The notes beneath the pieces are model-generated. The model made no database searches. It saw only the letters and a program-made list of their open reading frames with translations, and was not told the DNA's origin. Positions 1-64,000 of a stretch of DNA of 64,000 bases are shown here, in pieces. The stretch is taken from positions 2,355,822 through 2,419,821 of the forward strand of contig NZ_KQ483358.1 of the NCBI RefSeq assembly GCF_001432305.1, given 5' to 3'. How positions within the stretch are numbered: position 1 is the stretch's first letter; each line of letters opens with the position of its first letter. The stretch is from Curvibacter sp. PAE-UM. Its GTDB lineage: Bacteria; Pseudomonadota; Gammaproteobacteria; Burkholderiales; Burkholderiaceae_C. The position numbers were made by a program, and so were the translations under genes.

Positions 1-647
1 TCGGCTCCTGGGCCGTGGAAGCCCTGGCGCGCAGTGGTGTGGGGCACCTGACCCTGATCGATCTCGATCACGTGGCCGAATCCAATATCAACCGCCAGAT
101 CCACGCCCTGGAAACCACGCTGGGCCAGGCCAAGGTGCTGGCCATGCGCGATCGCATCGCCCAGATCAATCCGGCGTGCCAGGTGCAATGCATCGAGGAG
201 TTCGTGGAGCCGGGCAACTGGCCAGCCATCCTGCCTGCAGGTGTGGATGCCGTCATCGATGCCTGCGACCAGGTGCGCGCCAAGACCGCCATGGCGGCCT
301 GGGCCCTCAAGAACAGGCTCGTTTTCATCACGGTGGGTGCTGCCGGCGGCAAGCGCCGGGCGCACGAGGTGGACATCGAGGACCTGGGCCGTGTCACGCA
401 TGATCCGCTGCTGGCACAGTTGCGCTACCGCCTGCGCAAGGAGCATGGTGCCGCCCGTGAGGGGCGCAAGATCGGTGTGGCCTGCGTGTTCAGCCGCGAG
501 GCCGTCAGCGGCCCCGATACCTCCTGTGCCGTCGAGGGCGACGGCACGCTCAACTGCAGCGGCTACGGCTCGCTGGTGGCCGTCACTGCGACCTTCGGAC
601 AGTGCGCCGCCGGCTGGGTGCTGGACGAAATCGTGAAGCGCGCTTGA
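1..647 (+). CDS. tcdA: tRNA threonylcarbamoyladenosine dehydratase TcdA (5' end missing)
   Basis: This is an E1/ThiF-fold enzyme that uses ATP to cyclise t6A37 of tRNAs to ct6A. The reading frame is already open at the window edge: residues GSWAVEALARSGVG form the end of the glycine-rich nucleotide-binding loop, so the true start lies upstream. Downstream are the family's acidic loop (LIDLDHV), the SNINRQ motif and a DACD segment, and a C-terminal region ending KRA. About 214 codons are visible, so some 50 N-terminal residues are probably missing. ThiF, MoeB and HesA share the fold, but SNINRQ followed by IHAL is typical of TcdA (CsdL). The stop codon overlaps the promoter of the following tRNA genes. 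Confidence 0.85.
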   Translation, partial: GSWAVEALARSGVGHLTLIDLDHVAESNINRQIHALETTLGQAKVLAMRDRIAQINPACQVQCIEEFVEPGNWPAILPAGVDAVIDACDQVRAKTAMAAWALKNRLVFITVGAAGGKRRAHEVDIEDLGRVTHDPLLAQLRYRLRKEHGAAREGRKIGVACVFSREAVSGPDTSCAVEGDGTLNCSGYGSLVAVTATFGQCAAGWVLDEIVKRA

Positions 648-673
648 AGATCGCAGAAAAATGACGCTATAAT
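644..673 (+). promoter_or_regulatory. Promoter of the tRNA-Lys/tRNA-Asn unit
   Basis: A -35 TTGAAG at 644-649 and a perfect -10 TATAAT at 668-673 are separated by 18 bp. The predicted start is about 32 nt before tRNA-Lys. The -35 overlaps the tcdA stop codon. This is a sigma-70 type match read by eye. Confidence 0.7.
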
Positions 674-712
674 TGAAGGCTTGTCGGGGTTAGCGTAAGC
701 GTCCCGCTGTGG

Positions 713-788
713 GGGACGTTAGCTCAGTTGGTAGAGCAGCGGACTTTTAATCCGTTGGTCGCAGGTTCGAATCCCGCACGTCCTACCA
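713..788 (+). tRNA. tRNA-Lys (anticodon UUU)
   Basis: A full 76-nt cloverleaf can be drawn: 7-bp acceptor GGGACGT/ACGTCCT, D arm GCTC..GAGC, anticodon loop CTTTTAA with anticodon TTT at 746-748, T arm GCAGG-TTCGAAT-CCCGC, discriminator A and encoded CCA at 786-788. It is followed 24 nt later by tRNA-Asn in what looks like one transcript. Confidence 0.97.
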
Positions 789-812
789 AGTACAATTTGT
801 TGAACCGAATAT

Positions 813-888
813 TCCTCGATAGCTCAGTCGGTAGAGCGCCGGACTGTTAATCCGTAGGTCCCTGGTTCGAGCCCAGGTCGAGGAGCCA
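813..888 (+). tRNA. tRNA-Asn (anticodon GUU)
   Basis: A 76-nt cloverleaf: acceptor TCCTCGA/TCGAGGA, D arm GCTC..GAGC, anticodon loop CTGTTAA with anticodon GTT at 846-848, T loop TTCGAGC, discriminator G and encoded CCA at 886-888. It is co-transcribed with the preceding tRNA-Lys and followed 4 nt later by a strong terminator hairpin. Confidence 0.97.
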
Positions 889-892
889 GATC

Positions 893-925
893 AAAAAGGC
901 CTTGCAGCAATGCAAGGCCTTTTTT
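893..925 (+). terminator. Rho-independent terminator of the tRNA-Lys/tRNA-Asn unit
   Basis: A stem of 14 bp (AAAAAGGCCTTGCA at 893-906) closes on a GCAA loop and its exact complement, ending in six T at 920-925. It begins 5 nt after the tRNA-Asn CCA end. Confidence 0.9.
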
Positions 926-950
926 GTTGTTGCGCGGTGTTTTGAGGCAC

Positions 951-989
951 AAAGAAAAAGGGATCTGATCTTGCGATCAGATCCCTTTT
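951..989 (-). terminator. Rho-independent terminator of tRNA-Lys(CUU), minus strand
   Basis: A perfect 15-bp stem, 956-970 against 975-989 with a TTGC loop, contains GATCTGATC/GATCAGATC. On the minus strand it lies 4 nt after the tRNA-Lys(CUU) CCA end and is followed by a T-rich tract (complement of 951-959). The plus-strand side also ends in TTTT, so it may act both ways between the convergent tRNA units. Confidence 0.85.
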
Positions 990-993
990 GATC

Positions 994-1069
994 TGGTGGG
1001 TCCTGAGTGACTCGAACACTCGACCTACGGATTAAGAGTCCGCTGCTCTACCAACTGAGCTAAGAACCC
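994..1069 (-). tRNA. tRNA-Lys (anticodon CUU)
   Basis: Read on the minus strand this is a 76-nt cloverleaf: acceptor GGGTTCT/AGGACCC with one T-G pair, anticodon loop CTCTTAA (anticodon CTT), T loop TTCGAGT, discriminator A and encoded CCA (complement of 994-996). It reads AAG codons and complements the UUU isoacceptor at 713-788, from which it differs little over the D and anticodon arms. It is convergent to the other two tRNA genes. Confidence 0.96.
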
Positions 1070-1164
1070 AGACCTCAATTATTGCATAAAAATCAGTCCC
1101 GTCCAGGCGGCGCAGGGGACAAAATGCGTTTTTCCATCGTCGGCATCATGCAGGAGAAATGACC

Positions 1165-1365
1165 ATGTCCCAAGCAATCATCATCACCCTGGCAGTGCTC
1201 ATGCTGGCGGGCTGTGGCGCCGAGACGGCGACCACGGCTGCTACCGTGGGGGCGGCCAAGAAGCAGGAGATCGAGCAGGGCCAGAAGACCATGCAGCAGG
1301 TGCAGCAGAAGGTTGGCGAGTCCATGCAGCAGATGCAGCAAAGCCCGCAGCGCGCGGCTGACTAG
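1165..1365 (+). CDS. Small lipoprotein of unknown function
   Basis: A 66-residue protein begins MSQAIIITLAVLMLAGC, a lipoprotein signal whose lipobox LAGC places the lipidated Cys at residue 17. The mature part is a short Ala-rich stretch and then a Gln/Met-rich amphipathic helix (repeats such as QQVQQ and MQQMQQ). The ATG at 1165 is preferred over the in-frame ATG at 1159, because the AGGAGA Shine-Dalgarno at 1152-1157 is 7 nt from the former and touches the latter. It resembles the small Gln-rich lipoproteins of Proteobacteria in general shape only. It converges on the ABC-F gene. Confidence 0.65.
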   Translation: MSQAIIITLAVLMLAGCGAETATTAATVGAAKKQEIEQGQKTMQQVQQKVGESMQQMQQSPQRAAD

Positions 1366-1403
1366 GGCCTGTTCCCACTCATTCCTCAAGTGTGCGGCTG
1401 ACC

Positions 1404-3361
1404 CTAATCGTCCAGGCTGCTGCTGAGTTCCAGCCAGCGCGCTTCGAGCTGGTCCAGTTCGTCCTGCAGGGCTCCCAGCCGCTTGCCGAGTTCATTGATC
1501 TCATCCATGCCGGGCTGACCGGAGAGGCGCTCTTCGAGAACGGCTTTCTGCTGCGCCAGTTCGGCCATGCGGGCCTCGCACAGTTCGAATTCCTTGCGCA
1601 ACTGACGGGTCCGGTTGTCTTCGCGCCGCGGGCGAGCCGGCTCGGTTGCCGCCACGGTGGGCGGGGGCGGTGGGGCGCTTGCCGTTGCGGAGGCGGCGGC
1701 ATTGGCTTCCTTGAGGGCTTCGCGCTGGCGCTTGGCTTCGTCCAGCAGATAGCGCTGGTAGTCGTCGAGGTCGCCGTCGAAGGGGTTGATGCCGCCGCGT
1801 GAGACCAGCCAGAATTCGTCGCACACCGCACGCAGCAGGGCGCGGTCGTGGCTGACCAGCATCACCGTGCCCTCGAATTCGTTCAGCGCCATGCCCAGCG
1901 CCTCGCGCGTGGCCAGATCCAGGTGGTTGGTGGGCTCGTCCAGCAGCAGCAGGTTGGGGCGCTGCCAGACCAGCATGCACAGCACCAGGCGGGCCTTCTC
2001 GCCGCCGCTCATGGTGCCCACGGTCTGCTTGACCTGGTCGCCCGTGAAATTGAAGCCGCCCAGGAAACTGCGCAGGTCCTGCTCGCGGGTGGCCTGGCCG
2101 CTGAGCGCACCGCGTGCCGTGGTGTCCTTGACCAGCCAGATCATGTGTTCCAGCGGTGTGTCCTGCGGTCGCAGCACATCGAGTTCCTGCTGGGCAAAGT
2201 AGCCGATGGACAGGCCCTTGCCCTCGATGATCTCGCCGGCCAGGGGGGCCAGGTCGCGCGCGATGGTCTTGACCACGGTGGACTTGCCCTGGCCGTTGGC
2301 GCCCAGGATGCCGATGCGCTGTCCGGCCAGCACCGACTTGCTGACGTTCTTCACGATCACCGTGGGTGGCGTGCCGGCCGGCGCACCTTCGGGCGGCGGG
2401 TAGCCAAAGTCGATCCCCTGCATGGACAGCATGGGGTTGGGCAGGTTGGCTGGTTCCTTGAACTCGAAGGTGAACTCGGCCTCGGCCAGCAGCGGGCCGA
2501 TCTTCTCCATCCGGTCCAGGGCCTTGACCCGGCTCTGGGCCTGTTTGGCCTTGCTGGCCTGGGCCTTGAAGCGATCGATGAACTTCTTCAGGTGGGCGAT
2601 CTTCTCCTGCTGCTTGGCGTAGGACGCCTGCTGCAGTTCCATCTTCTCGGCCCGCATGTCCTCGAACTTGGTGTAGTTGCCGCCGTAGCGGTTGAGCTTG
2701 GCGGTTTCGATGTGCACGGTGACGTTGGTCACGGCATCGAGAAACTCGCGGTCGTGGCTGATGACCAGCATGGTGCCGGTGTAACGCTGCAGCCAGGCTT
2801 CCAGCCAGACCAGGGCGTCGAGGTCCAGGTGGTTGGTGGGTTCGTCCAGCAGCAGCAGGTCGCTGGGGCACATCAGCGCGCGTGCCAGCTGCAGGCGCAT
2901 GCGCCAGCCGCCGGAAAAACTGTTGACGGGTTTGTCGAGTTCCGTGGTCCGGAAGCCCAGGCCCAGGATCAGCGCCTGCGCGCGGGCCGAAGCATCGTGC
3001 GCGCCGGCATCGTGCAGTTCCATATAGGCGTGCCCCATGCGCTCGCCGTCGTCGGTGGCCTCGGCCGCGGCGACTTCGGCCTGGGCCGCAACCAGGCGTG
3101 TGTCACCCGCGATCACGAAATCGGTCGCGGACTCGCTCGTTTCAGGCATGTCCTGGGCCACCTGGGCCAGGCGCCACTGGGCCGGGATGTTGCAGTCGCC
3201 GCTGTCCTCGTGCAGGGTGCCGTTGAGCAGGGCGAACAGGGTGGACTTGCCGGCGCCGTTGCGTCCGACCAGGCCGACTTTCTCACCGGGATTGACGGTG
3301 ACGGAGGCAGCATCCAGCAACACCCTGGCGCCGCGGCGCAGGGTGACATTTTTCAGGGTGA

Positions 3362-3365
<4 letters not shown>
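1404..3365 (-). CDS. yheS: ABC-F family ATPase, YheS-like
   Basis: A soluble protein of 653 residues with two ABC domains and no membrane segments. Domain 1 has Walker A GRNGAGKST (about residue 35-43) and LLLLDEPTNHLDL. A charged coiled linker rich in Lys and Gln follows. Domain 2 has GANGQGKST, the signature MSGGEKARL and a second LLLLDEPTNHLDL. The C-terminal 80 residues are a Pro/Ala linker and a coiled coil. The opening MITLKNVTLRRGARVLLD fits YheS better than Uup or EttA. ABC-F proteins act on ribosomes at the E-site. The start ATG overlaps the prmB stop by 4 bp (3362-3365), indicating translational coupling. Confidence 0.85.
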
Positions 3366-6556
<3,191 letters not shown>

Positions 6557-6604
6557 GTCTGCTCTCCCTGTATCGTGTGTCGAAGTCGTCCGCAACCAGC
6601 GTGA

Positions 6605-7429
<825 letters not shown>

Positions 7430-7446
7430 GTGTATGACTCGGATTT

Positions 7447-8640
7447 TCAGTTTCTGGATTTGACAAATTGAATGATGCGTTCGGCCGCTTCCGCGCATTC
7501 GGCGGTTTCGGCCACCAGCGCCATGCGAACGCGCCCGGCGCCGGGGTTGAATCCGCGGGCCTCGCGCGCCAGATAGCTGCCGGGCAAAACAGTCACATTG
7601 TAAAGAGCGTAGAGATCGCGGGCGAAATCGGTGTCGCTGCCCTGTACGCCGGCCCATAGGTAGAAGGCCGCGTCGGGCAGGGCCACGTCCAGCACGGCGC
7701 TCAGCATGGGCGTGACCTGGGCAAACTTGGCGCGGTAGAGGTTGCGGTTCTCGATGACGTGCAACTCGTCGTTCCAGGCCGCGATGCTGGCGGCCTGCAC
7801 TACGTGGCTCATGGCGCTGCCGTGGTAGGTGCGGTAGAGCAGGAAGGCCTTCATGATGGCCGCATCGCCGGCCACGAAGCCGCTGCGCATGCCCGGCACG
7901 TTGCTGCGTTTGGAGAGGCTGGTCAGCGCGACCAGGTTCCTGAAGTCGCTGCGGCCCAGTTTCAAGGCCGCCTCCAGCCCGCCCAGCGGCGGCTCGTCGC
8001 GGAAGTAGATCTCGCTGTAGCACTCGTCGGAGGCGATGACGAAGCCGTAGCGGTCGCTCAAGTCGAACAGCTTCTTCCATTCCTCCAGCGGCATCACGGC
8101 GCCGGTCGGGTTGCCGGGCGAGCAGGTGAAGATCAGCTGGGTGCGGGCCCAGACCTCGGCGGGCACGCTGTCCCAGTCCACGGCGAAGTTGCGCGCCGGG
8201 TCGCTGGGCACGTAATACGGCTGGGCGCCCGCCAGCAGCGCGGCGCCTTCGTAGATTTGATAAAAGGGGTTCGGGCACAGGACCAGGGCGCCGGGCTGGC
8301 TGCCGTCGACCACGGTCTGCGTCAGCGCGAACAGCGCCTCGCGCGAGCCATTGACCGGCAGGATCTGGCCGGTCGGGTTGAGCGTGACGCCATAACGGCG
8401 CTGCAGCCAGCCCGCCATGGCGTCCCTGAGCGCCGGCTCGCCGGCCGTGGGAGGGGAGCCGGTCAGGCCGGTGTCCAGCGCGTCACTGAGGGCGCGCTTG
8501 ATGAAATCGGGCGTGGCGTGTTTGGGCTCACCGATGCCCAGGCTGATGGGACGATAGGCCGGGTTGGGGGTGATGCCGGCAAAAAGCTGCCGCAGCCGTT
8601 CGAAAGGATAGGGCTGCAGTCGTTGGAGCAGGGGGTTCAT
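7447..8640 (-). CDS. dapC: Succinyldiaminopimelate transaminase DapC
   Basis: This PLP-dependent class I/II aminotransferase of 397 residues converts N-succinyl-2-amino-6-ketopimelate to N-succinyl-LL-DAP. Features include the substrate/PLP region NGSREALFA, the NPTGAVMP loop, SDECYSEIY and the PLP lysine in [12 protein letters not shown]. Its position immediately upstream of dapD supports DapC over a generic aspartate aminotransferase. The start MNPLLQRLQ at 8640 sits 7 nt after a GATAAT box (8648-8653), so the mRNA may be leaderless. Confidence 0.93.
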
Positions 8641-8647
8641 GGGGGGA

Positions 8648-8653
8648 ATTATC
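8648..8653 (-). promoter_or_regulatory. Candidate -10 box of dapC
   Basis: GATAAT on the minus strand lies 7 nt before the dapC ATG. If it is the -10, transcription would begin at or next to the start codon. No convincing -35 is visible. Confidence 0.35.
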
Positions 8654-8703
8654 CCGGAACTCCCCGGCGCGGCAGAGGCGGGGGGCGGCAACCCCCCCAG
8701 TGG

Positions 8704-9462
8704 TCAGCGCGACCGCCGCTTGGCAGCGCCCAGCAGCTTCTGCGTCAGCAGGTCGATGGACAGCACCAGGGCGATGCCGATGGACATGACCATCACGACC
8801 TCGGGCAGGTCGGTCGAATTGATGACACCAAAGCCGCGGGGAAGGGCCTGCCGGTCCGCGGTGGTGCAGACGAAATCGGCGGCGGCCATGCCGGCGTAGT
8901 GCATGGCACAGACGGCCACCGCCATGACGATGGCCGCCAGCAGGCGCAGCGCCAGGGGTTTGGTGTTGAAGGCCAGCCAGAGGGCCGCGGTAGCCGCCAC
9001 GACGGCGATCAGGAGGGAGGCGGCCACCAGCAGGAACGACCAGTTGATATAGCCGCCAAAGCGCATGCCGTACATGCCCAGGTAATGCATGACGGCGACA
9101 CCCAGTCCCAGAGAGGCGCCAGCCGTCAGCAGCCGGGTCTTGTTGGAGGGATCCCGGGCCACATACGTCAGGCCGAAACCGGTGGCCAGGCAGACCACCA
9201 CCAGCGAGATGATGGTTTCGGTCATGGAGTAACCCACGCGCAGGTCCATCTTCAGTGCGGCCATGCCGATGAAATGCATGGTCCAGACGCCGATGCCACC
9301 CAGCGCCAGCGTGGCGGCCATCAGGTCGAAATGGTTGATGCGGCCTTCGGGGCCGACGAGGCGGCGGGCAGCCGTCAGCGCGACAAAGGAACCGATGAAG
9401 GCGATGAGGAAAGAGAGCGCGACATAAGTGCCGTCGTAGCTCGAAACAACTTGTGGATTCAT
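8704..9462 (-). CDS. MHYT-domain integral membrane sensor
   Basis: A membrane protein of 252 residues with about seven hydrophobic helices and the MHYT signature three times: MHFIGM (residue 62), MHYLGM and MHYAGM. The MHYT domain is proposed to bind copper and to sense oxygen, CO or NO. In most proteins it is fused to GGDEF/EAL or kinase output, but no output domain is present here; the protein ends in a basic tail AAKRRSR. The start MNPQVVSS at 9462 has AAGG about 7 nt upstream. A PilZ protein lies upstream on the same strand, which could supply a c-di-GMP link; that is inference. Confidence 0.8.
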   Translation of the reverse strand: MNPQVVSSYDGTYVALSFLIAFIGSFVALTAARRLVGPEGRINHFDLMAATLALGGIGVWTMHFIGMAALKMDLRVGYSMTETIISLVVVCLATGFGLTYVARDPSNKTRLLTAGASLGLGVAVMHYLGMYGMRFGGYINWSFLLVAASLLIAVVAATAALWLAFNTKPLALRLLAAIVMAVAVCAMHYAGMAAADFVCTTADRQALPRGFGVINSTDLPEVVMVMSIGIALVLSIDLLTQKLLGAAKRRSR

Positions 9463-9576
9463 GGGGTACCTTGGATGCGAACCGGTCGAATCTAAGGGAT
9501 GGCAGGCACCGGGGAGTCCGGTCGCGCACATACACCCAAGAAAATGAAGGGCATCCCTTGCCCCGCCTGGGCTGAC

Positions 9577-10245
9577 TCAGCTTTGCGGGGTCTTGGTCAG
9601 GTAGTGCAGCACCAGCTTGTCCTGCTGGTTCAGGCCGTGGAAGGCCATGCCGGTGAAGTGGCACGTATCGTCTGCGGCCTTGTGGGCGTGGCAGACCGTG
9701 GCCTTGAGTGCGAGGGTGGTGGGCTCGCCTTCGACCACGGCGCCGATGCTGAGGTCCAGGGTCTTGCCCACGGCGGTGGTGGCTGTGGGCGTACTGATCA
9801 TGGCGCCCTGCATGCTGATGTCCAGCAACTGGCCGTCCAGCTTGAGTTCACCGAGCTGAACGGTGACGGGCCAGCTGGTCTTGGTACGCAGGGACTGGCG
9901 AACCTGGCGGGCATCGACCTGGGTGGGATAAGCCAGCAAGGCATACACGAAAGGTTTCTCGTAGGTCTGCAGCACCTTGCTGATGAAGGAAAACTCATGC
10001 TGGCCGGTAAAACCACGCACGATGCAGACATCGCCCTCGGTCAGGCCGGTGTCCTCGCCCTCCGGGCCTTGCGGGCCCACCATGACGCCCCGGTTCTCGA
10101 TGGCGCCGAAGAGCTGGCCCTCCTTCTTGCTGGCGCCTTCCACCAGCCGGCGCACCTGCAGCGCGAGGCCCGGGCGCAGGCCAAGCTCCTTGAGGGTGAT
10201 CTGCAGCACGTTGTTCTTCAGAGTCTCGCTGGCGGCCTGATTCAT
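9577..10245 (-). CDS. YcgR-like PilZ-domain protein
   Basis: A soluble protein of 222 residues. The N-terminal half (about 1-105) resembles the YcgR-N/PilZN beta-barrel. The C-terminal half is a PilZ domain with the c-di-GMP-binding RxxxR (R116-QSL-R120) and DxSxxG (D142-I-S-M-Q-G147). YcgR proteins bind c-di-GMP and slow flagellar motors, but the N-terminal domain here is divergent, so the target is not certain. No flagellar genes are in the window; two chemoreceptors are. Confidence 0.75.
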   Translation of the reverse strand: MNQAASETLKNNVLQITLKELGLRPGLALQVRRLVEGASKKEGQLFGAIENRGVMVGPQGPEGEDTGLTEGDVCIVRGFTGQHEFSFISKVLQTYEKPFVYALLAYPTQVDARQVRQSLRTKTSWPVTVQLGELKLDGQLLDISMQGAMISTPTATTAVGKTLDLSIGAVVEGEPTTLALKATVCHAHKAADDTCHFTGMAFHGLNQQDKLVLHYLTKTPQS

Positions 10246-10413
10246 GATGGAGGCATTTCTATGGGGAGCAGGTCAAATGGCGTGAATCTACACGGTCCGC
10301 CATGTGGCCGCCATGACGCAGTACATGGCAATGTGTACAAATGCAACCGAGTCGGGTTTTCCCGTAGCACATATCCCGCATGGAGCGCACGATTTTCGTG
10401 CGGGCCGGGACGG

Positions 10414-10419
10414 TATGAT
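10414..10419 (+). promoter_or_regulatory. Candidate -10 box for smc-zipA-ligA
   Basis: TATGAT lies 34 nt before the smc GTG start, in the 208-bp gap between the divergent PilZ gene and smc. No clear -35 at 16-18 bp. The rest of the gap shows nothing recognisable. Confidence 0.35.
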
Positions 10420-10453
10420 TTCAGGCTGTTCCCGCCATCAGACTGTTCTCACC

Positions 10454-13400
10454 GTGCGTCTCACCTCCATCAAGCTTTCCGGGTTCAAGTCCTTTGCCGA
10501 GCCGACCAACTTCTTGCTGCCCGGGCAGCTGGTCGGCGTGGTCGGCCCCAATGGCTGCGGCAAGTCCAACATCATGGACGCCGTGCGCTGGGTGCTGGGC
10601 GAGAGCCGCGCCAGCGAGTTGCGCGGCGAGTCCATGCAGGACGTGATCTTCAACGGCACCACCACCCGCAAGCCGGCCAGCCGCTCCAGCGTGGAGCTGG
10701 TGTTCGACAACGCCGACCACCGCGCCGGCGGCCAGTGGAGCCAGTACGCCGAGATCGCCGTCAAGCGCGTGCTCACGCGCGACGGCACCAGCAGCTATTA
10801 CATCAACAACCAGCCGGTGCGCCGGCGTGACGTGCAGGACGTGTTCCTGGGCACGGGCCTGGGGCCGCGGGCCTACGCCATCATCGGCCAGGGCACCATC
10901 AGCCGTATCATCGAATCCAAGCCTGAGGAACTGCGCCTGTTCCTCGAAGAGGCCGCGGGGGTCTCCAAGTACAAGGAACGCCGCCGCGAGACCGAGAACC
11001 GACTCTCGGACACGCGCGAGAACCTGACCCGGGTCGAGGACATCCTGCGCGAACTCAACGCCAATCTGGAAAAGCTCGAACGCCAGGCCGAAGTCGCGCA
11101 GAAGTACAACACCCTGCAGGCCGACGCCACGCTCAAACAGCAGCAGCTCTGGTACCTGCGGCGCTCCGAGGCCGAGGCCGACCAGACGAAGATCAAGCAG
11201 GAGGGCGAGAAGGCCGTCATTGAGCTTGAGTCCCGCGTGGCCGATTTGCGCCACATCGAGGCCGATCTCGAAACCATCCGCCAGGCGCATTACGCCGCCG
11301 GCGACCAGGTCAACCAGGCCCAGGGCCTGCTGTACGAGGCCAGCACCGAGGTGGGGCGGCTGGAGGCCGAGATCCGCTTCGTGGTCGAGGGTCGCCAGCG
11401 TGTCGAGGAGCGCCTGGTCACCCTGAAGGAGCAGACCGCCCAGTGGGCCACGCGCAAGCAGGACGCCCAGGCCGAGATCGAAAGCCTGGCCGAGCTGGCC
11501 CTGGTGGGCGAAGAGAAGACCACCGAACTGGCCGCCCAGCTGGAAGACCAGGCCCAGGCCCTGCCCGATATGGAAGAGGCCCTGCGCCAGGCCCAGAGCC
11601 GTGCCAACGAGCAGCGCGGCAGCGTGACCCAGGTGCAGCAGCAGATCCAGGTGCTGGCCGCCGAGCAGCGCAGCATCGAGGAGCAGTCGCGCCAGCTGAA
11701 CCAGCGCCGCGAGCGCCTGGACACCGACCGCAAGGCCCTGGCCGCCCCCGACGAGGCACGCTTGCAGAGCCTGCAGGCCCAGCTGGCCCAGGCCAGCGAA
11801 GCCGCCGCCGTGGCCGATGCGCGCCTGCACGAATTGCAGGACAGCGTGCCGCAGCTCGACGAGGCGCGCCGCACGCAGCAGGACACGGTCAACACCGAAT
11901 CGGCCCGCCAGGCTGACCTGTCGGCGCGTTTGGAAGCGCTCAAGGCCTTGCAGGAGAAGGTCAAGACCGACGGCAAGCTGCAGCCCTGGCTGGCCAAACA
12001 TGGCCTGGCCGACCTGCAGGCCCTGTGGACCAAATTGCACATCGAGCAGGGCTGGGAGAGCGCCCTGGAAGCCGCGCTGCGCGAGCGCATGGGCGCGCTG
12101 GAGGTCAGCCGCATCGACATGGTCAAGGCCTTCGGGCAGGACGCCCCGCCGGCCAAGCTGGCCTTCTACAGCGCGCCGTCCGCCGGTGCGCCCGAGAAGG
12201 CCGGCGGCCTGCCGCGCCTGGCCGACCTGCTGCGTGTGAACGATGCCGGCCTCAAGGCCGTGCTGGTGGACTGGCTGCAGGGCTGCTACGTGGCGCAGAG
12301 CTTCGAGGACGCCCTGGCGCAGCGGGCCCAGTTGCAGCCGGGCGAGACGCTTTACGTGAAGAGCGGCCACGCCGTCACCGCGCACAGCGTGAGCTTCTAC
12401 GCCCAGGATTCCGAACAGGCCGGCCTGCTGGCCCGCGCCCAGGAAATCGAGAACCTGGAAAAGCAGTTGCGCGCCCAGTCCCTCATCAACGAAGAGGCCC
12501 GCAGCGCCCTGGTGCGCGCCGAGGCCGCTTACGCCGACGCTTCGCAGCGCCTGGTCACCGCCCGCCGCGAGGCCAGCGAGACCCAGAGCCGCGCCCACGA
12601 GCTGCAGGTCGAGACCCTGCGCCTGACGCAGCTGGCCGAACAGACCCGCGCCCGCAGCGAGCAGATCGCCGGTGACCTGGCCGAGGTCGACGCCCTGCTG
12701 GAAGAACTGCAGGAGCGTCGTGTGGCCGCTGAAGGCCGCTTCGAGGAACTCGACATGCAACTGGCCGACAGCCAGGAGCGCCATGCCCAGTTGGATGAGC
12801 GAGTGCTGGAGGCCGAGCGCAAGCTCAACGCCTGCCGCGAACAGCAGCGCAGCCTGGAGCGCCAGGCCCAGGAGGCCACCTTCTCCCTGCGCACGCTGGA
12901 CGCACGCAAGGCTGAACTGGCGCGCGCCATCGACACCGCCGAGCAGCAGGCGGCCACCATCACGGCCGACGAGCAGCGCGCCCGCGACGAACTGACCCGC
13001 CTGACCGACGCCGCCGCCCAGGCTGGCCTGCAGAACGCACTGGCGCTCAAGCACGAACGCGAGCAGGCCCTGGGCGCCAAACGCAGCGAATACGACGACC
13101 TGACCGCCAAGCTGCGCGCCAGTGACGAACGCCGTATCAAGCTCGAGCGCGAGCTCGACCCGATGCGCCAGCGCATCCAGGACATGCAGCTCAAGGAACA
13201 GGCCGCGCGCCTGGGTTTTGAGCAGTACGCCCAGCTGCTGGCCGAGGCCCAGGCCGACCTGGAGGCCGTCGCCAAATCCATTGCAGACGGCAATGTGCGC
13301 CTGACCGGCCTGCAGGGTGAGATCGATCGCCTGAACCGCGAGATTGCGGCCCTGGGGGCGGTCAACCTGGCGGCCCTGGAAGAGCTGGCCAGCGCGAGCG

Positions 13401-13969
13401 AACGCAAGCATTTCCTGGATGCGCAATCGGCCGATCTGAACCTGGCGATGAACACGCTGGAAGATGCCATCCGCAAGATCGACGGCGAAACCCGCGAACT
13501 GCTGGCCGGCACCTTCAAGACCGTCAACGAACACTTCGGCAAGATGTTCCCCGAGCTCTTCGGCGGCGGCCAGGCCCGTCTCATCATGACCGGCGACGAG
13601 ATCCTGGACGCCGGCGTGCAGGTCATGGCCCAGCCGCCGGGCAAGAAGAACCAGACCATCCACCTGCTCTCGGGCGGCGAGAAGGCGCTGACCGCCATTG
13701 CGCTGGTGTTCGCCATCTTCCAGCTCAACCCCGCACCGTTCTGCCTGCTGGACGAGGTGGACGCGCCGCTGGACGACGCCAACACCGAGCGCTACGCCAA
13801 GCTGGTGAGCAGCATGAGCAAGGGCACCCAGTTCCTCTTCATCAGCCACAACAAGATCGCCATGGAAATGGCCGAGCAGTTGATCGGCGTGACCATGCAG
13901 GAGCAGGGCGTCTCGCGCATCGTGGCGGTGGACATGGAATCCGCCGTGTCCATGGCCGAGGCGGCTTGA
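10454..13969 (+). CDS. smc: Chromosome partition protein SMC
   Basis: A structural-maintenance-of-chromosomes ATPase of 1171 residues that forms the condensin ring with ScpA/ScpB and organises the replicated chromosome. An N-terminal ABC head half has Walker A GPNGCGKSN (about residue 32). A long Ala/Glu/Gln/Arg-rich coiled coil follows, with a globular hinge near residues 510-650, then the returning coil and the C-terminal head half with signature LLSGGEKALTA and Walker B FCLLDEVDAPLDD. The GTG start at 10454 gives MRLTSIKLSGFKSF, the canonical N-terminus. It begins a three-gene unit: zipA follows after 22 bp. Confidence 0.97.
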   Translation: MRLTSIKLSGFKSFAEPTNFLLPGQLVGVVGPNGCGKSNIMDAVRWVLGESRASELRGESMQDVIFNGTTTRKPASRSSVELVFDNADHRAGGQWSQYAEIAVKRVLTRDGTSSYYINNQPVRRRDVQDVFLGTGLGPRAYAIIGQGTISRIIESKPEELRLFLEEAAGVSKYKERRRETENRLSDTRENLTRVEDILRELNANLEKLERQAEVAQKYNTLQADATLKQQQLWYLRRSEAEADQTKIKQEGEKAVIELESRVADLRHIEADLETIRQAHYAAGDQVNQAQGLLYEASTEVGRLEAEIRFVVEGRQRVEERLVTLKEQTAQWATRKQDAQAEIESLAELALVGEEKTTELAAQLEDQAQALPDMEEALRQAQSRANEQRGSVTQVQQQIQVLAAEQRSIEEQSRQLNQRRERLDTDRKALAAPDEARLQSLQAQLAQASEAAAVADARLHELQDSVPQLDEARRTQQDTVNTESARQADLSARLEALKALQEKVKTDGKLQPWLAKHGLADLQALWTKLHIEQGWESALEAALRERMGALEVSRIDMVKAFGQDAPPAKLAFYSAPSAGAPEKAGGLPRLADLLRVNDAGLKAVLVDWLQGCYVAQSFEDALAQRAQLQPGETLYVKSGHAVTAHSVSFYAQDSEQAGLLARAQEIENLEKQLRAQSLINEEARSALVRAEAAYADASQRLVTARREASETQSRAHELQVETLRLTQLAEQTRARSEQIAGDLAEVDALLEELQERRVAAEGRFEELDMQLADSQERHAQLDERVLEAERKLNACREQQRSLERQAQEATFSLRTLDARKAELARAIDTAEQQAATITADEQRARDELTRLTDAAAQAGLQNALALKHEREQALGAKRSEYDDLTAKLRASDERRIKLERELDPMRQRIQDMQLKEQAARLGFEQYAQLLAEAQADLEAVAKSIADGNVRLTGLQGEIDRLNREIAALGAVNLAALEELASASERKHFLDAQSADLNLAMNTLEDAIRKIDGETRELLAGTFKTVNEHFGKMFPELFGGGQARLIMTGDEILDAGVQVMAQPPGKKNQTIHLLSGGEKALTAIALVFAIFQLNPAPFCLLDEVDAPLDDANTERYAKLVSSMSKGTQFLFISHNKIAMEMAEQLIGVTMQEQGVSRIVAVDMESAVSMAEAA

Positions 13970-13991
13970 GCCGCGACGGGACCTAGCACCG

Positions 13992-15041
13992 ATGAGCAAG
14001 CTGCAAATCGGACTGGCGATCGCTGGCGCCCTGCTGCTGGCCGCCCTGGTGGTCCATGGCGCCTGGACGGCGCGGCGCAACCAGCCCCGCCTGGCCGAGC
14101 CCGAAGCCGCCCCCGTCGAGCCGCATGGGCTGGACGGGCTCTCGCTCGATCCGGTTGCGCCCGCTGCGGCCGGCAGCGCCGATGAGGACGGGCTCCTGCT
14201 GCCGACGATGCAGGACAGGAGAGCCCAGCTGGACCCGTTGATCGACGTCAGCGCGACCATCGAGCTCGAACATCCGGTCAGCGGCGAAGCCGTGCTGCAG
14301 CACATGCCGGCCACGCGCCGCGTGGGCAGCAAGCCTTATGCCATCGAAGGCCTGGACCAGGCCACGGGTCAGTGGGAGCCGCCTCAGCCCGGCCGGCGTT
14401 ACAGCGCCCTGCAGGCCGGCGTGCAGCTGGCCAACCGCGCCGGAGCGCTCAATGAGATCGAGTATTCCGAATTCGTCATGAAGACGCAGGCCCTGGCCGA
14501 TGCCGTGGGCGGCACCCCCGAATTCCCTGACATGCTCGACGCCGTGGCGCGTGCGCGCGAGCTCGATGCCTTTGCCAGCGAGCACGATGCCCAGCTCAGC
14601 GTCACCCTGCGCGCCCGCCACACGGCCTGGAGCGCCGGTTATGTGCAGCAGAACGCGGCGCGGCTGGGCTTCGTGGCCGGCGTGCTGCCCGGGCGCATGG
14701 TGCTGCCGGCCAGCGTCGGCGGCCAGCCGCCCGTGCTGGGCCTGCACTACGACGCGCAGGCGGCCCAGGCCGAAGACCCGGCCCAGACCGCCATCCGCGA
14801 GATGACGTTGAGCCTGGACGTGGCCCAGGTGGCACGCTCCGAGCAGCCCTATGTGCGCCTGCGCGAGACCGCCACGCGCCTGGCCGAGGTGATGGACGGC
14901 CAGATCACCGACGACAACGGCCAGTTCCTCAGCACCGACGCCATGGACCTGATCGGTTCCGAGCTCGAGAACCTCTACGACAAGCTCGACGAGCGCGAAC
15001 TGTCGGCCGGCTCGCTGCTGGCGCGCCGTTTGTTCTCCTGA
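13992..15041 (+). CDS. zipA: Cell division protein ZipA
   Basis: A 349-residue bitopic inner-membrane protein that tethers FtsZ to the membrane. It has one N-terminal transmembrane helix (about residues 5-26, GLAIAGALLLAALVVHGAW), an acidic Pro/Ala-rich linker, and a C-terminal domain from about residue 205 resembling the ZipA FtsZ-binding fold (AARLGFVAGVLPGRMVLP, MTLSLDVAQV). Sequence similarity to ZipA is weak overall. The smc-zipA-ligA order, which is conserved in betaproteobacteria, supports the call. Confidence 0.85.
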   Translation: MSKLQIGLAIAGALLLAALVVHGAWTARRNQPRLAEPEAAPVEPHGLDGLSLDPVAPAAAGSADEDGLLLPTMQDRRAQLDPLIDVSATIELEHPVSGEAVLQHMPATRRVGSKPYAIEGLDQATGQWEPPQPGRRYSALQAGVQLANRAGALNEIEYSEFVMKTQALADAVGGTPEFPDMLDAVARARELDAFASEHDAQLSVTLRARHTAWSAGYVQQNAARLGFVAGVLPGRMVLPASVGGQPPVLGLHYDAQAAQAEDPAQTAIREMTLSLDVAQVARSEQPYVRLRETATRLAEVMDGQITDDNGQFLSTDAMDLIGSELENLYDKLDERELSAGSLLARRLFS

Positions 15042-17093
<2,052 letters not shown>

Positions 17094-17253
17094 GCTGACG
17101 GGCCGAAGGCCGTACGAACGCAGGAACAGCCCCGGCTTTTCTCCTCGTCTTCTTTTGCCGATCGCCGCAAACTGCGCTACGCTGTGTCTACGCCAGACGA
17201 CCGGCAGCAGGGCAGGGGTCGTCCGGGTTCACTATTCATCTGGACGGCATCGC

Positions 17254-18837
17254 ATGAAGAATCTGTTTGTGAACTGGCAATTCAAGCGTATCGGCGCCCG
17301 TCTGGGGGCCGGTTTCGGCATCATTCTGGCGCTCATGGTGCTGATGCTGGTGGCGGCCGTGCTGCAGCTCTGGCGCATCCAGTCCCACAACGCCGACAAC
17401 GAGCGCCATACCGAACGGCTGGTGCTGGTCCAGGAATGGTCGGCCCTGGTGCGTACCAATCTGGACCGGGCCGTGACCGCCACCCGCCTCGATGCGGCCA
17501 TCGGGGACGACGAGGCCGTGCGCGGCCGCATGGAAGGCGTGCTGAGCCAGCTCAATGCCGAGATGTCATCGACGGCCGCAGCCACCGTGGAACTGCAGAA
17601 GAAGGTGGTCGCCATTTCGGACGAGCCGGCCGTGGCCGCGCTGATCACGCGGGTCAACGAGGCGCGCAACCGGTTCGTGGCTTTGCGCGCGAACATCCGT
17701 GACGACATCCAGATGGGCGAAGGCGGCAAGCGCGTGGAGGCCGAGCTGTTGCCGCTGGCGCAGTCCATGCTCAAGACCCTGGACGAACTCACGGCCCACC
17801 TGAAGGCTGCCAGCACCACGGCCACGCATGAACTGGCGGACAACGTGCGCCAGGCGCAAGTGCTGTTGCTGGTCATCTGTGCCATCGCTCTGGCCGCCGG
17901 CGTGCTGATTGCCTGGCTGACCACGCGTGCCATCACCCGGCCCATGCGCGACGCGGTGCAGATCGCCGACCTGATTGCCCAGGGCGATCTCACGCACAGC
18001 TTCCAGAGCACGCGCGAGGACGAGATCGGCTCCATGCTGCGTCGCCTGTCCCTGATGCAGCAGAAGCTGCGCCAGGCCTTTACCGACATCAGCGAGGCCA
18101 CGACCCAGATCAGCCACGCCAGCGGGGAAGTGGCCAGCGGCAACGCCGACCTGGCGCAGCGCACCGAACAGGCAGCCAGCAGCCTGCAGGAGACGGCGTC
18201 TTCCATGGAGCAGCTCACCGGCACGGTGCAGCACTCGGCCGAATCGGCCCGTACGGCCACCGAACTGGCCACCACGTCGACCGAGGTGGCGCAGCGCGGG
18301 GGTGCGGTGGTGGCGCAGGTGGTGGCCACCATGGACGAGATCAATCACAGCTCCAACCAGATCGCCAGCATCATCAGCGTGATCGACGGCATCGCCTTCC
18401 AGACCAATATCCTGGCGCTCAATGCAGCGGTGGAAGCCGCGCGTGCAGGCGAACAGGGCCGGGGTTTTGCCGTGGTGGCGGCCGAGGTACGCAGCCTGGC
18501 CCAGCGCTCGGCCGAAGCGGCACGCGAGATCAAGACGCTGATCGACGCGAGCGTGGGCAAGGTCGGAGCCGGTGCGCGGCTGGTGCACGATGCCGGCAAC
18601 ACCATGCATGACATCGTGAGCAGTGTGCAGCGCGTGACCGACATGATCGCCGGCATCAGCGCGGCGTCTGCCGAGCAGAATCAGGGCATTGCCAAGATGA
18701 ACCAGGCCGTGGGTCAGCTCGATGAGATGACACAGCAGAACGCCGCGCTGGTGGAGCAGTCCACCGCCGCGGCCGAGAGCCTCAAGGACCAGGCGCAGCG
18801 TCTGGCCGGCATTGTGGCGGCGTTCCGGCTGCGTTAG
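17254..18837 (+). CDS. Methyl-accepting chemotaxis protein
   Basis: A 527-residue chemoreceptor. It has an N-terminal transmembrane helix (about 20-42), a roughly 160-residue periplasmic four-helix-type sensor, a second transmembrane helix (about 205-228), a HAMP domain ([14 protein letters not shown]) and a cytoplasmic signalling domain with the conserved hairpin tip containing [20 protein letters not shown]. There is no C-terminal CheR-docking pentapeptide; it ends AAFRLR. The start [10 protein letters not shown] at 17254 is chosen because it opens directly into the first basic/hydrophobic segment. The ligand is not predictable. Its stop overlaps that of the convergent DUF454 gene by 3 bases. 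Confidence 0.92.
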
Positions 18838-19247
18838 GACTTGTCGTCGCCGAGTCGTTCCGGTCGGCGCCACAGCCACAGCAGCGTGGCCACCATGCAG
18901 GCGATGGCCAGCAGCGGCACCCACAGCGGCCGCACGCCGTAGAGCATGTAGAGCGCGCTGGCGCCCATGAATGACGTGGCGATCCACTTGGCGCGCCGGC
19001 TGACCACGCCGCCGCGACGCCAGTCGCGGATCATCGGGCCAAAGGAGGTGTGGTTTTCCAGCCAGGCCAGCAGGCGTGGCGAGCCGCGCGCTGCCGCCCA
19101 GGCTGACAGCAGGATGAAGGGGGTGGTGGGCAGCACGGGCAGGAAGGCGCCAATGATCCCCAGCAGCAGGAACAGCAGCGCCAGACCGAGGTAGAGCCCG
19201 CGGATCAGGGGCAGGCGGCGAGGAACGGGTGGGGGAGGCAGGGGCAT
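18834..19247 (-). CDS. DUF454 (YbaN-type) small membrane protein
   Basis: A 137-residue inner-membrane protein with about four hydrophobic helices ([22 protein letters not shown], a helix near residue 45, and two at the C-terminus). The motif [18 protein letters not shown] with a following FxRxSPRxxxWL-like stretch ([14 protein letters not shown]) is the DUF454/YbaN signature. Function is unknown. It is convergent with the chemoreceptor and divergent from def. Confidence 0.85.
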
Positions 19248-19306
19248 GCCCGATTGTGCCGTGCTGCCGTGGCTTTATGCTTGCAGCTTCAATTCCTGCC
19301 TGCACC

Positions 19307-19846
19307 ATGACCGTCCGTGACATCCTCAAGATGGGCGACCCGCGCCTGCTGCGCGTGGCCCAGCCCGTGACCGACTTCGACAGCGATGCCTTGCACCTGC
19401 TGGTGAGCGACCTGCTCGACACCATGGCGGCGGCCAACGGCGCCGGCCTGGCCGCACCGCAGATCGGCGTGGACCTGCAACTGGTGATCTTCGGCAGCGG
19501 GGAGTTCAACCCGCGTTATCCCGACGCACCCATCGTGCCGCGTACCGTGTTGTGCAATCCGGTCATCACGCCGCTGGGTGAGGAGGAGCAGCTGGGCTGG
19601 GAGGGCTGTCTATCGGTGCCCGGGCTGCGCGGCGTGGTACCGCGCTACGCAAGAGTCCGCTATACGGGCTTGGACCAGTACGGTGATCCGGTCGACCGCA
19701 CGGTGGAGGGTTTCCACGCCCGCGTGGTGCAGCACGAGTGCGACCACCTGATCGGCAAGCTGTATCCGATGCGGGTGCGCGATTTCACGCAGTTCGGTTA
19801 CACCGAGGTGCTGTTCCCCGGGCTGGACGCCGAGCAGGACGATTGA
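19307..19846 (+). CDS. def: Peptide deformylase
   Basis: A metalloenzyme of 179 residues that removes the formyl group from nascent N-terminal methionine. All three family motifs are present: [19 protein letters not shown] (metal Cys) and QHECDHLIG (HExxH metal and catalytic residues). The start [11 protein letters not shown] at 19307 gives the usual length. It is not next to fmt, the common arrangement, so another def may exist elsewhere; that is inference. Confidence 0.96.
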
Positions 19847-19856
19847 CGTGAACGCG

Positions 19857-19879
19857 GGCCGGCACGCGATGTGCCGGCC
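19857..19879. terminator. Hairpin between convergent def and DUF1080 genes
   Basis: A perfect 9-bp GC-rich stem (GGCCGGCAC at 19857-19865, loop GCGAT, complement at 19871-19879) lies between two converging genes. There is no strong T-run on either side, so it may be a weak bidirectional terminator or an mRNA 3'-end stabiliser. Confidence 0.45.
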
Positions 19880-19890
19880 TGTTGCTCAAT

Positions 19891-20505
19891 TCAAAGCGGC
19901 TTGATCTGCACCTTGCGCCACTTGATCGGGCCGCCGTTCGCGCCCTTGACGCCGGCACCGTACTGCAGGGCAAAGGGGCCGCTGGGGAATTTGCCGTGGC
20001 GGGTGCTGACGGTCTGTACGCCGTTGAACTTCACCGTCAGCTCATCGCCCTTGGCCCGGATTTCCAGGGTGTTCCACTTGCCGCCGGCCTTGTAGACGGT
20101 GGGCACGGGAACGGCCGCAAAGCCGACGATGGCGCCGGTGGCATAGGTCGGGTCCGGGCGGATGTCCCAGATGTTGACCTCGTAGGCGTTGTCGGCCGCG
20201 ATCTTGGCTGGATCGGAGGCGCGGATGAAGATGCCGCTGTTGGTGTCGGTGGCGGCCCAGAACTCGGCATAGATTTCGAAATCCTTGTAAGCGTTCTTGG
20301 ACACCAGGTAGCCGCCCTTGCCCTGGTTGGCCGAGATGCCGCCGGCCTCGATGCGCCAGTTGGCGTCGCCTATCCTGTTCCAGTTCTCCAGCCCCTGCTC
20401 GCCGTCGATCAGCGTGACCCAGCCGGAGCCGGACCAGTGGGCGCAGCCGGCCAGGGCCAGGGCCACGGTGCACAGGGCAAGCCTGCGCGGGAATGAATGT
20501 CGCAT
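19891..20505 (-). CDS. DUF1080 (3-keto-disaccharide hydrolase domain) lipoprotein
   Basis: A 204-residue protein whose N-terminus (MRHSFPRRLALCTVALALAG, then Cys) is a lipoprotein signal. The remainder is a concanavalin-like beta sandwich of the DUF1080 family: GWVTLIDGEQGLENWN, GGYLVSKNAYKDFEIYAEF, TNSGIFIR and KWNTLEIRAKGDELTVKFNG are typical strand signatures. Some family members hydrolyse 3-ketoglycosides; many are uncharacterised. The start at 20505 is preceded by GAGGAG at a suitable distance. Its neighbours, def and glnD, suggest no pathway. Confidence 0.82.
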   Translation of the reverse strand: MRHSFPRRLALCTVALALAGCAHWSGSGWVTLIDGEQGLENWNRIGDANWRIEAGGISANQGKGGYLVSKNAYKDFEIYAEFWAATDTNSGIFIRASDPAKIAADNAYEVNIWDIRPDPTYATGAIVGFAAVPVPTVYKAGGKWNTLEIRAKGDELTVKFNGVQTVSTRHGKFPSGPFALQYGAGVKGANGGPIKWRKVQIKPL

Positions 20506-20637
20506 CACGGTCTCCTCAATGGATGAGTCTTGTTCTGCAGCAGGATGCTGCCTGCACACTATGGCACGGCAAGGGGGAGGCCTGTCAATCAGGGTCTGTG
20601 CGCACCCGGGGCATGCGTGCCCGTGGGGCCAGGGGCT

Positions 20638-23226
20638 TCAGGAAGCCAGCACGTCCAGCAACTCGGTCTCGATGGCGATCTGGGCGCGGTTGTTCTGCAG
20701 CGCGTCGCCGCTGATCAGAAAGGTGTCATCCACCCGTTCGCCCAGGGTGTTGACCTTGGCCAGCTGCAGGTTGATGCGGTGGCGGGCCAGCACGCGTGCC
20801 ACCTTGTACAGCAGGCCGGTCTGGTCGCTGGCCGAGATGCTGAGCAGCCAGCGCTGGGCCTTTTCATCAGGCTTGAGGCTGACGCGCGGCGTGACGGGGA
20901 AGCTCTTGACGCGGCGCGACAGCCGCCCGCGGCTGGGCTCGGGCAGCGGGGCGGCCTCGGCGATGGCACGTGCCAGTTCGGACTCGACCATGCTGGTCAT
21001 CTCGCGGTAGTGGTCCTGCATGCCTGAGGTGACGACCTGGAAGGTATCGAGCGCGTAGCCGTTGCGCGCCGTGTGGATGCGCGCATCCAGGATGCTGAAG
21101 CCGCCCTGGTCGAAATAACCGCAGATGCGGGCAAAGAGGTCGGGCTGATCGGGCGTGTAGACCAGCACCTGCAGGCCTTCGCCCGCGGGCGAGCGGCGCG
21201 CACGCACGATGGGCTGGTCGGTGCCTACAAAGCGGGAGATGTGGCGGGTGTGCCAGGCGATGTCGTCGGCATCGTGGCGCATGAAATAGCTCACGTCCAG
21301 CGTGTCCCAGAGCTTCTTGTGCGCCTCGTGCGGCAGGCTGTGCAGGGCCAGCTTGACCAGCGCCTCGCGTTTGTGCGCCTCGACCTCGGCGTCGGGCGAG
21401 GGCGCGTGGCCGCCCAGGGCGCGCAGGGTGTAGCGGTACAGGTCTTCGAGCAGCTTGCCTTTCCAGGCGTTCCAGACCTTGGGGCTGGTGCCGCGGATGT
21501 CGGCCACGGTGAGCAGGTAGAGGGCCGTCAGGTAGCGCTCGTTGCCGACCTGCTTGGCGAAGGCGGCGATGACGTCGGGGTCGCTCAGGTCGGACTTCTG
21601 CGCGATGCGGCTCATGGACAGGTGCTCGCGCACCAGGAACTCGATCAGGCGCGCGTCTTCGCGGCTGATGCCGTGCTGGCTGGCAAAACGACGCACTTCG
21701 GCGGCGCCCAGGTCGGAGTGGTCGCCACCGCGGCCCTTGGCGATGTCGTGGAACAGCGCGGCCGCGTAGAGGATCCAGGGCTGGTCCCAGCCGGCACCCA
21801 GCTGCGAGCAGAAGGGGTACTCGTGCGCATGCTCGGCCATGAAAAAGCGCCGCACATTGCGCAGCACCATGAGGATGTGCTGGTCCACGGTGTAGACGTG
21901 GAACAGGTCGTGCTGCATCTGGCCCACGATGCGCCGGAAGATCCAGAGGTAACGTCCCAGCACCGAGGTCTGGTTCATCAGGCGCATGGCGTGTGTGATG
22001 CCGTGCGGCTGCCGCAGGATGTCCATGAAGGTCCGCCGGTTCACCGGGTCCTGGCGGAATTTCGCGGTCATCAGGCCGCGCGCGTTGTAGAGCGCGCGCA
22101 GGGTGCGTGCCGACAGGCCCTTGGCACCCTCGGTGGTCTGGTAGACCAGGAAGGTCTCCAGGATGGCATGGGGTTGCCGCTGGTAGAGGTCGTCGCTGAC
22201 GACTTCGATCAGGCCGCCCTTGTCCAGGAAGTTCTGGTTGATGGCGCGCGGCGCCTGGGTGCGCGGGTGCAGCCGCTCCTCGATGTTGAGCAGCAGGATC
22301 TGGTTGAGCTGGGTCACGGCCTTGGCGGCCCAGTAGTAGTGGCGCATCAGCGCCTCGCTGGCGCGCACCTTGGTCTTGACTTCGGCTGTGTCGGAGCTGT
22401 AGCCGAAGGTGTTGGCCACCGCGGTCTGCAGGTCGAACACCAGGCGGTCCTCGCGCCGGCCGGCGATCAGGTGCAGGCGCAGGCGGATCAGCTCCAGCAT
22501 GGCCTCGTTGCGCTTGAGCTGGCGCACCTCGAAGGGCGTGGCCAGACCGGTGCGGGCCAGCTCGTCCCAGGACTTGCCATAGCCGGCGGCCTGGGCTACC
22601 CACAGGATGATCTGCAGGTCGCGCAGGCCGCCGGGGGATTCCTTGCAGTTGGGCTCCAGCGCGTAGGGCGTGTCCTCGAACTTGTTGTGGCGCTGCTGCA
22701 TCTCCAGCGTCTTGGCGACGAAGAAGGCGCGCGCGTCCAGCGCCTGGCGAAAGCGCCAGCGGAAATCCTTGAACAAGGTGGCGTTGCCGCAGATCAGGCG
22801 CGACTCCAGCAGCGCCGTCTGCACCGTCACGTCCTTGGCCGCCTCGGCCAGGCATTCGTCCACGGTGCGCACGCTGGAGCCGATTTCCAGCCCGGCGTCC
22901 CAGCAACTGCTGATGAAGGTCTCGATGCGCTGGCGCAGGGCTTCATCCGCGTCGGGCGACTGGCCGGCGGGCAGCAGCAGCAGGACGTCGATGTCCGAGT
23001 GCGGGAACAGTTCACCGCGCCCGAAACCGCCGACCGCCACCAGGGCCAGGCCGGGGCCGAAACCGGCCTGTTTCCACAGTGTCTTGAGACTGTCGTCGGC
23101 CAGGCGGGCCAGCTGGTGCAGGGCCGCATGCACGCCGCGTGTGGAGCGGCCGCTGTCGCTGACGTTCTGCAGCAGCTCGGCCTTGCGGGCGCGGTACTGC
23201 TCGCGGAGGGTCTGGGTTCTGATCAT
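20638..23226 (-). CDS. glnD: Bifunctional [protein-PII] uridylyltransferase / uridylyl-removing enzyme GlnD
   Basis: The nitrogen-status sensor of 862 residues that uridylylates and deuridylylates PII proteins in response to glutamine. It has an N-terminal nucleotidyltransferase domain with [20 protein letters not shown] (about residues 66-85), a helical linker, an HD phosphohydrolase domain ([17 protein letters not shown], around residue 490), and two C-terminal ACT domains ([15 protein letters not shown] and [20 protein letters not shown]) that bind glutamine. It lies 41 bp downstream of map and is probably co-transcribed with it. Confidence 0.97.
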
Positions 23227-23267
23227 GACGCCAGAACAAGCAGGAATCAGGCCTGAGCGGCGCCGAT

Positions 23268-24083
23268 TCAGGCCGTCAGGGCCGCGCTTTTCACGAAGGC
23301 CGGCGTCGGCGGGCTGCCGGCCGAGAGCGTCAGCACCTCATAGCCGGTGGGCGTGACCAGCACCGTGTGTTCCCACTGGGCCGAGAGCGAGTGATCCTTG
23401 GTGACGATGGTCCAGCCATCGCCCAGCTCCTTGATCTCGCGCTTGCCGGCGTTGATCATGGGCTCGATGGTGAAGGTCATGCCGGGTTTCAGTTCCTCCA
23501 GCGTGCCGGGCTTGCCGTAGTGCAGCACCTGCGGCTCCTCGTGGAAGACCTGGCCGATGCCGTGGCCGCAGAACTCGCGCACCACCGAAAAACCGTTGCT
23601 TTCGGCAAATTTCTGGATGGCCCAGCCGATGTCGCCCAGGTGGGCGCCGGGCCTGACCTGCTCGATGCCGTGCCACATGGCCTCGTAGGTGAAGGAGCAC
23701 AGGCGCTTGGCGGCGATGGAGGCGTCACCGACGACGAACATGCGGCTGGTGTCACCGAACCAGCCGTCCTTGATGACGGTGACGTCGATGTTGACGATGT
23801 CGCCCTTCTTGAGCACCTTGTCGCCGGGGATGCCATGGCAGACCACATGGTTGATCGAGGTGCACAGCGAGGCCGGGAAGGGGGGGTAGCCGGGGGGCTG
23901 GTAACCCAGGGTGGCGGAGGTCGTGCCCTGGGCTTTCATGCATTCGGCCGCCAGGCGGTCGATCTCGCCGGTGGTGACGCCGGGTTTCACGTGGGGGGTC
24001 AGGTAGTCCAGCACTTCGGCCGCCAGCCGGCAGGCCAGGCGCATGCCGGCGACTCCTGCTTCGTCTTTGTAGGTGATCGTCAT
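23268..24083 (-). CDS. map: Type I methionine aminopeptidase
   Basis: This dimetal enzyme of 271 residues removes N-terminal methionine after deformylation. Metal ligands fall in the expected contexts: [19 protein letters not shown] (two Asp), [16 protein letters not shown] (His), TIEPMIN (Glu) and [11 protein letters not shown] (Glu). The start is ATG at 24083; a GATAAT box lies only 6 nt upstream with an extended TGG, so the transcript may be leaderless. It is divergent from the serine protease gene. Confidence 0.96.
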
Positions 24084-24089
24084 GAGCGA

Positions 24090-24095
24090 ATTATC
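24090..24095 (-). promoter_or_regulatory. Candidate extended -10 box of map
   Basis: On the minus strand TGGGATAAT ends 6 nt before the map ATG. The TGn extension makes it a good extended -10 even without a clear -35. Transcription would start at about the ATG. Confidence 0.4.
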
Positions 24096-24238
24096 CCATT
24101 GGCCGTGATCGACCGCAGGCGCAAGGTCAAAGCGCCGGGATGCCCCATCCCATGCGGTTGGGAAAATCTATCGTTCTGATTTTCATCTTAAACTTCCCCC
24201 ATCATTTTTTACAGCCGGGTGCCGTGCGCGACTTCACC

Positions 24239-25648
24239 ATGTTTCCCTTTGCCTTGTTGTTCCGGCGACCGGTGGGCGCGGCGCTTGTACTGTGCGCGCT
24301 TGCCGCAAGCCTTGGGGCCGGTGTGGTGCGGGCGCAGGCGGTTGATGCGGGCGGCGCAGCGGAGGCGTCCGAGCAGGGACCGGTCGTATGGGCCGAACCT
24401 TCGGCATCCGTGCGTGAACTGTTTTCCCGCAACAAGGAACGGCTGCTGCAGGTCCGCGTGCTCCTGTCCAGTGCCAACGAGCAGTCGTCGCTGGGGTCGG
24501 GTTTTTTGGTGCGCGACGATGGTGTGCGCGGCGCTTGGGTGATCACCAATTACCACGTCGTTTCGGCCCTGGCCATCGACCCTAAAAAGTACCGCCTTGA
24601 GTTGCGCGGCACCAATGAGCGTACCGTGCGGGCCCAGTTGCTTGCCGTGGATGTGATCCATGACCTTGCGGTGCTGCGCATCGATCACACGCCCCAGGCC
24701 GCTCCGTGGAAAGTCTTTCCCTTGCGAGAGCAGGCCTTGAGCCAGGGCAGCAAGGTATTTTCCCTGGGCAACCCCCTGGAGTTGGGGTTTCTGATTTCGG
24801 AAGGCATTTACAACGGGCTGGTGGAGTCGCGTATCTACGACCAGATGCTGTTCTCCGGCTCCATCAACTCTGGCATGAGTGGTGGCCCTGCGATTGATGA
24901 GGGCGGGCGTGTGGTGGGCGTCAACGTTGCCACCCGACGTGACGGGCAGTCCTTGAGTTTTCTGGTGCCGGTGAAGTATGTGCGGGCCCTGATGCAGGAG
25001 GCGGTGAAGGGCCAGATCCGCACGGAATGGCGCAGTGAGATAGCCCGCCAGTTGCGCGTGCACCAGGACTTTGTGGCGAGCAAAATCCTCACGATGGCGG
25101 AGGCCGGGGATGGCGCTCAAACGCCAGCCCCCCGCGCAGGTTTTGCCAGCCAGTCCCTGGACGGACGCAAGGTTCCCACGCTGGATGGAAGCCTTACCAA
25201 ATGCTGGGCCAGGGGGACAGAGAATGAAAAACTGCGCTTTCAGCGCGACAGTCTCGATTGCAGCCTGCATTCAGGGCTGTTTGTGAGCCGGCAGCTCTAT
25301 ACGGGTTCGCTCAGTCTGCAGCATGTGCTGTTTCGCAACGAGAAACTTGCCACCGTGCAGTTTCTCAAAATGGGCTCTTCGGGCTCGGTTTCCGGCAGCG
25401 GGCGTGCGACCTCGGAAATCACCCGTTCCGAATGCCATGGCGACTATGTGCAAGGCGCATCTCACGTGTACCGGGTGTCGGTATGTGTGCGGGCCTACCG
25501 GAAGTTCGAGGATCTTTACGACCTCACACTGAATGCTGTGCAGGTGGATGATGCGCGCGAACGCCTTGCCAGTTCGCTGAATTTGCGCGGCTTCAGCTTT
25601 GAAAACGCCCAGCGCCTGAGCGCCCGGTTTTTGGAGCTCCTGCAATGA
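24239..25648 (+). CDS. Periplasmic trypsin-like (S1C) serine protease
   Basis: A 469-residue exported protein. The N-terminal signal (MFPFALLFRR, hydrophobic core, cleavage likely after VRAQA near residue 34) precedes a trypsin-fold domain with an intact triad: H106 in ITNYHVVS, D142 in HDLAVLRID and S214 in SGMSGGP. The fold resembles HtrA/DegP, but no PDZ domain is recognised. Residues 300-469 form an unassigned C-terminal region with several Cys (for example KCWARG, LDCSLHS, SECHGDY, VSVCVRA). The start at 24239 is chosen for the signal peptide. The stop overlaps the FHA gene start (ATGA, 25645-25648), so the two products probably act together. Confidence 0.82.
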   Translation: MFPFALLFRRPVGAALVLCALAASLGAGVVRAQAVDAGGAAEASEQGPVVWAEPSASVRELFSRNKERLLQVRVLLSSANEQSSLGSGFLVRDDGVRGAWVITNYHVVSALAIDPKKYRLELRGTNERTVRAQLLAVDVIHDLAVLRIDHTPQAAPWKVFPLREQALSQGSKVFSLGNPLELGFLISEGIYNGLVESRIYDQMLFSGSINSGMSGGPAIDEGGRVVGVNVATRRDGQSLSFLVPVKYVRALMQEAVKGQIRTEWRSEIARQLRVHQDFVASKILTMAEAGDGAQTPAPRAGFASQSLDGRKVPTLDGSLTKCWARGTENEKLRFQRDSLDCSLHSGLFVSRQLYTGSLSLQHVLFRNEKLATVQFLKMGSSGSVSGSGRATSEITRSECHGDYVQGASHVYRVSVCVRAYRKFEDLYDLTLNAVQVDDARERLASSLNLRGFSFENAQRLSARFLELLQ

Positions 25649-26619
25649 GCTGGGTCGTGGAGCACGTGCGCCGCGATGGCTTGATTCTGGCCCGGGCCGT
25701 GATGTCGGGGCCTGAGCTGCGCATAGGCCGGGCACTGGACAACGACCTGGTGCTGGATGACCCCCATTGCGCCGCACACCATGCCGTGCTGCGGGTCGAC
25801 GCCCACGGCCAGGCGCAGTTGCACGATCTGGACACGCTCAATGGGATCCGCGTGGGCGCCGGCCTGGGAAAGGGCAGGCGCCATGCCGTGTATTCGGTGC
25901 AGGAAGACGCGAAGATTCAACTCGGGTCTTCTTCCCTGCGTGTGCGCCACAGTGGCTGGGCATTGGCCCCTGAAAAACCGCTCTCCATGCGGCTCATCTG
26001 GCCATTTGCCTTGCTGGCCTTGCTGGCCGTGCTGGCCCAGGCCGGCTGGGAGATCTGGGTCAAGGACGTGTACGAAGGGTCGCCGACTTACCTTTCGACC
26101 TTGAGCGGCCTTGCCGTGGGCCTTGCCATCTGGGCTGCCATGTACGCCTTGCTGGGGCGTGTTCTCGGCGGGGCGGACCGGTTTTTCACCCACCTGCTCA
26201 TCGTCTGCTGTGCCTACCTCGGGGCGATCTGGTTGCACAAGACCCTGGAAGCCCTGGCCTTTGCATCCCACTGGCTGTGGCCTTTGCGCATCGCGAGTTA
26301 CGCGACCGTGGTCGTGGTGGCATTGACGGTGCGTGCCCATCTGAAGGTGGCGGATCCAAGGCACTGGCCTGTGCTGCGCTGGGGCGTCGCCCTGGTGGCT
26401 GTCCTGGCCCTGGTCGTGCCATTGGGGCAAACCTGGATCTCCAGCCAGCGACTGACCCACATCCAGGTGATGAATGTCGCTGGGCATCCGGTGCTGCGGG
26501 TGGCCCGTCCGGTCGGCATCCCCGGTTTCATGGAAGCCGCTGCCCAGACACAGACCCGGGTGGACAAGCAGCGCGCGGTTGACAATGAGGACGTGTCCGA
26601 CGAGCTGGATGAGGACTGA
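25645..26619 (+). CDS. FHA-domain integral membrane protein
   Basis: A 324-residue protein with an N-terminal forkhead-associated domain (about 5-100): LRIGRALDNDLVLDDPHCAAHHAVL has the conserved Gly-Arg and His, followed by LDTLNGIRVG. FHA domains bind phosphothreonine. About five transmembrane helices follow between residues 112 and 265 and then an acidic C-terminal tail (SDELDED). The coupled upstream gene encodes a periplasmic protease, so a membrane signalling or proteolysis pair is plausible but unproven. No Ser/Thr kinase is seen in the window. Confidence 0.8.
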   Translation: MSWVVEHVRRDGLILARAVMSGPELRIGRALDNDLVLDDPHCAAHHAVLRVDAHGQAQLHDLDTLNGIRVGAGLGKGRRHAVYSVQEDAKIQLGSSSLRVRHSGWALAPEKPLSMRLIWPFALLALLAVLAQAGWEIWVKDVYEGSPTYLSTLSGLAVGLAIWAAMYALLGRVLGGADRFFTHLLIVCCAYLGAIWLHKTLEALAFASHWLWPLRIASYATVVVVALTVRAHLKVADPRHWPVLRWGVALVAVLALVVPLGQTWISSQRLTHIQVMNVAGHPVLRVARPVGIPGFMEAAAQTQTRVDKQRAVDNEDVSDELDED

Positions 26620-26781
26620 GTCGCGCTGGTGCCCGTTCGGCTCAACTGCGGCCACGCCCATCACGCGCGCATGGGGGCTTCGGCTGCGATGTTGCGTACG
26701 GTCGGATGAGCAGGCCTGGCCGCGCAGGGTTTCGGGCGACAGGGCCGTGCCAGGCTGACAGCTGGTGGGGCGTGCTGGAGC

Positions 26782-26787
26782 TAAAAT
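26782..26787 (+). promoter_or_regulatory. Candidate -10 box of purL
   Basis: TAAAAT lies 49 nt before the purL GTG in the 217-bp gap after the FHA gene. No good -35 at the proper spacing, so this is tentative. Nothing else is recognised in the gap. Confidence 0.3.
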
Positions 26788-26836
26788 CCTGCCTTTCCCC
26801 CGGACACCCGTCCACCACCCCCTCAAGGCCACCCCT

Positions 26837-29800
26837 GTGACCCTGCACATCTCCTCTTTCGAAGGCGGCAGCGCCCTCAGCCCTTTTCGCGTCCAGCAGC
26901 TCCTGCCCCGTCTGCAGACCATCCACGACAAGATCAGCGGCATCGCCGCGCGTTATGTGCACCTGGTGGCCAGTGACCATGCCCCGACGGCTGAACTGAA
27001 ACAACAACTCGCCGCGCTCCTGACCTATGGTGATCCCTACGCCGGCCCGGCCGAGGGCCCGCTGGTGGTGGTGGCGCCGCGCCTGGGCACGGTCTCGCCC
27101 TGGGCCTCCAAGGCCACCGACATCGCCCACAACTGCGGCCTGGCCGTGCACCGCGTGGAACGCGTGGTCGAATACCGCCTGACGCTCAAATCGGGCCTGC
27201 TGGGCAAGAACGCCCTGACGACAGAGCAGTTGGGCCAGGTGGCTGCCTTGCTGCACGACCGCATGACCGAAAGCGCCGTGGCCACCCGTGAAGAAGCCTG
27301 CGCCCTGTTCACCGAACTGCACCCGGCCCCCATGGAGCACGTGGATGTCCTGGGTGGCGGCCGCGCTGCGCTTGAGGCGGCCAATGTGCAATTCGGCCTG
27401 GCCCTGGCCGAGGATGAGATCGAGTACCTGGTCCAGGCCTTCCGTGACCTGAAGCGCAACCCGACCGACGTCGAGCTCATGATGTTCGCTCAGGCCAACA
27501 GCGAACACTGCCGCCACAAGATCTTCAACGCCGACTTCAGCATCGACGGCGTGCGCCAGCAGCGCAGCATGTTCGGCATGATCCGCAACACCCACCAGCT
27601 CAGCCCGCAGCACACGGTGGTGGCCTATTCGGACAACGCCTCCATCATGGAAGGCAATCGCGTCGAGCGTTTCGTGGCCCGCATGGGGCCCGGCAGCGCG
27701 CCGGGTTACCAGAAGTCCGAGGCCGTGAACCACGTGCTGATGAAGGTCGAGACGCACAACCACCCGACCGCCATCTCGCCCTTCCCCGGCGCCTCCACCG
27801 GTGCCGGCGGCGAGATCCGTGACGAAGGCGCCACCGGCCGCGGCTCGAAACCCAAGGCCGGCCTGACCGGTTTCACGGTCTCCAGGCTCTGGGGTGGCTG
27901 GTCGGATGAAAAGGGCGGCAAACCCGAGCACATCGCCAGCCCGCTGCAGATCATGACCGAGGGCCCGCTGGGCGGCGCTGCCTTCAACAACGAATTCGGC
28001 CGCCCCAATCTGGCGGGTTATTTCCGCGAATACGAGCAGACCGTGGCCAGCGATGTGGACACGGTGCAGCGCGCGTACCACAAGCCCATCATGATCGCCG
28101 GCGGTGTCGGTGTCATTGACGCCGGCCAGACCCAGAAGATACTGTTCCCGGCCGGCACCCTGCTGATCCAGCTCGGCGGCCCGGGCATGCGCATCGGCAT
28201 GGGCGGCAGTGCCGCCAGTTCCATGGCCACGGGCGCCAACGCGGCCGAGCTGGACTTCGATTCCGTGCAGCGCGGCAACCCCGAGATCGAGCGCCGCGCG
28301 CAGGAGGTCATCAACCACTGCTGGGCCCAGGGTGACAAGAACCCCATCCTGGCCATCCACGACGTGGGCGCGGGCGGCCTGTCCAACGCCTTCCCCGAAT
28401 TGACCAACGACGCCGGCCGCGGTGCCCGCTTCGACCTGCGTGCCGTGCCGCTCGAAGAATCGGGCCTGGCACCGAAGGAAATCTGGAGCAACGAGAGCCA
28501 GGAACGCTACGTGATGGCCATCGCGCCCGAGTCGCTGGAACAGTTCAAGTCTTTCTGCGAACGCGAGCGTTGCCCCTTTGCCGTGGTTGGCGTGGCCACC
28601 GAAGAGCGCCAGCTGGTGCTGGCCGACGCAGGTGCTGAATCCCCGGTCGACATGCCGATGAACGTGCTGCTGGGCAAGCCGCCCAAGATGCACCGCGACG
28701 TGAAGACCATCGCGCGCAACTTCAAGCCGCTGGACCTCACGGAGGTGGAACTGCAAAAAGCCGTGATCGACGTGCTGAGCCACCCGACCGTGGCATCCAA
28801 GCGTTTCCTCATCACCATCGGCGACCGCACCGTGGGCGGCCTGACGCACCGCGACCAGATGGTCGGCCCCTGGCAGGTGCCGGTGGCCGACGTGGCCGTG
28901 ACCCTGGCCGACTACGCCGGTTTCAAGGGCGAGGCCATGAGCATGGGCGAGCGCACGCCCTTGGCCGTGCTGGACGCGCCGGCCTCCGGTCGCATGGCCG
29001 TGGCCGAGGCCATCACCAACCTGTTGGCTGCGCCCATCGAACTCGCGCGCGTCAAGCTCTCGGCCAACTGGATGGCCGCCTGCGGCGAGCCCGGCGAAGA
29101 CGCCGCGCTTTATGCCACCGTGCAGGCCGTGGGCATGGAACTGTGCCCGGCGCTGGGCATCTCCATCCCCGTGGGCAAGGACAGCCTGTCCATGCGCACC
29201 CAGTGGAGCGATGGAAACGAGAAGAAAAAGGTCACCTCGCCGGTTTCGCTGATCGTGAGCGCCTTCGCCACACTGGGCGATGTGCGCGGCACGCTGACCC
29301 CGCAACTGGACAACACGGCCGACACCACGCTGCTGCTGGTCGATCTGGGCAAGGGCCAGAACCGCATGGCCGGGTCCATCCTGGCGCAGACACTGAACCA
29401 GACCGGTGACACCGTGCCGGACCTGGACGACCCGCAGGACCTGATCAATCTGGTCAAGGCGGTCAACGCCCTGCGTGCGCAGGGCAGGATCCTGGCCTAC
29501 CACGACCGCAGCGATGGTGGCCTGCTGGCCGCGGCGGCCGAGATGGCCTTTGCCGGCCACGTGGGCGTGGCGCTCAATGTGGACCTTCTGGTGACGGAAG
29601 GCGACGGCATCTCCGACAGCCGCATGGACACCGGCGACAGCAAGAACTGGGCATCCCAGGTCAGCGCGCGCCGCGAGGAGCTCACGCTCAAGGCCCTGTT
29701 CAACGAGGAACTGGGTGTGCTGCTCCAGGTGAAGAGCGAAGACCGCGACGCGGTGATGCAGGTGCTGCGCGATTTTGGCCTCTCGAAATTCAGCCACGTG

Positions 29801-30832
29801 GTCGGCAAGACCCGGCCGGCCGGTGGAACGGTCGGCGCGGGTGTGGGTGAGCTGCAGGTCTGGCGTGATGCCAAGGCCGTGTTTTCGGCCAAACTTTTCG
29901 ACCTGCACCAGGTCTGGGACAGCGTGAGCTGGAAGATCAACCAGCAGCGTGACAACACGGCCTGCGCCGACCAGGAACACGCCGCCGCCGGCGCGCCCGA
30001 CGATCCTGGCCTGCACGTGCACCTCACCTTCGACCCGGCGCAAGGTCTCGCACCAGCGTTGCTCAAGAGCCGGCCGAAGGTGGCTGTGCTGCGCGAGCAG
30101 GGTGTGAACTCGCACGTGGAGATGGCCTACGCCTTCACCGAGGCCGGCTTCGAGGCCTATGACGTGCACATGACCGACCTGCAGAACGGCCGCGCGAACC
30201 TGAAAGACTTCAAGGGTGTGGTGGCCTGTGGCGGCTTCAGCTACGGCGACACGCTGGGTGCCGGCATCGGCTGGGCGCGTTCCATCACCTTCAACCCCGT
30301 GCTGTCCGGGCAGTTCCAGGCCTTCTTCGCGCGCCCCGACACCTTTGGCCTGGGCGTGTGCAACGGCTGCCAGATGTTCGCCGAGCTGGCCGACATCATT
30401 CCGGGCGCGCAGGACTGGCCGCGTTTCACCACCAACCGCAGCGAGCGCTTCGAGGCGCGCCTGTCCCTGGTGGAAGTGCTCGAATCGCCCAGCCTGTTCC
30501 TGCAGGGCATGGCCGGCAGCCGCCTGCCGATTGCCGTGGCACACGGCGAGGGCTACGCCAACTTCGCCTACCGCGGCAACGCCGGCAAGGCCATCGCCGC
30601 CATGCGTTTTGTCGACAACACGGGCGCGGCCACCGAGGCCTATCCCTACAACCCCAACGGCAGCGCCGGTGGCCTGACCGCGGTCACCACCGCCGATGGG
30701 CGTTTCACGGCCATGATGCCGCACCCTGAGCGCGTGTTCCGCAACATCCAGATGAGCTGGACCAAGGGTGACCCGGGCGCCCACAGTCCCTGGATGCAGA
30801 TCTGGCGCAACGCGCGCAAGTGGGTGGGCTGA
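26837..30832 (+). CDS. purL: Phosphoribosylformylglycinamidine synthase PurL (large type)
   Basis: The fourth step of de novo purine synthesis (FGAR + ATP + Gln to FGAM), 1331 residues in the long single-chain form. Parts in order: an N-terminal PurS-like domain, a linker, two AIRS-like halves with the ATP and substrate sites ([50 protein letters not shown]) and a C-terminal class I glutamine amidotransferase with nucleophile Cys in GVCNGCQMF and the His/Glu pair in MPHPERVF. The GTG at 26837 ([11 protein letters not shown]) is taken as start, because sequence upstream does not resemble the family. Confidence 0.97.
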
Positions 30833-30958
30833 ACCTCTCCCCGGTGTGAGCCGGGGGGTGATGCACTTTTGGGGGCCTCGGGCAAGCGACGCGCAGGATT
30901 CCGGCGCAGGCATCACCACGAATCATCGGTCCCTCCTGCGGGTGCCGGGCTTGCGAGC

Positions 30959-30987
30959 TTGACAGCCCCGGGGGGACACCCAATACT
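30959..30987 (+). promoter_or_regulatory. Promoter of the cyclic-nucleotide-binding protein gene
   Basis: TTGACA at 30959-30964 and AATACT at 30982-30987 are separated by 17 bp, a good sigma-70 match in the 215-bp gap after purL. Earlier in the gap (30839-30856) is a 6-bp CCCCGG hairpin without a T-run. A 7-bp perfect hairpin (CGGGTCC-GTC-GGACCCG, 31016-31032) lies just before the ribosome-binding site. Confidence 0.6.
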
Positions 30988-31047
30988 CCAAGCGAGCATC
31001 GCCGAGCTACATGAGCGGGTCCGTCGGACCCGTGGAAAGGGTGTCCG

Positions 31048-31539
31048 ATGGATTCATTCAATCCCTTGACGCAGAACAGTGCGGTCAACGGCCTCATCAC
31101 CGCCATCTCGCGCAATACCGAGGATGGCGTGCTGTCACGCCATCTTGGCGCGCAGTCCTGGTACATCGTGGCCGACTACCTGCATCCGCACGCCTACGAG
31201 CGGGGCCACCTGCTGATCTCGCAGGGCGCCCAGGATCGCAACCTCTATTTTCTGGAGACAGGCAACCTCAAGGTCGACGTCAAGACCGACAGCGGCCTGA
31301 TGCAACTCGCCATTCTCGGGCCCGGTACCGTGGTTGGCGAGGGCAGCTTCTTCTCGCGCCTGCCTCGCAGCGCCTCGGTGGTGGCCTACAGCAACTGCAA
31401 GGTCTGGACCATGAGCCCCGAGGATTTCGAGACCCTGGGCAAGAAGCACCCCACCGTGGCACTCTCCCTGTCCATGGCCCTGAGCGCCATCATGGCCACG
31501 CGCATGCTCGACGTGAGCAAGCGTATCGCGAGTACCTGA
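31048..31539 (+). CDS. Stand-alone cyclic nucleotide-binding domain protein
   Basis: A soluble protein of 163 residues. Residues 35-145 form a cyclic nucleotide-binding beta roll (YERGHLLISQGAQDRNLYFLETGNLKV, then ILGPGTVVGEGSFFSRLPRSASVVA, corresponding to the phosphate-binding cassette). The Glu and Arg of the cassette are present (GEGSF ... RSASV). There is no C-terminal helix-turn-helix, unlike Crp or Fnr, and no effector domain, so it may act by protein contacts. GGAAAGGG precedes the ATG. Its stop lies 1 bp from the convergent thiE stop. Confidence 0.8.
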   Translation: MDSFNPLTQNSAVNGLITAISRNTEDGVLSRHLGAQSWYIVADYLHPHAYERGHLLISQGAQDRNLYFLETGNLKVDVKTDSGLMQLAILGPGTVVGEGSFFSRLPRSASVVAYSNCKVWTMSPEDFETLGKKHPTVALSLSMALSAIMATRMLDVSKRIAST

Positions 31540-31540
31540 T

Positions 31541-32431
31541 TCAGGCCGCCCAGGCGGCCATCAGTCGGGCCGCCGCCTGTTCGGGGTCGGTTTCGGCCGT
31601 GATGGCGCGTACCACCGCCAGCGAACCCACGCCCGTGGCCTTGATCTCGGGCAGCTCGGCCGCAGAGATGCCGCCGATGCCCACGCCCGGATAGTTCCGC
31701 ATCAGCCGTGCATAGGCCGCCAGCCGGCCGGGGCCCTGCGCTGCGGTGGCCATGCGCTTGAGCGTGGTCGGGTAGACCGCGCCCATGGCGAGGTAGCTCG
31801 GGCTCATCCGGTCGGCGCGCACCATCTCGGCATAACCATGGCTGGACAGTCCCAGGCGCAGGCCCGCGGCGCGGATGGCCGCGAAGTCGGCGATCTCCAT
31901 GTCCTCCTGCCCCAGGTGCACGCCGTAGGCACCGGCGGCGATGGCTTCGCGCCAGTGGTCGTTGATGAAGAGCAGCGCGGGCGTGCCGCGCACGGCCTGC
32001 ACCGCCGCCTCGACTTCGTGCAGCACGGCCGCAGCATCGTCGGACTTGAAACGCAGCTGCACCGTGGGCACACCGGCGCGTGCCACGCGGCCCACCCACT
32101 GGGCGTCGGGCAGCACGGCGTACAGGCCCAGCGCCTTGGGGCAGGCCGCAAAGGCATCGGCACGTGGCCAGGGCCGCAGGCCGAAATCGACCGGCTCGTC
32201 GGGCCAGGCCTGCGGGTCGAAACGCCCTGTGCGCTGTGCCTGGGCCAGCCAGGCCAGCGCCACGGATTCGGCGTCGATCTCGATGAAACCCAGGGCCAGG
32301 CAGGCCTGCTTGGCATGGCGGTAGACCGCGTCGTCGCGGCTGTAGTTCAGGGCGGGCTCGCCGACGACGGGCAGGGCCAGATTCGGGTGCGCGGCCACGA
32401 TGGCCTGCGCTTCGGGAGTGAGTTGTGTCAT
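31541..32431 (-). CDS. thiE: Thiamine phosphate synthase ThiE with N-terminal extension
   Basis: A TIM-barrel enzyme that joins HMP-PP and thiazole phosphate to thiamine phosphate. The catalytic part starts near residue 100 (LGLYAVLPDAQW) and contains LLFINDHWREAIAAGAYGVHLGQED, YLAMGAVYPTTLK and the phosphate loop GVGIGGIS. About 100 extra N-terminal residues (total 296 against about 210) are not recognised as a known catalytic domain. The start overlaps the thiG stop (ATGA, 32428-32431), making it the last gene of thiO-thiS-thiG-thiE. Confidence 0.9.
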   Translation of the reverse strand: MTQLTPEAQAIVAAHPNLALPVVGEPALNYSRDDAVYRHAKQACLALGFIEIDAESVALAWLAQAQRTGRFDPQAWPDEPVDFGLRPWPRADAFAACPKALGLYAVLPDAQWVGRVARAGVPTVQLRFKSDDAAAVLHEVEAAVQAVRGTPALLFINDHWREAIAAGAYGVHLGQEDMEIADFAAIRAAGLRLGLSSHGYAEMVRADRMSPSYLAMGAVYPTTLKRMATAAQGPGRLAAYARLMRNYPGVGIGGISAAELPEIKATGVGSLAVVRAITAETDPEQAAARLMAAWAA

Positions 32432-33225
32432 GCGTGATGCCAGAAAGGCGTGCCCAGCACGGGCGTGGAGGGTTGGGCAGAGTCCTGCTCGCTCATGGCT
32501 CCCGATCGGTAGGCGTCACGCCCGGCCTGGGTGGCGGCGGCGAACGCGCCGGCCATGGCCACCGGGTCCTGCGCCAGGGCGACGGCGGTGTTGAGCAGCA
32601 CGCCGTCGTAACCCCATTCCATCACGGTGCAGGCGTGGGATGGCTTGCCCAGGCCCGCGTCCACGATCATGGGCACGGCCAGGCGTTCGCGCAGCACGCG
32701 CATGGCGTAGGGGTTGATGGGGCCCTTGCCGGTGCCGATGGGCGCGGCCCAGGGCATGACGGCCTGGCAGCCCACGTCCACCAGGCGCTGGCACAGCACC
32801 AGGTCTTCGGTGGTGTAGGGCAGCACCTTGAAACCTTCCTTGATCAGGTGCTCGGCCGCCTGCACCAGGTTGAGCGTGTCGGGCTGCAGGGTGTAGTCGT
32901 CACCGATCACCTCCAGCTTGATCCACGGCGTCTCGAACACCTCGCGCGCCATCTGCGCGGTGGTGATGGCCTCCTGCACGCTGTGGCAGCCGGCGGTGTT
33001 GGGCAGCACCGGCACTTTGAGCGCCTTGAGCAGTTCCCAGAACTGGTTCGCACTTTCATGCGGCACGGCGCCCTGGCGGCGCAGCGAGGCGGTCAGCATG
33101 GCCGGCTTGGCGAGTTTCACCGCGGCTTCGAGCACGGCCGGCGACGGGTAGCGCGACGTGCCCAGCAGCAGGCGGCTGTGGAAGGTTTCGCCGTAGAGGA
33201 CGAGGGGATCAGAGGTATTGGGCAT
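32428..33225 (-). CDS. thiG: Thiazole synthase ThiG
   Basis: A 265-residue TIM-barrel enzyme that condenses DXP, dehydroglycine and ThiS-thiocarboxylate into the thiazole phosphate. Family segments include FHSRLLLGTSRYPSPAVLEAA, the VLPNTAGCHSVQEAI loop, WIKLEVIGDD with the Schiff-base lysine, and the phosphate-binding PIGTGKGPINP and IVDAGLGKPSHA. It follows thiS by 3 bp and overlaps thiE by 4 bp, so the operon is translationally coupled throughout. Confidence 0.96.
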   Translation of the reverse strand: MPNTSDPLVLYGETFHSRLLLGTSRYPSPAVLEAAVKLAKPAMLTASLRRQGAVPHESANQFWELLKALKVPVLPNTAGCHSVQEAITTAQMAREVFETPWIKLEVIGDDYTLQPDTLNLVQAAEHLIKEGFKVLPYTTEDLVLCQRLVDVGCQAVMPWAAPIGTGKGPINPYAMRVLRERLAVPMIVDAGLGKPSHACTVMEWGYDGVLLNTAVALAQDPVAMAGAFAAATQAGRDAYRSGAMSEQDSAQPSTPVLGTPFWHHA

Positions 33226-33228
33226 GGC

Positions 33229-33426
33229 TTATCCGCCGGTGACGGGAGAGATGATTTCGACGCGGTCGCCGTCTTGCAGCGGCTGTTGTGAGTACTGGGT
33301 CTTGGGCACGAACCGGGTGTTGACCGCAGCCGCAAAGGGCGGTTTCGCCTCGATGGCCGCCACAGCGTCTGCCAAGGTCGCACCCGTCGGCAGCACGTGT
33401 TCTTGTTTGTTGATGATGACGTTCAT
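33229..33426 (-). CDS. thiS: Sulfur carrier protein ThiS
   Basis: A small ubiquitin-like protein of 65 residues whose C-terminal Gly-Gly (SPVTGG) is adenylated and thiocarboxylated to donate sulfur to ThiG. The start MNVIINKQE at 33426 is fixed by overlap with the thiO stop (ATGA, 33423-33426). A longer in-frame extension upstream would fall inside thiO and is not needed. The sequence has the expected ATLADAV helix and DRVEIISPVTGG end. Confidence 0.95.
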   Translation of the reverse strand: MNVIINKQEHVLPTGATLADAVAAIEAKPPFAAAVNTRFVPKTQYSQQPLQDGDRVEIISPVTGG

Positions 33427-34520
33427 GCCACGGTTTCCATGCGCAGGTCCAGCGAAGCCGCGAGTGTAGTGGTCTGTCCGTTCACGAACTCCAGCACCAC
33501 GTCCAGCAGGGCCGGCGAGATCATGAAACCGTGGCGGTACAGGCCGTTGATCTGCAGGCAACGCGGGCCCAGGTGGCGGACGGCCGGCAGGTTGTCGGGC
33601 AGCGTCGGGCGGCACTGGGTGGCGATCTCCAGGATGCGCGCCTCGCCAAAACCCGGGTGCACCGCGTAGGCCGCACTCAGCAACTCCAGCGTGGAGCGCA
33701 CGCTGGGCGGCGAGAGGTCGTTGCTCTCGATCTCGGTGGCGCCGATCACGAAGAGGCCGTCCTGCTTGGGCGCGATGTAGATCGGGTAACGTGGGTGGAT
33801 CAGGCGCGTGGGGCGGCTCAGGGACACCTCAGGGGCATGGATGCGCGCCACTTCGCCGCGCACACCGCGCAGCTGGCCCCACTGGGCGCTGGCGCCCAGG
33901 CCGCGGCAGTCGAACAGCCAGTCGGGCTGGCCGGTGGCGCCGGGCTGGAAATCCTGCGGCGTGCGCGGGCTGTTCCAGTGCAACTCAACCTTCAGGGCCT
34001 GCAATTCGTGCAGCAACGCAGCCAGCAGCTGTCGGTTGTCGAGCTGGCCTTCTCCGGGCAGGTACAGGCCTTGGGCAAAACGGTTTTCCAGGCTGGGTTC
34101 GAGTTGCTTGACACCCGCGGCATCCAGCGCCTGGACCTTGGGCAGGGCGGGATTCTTTTCGTTGGTGGCCTGCAGCTGGCCTGCGAAGCGACGCGCCTCG
34201 GCCGCGTCCTGGCGGTGCCAGAGGATCAACGTGCCCGTCCGCTGGAAGAACACCGGTAACGAGAGCTGCGCCAGCAATTGCGGCCAGCGCGTCAGCGCAT
34301 GGCGTCCCATCTCGACCACGCTGGCTTCGGTGATGGCCGATTCGGCCAGCGGCGCCAGCATGGCGGCGGCAATGCGCGCCGGCGAACTCTGCGCGTCGGC
34401 GCCACCGGTTTCAAAGACCGTGACACGGTGGCCGGCGCGCGCCAGCTGCCAGGCCAGCAGGCGACCCATGAGGCCGGCGCCGAGCACCACGGAGGATGGA
34501 CCTTGGTTCGAGGTGGTCAT
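33423..34520 (-). CDS. thiO: Glycine oxidase ThiO (FAD-dependent)
   Basis: An FAD amino-acid oxidase of 365 residues of the DAO family that makes dehydroglycine for thiazole synthesis. The N-terminal Rossmann motif (VVLGAGLMGRLLAWQLARAG) and the C-terminal FAD-contact region ending in NGLYRHGFMISPALLD are present. The start MTTSNQGPSS at 34520 fits the Rossmann position. It is the first gene of thiO-thiS-thiG-thiE and starts only 25 bp from the divergent thiD, so there is little room for its own promoter there; a riboswitch 950 bp upstream faces it. Confidence 0.9.
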   Translation of the reverse strand: MTTSNQGPSSVVLGAGLMGRLLAWQLARAGHRVTVFETGGADAQSSPARIAAAMLAPLAESAITEASVVEMGRHALTRWPQLLAQLSLPVFFQRTGTLILWHRQDAAEARRFAGQLQATNEKNPALPKVQALDAAGVKQLEPSLENRFAQGLYLPGEGQLDNRQLLAALLHELQALKVELHWNSPRTPQDFQPGATGQPDWLFDCRGLGASAQWGQLRGVRGEVARIHAPEVSLSRPTRLIHPRYPIYIAPKQDGLFVIGATEIESNDLSPPSVRSTLELLSAAYAVHPGFGEARILEIATQCRPTLPDNLPAVRHLGPRCLQINGLYRHGFMISPALLDVVLEFVNGQTTTLAASLDLRMETVA

Positions 34521-34532
34521 GTCAATTGAACT

Positions 34533-34538
34533 GATAAT
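34533..34538 (+). promoter_or_regulatory. Candidate -10 box of thiD
   Basis: GATAAT lies 7 nt before the ATG at 34546. Together with the 25-bp thiO-thiD spacing this suggests a leaderless thiD mRNA whose -35 would lie inside the start of thiO. No clear -35 is seen. Confidence 0.35.
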
Positions 34539-34545
34539 GCGCGCC

Positions 34546-35397
34546 ATGACCACGATCACGACGAACGACAAACATTACCCGCGCGTGCTGTCCATCGCGG
34601 GTTCCGACAGCGGCGGCGGCGCCGGTATCCAGGCCGACCTCAAGACCTTCAGTGCCCTGGGCTGCTACGGCATGACGGCCATCACCGCGTTGACGGCGCA
34701 GAACACGCAGGGCGTGCGCGGCATCTTTGGTGTGCCGCCCGAGTTCCTGGCCGCGCAGATCGACGCGGTGGTCGAGGACATCGGTGCCGATGCCGTGAAG
34801 ATCGGCATGCTGCACGCGCCGGGCATCGTGCGTGTGGTGGCGCAGGCCATCCGCCGTCACGGGCTGAAGCACGTGGTGCTGGACCCGGTGATGGTGGCCA
34901 CCAGCGGCGACCGCCTGATCGCCGAGGAGACCGTGGCCGTGCTGGTGCAGGAACTCTTTCCCCTGGCCACGGTGATCACGCCCAACCTCGACGAGGCCGA
35001 GCTGCTGCTGGGCCACAAGATCGCCGGCATCGCGGGCCTCGAACCCGCAGCCAGGGAACTGCTGGCCCTGGGCGCGCCCAATGTGCTGCTCAAGGGTGGG
35101 CATCTGCAGGGCGACGAGGTGGTGGATCTGCTGCTGCAGCCCGGCCGCGCGCCGGTGCGCCTGGCGTCGGCGCGCATCGCAAGCAAGAACGTGCATGGCA
35201 CGGGCTGCACCCTGTCCTCGGCCATCGCCGCGCACCTGGCCCTGGGGCATGCGCTGGAGGAAGCCGTGGGCCTGGCGCGCATCTACATCCTGGGCGCCAT
35301 TGCCGCCGGGGCGGACGTGCGTACTGGGCACGGCCACGGCCCGCTCAACCACGGCCATGCGCCGCTGGCGATGCAGGTCCTGGCGGGGACACGCTGA
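34546..35397 (+). CDS. thiD: Hydroxymethylpyrimidine/phosphomethylpyrimidine kinase ThiD
   Basis: A ribokinase-fold enzyme of 283 residues that phosphorylates HMP and HMP-P to HMP-PP, the partner of thiazole phosphate in the ThiE reaction. Motifs are VLSIAGSDSGGGAGIQADLKTF at the N-terminus, VVLDPVMVATSG, ITPNLDEAELLLG and the anion hole NVHGTGCTLSSAIA. The ATG at 34546 (MTTITTNDKHY) or the one at 34537 could start it. It is divergent from thiO, and the antisense strand of the whole gene lies between the TPP riboswitch and thiO. Confidence 0.95.
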   Translation: MTTITTNDKHYPRVLSIAGSDSGGGAGIQADLKTFSALGCYGMTAITALTAQNTQGVRGIFGVPPEFLAAQIDAVVEDIGADAVKIGMLHAPGIVRVVAQAIRRHGLKHVVLDPVMVATSGDRLIAEETVAVLVQELFPLATVITPNLDEAELLLGHKIAGIAGLEPAARELLALGAPNVLLKGGHLQGDEVVDLLLQPGRAPVRLASARIASKNVHGTGCTLSSAIAAHLALGHALEEAVGLARIYILGAIAAGADVRTGHGHGPLNHGHAPLAMQVLAGTR

Positions 35398-35473
35398 GAC
35401 TTTCACGCGTTTCATATCAAAGCAGCAGGGGGGAGGGGCCGGTGCCGGTGGTCGTGGACCTGGTCTCTGGCCT

Positions 35474-35557
35474 GCTTCCCTGCGTGAGCATTACCTCAAT
35501 CAGGTTCAAAGGGACTTTCTCAGTCGACGCGGTTGGCACCGCGGCAACACCCCTAGC
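35474..35557 (-). ncRNA. TPP riboswitch (THI element), minus strand
   Basis: Reading the minus strand from 35557 gives every conserved block of the THI box in order: GCTAGGGGTG, a P3 arm with CCGCGG and CCGCG segments, CTGAGA, CCCTTTGAACCTGAT, GGTAATGC, and GCAGGGAAGC closing P1 (GCT with AGC). The element points toward thiD's 3' end, antisense to it, and then to thiO some 950 nt on. Sequence after the element is C-rich and G-poor in places and has no hairpin with a T-run, so Rho-dependent control is more likely than intrinsic termination; that is inference. Confidence 0.92.
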
Positions 35558-35584
35558 GGATGCGCTCCAAAGAGCACGAAGCGT

Positions 35585-35590
35585 ATTTTA
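35585..35590 (-). promoter_or_regulatory. Candidate -10 box of the TPP riboswitch transcript
   Basis: TAAAAT on the minus strand lies about 28 nt before the riboswitch core and just after the terminator of the upstream ferredoxin-reductase gene. So the riboswitch appears to start its own transcript. The -35 region is T-rich but not a good TTGACA match. Confidence 0.45.
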
Positions 35591-35607
35591 GTCCCCGGGC
35601 GGGCAAA

Positions 35608-35633
35608 GAAAAAGCCCGCCGGGTGGCGGGCTT
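35608..35633 (-). terminator. Rho-independent terminator after the ferredoxin reductase gene
   Basis: On the minus strand an AAGCCCGCC stem, ACCC loop and GGCGGGCTT complement are followed by TTTTTCTTT. It begins about 30 nt after the reductase stop codon and closes the long sulfur/ferredoxin transcription unit. Confidence 0.88.
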
Positions 35634-35661
35634 GATCTCTTTTCCGGTTTCTTGACGCCGG

Positions 35662-36762
35662 TCAGTCGAACACCGGCGATTCCACGCCCAATACCTTGTG
35701 CAGCTTGGGGCTGGTGGTCGTGTACTGCAGGTGCACCTTCTTCTCGGGGAAGATGATGGGCATGGCGCCGAAGGCGGCCAGCGCGCATTCGTGGAAGCCC
35801 GAGAGGATGAGCTTCTTCTTGCCGGGGTAGGTGTTGATGTCGCCCACGGCAAAGATGCCGGGCACGCTGGTGGAGAACTTCTCGGTGTCCACCACGAGCT
35901 GCTTGCGCTCGATCTGCAGGCCCCACTCGGCGATCGGGCCGAGCTTCGGGCTCAGGCCGAAGAAGACCAGCAGCACGTCCAGCGGCACCACGCGGGTGAC
36001 ACCGTCGCCGCCCGTGACCTTGATGGCGCTGAGCTTGCCGTCGGTCTCGTCGAAACCCGTGACCTGGCCGACGATGAACTGCATCTCGTAGGCGTCGCAC
36101 AGCTCGCGCATCTTGGCCACACTGGCCGGGGCGGCCTTGAAGCCGTCGCGGCGGTGCAGCAGGATCACGCTCTCGGCCTTGTTCGGGCCTTCATTGGTGA
36201 AGTTCAGCGTCCAGTCCAGGGCGGAGTCGCCGCCGCCCACGACCACCAGGTTCTTGCCGGCGAAGTCGGCCGGGTTCTTCACGCGGTAGTGCAGCTGCGT
36301 GCCCTCGAACTTGTCCAGGCCGTCCACCTTGAGCGTGCGCGGCTGGAAGGCGCCCACGCCAGCGGCGATGAAGATGGTCTTGGTCAGGAACTGGGTGCCC
36401 TTGCTGGTCTCGACGAAGAAACGGCCGTCGTCCTGCTTGCGCACCACGGTCACTTCCTGGCCCAGGTGGAAGGTCGCGCCGAAGGGCTCGATCTGCTTGA
36501 GCAGGGAATCCGTCAGTTCCTTGCCGGTGCATACGGGCACGGCCGGAATGTCGTAGATCGGCTTGTCGGGGTAGAGCTCCATGGGCTGGCCGCCGGGGTA
36601 GGCGAGCGAGTCGATCACATGGGCCTTGATTTCGAGCAGGCCGAGCTCGAAGACCTGGAACAGGCCGACAGGGCCGGCGCCGACGATCACGGCATCGGTT
36701 TCGATCGGGCCTTCATGGGCCTGGGCGGTCTGGATCACGGCGGGACTGAGTTTGGGTTCCAT
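35662..36762 (-). CDS. Ferredoxin/flavodoxin--NADP+ reductase (thioredoxin-reductase-like type)
   Basis: A 366-residue FAD/NAD(P)-binding protein. The N-terminal FAD Rossmann loop ([17 protein letters not shown]) and a second nucleotide-binding loop ([18 protein letters not shown]) are separated by the segment where thioredoxin reductase has CxxC, which is absent here. This pattern fits the TrxR-like ferredoxin-NADP reductases. The C-terminal FAD loop [17 protein letters not shown] is intact. The start [11 protein letters not shown] at 36762 follows fdxA by 14 bp and lacks a Shine-Dalgarno; the leader is pyrimidine-rich. The adjacent ferredoxin is the obvious partner. Confidence 0.87.
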
Positions 36763-36776
36763 CGGTAAAGGGAGGG

Positions 36777-37106
36777 TTAGCGCACAAGCTCTTTGAGCTT
36801 GCCGGTCTTGTCTTTCCACTCGTCTGCGTCAGGCAGGGCGGGCTTGCGTTTGGTGATGCTCTTCCAGGTCGGCAGCTTGGCCAGATCGGCGTTGAGCTTG
36901 GTCATGTGCTGCTGGTCGGCCGGCACGTCCTCTTCGGCGTAGATGGCGTTGACCGGGCACTCGGGGATGCAGACGGCGCAGTCGATGCATTCGTCCGGAT
37001 CGATGGTCAGGAAGTTCGGACCTTCGCGGAAGCAGTCGACGGGGCAGACATCCACACAGTCGGTGTATTTGCAGCGGATGCAGGATTCGATGACGACGTG
37101 GGTCAT
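36777..37106 (-). CDS. fdxA: Seven-iron ferredoxin FdxA
   Basis: A 109-residue electron carrier. The first cluster region has C9, C12, C17 and C21-Pro, the second C40-x2-C43-x2-C46-x3-C50-Pro, as in Azotobacter FdI-type [3Fe-4S][4Fe-4S] ferredoxins. The C-terminal half is a long helical extension ([15 protein letters not shown]), typical of this class. It lies between cysN (113 bp away) and the ferredoxin reductase on the same strand. It may feed CysI, which has no flavoprotein partner here. Confidence 0.92.
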
Positions 37107-37138
37107 GTTGTAGTTCTGGCTAAGACTAAAAGGCCTTG

Positions 37139-37144
37139 ATTTTA
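37139..37144 (-). promoter_or_regulatory. Candidate -10 box of fdxA
   Basis: TAAAAT on the minus strand lies 32 nt before the fdxA ATG in the AT-rich 113-bp gap after cysN. No clear -35, so a separate promoter is possible but not established. The gap also holds a small GGCTTT/AAAGCC hairpin (37147-37163) without a T-run. Confidence 0.3.
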
Positions 37145-37219
37145 TTGGCTTTTGAAGAAAGCCGGGAATTCTCGCCCTTGTCAGGCAGAGGGTTGTTGAG
37201 ATGGATCAATCCCTGGGGG

Positions 37220-38473
37220 TCAATTCACCAGCACCGCCCCCGAGGTCTTGTGGCTGGCCGTGTCCACCAAAATCAACGAACCCAGGCCGCGCGAGCGGGC
37301 AAAGGACAGGGCCGGAATCGCTTCCTGCAGGGCCAGTTCCACGTGGCCGATGGCATTGGGCTCCAGCTGGGTGGCGTCCTCCTCGGCCAGGGTATTGATG
37401 TCCAGGCGGTGCACGATGCGCTTGACCCGGGCCTTGACCCAGCGGTGCCCGTGCAGCGCCCAGTAGACCCGGCCGGCCACCAGCGGCTCGTCGTCCATCC
37501 AGGCCACGGTGGCCAGCAGTTCGCGCGAGGTCTGGTCCTGGCCCTCGGCCAGCAGCCAGTCGCCGCGCGAGACGTCCACCTCGCGGTCCAGCACGATGCC
37601 GGCACTGTGCCCGGCCACCACGCTGCCGGGCTGGCGCACGTGGTTCAGCACCTGGGCCACGGTGGCACTCTGTCCGCTGGGGAAGATGCGCACGGTGTCG
37701 CCGGCCTGCACGCCGCCGGCGGCCACACGGCCCCAGAAGACACGGCGGCCCTGGCTGGTATCGCTGGAGGACGAGAACTTCTCGACCCACTGCACCGGGA
37801 AGGCCAGGGGCAGGGCCGTGTCGGCAGCCGTTACCGGCAGCTGTTCCAGGATGTCCAGCAGGGTCGGGCCGTGGTAGCCGCACCAGCCGGCCTGCTCAGG
37901 CGCGTCGACCACGTTCCAGCCCTGCAGGGCCGAAACCGGCACGGTGGCGCGCACGTCCAGGCCCGCGTTCCGGGCAAAGGCCTGCAGGGCGGCGCTGATG
38001 TGCTTGAAAGCCATTGAGGCATCGTCCACCGCGTCCAGTTTGTTGACCGCGAAGACGATGGAGGGCACACGCAGCAGCTGCAGCAGCAGGCTGTGGCGGC
38101 GCGTTTGCGGCAGCAGGTCCAGGGCCGGGTTCTGCCAGTCCAGCTTGGTGGCGTCGACCAGCACCACGGCGGCGTCGGCGCTGGAAGCGGCCGTGACCAT
38201 GTTGCGGGTGTACTGCTCATGACCCGGTGCGTCGCCGATGATGAACTTGCGCGTCTCGGTGCTGAAGTAACGGTAGGCCACGTCGATGGTGATGCCCTGC
38301 TCGCGTTCGGCACTCAGGCCATCGGTCAGCAGGGCCAGGTCGGTCTGGCCCTGGCGTTGCACGCCGGCCAGGTGGTCCTGCAGCACGGCGCGGGTGTCGA
38401 CCAGCAGGCGGCCGATCAGGGTGCTCTTGCCGTCGTCCACCGAGCCGCAGGTGATGAATTTGAGTGCGTCCAT
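37220..38473 (-). CDS. cysN: Sulfate adenylyltransferase subunit 1 CysN (GTPase)
   Basis: The regulatory GTPase of ATP sulfurylase, 417 residues. G motifs: P-loop CGSVDDGKSTLIG, switch II GDAPGHEQYT and NKLD, followed by EF-Tu-like beta-barrel domains. It is not fused to an APS kinase (CysC), which agrees with an APS-reducing CysH in the same operon. It follows cysD after an 88-bp gap that carries a repeat-like palindrome cluster. Confidence 0.96.
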   Translation of the reverse strand: MDALKFITCGSVDDGKSTLIGRLLVDTRAVLQDHLAGVQRQGQTDLALLTDGLSAEREQGITIDVAYRYFSTETRKFIIGDAPGHEQYTRNMVTAASSADAAVVLVDATKLDWQNPALDLLPQTRRHSLLLQLLRVPSIVFAVNKLDAVDDASMAFKHISAALQAFARNAGLDVRATVPVSALQGWNVVDAPEQAGWCGYHGPTLLDILEQLPVTAADTALPLAFPVQWVEKFSSSSDTSQGRRVFWGRVAAGGVQAGDTVRIFPSGQSATVAQVLNHVRQPGSVVAGHSAGIVLDREVDVSRGDWLLAEGQDQTSRELLATVAWMDDEPLVAGRVYWALHGHRWVKARVKRIVHRLDINTLAEEDATQLEPNAIGHVELALQEAIPALSFARSRGLGSLILVDTASHKTSGAVLVN

Positions 38474-38491
38474 CAGATGGACTCCTGCCGG

Positions 38492-38545
38492 GCCGCCCCA
38501 AAGGAGGCCAAGGCCCCCTCAGGGGGCAGCGAATACACGAAGTGA
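38492..38545. repeat. Mini-palindrome cluster in the cysD-cysN gap
   Basis: The gap between co-directional cysD and cysN holds adjacent short palindromes: a GGCC..CCAAAGG..GGCC hairpin, a perfect GCCCCC-TCA-GGGGGC hairpin (38513-38527) and CAC-GAA-GTG (38536-38544). They resemble intergenic repeats I associate with Comamonadaceae, but copy number cannot be judged here. No T-run follows, so it is not a terminator. Confidence 0.5.
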
Positions 38546-38561
38546 TGAGCGTGGGGGAACA

Positions 38562-39527
38562 TTAGAAATACCCGTCTTTCTTGCGTTTTTCCATCGAGGC
38601 GTCCGAGGTCTGGTCGTCCATGCGCGTGGCGCCGCGCTCGCTGACCTCGGCGGCCAGGGTTTCGATCACGATGTCAGCGGCCGTGGCGGCCGTGCTGGCC
38701 ACCGGGCAGGTGCAGGTGATGTCGCCCACGGTGCGGAAGCGCACGTCGCGCACGATGACCTGTTCGCCCTCACGCGGGGGGGTGAGTTCGGTCACGGGGG
38801 CCAGCATGCCGCGACGGTCCACCACCTCGCGTTTGTGCGTGTAGTAGATCGAGGGCAGGGCGATGGCCTCGCGCTCGATGTACTGCCAGACGTCCAGCTC
38901 GGTCCAGTTGGAGATTGGGAACACGCGGAAGTGTTCGCCCGGGGCCAGGCGGGTGTTGAACAGGGTCCAGAGCTCGGGGCGCTGGGCCTTGGGCTGCCAT
39001 TGGCCGAAGCTGTCGCGGTGCGAGAAGATGCGCTCCTTGGCGCGGGCTTTTTCCTCGTCGCGGCGGGCGCCACCGATCAGCGCGTCGAAGCGGAATTCCT
39101 CGATGGCTTCGAGCAGCGTCACCGACTGGTGCACGTTGCGGCTCTCGCCCGGGTGGGCCAGGCGCACGGTGCCGCGTTGCATGGAGTCTTCCACGCTGCG
39201 CACGATGAGCTCGGCGCCGAGCTCCTTGGCGCGCTGGTCACGGAAATCGGTCACTTCGGGGAAGTTGTGGCCGGTGTCGATCATCAGCAGCGGGTAGGGC
39301 AGGCGGCCGCTACCGGAGGGGCCGTCCTTGCCCCCGAAGGCTTTCTCGGCGCACTTGAGCATCACCAGCGAATCCTTGCCACCCGAGAACAGCAGGGTGG
39401 GGCGCTCGAAAGTGGCCGCGACCTCTCGCAGGATGAAGATGGTCTCTTCCTCGAGCGCGTCGAGGTGGGCATTGCTCAGATGGTGCACGGTTTGCTTCAG
39501 CAGTTCTTGCTCGGTGCGGGCGTTCAT
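38562..39527 (-). CDS. cysD: Sulfate adenylyltransferase subunit 2 CysD
   Basis: The catalytic ATP sulfurylase subunit of 321 residues, forming APS from sulfate and ATP with CysN. The PP-loop LLFSGGKDSLVMLK, the LMIDTGHNFPEVTDFRD segment, GGARRDEEKARAKERIFS and the C-terminal TAATAADIV region are typical. The start MNARTEQELL at 39527 overlaps the cysH stop (ATGA, 39524-39527), so the two are translationally coupled in spite of the insertion in the cysH 3' end. Confidence 0.96.
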   Translation of the reverse strand: MNARTEQELLKQTVHHLSNAHLDALEEETIFILREVAATFERPTLLFSGGKDSLVMLKCAEKAFGGKDGPSGSGRLPYPLLMIDTGHNFPEVTDFRDQRAKELGAELIVRSVEDSMQRGTVRLAHPGESRNVHQSVTLLEAIEEFRFDALIGGARRDEEKARAKERIFSHRDSFGQWQPKAQRPELWTLFNTRLAPGEHFRVFPISNWTELDVWQYIEREAIALPSIYYTHKREVVDRRGMLAPVTELTPPREGEQVIVRDVRFRTVGDITCTCPVASTAATAADIVIETLAAEVSERGATRMDDQTSDASMEKRKKDGYF

Positions 39528-40441
39528 GCTTGCGCTCCTTGTTTCAGGGGTTCTTGTTGGACGTGCAAGCCGCATTCCTTCGCGTTCTCGTTTTGGCTAC
39601 GGCCGGGCTCTGGCGAGCCCTTGACTTCAGCTGCGCTGAAGTCAGCCTGCGCCGAAACGAAAGCGCCATGCGTGTCGCTTTGCGACACGGCCACTTCGTG
39701 GCTGGAATGCGGTTTGACATGCAAACCGCATTCCTTGGCGCTTTCGTTTTCCCACCACCAGCGCCCTGCGCGGAAGTCCTCGCCCAGCGAAATCGCGCGG
39801 GTGCAGGGCTCGCAACCGATGCTGGGGTAGAACTGGTCGTGCAACTGGTTGTAGGCCACGTTGTTCTGCTGGATGTAGAACCAGACGTCGCCCCAGGTCC
39901 ACTCGGCCAGGGGATTGAACTTCAGGCGGTGCGCGTTGCTGTCGTCGATGAAGGGCACTTCGGCGCGCGCGCCGGACTGCTCGCGGCGCAGGCCCGTGAC
40001 CCAGGCGCGTTTGTCGGCCAGGGCCCGCTCCAGCGGCTCCATCTTGCGGATCTGGCAGCAGGCCTTGCGCAGCTCGATGCTCTTGTACATCGCGTCCTTG
40101 CCTTCGCGCTGCACGAAAGTCACCACGGCCTCGGTCTGCGGCTGGAAGATTTCCACCGGCGCGCGTGATGTGGCCTTGAGCTGGTGCATCAGTTCCAGCG
40201 TCTGCGTGTGCAGGCGGCCTGTGTCGAGCACGAAGATGCCGATGTTCAGGTGCAGGGTGTTGATCAGGTGGGCCAGCACCATGTCCTCGGCGCCCAGGCT
40301 GCAGGCCAGGCTGACCAGGGAGGGGCCGCCGGGCATGACGGGCGCGTAGTCGCGCGCCGCCTGCTCCAGCAGTTCCTGCGTGCGGGCCAGCTTGGTCGCG
40401 TAGTCGCTGCTGGCGCGGGCGTTGATTTCGGTGGCTTTCAT
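39524..40441 (-). CDS. cysH: Adenylyl-sulfate (APS) reductase CysH with duplicated catalytic tail
   Basis: This enzyme reduces activated sulfate to sulfite with thioredoxin. The PAPS-reductase fold is clear (SLACSLGAEDMVLAHLI, VLDTGRLHTQT, GLRREQSGAR). Cysteine pairs C128-C129 and C210-x2-C213 are the [4Fe-4S] ligands of the APS-specific class, so APS rather than PAPS is the likely substrate. The catalytic C-terminal motif KECGLH occurs twice, at C238 and C290. Between them are about 43 residues encoded by a hairpin-rich insertion (39605-39734). Total length is 305, against about 240-250 for homologues. Frame and coupling to cysD are kept. Confidence 0.92.
   Translation of the reverse strand: MKATEINARASSDYATKLARTQELLEQAARDYAPVMPGGPSLVSLACSLGAEDMVLAHLINTLHLNIGIFVLDTGRLHTQTLELMHQLKATSRAPVEIFQPQTEAVVTFVQREGKDAMYKSIELRKACCQIRKMEPLERALADKRAWVTGLRREQSGARAEVPFIDDSNAHRLKFNPLAEWTWGDVWFYIQQNNVAYNQLHDQFYPSIGCEPCTRAISLGEDFRAGRWWWENESAKECGLHVKPHSSHEVAVSQSDTHGAFVSAQADFSAAEVKGSPEPGRSQNENAKECGLHVQQEPLKQGAQA
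39562..39737. repeat. Hairpin-rich in-frame insertion with duplicated flank in cysH
   Basis: Five perfect hairpins lie in a row: 39605-39620 (GGGCTC stem), 39623-39643 (GACTTCAGC stem), 39672-39688 (GTGTCGC stem), 39690-39702 (GCCAC stem) and 39704-39734 (13-bp GGAATGCGGTTTG stem, 5-nt loop). The sequence encoding AKECGLHV occurs on both sides, with corresponding points 156 bp (52 codons) apart. No transposase or known element is recognised. Confidence 0.8.
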
Positions 40442-40452
40442 CCGGGGCTTTC

Positions 40453-40833
40453 TCAGGCGGCCTGCACAAAACGCGGGCGGGGCAACACGGCGTCGCCCTG
40501 GTAGTGGCTCTTGAAACGGGTCAATTGGCGCTCGGCCACGGCCAGGTCCTGGTCGGCCCGCAGCACGGCCACGTCGAAGCCGTTGCGGACCAGCAGGGGC
40601 AGCTGGTCGACCAGCACGTCGCCGGTGGCGCGGATCTCGCCCTGGTAGCCCAGGCGGCGGCGCAAGAGATGCGCCTGGCTGTGCGCGCGCCCGTCGGTGA
40701 AGCTGGGAAAGTGCAGGTCGATGCGGGCCAGGCCTTCCAGCGACAGGGTGCGCGGGTCGGTGTCATTGGCCAGGACCAGCGTTTGCAGTTCCTGCGGCTC
40801 AGTCGTTGCAGTGTCAGCGTGCAGCAGTTTCAT
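40453..40833 (-). CDS. DUF934 protein of the sulfite-reduction operon
   Basis: A soluble protein of 126 residues. DUF934 members sit almost always between the CysI-type sulfite reductase and CysH in Burkholderiales and related bacteria, as here (13 bp after cysI, 11 bp before cysH). Recognisable segments are IDLHFPSFTDGRAHSQAHLLRRRLGYQGEIRATGDVLVDQL and the tail FVQAA, with no catalytic motif that I can assign. The start MKLLHADT at 40833 is chosen by family position. A role in assimilatory sulfite reduction is inferred from context alone. Confidence 0.85.
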   Translation of the reverse strand: MKLLHADTATTEPQELQTLVLANDTDPRTLSLEGLARIDLHFPSFTDGRAHSQAHLLRRRLGYQGEIRATGDVLVDQLPLLVRNGFDVAVLRADQDLAVAERQLTRFKSHYQGDAVLPRPRFVQAA

Positions 40834-40846
40834 CGTGGGTCTTTCT

Positions 40847-42664
40847 TCAGGCCGTGGTGGCCTCATGGCCGGTTTCATGGCGAGCCTGCTGGCCGGCCTG
40901 CTTGAATGGCTCGTTGCCGACACGGCGCAGGGTGTCGATGAAGTGCTCGCCGTCCTGGCGCTGTGCGCAGTAGGTGTCGATCAGGGCCTCGATCACGTCG
41001 GGCACTTCATGGGCGGAGAAGGATGGGCCGATGACCTTGCCCGGCACCGGCGCGCCCGACAGCTGTTTGCCGTCGGAGCCGCCCACGGTGACCTGGTACC
41101 ACTCCTTGCCATCCTTGTCCACGCCCAGGATGCCGATGTGGCCGCTGTGGTGATGGCCGCAGGAGTTGATGCAGCCGCTGATGTGCAGGTCGATTTCGCC
41201 CAGGTCGTGCAGCTCGTCCAGGTCCTGGTAACGCGCCGTGATGGCCTCGGCCAGGGGCAGGGAGCGGGCGTTGGCCAGGTCGCAGAAGTCGCCGCCGGGG
41301 CAGGCGATCATGTCGCTCAGCAGGCCGATATTGGGTTTGGCCAGGCCCAGGTGACGCGCTTCGCGCCAGAGCTCGGCCAGTTGGTCGCAGCGCACCCAGG
41401 GTAGAACCAGGTTCTGCTGGTGCGTCACGCGCACCTCGCCGCCGCTGTAGCGCTCGGCCAGCTCGGCCACGGCGTCCAGCTGCGCCGCCGTGGCGTCGCC
41501 GGGCGCCTGGCCCAGGCGCTTGAAGGACAGGGTGACGGCGCGCAGGTCGGGGTTCTTGTGCGCGCTGACGTTGCGCTGCAGCCAGCGGCCGAACTCGATG
41601 TCGTCCTCGGCGGCGGCGCGCAGGATCTGGGCGATCTTGGCGTCCGCGCTCTTGCGGTCGCAGGTCAGCGTGGGCGGCACGAAAGAGCTGCCGACGCGTT
41701 CGAACTCGGCGGCCGTGATGGTGTGTGGGGCACCGTCCACGTTGACGATCTGGCGGTATTCCTCTTCCACCTCGTCGATGTAGCGCTGGCCCTCGGCCTT
41801 CACCAGGATCTTGATGCGTGCCTTGTACTTGTTGTCGCGGCGGCCCCAGCGGTTGTAGACGCGCACCACGGCTTCCAGGTAGTTGAGGATCTGGTCGCAG
41901 GGCAGGAATTCGCGGATGGTGGTGCCGATCACCGGGGTGCGGCCCATGCCGCCGCCCACCAGCACCTTGAAACCCAGGGTGCCGGCCTCGTTGCGCAGCA
42001 GCTGCAGCCCCACGTCGTGCCAGGCTGTTGCCGCGCGGTCTTCGCGCGCGCCGGTGATGGCGATCTTGAACTTGCGGGGGAGAAACGCGAACTCGGGGTG
42101 CAGCGTGCTCCACTGGCGCAGGATCTCGGCGAAGGGGCGCGGGTCGGCCACCTCGTCCACGGCGATGCCGGCCAGCGCGTCGCTGGTGATGTTGCGGATG
42201 CAGTTGCCGCTGGTCTGGATGCCGTGCATGCCCACCGAGGCCAGCAGGTCCATGACGTCGGCGCTCTTGTCCAGGGAAATCCAGTTGAACTGCACGTTCT
42301 GGCGCGTCGTGAAGTGGGCGTAGCCCGTCACCAGCTTGCTGCCGATGGCCTTGCCGTCGCGCAGCTGGATGTCACCCAGCTTGTTCTGCGCGGCCACGGC
42401 GCCCTGGAAGATCTCGTTGCCGGGCTGGTCGTAGTCACGCGCGATCTTCGCCAGCACACGCACCTGCGCGCTGGAGAGTTCGCCGTAGGGAACCGCCACG
42501 CGCAGCATGGGCGCATGGCGCTGCACGTACCAGCCGTTCTGCAGGCGCAGCGGGCGGAATTCCTCTTCGCTGAGCTGGCCGGCGAGGCGGCGCTGCAACT
42601 GGTCGCGGTACTGCTCGGCGCGCAGGCGCACGAACTGGCGGTCGAAGTCGGTGTACTGATACAT
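40847..42664 (-). CDS. cysI: Sulfite reductase hemoprotein (nitrite/sulfite reductase family)
   Basis: The siroheme/[4Fe-4S] enzyme that carries out six-electron reduction of sulfite to sulfide, 605 residues. It has the duplicated ferredoxin-like and nitrite/sulfite-reductase halves. Siroheme/cluster cysteines are in IACPGGDFCDLA and HISGCINSCGHHH; arginine and lysine anion-binding residues are in TTRQNVQFNWI and NEAGTLGFKVLVGGG. No CysJ flavoprotein gene accompanies it. A ferredoxin-dependent reaction is likely, with fdxA and its reductase downstream in the same direction. A nitrite reductase role cannot be excluded from sequence, but the cys operon favours sulfite. Confidence 0.9.
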   Translation of the reverse strand: MYQYTDFDRQFVRLRAEQYRDQLQRRLAGQLSEEEFRPLRLQNGWYVQRHAPMLRVAVPYGELSSAQVRVLAKIARDYDQPGNEIFQGAVAAQNKLGDIQLRDGKAIGSKLVTGYAHFTTRQNVQFNWISLDKSADVMDLLASVGMHGIQTSGNCIRNITSDALAGIAVDEVADPRPFAEILRQWSTLHPEFAFLPRKFKIAITGAREDRAATAWHDVGLQLLRNEAGTLGFKVLVGGGMGRTPVIGTTIREFLPCDQILNYLEAVVRVYNRWGRRDNKYKARIKILVKAEGQRYIDEVEEEYRQIVNVDGAPHTITAAEFERVGSSFVPPTLTCDRKSADAKIAQILRAAAEDDIEFGRWLQRNVSAHKNPDLRAVTLSFKRLGQAPGDATAAQLDAVAELAERYSGGEVRVTHQQNLVLPWVRCDQLAELWREARHLGLAKPNIGLLSDMIACPGGDFCDLANARSLPLAEAITARYQDLDELHDLGEIDLHISGCINSCGHHHSGHIGILGVDKDGKEWYQVTVGGSDGKQLSGAPVPGKVIGPSFSAHEVPDVIEALIDTYCAQRQDGEHFIDTLRRVGNEPFKQAGQQARHETGHEATTA

Positions 42665-42682
42665 GAGAGGGATGTGTGACAG

Positions 42683-43474
42683 TTAAATCGCGATGAGCTT
42701 GAGGCCGGCCCAGGCCAGCAGCACGGACAGGGCGGAGCGCACCACACGCTCGTTGATGCGGTGCATCAGGTGGGTGCCCAGCCAGATGCCCGGCAGGGAA
42801 CCGGCCAGCAGCAGGGTCAGCAGGCTCCAGTCCACCGAACCCAGCGAGGCATGGCCCAGGCCGGCGACCAGGGTCAGGGGCACGGCGTAGGCAATGTCGG
42901 CGGCGACGATGCGCGGCAGCGGCAGCAGGGGGTAGACGATCAGCAGCACGCTGACGCCGATGGCGCCGGCGCCCACCGAGGTCAGCGTCACCAGCGTGCC
43001 TACCAGGGCGCCTAGCAGCAGGGGCAGGCTCCAGTGGCGCGGCCGGGCGGCGGCGGCTTCCTGGCCAGCGACCAGGGTGGCCGGCAGGGCCTTGCCGCGC
43101 ACGGCCTTGTACAGGGTGGCAGCGGCGGTCAGCAACAGGGCCGCGCCCAGGGTGCTGGTCATCAGGCCCTGCACGGCCGGGTTGGCCGGGCCGACCCGGT
43201 GCAGTACATAAAGGGTGATCAGGGCGGCCGGGATGCTGCCGGCCGAGAGATTCAGGACGATGCGCCAGTCGATCACACGCTGGCGGGCCAGGCGCACGGT
43301 GCCGCCCAGTTTGGTGAAGGCGGCGAACAGCAGGTCGGTGCCGACGGCCAGGTGCGGCTTGACGCCAAAGAAGAAGATCAGGATGGGCGTCATGAGCGAA
43401 CCGCCGCCCACGCCGGTCAGGCCGACGATCAGCCCGACCAGGAACCCCGCAAAAATGAACGCCACGTCATGCAT
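42683..43474 (-). CDS. TauE/SafE family membrane permease
   Basis: A 263-residue integral membrane protein with about eight helices and the family repeat GLIVGLTGVGGGSLMTPILI at the N-terminus and GTLVTLTSVGAGAIGVSVLL in the second half. These proteins export or import sulfite, sulfonates or related organic anions. It is the first gene before cysI (18 bp), so a sulfur oxyanion is the probable substrate. The upstream region (43475-43578) is AT-rich and may carry a CysB-type activator site; I do not recognise a defined motif. Confidence 0.88.
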   Translation of the reverse strand: MHDVAFIFAGFLVGLIVGLTGVGGGSLMTPILIFFFGVKPHLAVGTDLLFAAFTKLGGTVRLARQRVIDWRIVLNLSAGSIPAALITLYVLHRVGPANPAVQGLMTSTLGAALLLTAAATLYKAVRGKALPATLVAGQEAAAARPRHWSLPLLLGALVGTLVTLTSVGAGAIGVSVLLIVYPLLPLPRIVAADIAYAVPLTLVAGLGHASLGSVDWSLLTLLLAGSLPGIWLGTHLMHRINERVVRSALSVLLAWAGLKLIAI

Positions 43475-43560
43475 GGACGCGACTGTAGAAGCGGGGCTTC
43501 AGATTCCAAACTACATTTTTCTTGGATTGCTATAACCAGCAGTAATAAAGGATGGCCCAG
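43475..43560 (-). promoter_or_regulatory. Probable promoter region of the sulfate-assimilation operon
   Basis: The 104-bp gap before the TauE-family gene is clearly AT-richer than its surroundings, particularly 43510-43552, which contains ATTTTTCTTGG and GCTATAACC. As the head of an operon of at least six cys genes it is where a CysB/Cbl-controlled promoter would be expected. No precise -10/-35 or activator box can be fixed by eye. Confidence 0.35.
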
Positions 43561-43578
43561 ACAGGGCAACAGCTCCGG

Positions 43579-44559
43579 TCAGCGTGGCAGCCAGTTGCTC
43601 GCCAGCGTGCTTTCGGCCAAGGCCAGGCAGGCCGGGGTGTCCACCTGCAGGGCGGCCTGGATCTGGGGAATCTGGGCCTCCCAGCCCCCCTGGGGGTAGG
43701 GGATGTGCTCGCGCCGGTCCATGACGCTCTGGCCTTCGGCCAAGCCGTCGGGCACCACGCGCACCCGGCCGGTCACAGTCTGGAACAGGCCGGGGTTCAG
43801 CAGCCAGGCCAGGCCCAGCAAGCCCGGGGCGGGGCAGGCTGGCGCTGTGCCGGGCTCCAGCCGGGCCCGGTAGGCCGCGTGATGGCGCACGGCATGCAGC
43901 AGGGCTGCGGTGGCGGGGTGGGGCCGCTGGGCGGCAAGCTTTTCGATCAGGGCCAGGGGCAGGAGCGTGGTCTGCGTCACGTCCAGGCCCAGCATCGTCA
44001 GCTTGAACCCGGCCGTCAGCACCAGGTCGGCCGCGTGCGGGTCGTGCCAGAAGTTGGCCTCGGCCACCGGCGATACGTCGCCCGGCGCGGCCACGCTGCC
44101 GCCGGCCACCACGACCTGGGCCAGCAGTTCGGGCAGATGGGGCTCCAGGCGCAGGGCCTGGGCCAGATTGCCCAGCGGGCCGGCGCAGACCAGGCTCAGC
44201 TGGCCCGGGTGGGCCTGGGCCAGCTCCACGATGCAGCGCGCGGCCGAGCGTTCGTCGGGGCCATGCGCTTCGGTCGGGCGCCGCGGTAGATCGCCCAGGC
44301 CGTCGGCGCCGAAGGCCGCGGGATCGTGCCACCAGGTCGCCTTGCGCGTGGGCGTGGCCACGCCGCTGCAGACGGGCAAGTCGGCTCGCCCGGCCAGGGC
44401 GCAAAGCAGCAGGGCGTTGCGCGTGGCCTGGGCCACCGTCACGCCGCCGAAGGTGGTGGTGACGGCCAGCAGCTCGAGTTCGGGATGGGCGAGTGCGAGG
44501 TACAGCGCCAGCGCATCGTCGGCGCCGGGGTCGCAATCGAGGATGATCTTGTGAAGCAT
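43579..44559 (-). CDS. Inosine-uridine type nucleoside hydrolase
   Basis: A 326-residue enzyme that hydrolyses N-glycosidic bonds of ribonucleosides in salvage. The calcium-binding signature DCDPGADDALAL is at residues 8-19. Other family parts are VTTTFGGVTVAQATRNA, CAGPLGNLAQAL, EANFWHDPHAAD and LGLDVTQTT. The base preference (pyrimidine or purine) is not clear from sequence. It stands alone, 104 bp from the divergent-facing start of the sulfur operon. Confidence 0.92.
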   Translation of the reverse strand: MLHKIILDCDPGADDALALYLALAHPELELLAVTTTFGGVTVAQATRNALLLCALAGRADLPVCSGVATPTRKATWWHDPAAFGADGLGDLPRRPTEAHGPDERSAARCIVELAQAHPGQLSLVCAGPLGNLAQALRLEPHLPELLAQVVVAGGSVAAPGDVSPVAEANFWHDPHAADLVLTAGFKLTMLGLDVTQTTLLPLALIEKLAAQRPHPATAALLHAVRHHAAYRARLEPGTAPACPAPGLLGLAWLLNPGLFQTVTGRVRVVPDGLAEGQSVMDRREHIPYPQGGWEAQIPQIQAALQVDTPACLALAESTLASNWLPR

Positions 44560-44613
44560 GTCGTCAACGTTGAGAGGGCAACTCCACCGCTTCTGATTTG
44601 TGTGGAAACGCTT

Positions 44614-44958
44614 CTACAAAAGCAACAGAGCGATCAAAGGGGAAATGGACAAATAACCTGAACCGACTTCAACGAACCACTGCATGAGTTTGCGTAGATG
44701 TGGAAGGCCAGATCCTTCGTGCGCATGGTCGAATTTTTCACTGACTTCGCGGAACGTGGTTTTTTGCATTGCCTCAGATGAAGGCAATGATCGGCCAATC
44801 GTCCACCACAGGAGGATACGGAGCAAAGCCGCAATCCCCAGCGTCAACAAAATCGGGACGAACAGAACATACATCGCATCCGCGCCTTTGTTATTGAGCA
44901 GCCATACCAGTACGGCGAGTCCAATGGTGATTCCAATCAGTATGGGTGGTACGCGCAT
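44614..44958 (-). CDS. Hypothetical small membrane protein
   Basis: A protein of 114 residues with two adjacent N-terminal transmembrane helices (about 4-22 and 29-53, ending WWTIGRSL), then a charged loop with MQKTTFREVSEKFDHAHE, and a third hydrophobic stretch at the extreme C-terminus (SPLIALLLL). I do not recognise the family. The gene and its flanks are visibly AT-richer than neighbouring genes, suggesting acquisition or relaxed selection. Confidence 0.6.
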   Translation of the reverse strand: MRVPPILIGITIGLAVLVWLLNNKGADAMYVLFVPILLTLGIAALLRILLWWTIGRSLPSSEAMQKTTFREVSEKFDHAHEGSGLPHLRKLMQWFVEVGSGYLSISPLIALLLL

Positions 44959-45005
44959 TCTTTATGGTTCTCCCCTGTGGCTTTTGAATTTTGGTATGGC
45001 ACAGC

Positions 45006-46721
45006 TTAACTCCTGCGCCATACGTCCAGCGACTTACTGAGGGAGGTTTCCACGGGCCAGGGCTCGGCGCCCAGGCGCGCGGCCAGCAGTTCGGCACAGA
45101 GCATGGCGAAGCTCAGGCCGCGTGAGCCCATGGCGGCGCTGATCCACAGGGTGGGCTGAAGGCCTTCTTCGAGCGGTCCGACCAGGGGCAGGCGGTCGGC
45201 GCTGACGCAGCGTGTGCCACCCCAGCCGCGTGCGGCTCCGGGAGCGAAGGACGCTGCCAGCACCTGGGCCGCGGCGGGCAGCAGGGTGCGCAGCTTGTCG
45301 AGGTTGACCTGGTGGTGTTCGCTGGCAAGGGCCGGTGGCTGTGTTGCGTCTTCGTAGGTGGCACCGGCATACCAGGCCAGCCCATCTTCGATGGGCACGG
45401 CAGGGATCAGGCTGCCCAGGCCGTTGACGGGGAAGGGCGGCAGGGCGGCTTCATCACCCGGCTGGCGCAGGCCGCAACTCATCACGCCGCGCATCTCCTG
45501 CAGGGGCGGCAGCGCAACATCCAGTCCCAGGGGCGCCAGCAGGCGTGGTGCATCGGCCGCATTGGCCAGCACCACGTGGCTGGCGCTGGCTAGCAGGCGG
45601 CCTTCGCGGTCCAGCAGCTGCCACTGTGTACCGGCGCGTTGCAGCCGGTCCACCTTCGTGTGGCCCCGGAAGGACACGCCGCTGTGCTTCAACCAGGCCT
45701 GCACCAGGCGTGCGGGTTTGATCCAGGCGGCGTGTGCGTGCCACAGCGCGGGCATGGCCGCCATGCCGGTGCGCCAAGGTTCGGTGCCCGTGGGGGCCTG
45801 GTGCGTGATCTGCTGGCCCTCGGCGTGCCAGTGGGCCGGCAGGCCAGGGTTGCCGTCCAGGCGCTGCTCCAGCACGCCGCTGGTGTCCCAGTCCTGCCCG
45901 GCCTGCAGCAGGCGCTGCGCTTCGGCGCGCATCAGGCGCAGGCCGGCGCGCGTGAGGCGCGAACGCGGGCTGTCGTCCACCGAGACATGGGGCACCAGCA
46001 GGCCGGCAGGCAGGCCCGAAGCGCCGGCGGCCGGTTCGGGCGCAGCGTCCAGCACCTCTACCAACCAGCCGCGGCGGGCCAGGGCGGCGGCCACGCTGGC
46101 ACCGGCCAGGCCGGCGCCGATCACGACGCAGTTGCCGGGTGTGGTGGCTTCTGTGCGCAGGGTTTCGCGGCTGGTCTTGAGGTCCCAGAGCGGGTCGTAG
46201 CGGCCGTGATTTGTCTCCAGCACGAAGCCGCTTTCGGGCAGCAGCTTGTGCAGGTCCGGCGTCAGCGTGTCGAAGGCCAGCTGCGTGCCGCGCCGGCAGC
46301 AGCGCGCCAGGGCCTTGAGGCTCCAGCGGTCCCAGGGCTGGGTGCTGTCGAGGAAAACGGCGTCGGCCTCGAACTGCTGTTCGCGCAGCAGCGTCTGCAG
46401 TTCACCGATGCACAGGGTCAGTTGCAGCCGGCCCTGGGCGAGCGAGAGGCGGTGCATGCCGGGCAGCAGGCCGGTCCACTGCGCGGCCAGTTCATCGGCC
46501 AGCGCGGCTTGTCCCGGCGTAGCCATAGCGCGTAGCGCCTCGGCAGAGGGCGGCGAGACGGTGAGGGCGACGAGGTGCAGCACACGGGGGTGCTGCGTTT
46601 CATCCCGCCAGGCTTGCCATAGCGCGAACAGGCGTGTCGCGTCGAAACGCGTGTCGAGCACGCGCCAAGCCGGCCGGCCGGCCGCTGGCGGCGGCAGCAA
46701 AGTGCGCGCCGCTGCGTTCAC
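45006..46721 (-). CDS. mnmC: MnmC-type tRNA-modification protein, methyltransferase half degenerate
   Basis: In E. coli, MnmC removes the carboxymethyl group from cmnm5U34 (FAD domain) and methylates the product (SAM domain). This 571-residue homologue has a full C-terminal FAD oxidoreductase (CVVIGAGLAGASVAAALARRGW at about 198-219, and a C-terminal RGLSFAMLCAELLAARL). The N-terminal domain is short and altered: where E. coli has ESGFGTGLNF, here LDTRFDATRLF (22-32) lacks the SAM glycines, and the catalytic DGFAP region is FLDSTQPWDRW. It starts with GTG and follows yggX by 18 bp. Confidence 0.85.
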   Translation of the reverse strand: MNAAARTLLPPPAAGRPAWRVLDTRFDATRLFALWQAWRDETQHPRVLHLVALTVSPPSAEALRAMATPGQAALADELAAQWTGLLPGMHRLSLAQGRLQLTLCIGELQTLLREQQFEADAVFLDSTQPWDRWSLKALARCCRRGTQLAFDTLTPDLHKLLPESGFVLETNHGRYDPLWDLKTSRETLRTEATTPGNCVVIGAGLAGASVAAALARRGWLVEVLDAAPEPAAGASGLPAGLLVPHVSVDDSPRSRLTRAGLRLMRAEAQRLLQAGQDWDTSGVLEQRLDGNPGLPAHWHAEGQQITHQAPTGTEPWRTGMAAMPALWHAHAAWIKPARLVQAWLKHSGVSFRGHTKVDRLQRAGTQWQLLDREGRLLASASHVVLANAADAPRLLAPLGLDVALPPLQEMRGVMSCGLRQPGDEAALPPFPVNGLGSLIPAVPIEDGLAWYAGATYEDATQPPALASEHHQVNLDKLRTLLPAAAQVLAASFAPGAARGWGGTRCVSADRLPLVGPLEEGLQPTLWISAAMGSRGLSFAMLCAELLAARLGAEPWPVETSLSKSLDVWRRS

Positions 46722-46739
46722 GGTGGGGAGGTGTATCGC

Positions 46740-47012
46740 TCAGGCGCTGGGCGGGACATAACCCGCCGCAGCGTCTGCGCCGCTGCCGAAGAAATGGTTC
46801 TCCATCTGGCGGGCCAGGTACTGGCGCGCGCGTGCATCGGCCAGGTTCAGGCGGTTCTCGTTGACCAGCATGGTCTGGTGCTTGAGCCAGGCGGCCCAGG
46901 CCTCTTTGCTGACGCTTTCCCAGATGCGCTTGCCCAGCTCACCCGGGTAGGGCGGGAAATCCAGGCCTTCGGCTTCCTTGCCGAGCTTGATGCAGTTGAC
47001 CATGCGTGCCAT
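46740..47012 (-). CDS. yggX: Fe(2+)-trafficking/oxidative damage protection protein YggX
   Basis: A protein of 90 residues implicated in protecting Fe-S clusters and iron trafficking. The canonical N-terminus [20 protein letters not shown] has the conserved Cys7, followed by [19 protein letters not shown] and MENHFFG. The start at 47012 is fixed by this sequence; longer in-frame extension upstream overlaps the divergent dsbB control region. It is probably co-transcribed with mnmC. Confidence 0.95.
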
Positions 47013-47123
47013 GTCGCGATTCCTTGGTTCGAAAAGAACAATAATGCGAAATTGTCGTCGGTTTTTGGAAACCTTATCGATGCCTCGTGATCCATATGGG
47101 TCATCGATTCCGTTGGAGCCATC

Positions 47124-47618
47124 ATGTTTGATCGTTTGGGGACGCGCCGGATCATGGGCGTCATCCTGTTGAGCTGTCTTGCCCTGTTGGGCTTCGGCCT
47201 CTATTTGCAGCACGTGGTGGGCCTGGAGCCCTGCCCCATGTGTATCGTGCAGCGTTACACCATGGTGCTGATCGCCGTGGTCGCGGCCATCGGCGCGGCC
47301 GTTTCGGGCCGCCGCACCCATGTGGCGCTCGCGGGACTGCTGGCCATCCTGGCCGTCTTCGGCGCCTTCGTCGCCGCGCGCCAGAGCTGGCTGCAGTGGT
47401 ACCCGCCCGAGATCGCCACCTGCGGGCGCGACTTCTACGGCATGATCGAAAACTTCCCCCTGCAGCGCGCCATTCCCATGATCTTCAAGGGCTCAGGTGA
47501 CTGCACGGCGATCGACTGGACCTTCCTGGGCGGCTCCATCGCCAACTGGTCCTTCCTGTGGTTCGCGGCCTTTGCCCTGGTCGGCCTGGTGCTGCTGTGG
47601 CGCCGTCCCAATCGCTAG
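47124..47618 (+). CDS. dsbB: Disulfide bond formation protein DsbB
   Basis: An inner-membrane quinone oxidoreductase of 164 residues that reoxidises DsbA. Four transmembrane helices are evident. The first periplasmic redox pair is C37-P-M-C40, and the second pair is C100 and C127 in the long periplasmic loop. The conserved QR after the first pair (IVQRYTM) is the quinone-contact site. It is divergent from yggX across a 111-bp AT-rich gap that should hold both promoters, though none is clear by eye. Confidence 0.96.
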
Positions 47619-47640
47619 GGCCTGCACGCGCCTGAGGCAT

Positions 47641-47658
47641 CGGGGTTCGCAGACCCCG
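47641..47658 (+). terminator. Weak hairpin after dsbB
   Basis: A 6-bp CGGGGT/ACCCCG stem with a TCGCAG loop lies 22 nt after dsbB. T-rich but interrupted sequence follows (CTTTTCC..CTTTTCCC). It could be a weak terminator. Confidence 0.35.
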
Positions 47659-47775
47659 GATCAGCGCTTTTCCGCACCTTTTCCCGCTTTTCCCTTTTCG
47701 GGTGCCCCGCCATAATGGGCCGGGCCTGTCTGACCATGCCTGTTTCGGGGTTGGTTGTGCGCCGAGGAACCTTCT

Positions 47776-49896
47776 ATGAACAATCTCAAAATCTCCACCC
47801 GCCTGCTGCTGCTGCTGGCCGTCCTGTCGGCCTTGCTCATCGTCATCGGCGCGATCGGCCTGTTTGGCATCAACAAGTCCAATGCTGCCCTCAAGACGGT
47901 CTATGAAGACCGCACGATGCCAATGGCGCAATTGGCGCAGATTCAGTACCTGCAAATTCGCAGCCGACTCGTCATATCGAATACGCTGCTGACCCCGACG
48001 CCTGAGCAGATCACCAAGTACTCGGACGAAGTTGAGCGCAATGTGGCAACGATCGCGAAGCTCTGGTCCGAGTACATGGCCACCCAACTGACCCCGGAAG
48101 AATCCAGTATCGCCAAGGCCTATGCCGAAAATCGGCGGAAGTTGACTGAGGAAGGCTTTTTGCCCGCGATCAAGGCGCTGCGCGCAAACGACCTGGGTGA
48201 AGCGATGGTAGCGGTGCAGGAAAAGGTCAACCCGCTTTTTGACGCTGTGCGTGACTCTGCAAACGCCATCATGAAGTTGCAGGTGGATGTCGCCAAGCAG
48301 GAGTTCGATGCCTCCGTCGCGCGTTACCAGACGATCTTCGCGGTCTCCATCGCTGCCATCGTGATCGGCGTGGTGTTCGCCTGGGTGCTGGGCCTGGCCC
48401 TGATCCGTGGCATCTCGCGTTCCCTGGGGGAGGCCGTCAACCTGTCCGAGGCCGTGGCCCAGGGGGATTTGAGCCTGCAGGTTCAGGCCACGGGCAAGGA
48501 CGAAGTGGCCCGTGTGCTGCAGTCGCTTACCGCCATGCAAAGCAACCTGGCGCAGATCGTGAGCCGGGTGCGCCAGGGCAGCGAATCCGTCTCCACCGCC
48601 AGCGCCGAGATTGCCCAGGGCAACAGCGATCTGTCGGCCCGTACCGAAAGCCAGGCCAGCGCGCTGGAGGAAACCGCGGCCTCGATGGAAGAACTGTCTT
48701 CCACCGTCAAGCAGAACGCCGACAACGCCCGCCAGGCCAACCAGCTGGCCCAAAGCGCGTCTACGGTGGCCGTGCAGGGCGGCGAAGTGGTGGCCCAGGT
48801 GGTGGACACCATGAAGGGCATCAACGACAGTTCCAGGAAGATTGCCGACATCATCAGCGTGATCGACGGCATCGCCTTCCAGACCAATATCCTGGCGCTC
48901 AATGCCGCGGTGGAAGCTGCACGCGCGGGTGAGCAGGGCCGCGGCTTTGCCGTGGTGGCCTCTGAAGTGCGCTCGCTGGCCGGCCGCAGTGCCGAGGCCG
49001 CCAAGGAGATCAAGACACTCATCACCGACAGCGTGGAGCGGGTGGGGCAGGGCACGGCCCTGGTGGACCAGGCCGGCCAGACCATGCAGGAGGTGGTGGC
49101 CAGCATCCGGCGCGTGACCGACATCATGGGCGAGATCAGTGCCGCCAGCACCGAGCAGAGCCAGGGCGTGGCCCAGGTAGGCGAGGCGGTGACGAACATG
49201 GACCAGGCCACGCAGCAGAACGCAGCGCTGGTGGAGGAGATGGCGGCGGCGGCCTCCAGCCTCAGAAGCCAGGCGCAGGAGCTGGTGCAGACCGTCGCCG
49301 TCTTCAAGCTCGATGCGGCATCGGGCGGTGGCCTGGCGCCGGTCGGTTCGAGCCTGCAGGTGCGCTCGACTCAGGCGCCGGCTTTTGGTGGCACCGAACG
49401 CCGCACCTTGGGCCAGGGTGCAAGCAGCGCCGGCATCGATCTGGACGGCGCCATCAAGGCCCATGCCGACTGGCGCAGCAAGCTGCGCTCGGCGGCCATG
49501 CACGGCGAGCAGGTCGACGCCGACACCATCTGCCGGGATGACCAGTGCCCGCTGGGCAAGTGGCTGCACGGCAGTGGCCAGGGCAAGTTCGGCGGCAAGC
49601 CCAGTTTCGTCGAACTGGTCGGGGCGCACCGCGAGTTTCACGACGAGGCCGGCAAGGTGGCCCGCAGTATCAATAATGGTGCCGGTGCCGAAGCCGAGAA
49701 GATGCTGGAGAGCGAAACGGCATTTTCCCGCGCCTCGCAGAAGGTCACGCGCCTGATCGTGCAGTTCAAGAACGAGATCCAGGGGGGCGGTGCCAAACCG
49801 GCCCGGCCGGCGAAAGCGACGAACAGCGAACTCCGTCGCCCCGCAGCATCGACCCCGGCGGCCGCCAAGGCCGACGGCGACTGGGAAACCTTCTGA
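47776..49896 (+). CDS. Methyl-accepting chemotaxis protein with C-terminal CZB zinc-binding domain
   Basis: A 706-residue chemoreceptor. An N-terminal transmembrane helix (about 9-32), a four-helix-bundle periplasmic sensor, a second helix (about 190-212), HAMP, and the signalling hairpin with [20 protein letters not shown] lead to an extra C-terminal CZB domain (about 555-665). Its zinc ligands are apparent in [20 protein letters not shown] and [11 protein letters not shown]. The chain ends GDWETF, a CheR/CheB-docking pentapeptide (DWETF). CZB domains sense zinc, and in some cases hypochlorous acid. AGGAA precedes the ATG. It is followed by a strong terminator. Confidence 0.93.
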
Positions 49897-49919
49897 GTCG
49901 ACCGAACAGATGCACCGGA

Positions 49920-49942
49920 CGGCACCCGCGGGTGCCGTTTTT
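49920..49942 (+). terminator. Rho-independent terminator after the CZB chemoreceptor
   Basis: A perfect 8-bp stem (CGGCACCC at 49920-49927, two-nt loop, complement ending 49937) is followed by five T at 49938-49942. It is 23 nt downstream of the stop codon. Confidence 0.88.
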
Positions 49943-50001
49943 CATGGTGTGGAGACGCCAGGCGCTATGCTCGACAGCTGGATACAAACGAGGAAACCCA
50001 C

Positions 50002-50940
50002 GTGAACTCCCAACTGGATCGCAACGCCAAAGGCGTCTACCTCATCACCGTCACCCCCTTCACCGACAGCGGTGCGCTGGACCTGGCCAGCACCGACCGC
50101 ATGGTCGACTTCTGCCTGGACAAGGGCGTCACGGGCCTCACCATTCTGGGCATCATGGGCGAGGCGCCCAAGCTCACCATGGAAGAGTCGCGCACCTTCG
50201 TCAAACAGGTGCTGGCGCGCGTGAATGGTCGCGTGCCGGTGGTGGTGGGGGCTTCGTCGCCGGGTTTCGCGCCCATGAAGGAGCTGACCCAGAGCGTGAT
50301 GGCCCTGGGCGCGGCGGGTGTCATGGTGGCGCCGCCGTCCACCGTGCGCACGGATGACCAGATCACCGCCTATTTCGACATGGTCAACGAGACCCTGGGC
50401 GCCGACGTGCCCTGGGTGCTGCAGGACCACCCGGTGGCCACCGGCGTGTTGATGTCCACCGGCGTCATCCTCAAGATCCTCAAGAACTCGCCCGGCTGCG
50501 TGATGCTCAAGCACGAAGACAGCCCGGGCCTGGCCAAGCTCTCGGCCATCCGCGCGGCCAGCGACAAGGGGGAGTTGAAGCGCGTCTCCATCCTCACCGG
50601 CAACGGCGGCGGCCTGTTCCTGCCCGAAGAACTCACACGCGGTGCCGACGGCGCCATGACCGGTTTTGCCTATCCCGAGATGATGGTGGACGTGTGCGCC
50701 GCGCACGCGGCCGGCAATGTGGAGCGCGCGCACGACCTGTTCGACGCCTACCTGCCGCTGGCGCGTTACGAGCAGCAGGCCAATATCGGCCTGGCCGTGC
50801 GCAAGCACATCCTGATGAAACGCGGTGTCATCGCCAGTGAGGCCGTGCGCAAGCCTGGCCCCAAGCTCTCGGCGCAGGACATGGCCGACATCGCCCGCCT
50901 GACGGCGCGGCAGGACAAGCGCCTGGCCGAACTGGGCTGA
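50002..50940 (+). CDS. Dihydrodipicolinate synthase/N-acetylneuraminate lyase family protein (not canonical DapA)
   Basis: A class I aldolase-type TIM barrel of 312 residues. The Schiff-base lysine is present (K170 in VMLKHEDS). However, the GTTGE motif of DapA is GIMGE here (50-54), and the YNxP catalytic-tyrosine region is QDHPVATG (141-148). Both threonines and the tyrosine of the DapA proton relay are missing. It is therefore probably an aldolase or dehydratase of unknown substrate rather than a lysine-pathway enzyme. The GTG start at 50002 is preceded by GAGGAA. A GNAT gene follows 14 bp later. Confidence 0.8.
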   Translation: MNSQLDRNAKGVYLITVTPFTDSGALDLASTDRMVDFCLDKGVTGLTILGIMGEAPKLTMEESRTFVKQVLARVNGRVPVVVGASSPGFAPMKELTQSVMALGAAGVMVAPPSTVRTDDQITAYFDMVNETLGADVPWVLQDHPVATGVLMSTGVILKILKNSPGCVMLKHEDSPGLAKLSAIRAASDKGELKRVSILTGNGGGLFLPEELTRGADGAMTGFAYPEMMVDVCAAHAAGNVERAHDLFDAYLPLARYEQQANIGLAVRKHILMKRGVIASEAVRKPGPKLSAQDMADIARLTARQDKRLAELG

Positions 50941-50954
50941 GCGAGGGCCGTCTC

Positions 50955-51446
50955 GTGGACATTCCCATCCACCAGGGTTATCTGCCGGGCTGCATCGGCC
51001 GCATCACCGCACTGCATGCGGACTACTACGCCTTGCAGTCGGGTTTCGGCGTGTACTTCGAAAGCCGGGTTGCGCGCGAGCTGGCGGCCTTCTGCGAACG
51101 GTATGAGGAACACCGCGACGGCCTGTGGCTGGCGCTGGTGGAGGACCAGATCGAGGGCGCCATCGTCATCGACGGTCTGCACGCCCAAACCGAAGGGGCG
51201 CACCTGCGCTGGTTCATCACCTCGGACCGGCTGCGCGGCTCAGGCATAGGCAAGCGGCTGCTGGGCAGCGCGCTGGCTTTCTGCGACAAGCGGCGTTACC
51301 CCAAGACCAGCCTCTGGACTTTCGAGGGCCTGCAGGCCGCACGCCATCTCTACGAGCAACAGGGTTTTCGCCTGGTGCACGAGCAGCCAGGGAAGCAGTG
51401 GGGCAATGAAGTGATGGAGCAGCGCTTCGAGCGCCTGCTGCCCTGA
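50955..51446 (+). CDS. GNAT family N-acetyltransferase
   Basis: A 163-residue acetyl-CoA-dependent transferase. The acetyl-CoA loop (motif A) is HLRWFITSDRLRGSGIGKRLL, with RGSGIGKRLL as the pyrophosphate-binding part, and motif B is near EGLQAARHLYEQQGFRLVHE. The substrate is unknown. It starts with GTG 14 bp after the DapA-like gene and may be co-transcribed with it; it converges on argA. Confidence 0.85.
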   Translation: MDIPIHQGYLPGCIGRITALHADYYALQSGFGVYFESRVARELAAFCERYEEHRDGLWLALVEDQIEGAIVIDGLHAQTEGAHLRWFITSDRLRGSGIGKRLLGSALAFCDKRRYPKTSLWTFEGLQAARHLYEQQGFRLVHEQPGKQWGNEVMEQRFERLLP

Positions 51447-51456
51447 ACCTTCAGGC

Positions 51457-52803
51457 TCAGAGCTTCTTGACCAGCACCTGGGACTTGCGGTCCCAGTTGT
51501 ACTTGCGCTTGCGCGCCTCGGGCAGCCAGTCCGGGTCCACGTTCTGGAAACCGCGCTTGATGAACCAGTGCATGGTGCGCGTGGTCAGCACGAAGATGCT
51601 GTCCAGGCCCATGGACTTGGCGCGCTGCTCAATGCGTTTGAGCACCTTTTCGCCGTCGCCCTGGCCCTGCGATTCGGGCGAGACCGTCAGCGCCGCCATC
51701 TCGGCGGTCTTGGCTTCCGGGTAGGGGTAGAGCGCGGCGCAGGCGAAGATCACGCCGTCGTGTTCGACGATGGTGTAGTTGCCGATGTCGCGTTCGATCT
51801 CGGTGCGGTCCCGCTTGACCAGGGTGCCGTCCTTCTCGAACGGTTCGATCAGCTGCAGGATGCCGCCCACGTCGTCGGCCGTGGCTTCGCGCAGTTCTTC
51901 CAGCTTCTCGTCCACCACCATGGTGCCGATGCCATCGTGCACATACACCTCCAGCAGCAGCGCGCCATCCACCGCGAAGGGGATGATGTGGCTGCGTTCC
52001 ACGCCGCCCTTGCAGGCCTTCACGCAGTGCTGCAGGTAGAAGGCCGTGTCGGTGGGCAGGGTGGCGCCGGGCAGGGCGGCCAGCAGCTTTTCGGCTGCGG
52101 CCAGCGGCAGTTCGGTGTCGATGGGGTTGTCGTCGCTTTCGGGCTGGCTCGGGTCCATGCGGATGCCCGGCACCTCGCCCACGAAAATCAGCTTGTCGGC
52201 GTGCAGGGCCATGGCCACGCTGGTGGCCACCTCTTCCATGGTCAGGTTGAAGGCCTCGCCCGTGGGCGAGAAGCCGAAGGGCGAGAGCAGCACCATGGCG
52301 CCCATGTCCAGCGTACGGTTGATGCCGGCCACGTCCACCTTGCGCACCAGGCCCGAATGCTGGAAATCCACCCCGTCGACGATGCCCACCGGGCGCGCCG
52401 TGATGAAGTTGCCCGAGAGCACGCGCACCGTGGCGCCGGCCATGGGGGTGTTGGGCAGGCCCTGGCTGAAGGCGGCCTCGATCTCGTAGCGCAGTTGGCC
52501 GGCGGCCTCCTGCGCGCAGTCCAGCGCCACCTCGTCGGTGATGCGCATGCCGTGGGAGTATTTGGCCGTATGGCCCTTGGCCTTGAGCTGCTCGTTCACC
52601 TGCGGGCGGAAACCGTGCACCAGCACGATCCGCACCCCCATGCTCTGGATCAGCGCCAGGTCTTGCGCCAGGTGCTGCAGCTTGCCGGCGGCGATGGCCT
52701 CACCACAGACGCCCACCACAAAGGTCTTGCCGCGGTGCATGTGGATGTAGGGCGCCACCGAGCGGAACCAGGGCACGAAGGTGAAGTTGAAGACGGCGGA
52801 CAT
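51457..52803 (-). CDS. argA: N-acetylglutamate synthase ArgA
   Basis: The first enzyme of arginine biosynthesis, 448 residues. An N-terminal amino-acid-kinase domain (GKTFVVGVCGEAIAAGKLQHLAQD, VLVHGFRPQVNEQL, VLLSPFGFSPTGEAFNL) binds arginine for feedback control. A C-terminal GNAT domain transfers acetyl from acetyl-CoA (LYPYPEAKTAEMAALTVSPESQGQGDGEKVL). The start MSAVFNFTFVPWFR at 52803 matches the family; an open frame upstream runs into hrpA. It is divergent from hrpA across 64 bp. Confidence 0.96.
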   Translation of the reverse strand: MSAVFNFTFVPWFRSVAPYIHMHRGKTFVVGVCGEAIAAGKLQHLAQDLALIQSMGVRIVLVHGFRPQVNEQLKAKGHTAKYSHGMRITDEVALDCAQEAAGQLRYEIEAAFSQGLPNTPMAGATVRVLSGNFITARPVGIVDGVDFQHSGLVRKVDVAGINRTLDMGAMVLLSPFGFSPTGEAFNLTMEEVATSVAMALHADKLIFVGEVPGIRMDPSQPESDDNPIDTELPLAAAEKLLAALPGATLPTDTAFYLQHCVKACKGGVERSHIIPFAVDGALLLEVYVHDGIGTMVVDEKLEELREATADDVGGILQLIEPFEKDGTLVKRDRTEIERDIGNYTIVEHDGVIFACAALYPYPEAKTAEMAALTVSPESQGQGDGEKVLKRIEQRAKSMGLDSIFVLTTRTMHWFIKRGFQNVDPDWLPEARKRKYNWDRKSQVLVKKL

Positions 52804-52836
52804 GCTGGGTAGGGCGGGCGAGGGTGTAATGGCAGG

Positions 52837-52842
52837 GATAAT
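52837..52842 (+). promoter_or_regulatory. Candidate -10 box of hrpA
   Basis: GATAAT lies 25 nt before the likely TTG start of hrpA in the 64-bp argA-hrpA divergent gap. No clear -35. Confidence 0.35.
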
Positions 52843-52867
52843 TGCCGATTCTCCCTGAAGTTGCCCC

Positions 52868-56747
<3,880 letters not shown>

Positions 56748-56767
<20 letters not shown>

Positions 56768-56886
56768 TGCGAGGCTTTGCAGTGCAGGCTCATATGGCCG
56801 CAGGCCATGTGATGCCGGAACTACAAGGCATGGGTCGGCCGTCAGGCCGAGGCCGGGCGACAGCACGGCAGCAGATCAACAGCTGA
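56748..56886. repeat. Duplicated hrpA tail flanking mini-palindromes
   Basis: The last 20 nt of hrpA (56748-56767, coding QQLNS-stop) recur with few changes at 56867-56886, 119 bp downstream. Between them are short hairpins: CATATGGCC-GCA-GGCCATGTG (56791-56811, one T-G pair) and TCGGCC-GTCA-GGCCGA (56835-56850). The arrangement recalls the cysH insertion. No gene is recognised in this 126-bp gap. Confidence 0.6.
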
Positions 56887-56893
56887 GCCCCCG

Positions 56894-57601
56894 TCATAAG
56901 GCCAAGCCTTCACCCGCCTCCTCGTAGGTCCGCCCATCCCGGATGTGATAGATGCGCTTGAAGGTCGGGATGATCTTCTCGTCGTGCGTGACGACGATGA
57001 TGGCCGTGCGGTACTGCTGGGCCATCTGGTTCAGGATGCGCATGACGCCCAGCGCGCGTTCGCTGTCCAGCGGTGCCGTGGGCTCGTCGGCCAGGATCAC
57101 CGGTGGCTGGTTGGCCAGCGCGCGGGCAATCGCCACGCGCTGTTGTTCGCCGCCCGAGAGTTGTGAGGGTTCGGCGGCGGCGCGGTGCGCCACGTCCAGT
57201 GCCTGCAGCAGCTCGCGCGCACGCGCACGGGCCTTGCCGTTGGGCTGGCCGGCCAGCATGGGCAGCAGGGCCACGTTGTCGGTCACGTCCAGGAAGGGGA
57301 TGAGATAGGGCGCCTGGAACACGAAGCCGATGCTGTCGCGCCGCAGCGCGCGCAGGTCGCGGATGGTCCAGCCGTTGTCATAGATGGTCTGGTTGCCCAG
57401 CGTCATGCGTCCGGCCGTGGGCTCGATGATGGCGCCCAGGCACTTGAGCAGGGTGCTCTTGCCCGAGCCCGAGGGGCCGATCAGGCCCACCACCTCGCCC
57501 GGTGCCACGCTCATGTTGACGTCCTTGAGCGCGTGCACGGCGGCGTCGCCTTCGCCGTAGCGCTTGCTCAGGCCTTCGATGCGGATACCCAGTTCACTCA
57601 T
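56894..57601 (-). CDS. ABC transporter ATP-binding protein (LolD/MacB/DevA type)
   Basis: The 235-residue ATPase of an exporter. Walker A is GPSGSGKST, signature LSGGEQQRVAIARAL, Walker B VILADEPT, and the H-loop is VVTHDEK. The sequence class (MacB/LolD/DevA) pairs with FtsX-like permeases. It is the last gene of the tetR-adaptor-permease-ATPase operon, 9 bp after the permease. Confidence 0.92.
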   Translation of the reverse strand: MSELGIRIEGLSKRYGEGDAAVHALKDVNMSVAPGEVVGLIGPSGSGKSTLLKCLGAIIEPTAGRMTLGNQTIYDNGWTIRDLRALRRDSIGFVFQAPYLIPFLDVTDNVALLPMLAGQPNGKARARARELLQALDVAHRAAAEPSQLSGGEQQRVAIARALANQPPVILADEPTAPLDSERALGVMRILNQMAQQYRTAIIVVTHDEKIIPTFKRIYHIRDGRTYEEAGEGLAL

Positions 57602-57610
57602 GGTCTGTCC

Positions 57611-58801
57611 TTATCCAATCGCTGCGCCAGGGTCGACCCGCAGCGCCACGCGGATGGCCAGCGTGCTGGCCAGGGCGCAGATCACCATCACGGCGATCAG
57701 GCCGCGCACGGCGTCGCCGGTCTCCAGCAGCACGTACTTGGGGAAGAAGGGTGCCCAGACCGTGGCCGCCGTCTTGCCCACGATGAAGCCGATCAGGCCC
57801 AGGCCCAGGGCCTGCTGCAGGATCATGCCGGCGATGGTGCGGTTGCGCGTGCCGATGAGCTTGAGCACGGCGATCTCGCGCAGCTTGCCCAGCGTCATGG
57901 TGTAGATGATGAAGGCCACGATGGCCGCGCTCACGATGGCCAGGATCACCAGAAACATGCCGATCTGCTTGGCCGAGGTGGCGATCAGCTTGGCCACCAG
58001 GATCTCCTCCATCTGCTCGCGCGTGTAGGCCTCCAGGTGCTTCCAGCGGCGGATCGGTTCGGCCACCTGCTCCGGGTGGAAGCCCGGCTGGAGCTGCACC
58101 AGCACCGCGTTCACGTTGTGGTTGCTGCTTTGCGCGGCCTGCACGGCTTCCAGCAGGCCCGGCACGGCCGGGCGGTTCAAGGCAGGGTTGGCGGCGGTGC
58201 GGGCGCGATCGTTGAGGATGGCCTCGTTGTCTTTCAGGAACTGGGCTTCCTGCGCGTCGGCCAGCGGGATGAAGACCATGGGGTCGCCGCCGGAAGACAC
58301 CATGCGCTGCGTCAGGCCGACCACGCGGTAGTCGTGGCGGCGGATGCGGATCTGGTCGCCCAGGCGAAACCCTGTCTTCACATCGGCCACGGCCTCGTAG
58401 TGGTTGCGCGTGAGGTGCCGGCCGGCCACCAGGTAACCGGCTTCGCCCGGCTGGCCGGGCACCATGCCCACCACCATGGCGCGCACGTCATTGCCGTCCC
58501 GCCGCACTTGCATGGTGAAGTAGGTCACGTTGGCCGCGCGGGCCACGCCGGGCATGCCCAGGATCGAGCGATAGACGTCGTCGCGCAGGCTGGACGACTC
58601 CGCATACGGCCCCTGCGTGTCTTTCTGCACCACCCAGAGCTCGGCGCCGCTGTTGTTGAGCAGGGCGCGCGCGTCGTCCACCATGCCGCGGTAGACCCCG
58701 GCCATGGTCAGCGTGACGCCGATCAGCAGGCCCAGGCCGATGCCGGTGAAGACGAACTTGGCCCAGGAGTGCAGCACATCCCGGCCGGCCAGGCTGATCA
58801 T
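57611..58801 (-). CDS. FtsX-like/DevC-type ABC transporter permease
   Basis: A 396-residue membrane protein with one N-terminal helix (about 14-37), a large periplasmic MacB-type domain of about 220 residues, and three C-terminal helices (AIVSAAIVAFIIYTMTL, LGLGLIGFIVGKTAATVW, and one at about 365-385). This is the architecture of MacB/DevC mechanotransmission exporters. The start MISLAGRDVL at 58801 overlaps the adaptor stop (ATGA, 58798-58801). An open frame further upstream reads the adaptor gene out of frame and is not used. Confidence 0.9.
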   Translation of the reverse strand: MISLAGRDVLHSWAKFVFTGIGLGLLIGVTLTMAGVYRGMVDDARALLNNSGAELWVVQKDTQGPYAESSSLRDDVYRSILGMPGVARAANVTYFTMQVRRDGNDVRAMVVGMVPGQPGEAGYLVAGRHLTRNHYEAVADVKTGFRLGDQIRIRRHDYRVVGLTQRMVSSGGDPMVFIPLADAQEAQFLKDNEAILNDRARTAANPALNRPAVPGLLEAVQAAQSSNHNVNAVLVQLQPGFHPEQVAEPIRRWKHLEAYTREQMEEILVAKLIATSAKQIGMFLVILAIVSAAIVAFIIYTMTLGKLREIAVLKLIGTRNRTIAGMILQQALGLGLIGFIVGKTAATVWAPFFPKYVLLETGDAVRGLIAVMVICALASTLAIRVALRVDPGAAIG

Positions 58802-59991
58802 CGCGCTGGCTCCATGAGTGTCGGCACCACCTTGATGCGGCTGTCGGCACCGATCTCCTTCTCGCTGTACACGACGACCGCCGCGCCGGGCTGCAGACCG
58901 TCGAGCACACGCACCTGCCCATCGAGGCTGGTCTCGCCCAGCTGCAGCGGTGCGAAGCGCAGCTGGTCGTCCACCATCAGCCAGGCACCGGCCTGGCCCT
59001 GGTGACGGCGGATGGCGGCATTGGGCAGCACCAGTGCGCGTGGTGTTGCGGGCAGGCGCAAGGTGACCTCGGCCAGTTCGCCGACCGACAGGCCGGGGAC
59101 CGGCTGGTCGAAGCTGATCTGCGCAATGCGCTCCTCCGTCACGCTGTCGCCCTGCAGCTCCACGCGGCTGACCTTGCCCGCCAGCGGGCTGTGTGGCTGC
59201 GAACGCAGCACGATCCCGGCGGCCAGACCCGGCGCCAGCCCGGCTGAACGGCCCTGATCGAAACGCGCCTTGATCCACAGGCTGGCCGGATCGATGAGCT
59301 TGAGCACGGCCTGGCCGGCCACCACGGTGGAGCCGGGCTCGGCATCACGCGACAGCACCACACCGTCCTGCGTGGCCAGCAGGCGCGTGTTGCGGCGCTG
59401 CTGCTGCAGGGCGGAGCGTTCGGCCTGCAGGCGGGTCAGGTCCTGCGCGGCAGCAGACAGATTGGCCTGGGCGGCGCGCACCTGCGCCTCGGCCGAGAGC
59501 AGTTCCTGCTGCCGGCCTTCCACCACACCCGGGCTGACGAAGTTCTGCTGTCCCAAGTCCTGGTAACGCCGTGCATTGGCCCGGGCCAGCTCGCGCCGGG
59601 CGCTGGTATCCGCCACCTGGGCCTGGGCCGCTTCATGCATGCTGGCCGCGCGGGCCAGCGAGGCCTCAATCCCTTCCACGCGCTGCTGCAGGTCCACCGG
59701 GTCCATCTCGGCCAGCAATTGCCCGGCCTTCACGCGCTCACCGGCGTCCACCAGCACTCGCAGCACCCGGCCGGCGCTGGTGGGGCCGATCAGGTAGCTG
59801 CGGCGGGCTTCCACCGTGCCGATGCCGTACAGCGCCGGGATGATGGATGCTTCAGCCGCGGTGACGACGGTTACGCGCACCGGGGCCAGCGGCCCGGAGC
59901 GGCGGATGATGAAGACCAGCGCCGCCAGCAGCAGCAGGCCCATGACGAGCAGCACCAGCAGCCGCGGCGGGAGTGACTTGAGTTTTTTCAT
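58798..59991 (-). CDS. HlyD/DevB-family periplasmic adaptor
   Basis: A membrane-fusion protein of 397 residues that links the inner-membrane permease to an outer-membrane channel. It has an N-terminal signal anchor (LLVLLVMGLLLLAALVFII), a lipoyl half motif (GRVLRVLVDAGERVKAGQLLAEMDPVDL), an alpha-helical hairpin (about 110-200, Ala/Arg/Gln rich), the second lipoyl half (LLATQDGVVLSRDAEPGSTVVAG) and beta-barrel domains. The start MKKLKSLPPR at 59991 overlaps the tetR stop by 4 bp. No outer-membrane component is encoded nearby. Confidence 0.9.
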   Translation of the reverse strand: MKKLKSLPPRLLVLLVMGLLLLAALVFIIRRSGPLAPVRVTVVTAAEASIIPALYGIGTVEARRSYLIGPTSAGRVLRVLVDAGERVKAGQLLAEMDPVDLQQRVEGIEASLARAASMHEAAQAQVADTSARRELARANARRYQDLGQQNFVSPGVVEGRQQELLSAEAQVRAAQANLSAAAQDLTRLQAERSALQQQRRNTRLLATQDGVVLSRDAEPGSTVVAGQAVLKLIDPASLWIKARFDQGRSAGLAPGLAAGIVLRSQPHSPLAGKVSRVELQGDSVTEERIAQISFDQPVPGLSVGELAEVTLRLPATPRALVLPNAAIRRHQGQAGAWLMVDDQLRFAPLQLGETSLDGQVRVLDGLQPGAAVVVYSEKEIGADSRIKVVPTLMEPAR

Positions 59992-60596
59992 ACGGGGGTG
60001 CGCAGGCTGCGCAGGTAGAGATCGAAGACACGGGGCGCTTCGGAGCGCAGGGTGGAGACATGGCCACTGAGCATGGACTGCATGACCAGGCCCTGCATGA
60101 TGCCGACGAACATCGTTGCCGCCGCCGGGGCATCCAGATCGGGGTCGCACTGCCCCGCCTGGATCGCCTGCTTGATCAGGTTCAGCAGCAACTGGCGGTA
60201 GCTTTTCATCAGGCCGCGCACGCTCTCCTTGAGGGGCGAGTCCGCCGGCTGCTGCAGTTCATGGAAGATCAACCGCGGCACGCCGGGATGGTGCGACACA
60301 AAACCCACATGCGCGTCGAACACCTTGCGCAGGGCCTGCAGCGGCTCCGGGCTGGCGGCTGCCGCCGTCTGGATTTCGTGCATCAGGTTCTCGCGCACCC
60401 ACTCCATGGCGGCCAGCCAGATCGCCTCCTTGTTCTCGAAGTGCTTGAACAGGGCCCCCTGGGTCACGCCGACGGATTGCGCAATGTCCGTGGTGGTGAT
60501 CAGGGCCGGGCTGCGCTCCTGGGCCAGGCGCAAGGCGGCCGAGACGATCTCGGCCTGCCGGGAAGCCGTTGCCAGTCGAGGGGTGGGAGAAGCCAT
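59988..60596 (-). CDS. TetR family transcriptional regulator of the exporter operon
   Basis: A 202-residue repressor-type protein. The N-terminal helix-turn-helix (TTTDIAQSVGVTQGALFKHFENKEAIW, about 34-60) is classic TetR; the remaining helices form the ligand-binding domain. It is the first gene of the operon, with start/stop overlap to the adaptor gene. A perfect inverted repeat lies 8 bp upstream of its ATG, so it very probably represses its own operon; the inducer is unknown. Confidence 0.92.
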   Translation of the reverse strand: MASPTPRLATASRQAEIVSAALRLAQERSPALITTTDIAQSVGVTQGALFKHFENKEAIWLAAMEWVRENLMHEIQTAAAASPEPLQALRKVFDAHVGFVSHHPGVPRLIFHELQQPADSPLKESVRGLMKSYRQLLLNLIKQAIQAGQCDPDLDAPAAATMFVGIMQGLVMQSMLSGHVSTLRSEAPRVFDLYLRSLRTPV

Positions 60597-60604
60597 GGAA
60601 TGGT

Positions 60605-60630
60605 TTGGTAAGTAATAGACTACTTACCAA
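60605..60630. promoter_or_regulatory. TetR operator (perfect inverted repeat)
   Basis: TTGGTAAGTA (60605-60614) and TACTTACCAA (60621-60630) form a perfect 10-bp inverted repeat with a 6-nt spacer. It lies between the tetR promoter -10 and its start codon, and about 50 bp before the divergent EamA gene, an ideal position for TetR autorepression. Confidence 0.8.
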
Positions 60631-60659
60631 GTATACATGAGCGACAGGCCGACACGCAA
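60630..60659 (-). promoter_or_regulatory. Promoter of the tetR-exporter operon
   Basis: On the minus strand TTGCGT (60654-60659) and TATACT (60630-60635) are 18 bp apart. The -10 abuts the inverted-repeat operator, so TetR binding would block transcription initiation. Confidence 0.6.
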
Positions 60660-60665
60660 GCCAGG

Positions 60666-60671
60666 GATAAA
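60666..60671 (+). promoter_or_regulatory. Candidate -10 box of the EamA transporter gene
   Basis: GATAAA lies 8 nt before the ATG at 60680, with a partial -35 (GCGACA, 60641-60646) 19 bp upstream. If used, the mRNA would have almost no leader. Confidence 0.35.
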
Positions 60672-60679
60672 CTGGGCCG

Positions 60680-61621
60680 ATGCGCGCCCGTGTACACCCC
60701 AAGAAGCCTCAGCGCAGCCCCTGGCGGCGGCGCATGGACCTGACGCGGCACCGCGCGGGCCGGCTCGACCCGACGGTGCAGGGCCTGCTCTGGTCCGTGG
60801 CGGCCGGTCTGTGTTTTGTGCTGCTCAACACCATGACGCGTTACCTCACCACGCAGATCCCGCCGCTGCAGTCGCAGTTCCTGCGTTACCTCTGCGGGGT
60901 CATCGTGCTGCTGCCCCTGGTGCTGCGCAGCGGCATGGCGGCGTGGATGCCCCAGAACATACGCGGGCAGTTCGTGCGCGGTTTTGTCCACGCCACGGGC
61001 CTGGGCATCTGGTTCACGGCCATCCCGCACATCTCCCTGTCCGACACCACGGCCATGGGCTTCACCACCCCCATCTTCATCATGCTCGGTGCCTGGCTCT
61101 TCCTGCGCGAACCCATGCACTGGGAGCGCTGGCTGGCGGCGGGCATCGGCTTTGCGGGGGTGCTCATCGTCGTGGGGCCCAACCTGAGCGGCCAGGGCGG
61201 CTGGTGGAACCTGGTCATGCTGTCCTCGGCGCCCATGTTTGCGGCCTCCTTCCTGATCAGCAAGGCGCTCACGCGTTATGAGTCGGCCGGTGTCATCGTG
61301 CTCTGGCAGTCCATCACCGTCACCATCCTGAGCCTGCCGCTGGCCCTGCTCAACTGGCAGCCCGTCACGGCGGTGCAATGGGCGGGCTACATGCTCTGCG
61401 GTGTGCTGGGCAGTGGCGCGCACTACCTGCTGATGCGCTCCTACGTCGTGGCCGACATCTCGGCCACCCAGTCCGTCAAGTTCCTGGACCTGCTCTGGGC
61501 CGCGCTGATGGGCTGGCTGGTGTTTGCCGACGTGCCCACCAGCCACTCGCTGATCGGCGGCATCATCATCGCCGGCGCCACGCTCTGGATCGCGCGACGC
61601 GAAGCGCGCCGGGGTACCTGA
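60680..61621 (+). CDS. EamA/DMT family membrane transporter
   Basis: A 313-residue protein with about ten transmembrane helices arranged as two EamA repeats (first LLWSVAAGLCFVLLNTMTRY; second from about residue 165). The N-terminus is basic. An alternative start at 60734 (MDLTRHRAG) would give 295 residues. DMT family members export amino acids, metabolites or drugs, or salvage riboflavin or S-adenosylmethionine; the substrate cannot be predicted. It is divergent from the tetR operon and shares its control region. Confidence 0.88.
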   Translation: MRARVHPKKPQRSPWRRRMDLTRHRAGRLDPTVQGLLWSVAAGLCFVLLNTMTRYLTTQIPPLQSQFLRYLCGVIVLLPLVLRSGMAAWMPQNIRGQFVRGFVHATGLGIWFTAIPHISLSDTTAMGFTTPIFIMLGAWLFLREPMHWERWLAAGIGFAGVLIVVGPNLSGQGGWWNLVMLSSAPMFAASFLISKALTRYESAGVIVLWQSITVTILSLPLALLNWQPVTAVQWAGYMLCGVLGSGAHYLLMRSYVVADISATQSVKFLDLLWAALMGWLVFADVPTSHSLIGGIIIAGATLWIARREARRGT

Positions 61622-61625
61622 GCGC

Positions 61626-61654
61626 TTGACAGGGGAAGGCGGCCCCAGATAAAT
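61626..61654 (+). promoter_or_regulatory. Promoter of the Rieske protein gene
   Basis: A perfect -35 TTGACA (61626-61631) is followed by GATAAAT (61648-61654) at 16-17 bp. The gene starts at 61701. It begins just after the EamA stop codon. Confidence 0.55.
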
Positions 61655-61700
61655 TGGGCCGCATCCGGCCATCCCGCCGGTCGCTGCCCGAGGAGCGCCC

Positions 61701-62405
61701 ATGGACCGTCGCCAGTTCGTCGAGACCTGTTCCACCAGCGTGGCCTGCCTCACGGCGGCTGTGGCCCTGCCGGCCTTCGGCGCCGACGCCAAACCCAAAG
61801 CCTACGCCCGCGTGCTGCTCACCGATGAGTTCGGCGACCCGATCAAGGCCAGCCAGCTCAAGCCCCAGACCAACTACGTCTTCCACTACCCCTTCGAGGC
61901 CACGCCGGTTTTCCTGCTCAATCTGGGCAAACCCGCACAGCCGCAGCCGCTGAGCACCAAGACCAAGGAGAGTTATGTCTGGCCCGGTGGCGTGGGGCCG
62001 CAACGCAACCTCGTGGCCTTCAGCGCCATCTGCGCACACCAGCTGGTCTACCCCACGCAGCAGGTGAGTTTCATCAGCTTTCGCAAGAGCAAGGCCAAGA
62101 AGGGCGTGGCCGACAACCTCATCCACTGCTGCGCCGAACACAGCCAGTACGACCCGGCCCAGGGCGCGCGTGTGCTCAACGGCCCGGCCGAGCAGCCCCT
62201 GTGCGCCGTGCTGCTGGAGCACGACGCCAAGGCCGACACACTGACGGCTTACGCCACGCTGGGCGGCGAACTGTTCGACGATTTCTTCCGCAAGTACGAG
62301 TTCAAGCTGAGCCTGGATGTGGGCCCGAAGGCGAAGAACGCGGTGGCCGGCAAGGCGGCGGTGCGGGAGCTGGAGAAGTTTTGCCGGAATCCGATTCAGT
62401 GTTAA
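61701..62405 (+). CDS. Tat-exported Rieske-type [2Fe-2S] protein
   Basis: A 234-residue protein starting MDRRQFVETC, a short twin-arginine signal with a hydrophobic stretch ending at AFGADA (about residue 30). A Rieske cluster pattern follows: C111-A-H113 and C143/C144-x2-H147 (IHCCAEHSQYDP), close to the usual CxH...CxxH, and GARVLNGPAEQPL matches the Pro loop region. The second box has CC instead of CP. It stands alone without a cytochrome or oxidase gene, so its redox partner is unknown. Confidence 0.75.
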   Translation: MDRRQFVETCSTSVACLTAAVALPAFGADAKPKAYARVLLTDEFGDPIKASQLKPQTNYVFHYPFEATPVFLLNLGKPAQPQPLSTKTKESYVWPGGVGPQRNLVAFSAICAHQLVYPTQQVSFISFRKSKAKKGVADNLIHCCAEHSQYDPAQGARVLNGPAEQPLCAVLLEHDAKADTLTAYATLGGELFDDFFRKYEFKLSLDVGPKAKNAVAGKAAVRELEKFCRNPIQC

Positions 62406-62481
62406 GTGGCGCAGAACAAAGAGTCGTAGATTGCGAAAAACGAAGCGTGCTTAGCATCGGTGTCGAAGTGCATGGTTGGCA

Positions 62482-63039
62482 TCATTTCGAAAGACCTGCC
62501 GATATTGCTGCGATAACAGCAATTCCAAAAACGGGGATAAGCATGTACGAGAGAGCCAATATCCGTTCGGCGCCCTTGGAGAGTCCATATGCGACTAGCA
62601 AAAAGATTGGATAAAAAAACCAGCTGCTCATCTCTCTTTGGGCAGGGCGATCAATGGCAAATGCATAGAGCATTAGCGCATATGCACCAATGAAAAATGC
62701 GACTTCGGCGACAAGCCGGACTCGCGGCAGATTGCGCAACAAGTGGCCACGAATCAGGCCTCCAAAGAACAACCCCATGACGATGGCATTGTCTACAAAG
62801 TTGGGAGGCAGAGGACGGCCGACGAGACCTTGAATAAGTTCGACTAGCGGGTGACTGATCCACGTCTGGTAGAACGTCAGTGCGTCAAGAATGAAGCCTT
62901 TCCATTTGAATACAGCTTCGGAAAGCGACGCTAGGGACGTCGTCGTAAGAAAGAGTGCTATGACGAGAAAGACCTTAATGCGCCACGGAGAACGATCCCA
63001 GTGCTGCACAGCCTCATCGATATCTGCTTTCAGTCCCAT
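62482..63039 (-). CDS. Hypothetical multi-pass membrane protein
   Basis: A protein of 185 residues with about five hydrophobic segments (IKVFLVIALFLTTTSLASL, a segment near 75-95, LVAEVAFFIGAYALMLYAFAI, WFFYPIFLLVAYGLS and LIPVFGIAVIAAISAGL). I do not recognise the family. The start MGLKADIDEA at 63039 lacks a Shine-Dalgarno. A longer open frame upstream passes into the next gene in a wrong frame and is not used. The DNA is markedly AT-richer than neighbouring genes, which suggests foreign origin. Confidence 0.6.
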   Translation of the reverse strand: MGLKADIDEAVQHWDRSPWRIKVFLVIALFLTTTSLASLSEAVFKWKGFILDALTFYQTWISHPLVELIQGLVGRPLPPNFVDNAIVMGLFFGGLIRGHLLRNLPRVRLVAEVAFFIGAYALMLYAFAIDRPAQREMSSWFFYPIFLLVAYGLSKGAERILALSYMLIPVFGIAVIAAISAGLSK

Positions 63040-63080
63040 ATTGGTCTGGAATGAATCAGTGCTGATCGGGTCGCTCTGGA

Positions 63081-63542
63081 TCAATACACCCAAGGCACAA
63101 ACCGCTTGGTCTGCTCCCGGTAGTGCACATACCCCGGGTGCTGCGCCAGCATCCAGCGTTCTTCCAGCGTGGACTTGAACCACAGTACCAGCGACAGTGT
63201 CCACCAGGCCAGCCAGGCTTCCTCGCTGGCGGCTGTCCATGCCAGGGCCCAGGTGCCGAGCAGGAAGGCGGTGTACATGGGGTGGCGTATCCAGCCGTAG
63301 GGGCCGCTGGTGACCAACGTGCCGCCCACGCGCGGGCGGGGGTGGATGTTGAAGTTGCCCAGCCGGTTGGCGCGCAGGGTCCAGCCGAAGAGCAGCAAGG
63401 CCCCCGCGGCCGCGGCCCAGGCGGCCAGCGGGATGGCCCCGTTCTCTGCGGCGGGCCAGGCCATCAGGGCCAGCACGGCCAGCAGGCCGAACTGCAGGAG
63501 CACCAGCCCCGAACCGAGCCATACACGTTGACGTTCGTTCAT
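63081..63542 (-). CDS. Isoprenylcysteine carboxyl methyltransferase (ICMT/PEMT) family membrane protein
   Basis: A 153-residue protein with about four transmembrane helices and the ICMT/PEMT SAM-binding signature: RVGGTLVTSGPYGWIRHPMY, then EERWMLAQHPGYVHYREQTKRFVPW with the conserved Glu-Glu and tyrosines. Bacterial members methylate small or lipid substrates that are mostly unknown. The start MNERQRVWLG at 63542 is chosen; the open frame upstream is not family-like. Its basal GC is high, unlike the neighbouring hypothetical gene. Confidence 0.82.
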   Translation of the reverse strand: MNERQRVWLGSGLVLLQFGLLAVLALMAWPAAENGAIPLAAWAAAAGALLLFGWTLRANRLGNFNIHPRPRVGGTLVTSGPYGWIRHPMYTAFLLGTWALAWTAASEEAWLAWWTLSLVLWFKSTLEERWMLAQHPGYVHYREQTKRFVPWVY

Positions 63543-63767
63543 GTTCAATCTCACGGTTGGGCCAGGCACGCCCGTGCCGTGGTCAGGTTCTTGACAGTCA
63601 GGCGAACAGTTTAAGCCTGCTGTGCGGCAGAGACGCTGGGGTTTTGCGGCCGGCCACCGGTGCAAATATTTTTTCAGGCCCCTGCATCCATACGCCAATT
63701 CGCTCCGTTCTAAAGGTGGGACGCAATGGTGCGGCCCATCCATCCAACCTTTCAGGACGAGGACATC

Positions 63768-64000
63768 ATGAAAAAAAGCTCTCTTTTTGCCGCCTTTGCG
63801 TTTTCCGTTTTGCTCGCCGGTGCGGCCCAGGCGCAGCCGGTCATGCGTGACGGTGTGCTGGCGGACGCGGCAGGCCGCACGGTCTACATCTTCGACAAGG
63901 ACAGCGTGGGCAAGAGCAACTGCAGCGGTGGTTGCCTGGTGAATTGGCCGGCCTTCGTCGCCAAGCCCGGTGCGGCTGCCAAGGGCGAGTTCGGCCTGAT
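63768..64000 (+). CDS. Secreted YxFxxD-repeat protein (COG4315 type), 3' end missing
   Basis: The gene runs off the window. It begins MKKSSLFAAFAFSVLLAGAAQA, a Sec signal peptide, followed by a mature domain with TVYIFDKD (the Y-x-F-x-x-D motif of COG4315/Lipoprotein_15 proteins) and SNCSGGCLVNWPAF, the conserved Cys pair and Trp-Pro. Function is unknown in general; such proteins are often near electron-transfer or extracytoplasmic-function sigma genes. GGACGAGG precedes the ATG. Confidence 0.82.
   Translation, partial: MKKSSLFAAFAFSVLLAGAAQAQPVMRDGVLADAAGRTVYIFDKDSVGKSNCSGGCLVNWPAFVAKPGAAAKGEFGL

Follow-up and report, generated by a model that had tools for sequence, protein, structure and literature searches.

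In Staphylococcus aureus, menE-menC-MW1733-ytkD-MW1731 make up a noncontiguous operon (Saenz-Lahoya et al. 2019, as presented in a review, PMC7154746), and the accessible part of that review describes the internal antisense stretch of the operon as untranslated. Riboswitches that act through antisense RNA have been described as well, among them the B12 riboswitch of rli39/aspocR in Listeria and the S-box riboswitch of Clostridium ubiG, and a survey counts 83 of 9,766 TPP riboswitches as antisense-acting (PMC9943018); thiD goes unmentioned in the main text of the survey, as far as that text was accessible. A further precedent is pop, a long open reading frame (ORF) antisense to ompA in Escherichia coli (PMC7103648). 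Here we describe a thiamine locus that resembles each of these systems in part, in an arrangement with a putative translated bridge for which we found no earlier description among the titles and abstract openings listed from an open-licence library.

The window, the whole stretch of 64,000 nucleotides that was analysed, comes from Curvibacter sp. PAE-UM (contig NZ_KQ483358.1, positions 2,355,822 to 2,419,821). It carries on its minus strand thiO (33426–34520; TIGR02352, 251.7 bits against a cut-off of 250.8), thiS (33229–33426; TIGR01683, 51.9 bits against 37.45), thiG (32428–33225; PF05690, ThiG, 340.2 bits), and thiE (31541–32431; thiamine phosphate synthase models, the best at 214.9 bits and each below its own curated cut-off). 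Opposed to these genes, on the plus strand, lies thiD (34546–35397; TIGR00097, 316.9 bits against 204.95), and past the 3′ end of thiD, on the minus strand, lies the aptamer of a TPP riboswitch (RF00059; 35460–35564). As a first-pass annotation of this DNA had stated, the divergent gap between thiO and thiD is 25 bp, and the first genes downstream of the riboswitch on its own strand are thiO-S-G-E, 940 nt away (about 950 nt in that annotation) across the antisense strand of thiD. The annotation was silent on a minus-strand ORF of 297 aa, codon-aligned antisense to thiD, that covers this interval (34522–35415, with its ATG at 35415–35413 and its TGA at 34524–34522); we refer to it as the bridge ORF. 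We note that a −10-like box, TGATAAT, lies on the plus strand 7 nt 5′ of the thiD ATG (34532–34538) and is found by eye, with variation, near the thiD ATG in most of the relatives' loci compared, which suggests that the thiD mRNA is leaderless or nearly so.

The minus-strand run of TPP riboswitch and thiO-S-G-E, with the opposed thiD inside it, thus has the gene order of a noncontiguous operon. As in the part of the S. aureus account available to us, an opposite-strand gene sits inside a run thought to be co-transcribed, and two mRNAs would overlap along that gene. Unlike in S. aureus, the internal stretch appears to be kept open and to meet thiO in a stop/start junction, the putative unit begins with a metabolite riboswitch, and co-transcription is here inferred from sequence. 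The untranslated internal stretch is a trait of the S. aureus operon that is perhaps not a defining one; here, both the avoidance of stops and the junctions suggest that the stretch may be translated. The locus is likewise comparable to rli39/aspocR and the ubiG S-box, as far as these are covered by the sources accessible to us, in that the riboswitch lies downstream of and convergent to a gene and putatively controls an antisense transcript; on geometry, its transcript would be antisense to the neighbouring thiD. It differs from both in that the riboswitch is followed, on its own strand, by genes of the pathway to which the opposed gene belongs, and in that the antisense stretch looks translated.

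The three features ascribed to the riboswitch in the first pass are all present. The THI element on the minus strand is a full-length aptamer (60.6 bits, E 2.1e-9; gathering score 54.3), which by eye resembles the aptamers found on the cytX side and not the type found on the thiO side. A −10-like box of its own, TAAAAT, for the predicted riboswitch transcript lies at 35585–35590 on the minus strand, and a terminator-like hairpin with a 9-bp stem and T-rich tails on both strands (35612–35633) parts the riboswitch from a trxB-like gene. Promoter searches found no consensus −35/−10 pair for the riboswitch. Across 18 aligned intervals of the same layout (class C, defined below; 17 of them distinct), the aptamer is almost invariant while its flanks vary, the box keeps AAT throughout and mostly reads TAnAAT, and a similar hairpin with a T run is seen by eye upstream of the riboswitch in most. 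At least the gathering score is reached by 17 of the 18 class C aptamers of the genus (that of L126 falls below), and, outside the genus, by that of L056 (54.7) and not by that of L077 (51.4).

Between the aptamer and the bridge ORF lies a leader that is C-rich by sequence and alignment (35416–35459, minus strand) and for which folding gave no stable structure. The first-pass annotation had reasoned that a minus-strand terminator within 35400–35470 would keep the riboswitch from reaching thiO; a scan found no terminator-like site there, and hence no intrinsic-terminator expression platform in that interval. The sole minus-strand terminator-like candidate inside the antisense interval is a 5-bp hairpin at 35202–35190. 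Nor did the scan detect any such site on the plus strand from the thiD stop to the riboswitch, and the two transcripts therefore probably overlap. Folding of segments from the window and six relatives gave z-scores of −1.05 to 2.02, and terminator scan, folding and RNAalifold together identified no expression platform of the window riboswitch. RNAalifold yields one lead, a pairing of GGGGU in the aptamer with GGCCCC in the leader that hardly varies across the alignment; in the alignment of the 18 loci of the genus, 8 of the 25 predicted pairs changed on both sides, and 5 of the 25 join aptamer and leader. The same genome holds a second TPP riboswitch (L002) ahead of a gene recognised by eye that we take to be thiC. 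A third (L003:1501-1609, plus strand; G000:C1:1812247-1812355), exactly at the gathering score of 54.3, lies ahead of a gene for a LuxE-like acyl-protein synthetase (PF04443, 84.6 bits), an unexpected target. cytX was not found in this genome by a search that had no positive control, and whose query does match relatives.

For comparison we used the best 80 of 536 confirmed thiD stretches from a scan of relatives, in which further candidates existed, and ran a TPP covariance model built from 31 aptamers over these 80 and two additional sets, one of 31 loci from the genus and its near relatives and one of 59 more loci of the family. Loci fall into class G, in which the thiO-thiD gap holds a TPP riboswitch immediately ahead of thiO; class B, with no riboswitch in the gap and TPP-cytX convergent to thiD (11 relatives, with cytX upstream of the opposed thiD and preceded by the riboswitch); class C, to which the window belongs, as B without cytX and with the riboswitch 58–167 nt past the thiD match; class D, in which neither a gap riboswitch nor a convergent TPP riboswitch was found; and class E, with TPP-cytX-thiD-thiO co-directional. 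We name cytX, a transporter-like gene, by its best family, TIGR02358, at scores of 249.8 and 241.7 that lie below the curated cut-off of 309.85, and L039 is counted as D though a TPP riboswitch sits 1.4 kb off, before another gene. Among the 26 genomes of the genus, 18 are class C (with thiO out of view in one, L139), 5 are class D and 3 are class E. Another TPP riboswitch directly precedes thiO in 48 of 108 comparable loci and is absent in the clade of the window.

The possibility, raised in the first pass, that thiD was recently inverted in this genome is not supported: among 125 loci with a thiO match, thiO and thiD are adjacent and opposed in 119, opposed further off in 2 and co-directional in 4, so that the opposed arrangement is the usual one. 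Three of the four co-directional loci belong to the genus of the window and have the order TPP-cytX-thiD-thiO; on a tree, a long branch (0.36) within the clade of the window leads to these three genomes, and their order may reflect replacement of the locus. Outside the genus, thiO and thiD of L198 (G078) lie close together, point the same way and have a TPP riboswitch ahead of them. Divergent pairs of TPP riboswitches, ~50–90 nt apart, occur at G008:C400:731-995 and G022:C2:393749-394068.

Codon-aligned antisense frames are often open in GC-rich genes, and only the codons TTA, CTA and TCA yield antisense stops. An observed stop count therefore needs an expected one, which we took for thiD from the codon use of neighbouring genes at the same locus. 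The analysis kept 108 of 170 loci, comprising 54 without a thiO (gap) riboswitch and with a gap below 200 nt, 48 with such a riboswitch, and 6 unclassified. In the 54 genomes without a thiO riboswitch, thiD contains 9 antisense stop codons against 104.8 expected, compared with 37 against 52.4 in the 48 genomes that have one and 7 against 7.6 in the unclassified genomes. The group with a thiO riboswitch is thus itself slightly short of its expected count, a point against the contrast. By class, the observed and expected counts are 0 and 28.8 in C, 1 and 18.6 in B, and 8 and 57.4 in D. The conserved long open frame looked for in an antisense overlapping gene is found: the thiD antisense frame is fully open in 49 of the 54 genomes (18.2 expected), as against 24 of the 48 (20.6 expected). 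One genome, L035, has a thiD GC3 of 0.59 and 12.9 expected antisense stop codons, of which none is observed. What is new is that, in the sequences compared, the codon-aligned antisense frame of thiD stays stop-free where thiO lacks a riboswitch of its own.

There are exceptions. Stops lie within the thiD antisense frame of L133, L135, L183 and L189, all class D, and the one stop of the class B locus L073 is confined to the vicinity of the thiD 3′ end. The stop-free frames of L184 and L191 continue in frame into thiO, and a fused reading frame is possible. These loci may have lost the constraint or use another promoter, or they may be evidence against the rule.

The Fisher values for the comparison of 54 with 48 genomes, 1.4e-6 and 6.9e-13, ignore kinship, and the presence and absence of a thiO riboswitch are clumped, with 6 changes on a tree of ThiD and ThiO, on which an independent-pairs sign test had no power. 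Codon gains counted on the tree nevertheless separate the groups: the ratio of antistop to control gains in thiD is 9:127 without and 29:84 with a gap riboswitch (p 3.5e-5). The corresponding ratios, without and with, are 115:166 and 64:116 for thiO, 47:85 and 13:33 for trxB, 54:79 and 20:46 for thiG, and 34:56 and 23:44 for thiE, and in none of these four control genes do they differ significantly between the riboswitch groups. In the two remaining antisense frames of thiD, stops number ~5.4 and 8 per gene, whichever group is considered. Strand bias as the cause is argued against by the group with a thiO riboswitch, in which thiD is also opposite to the control genes and the count is 37 against 52.4. 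A general avoidance of codons ending in A is argued against by the first 63 loci, where other A-ending codons do not follow the antistop pattern (observed/expected 316/337 in C, 314/322 in D and 123/142 in B, and lower, 200/276 and 112/167, in two groups with a thiO riboswitch).

The open frame would hand over to thiO. In the window, the stop of the bridge ORF and the start of thiO form the junction TGACATG (34518–34524, minus strand), with the bridge TGA one base before the thiO ATG. The antisense frame ends at the thiO start, from −4 to +5 nt of the ATG, in 40 of 54 loci without a thiO riboswitch versus 3 of 48 with one, and in all 20 class C rows. thiO often begins ATGA or TGAnATGA, so that a stop there is likely once the frame is open, and the junction is partly expected. 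We note that in L121, L125 and L127 the thiO-thiD gap is 152–184 nt, against 35–40 nt in close relatives, and that the bridge frame stays open through the added DNA, with its end still at the thiO start. At the other end of the bridge, 9 of 11 class B rows have a start codon of the bridge frame at −5 to +2 of the cytX stop, overlapping or touching it; this ATG or GTG falls on conserved thiD codons. In L042 and L043 a bridge-frame ATG overlaps the trxB stop. The bridge ATG of the window is preceded by no Shine-Dalgarno-like sequence. Its alignment column reads ATG in 16 of 18 genomes and GTG in L130; L134 is misaligned at this column and has an ATG at equal distance from the thiD stop.

By eye, the window riboswitch has the same type of aptamer as the TPP riboswitch before cytX, from which it differs in that, with cytX missing, it points at the reverse side of thiD. 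The comparison suggests that it formerly belonged to a cytX that was lost here. Where cytX was absent, meaning that it was not found in the DNA examined around each locus, a riboswitch lies at most 300 nt from thiD in 20 of 43 genomes that lack a thiO riboswitch versus 0 of 16 that have one (Fisher p 4e-4, kinship not corrected). This comparison, together with the antisense frame that is stop-free to the thiO start, favours the earlier proposal that transcription from the riboswitch runs through thiD into thiO. The part of that proposal that made the antisense stretch a long leader fares less well; judged by stop avoidance and the thiO junction, the stretch does not look untranslated but translated.

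We consider it quite probable that the locus is a translated-bridge unit, like a noncontiguous operon and under TPP control, that extends from the riboswitch to thiO-S-G-E across the antisense strand of thiD. The riboswitch, the gene order, the resemblance to cytX riboswitches, the stop avoidance and the stop/start junction can be read directly in the DNA; transcription, translation, a TPP response, an involvement of Rho and a possible effect on thiD are what we infer. Specifically, transcription would start upstream of the aptamer, at about 35580 on the minus strand, and at low TPP the transcript would extend over the thiD antisense strand and on through thiO-S-G-E. Translating ribosomes would move along the bridge ORF and then pass to thiO at the junction, and the open bridge would prevent the termination and polarity that untranslated antisense RNA incurs, probably by Rho, the involvement of which is a guess from the C-rich leader. 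The bridge peptide itself would not be under selection. The riboswitch, once that of cytX, would have been retained after the loss of cytX because, we propose, thiO-S-G-E depends on it. Class D loci show the antisense-open signature behind trxB or other genes although no TPP riboswitch was found nearby; TPP control is therefore not proven by the signature alone, and the bridge may be a general solution for which the riboswitch is one of several heads. With slightly less assurance, we also think it likely that the inverted gene has a double coding role, with ThiD specified on its sense strand and a stop-free translated bridge with overlapping stop/start junctions on its antisense strand, along which polymerase and ribosomes would reach thiO from cytX, trxB or a riboswitch leader; selection would act on the openness of the bridge and not on its peptide, and antisense stop avoidance could then mark noncontiguous operons generally.

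The riboswitch could instead be an orphan left over from cytX, with thiO served by an unrecognised promoter of its own in the 25-bp gap or in thiD. The absence of cytX from the matches in its own genome fits such a relic, as does class D, which includes 5 of the 26 genomes of the genus and keeps thiO without a TPP riboswitch near thiD, so that thiO can evidently live without one. Yet the aptamer and its TAnAAT box are near-invariant in class C while the flanks drift, and in the absence of cytX the riboswitch is retained only where thiO lacks its own. A private thiO promoter moreover predicts no stop avoidance, against the complete lack of antisense stops in class C where 28.8 were expected, and we regard this explanation as unlikely.

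Nor does the bridge readily give way to readings centred on thiD or on the antisense protein. Were the riboswitch chiefly an antisense-acting one of the excludon kind, its transcript would repress thiD in cis; it is convergent to thiD, a fitting geometry, and riboswitch-controlled antisense RNAs are on record in the accessible parts of PMC7154746 and PMC9943018, but such repression would lower thiD at low TPP, an odd direction for a biosynthetic gene, and gives no reason to expect an open frame with its end at thiO; we hold it to be very unlikely as the main role. An overlapping gene proper, with a protein that matters, would fit the bridge ORF in that its long frame is kept open across genera and its start codon holds a constant position in class C. 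If the peptide were selected, the thiD synonymous sites should bear its mark as well, but they show little excess conservation: fourfold-site identity among 14 class C genomes is 0.667 in thiD, only slightly above thiO (0.632) and below trxB (0.740), with thiG at 0.660 in 8 genomes, and among 17 class A genomes it is 0.629 in thiD and 0.617 in thiO. The bridge protein has no NCBIfam or Pfam family match either. A functional antisense protein is not supported on these two counts, and we judge it most improbable. Like pop, as portrayed in the accessible part of its description, the bridge is a long ORF wholly antisense to a known gene; unlike in pop, only its openness appears to be selected, and it is probably this openness, and not the peptide, that matters.

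In GC-rich genomes it is easy to discount long antisense ORFs as artefacts of codon bias. Here thiD was compared between loci in which the gene behind it has a private riboswitch and loci in which it has none, and this matched comparison indicates selection for openness in one such frame. Antisense stop avoidance could serve as a test for noncontiguous operons that needs nothing but sequence and is usable on any genome. A translated bridge would offer a mechanism by which genes are expressed through an opposed gene without polarity, and by which riboswitch control is extended across an inverted gene.
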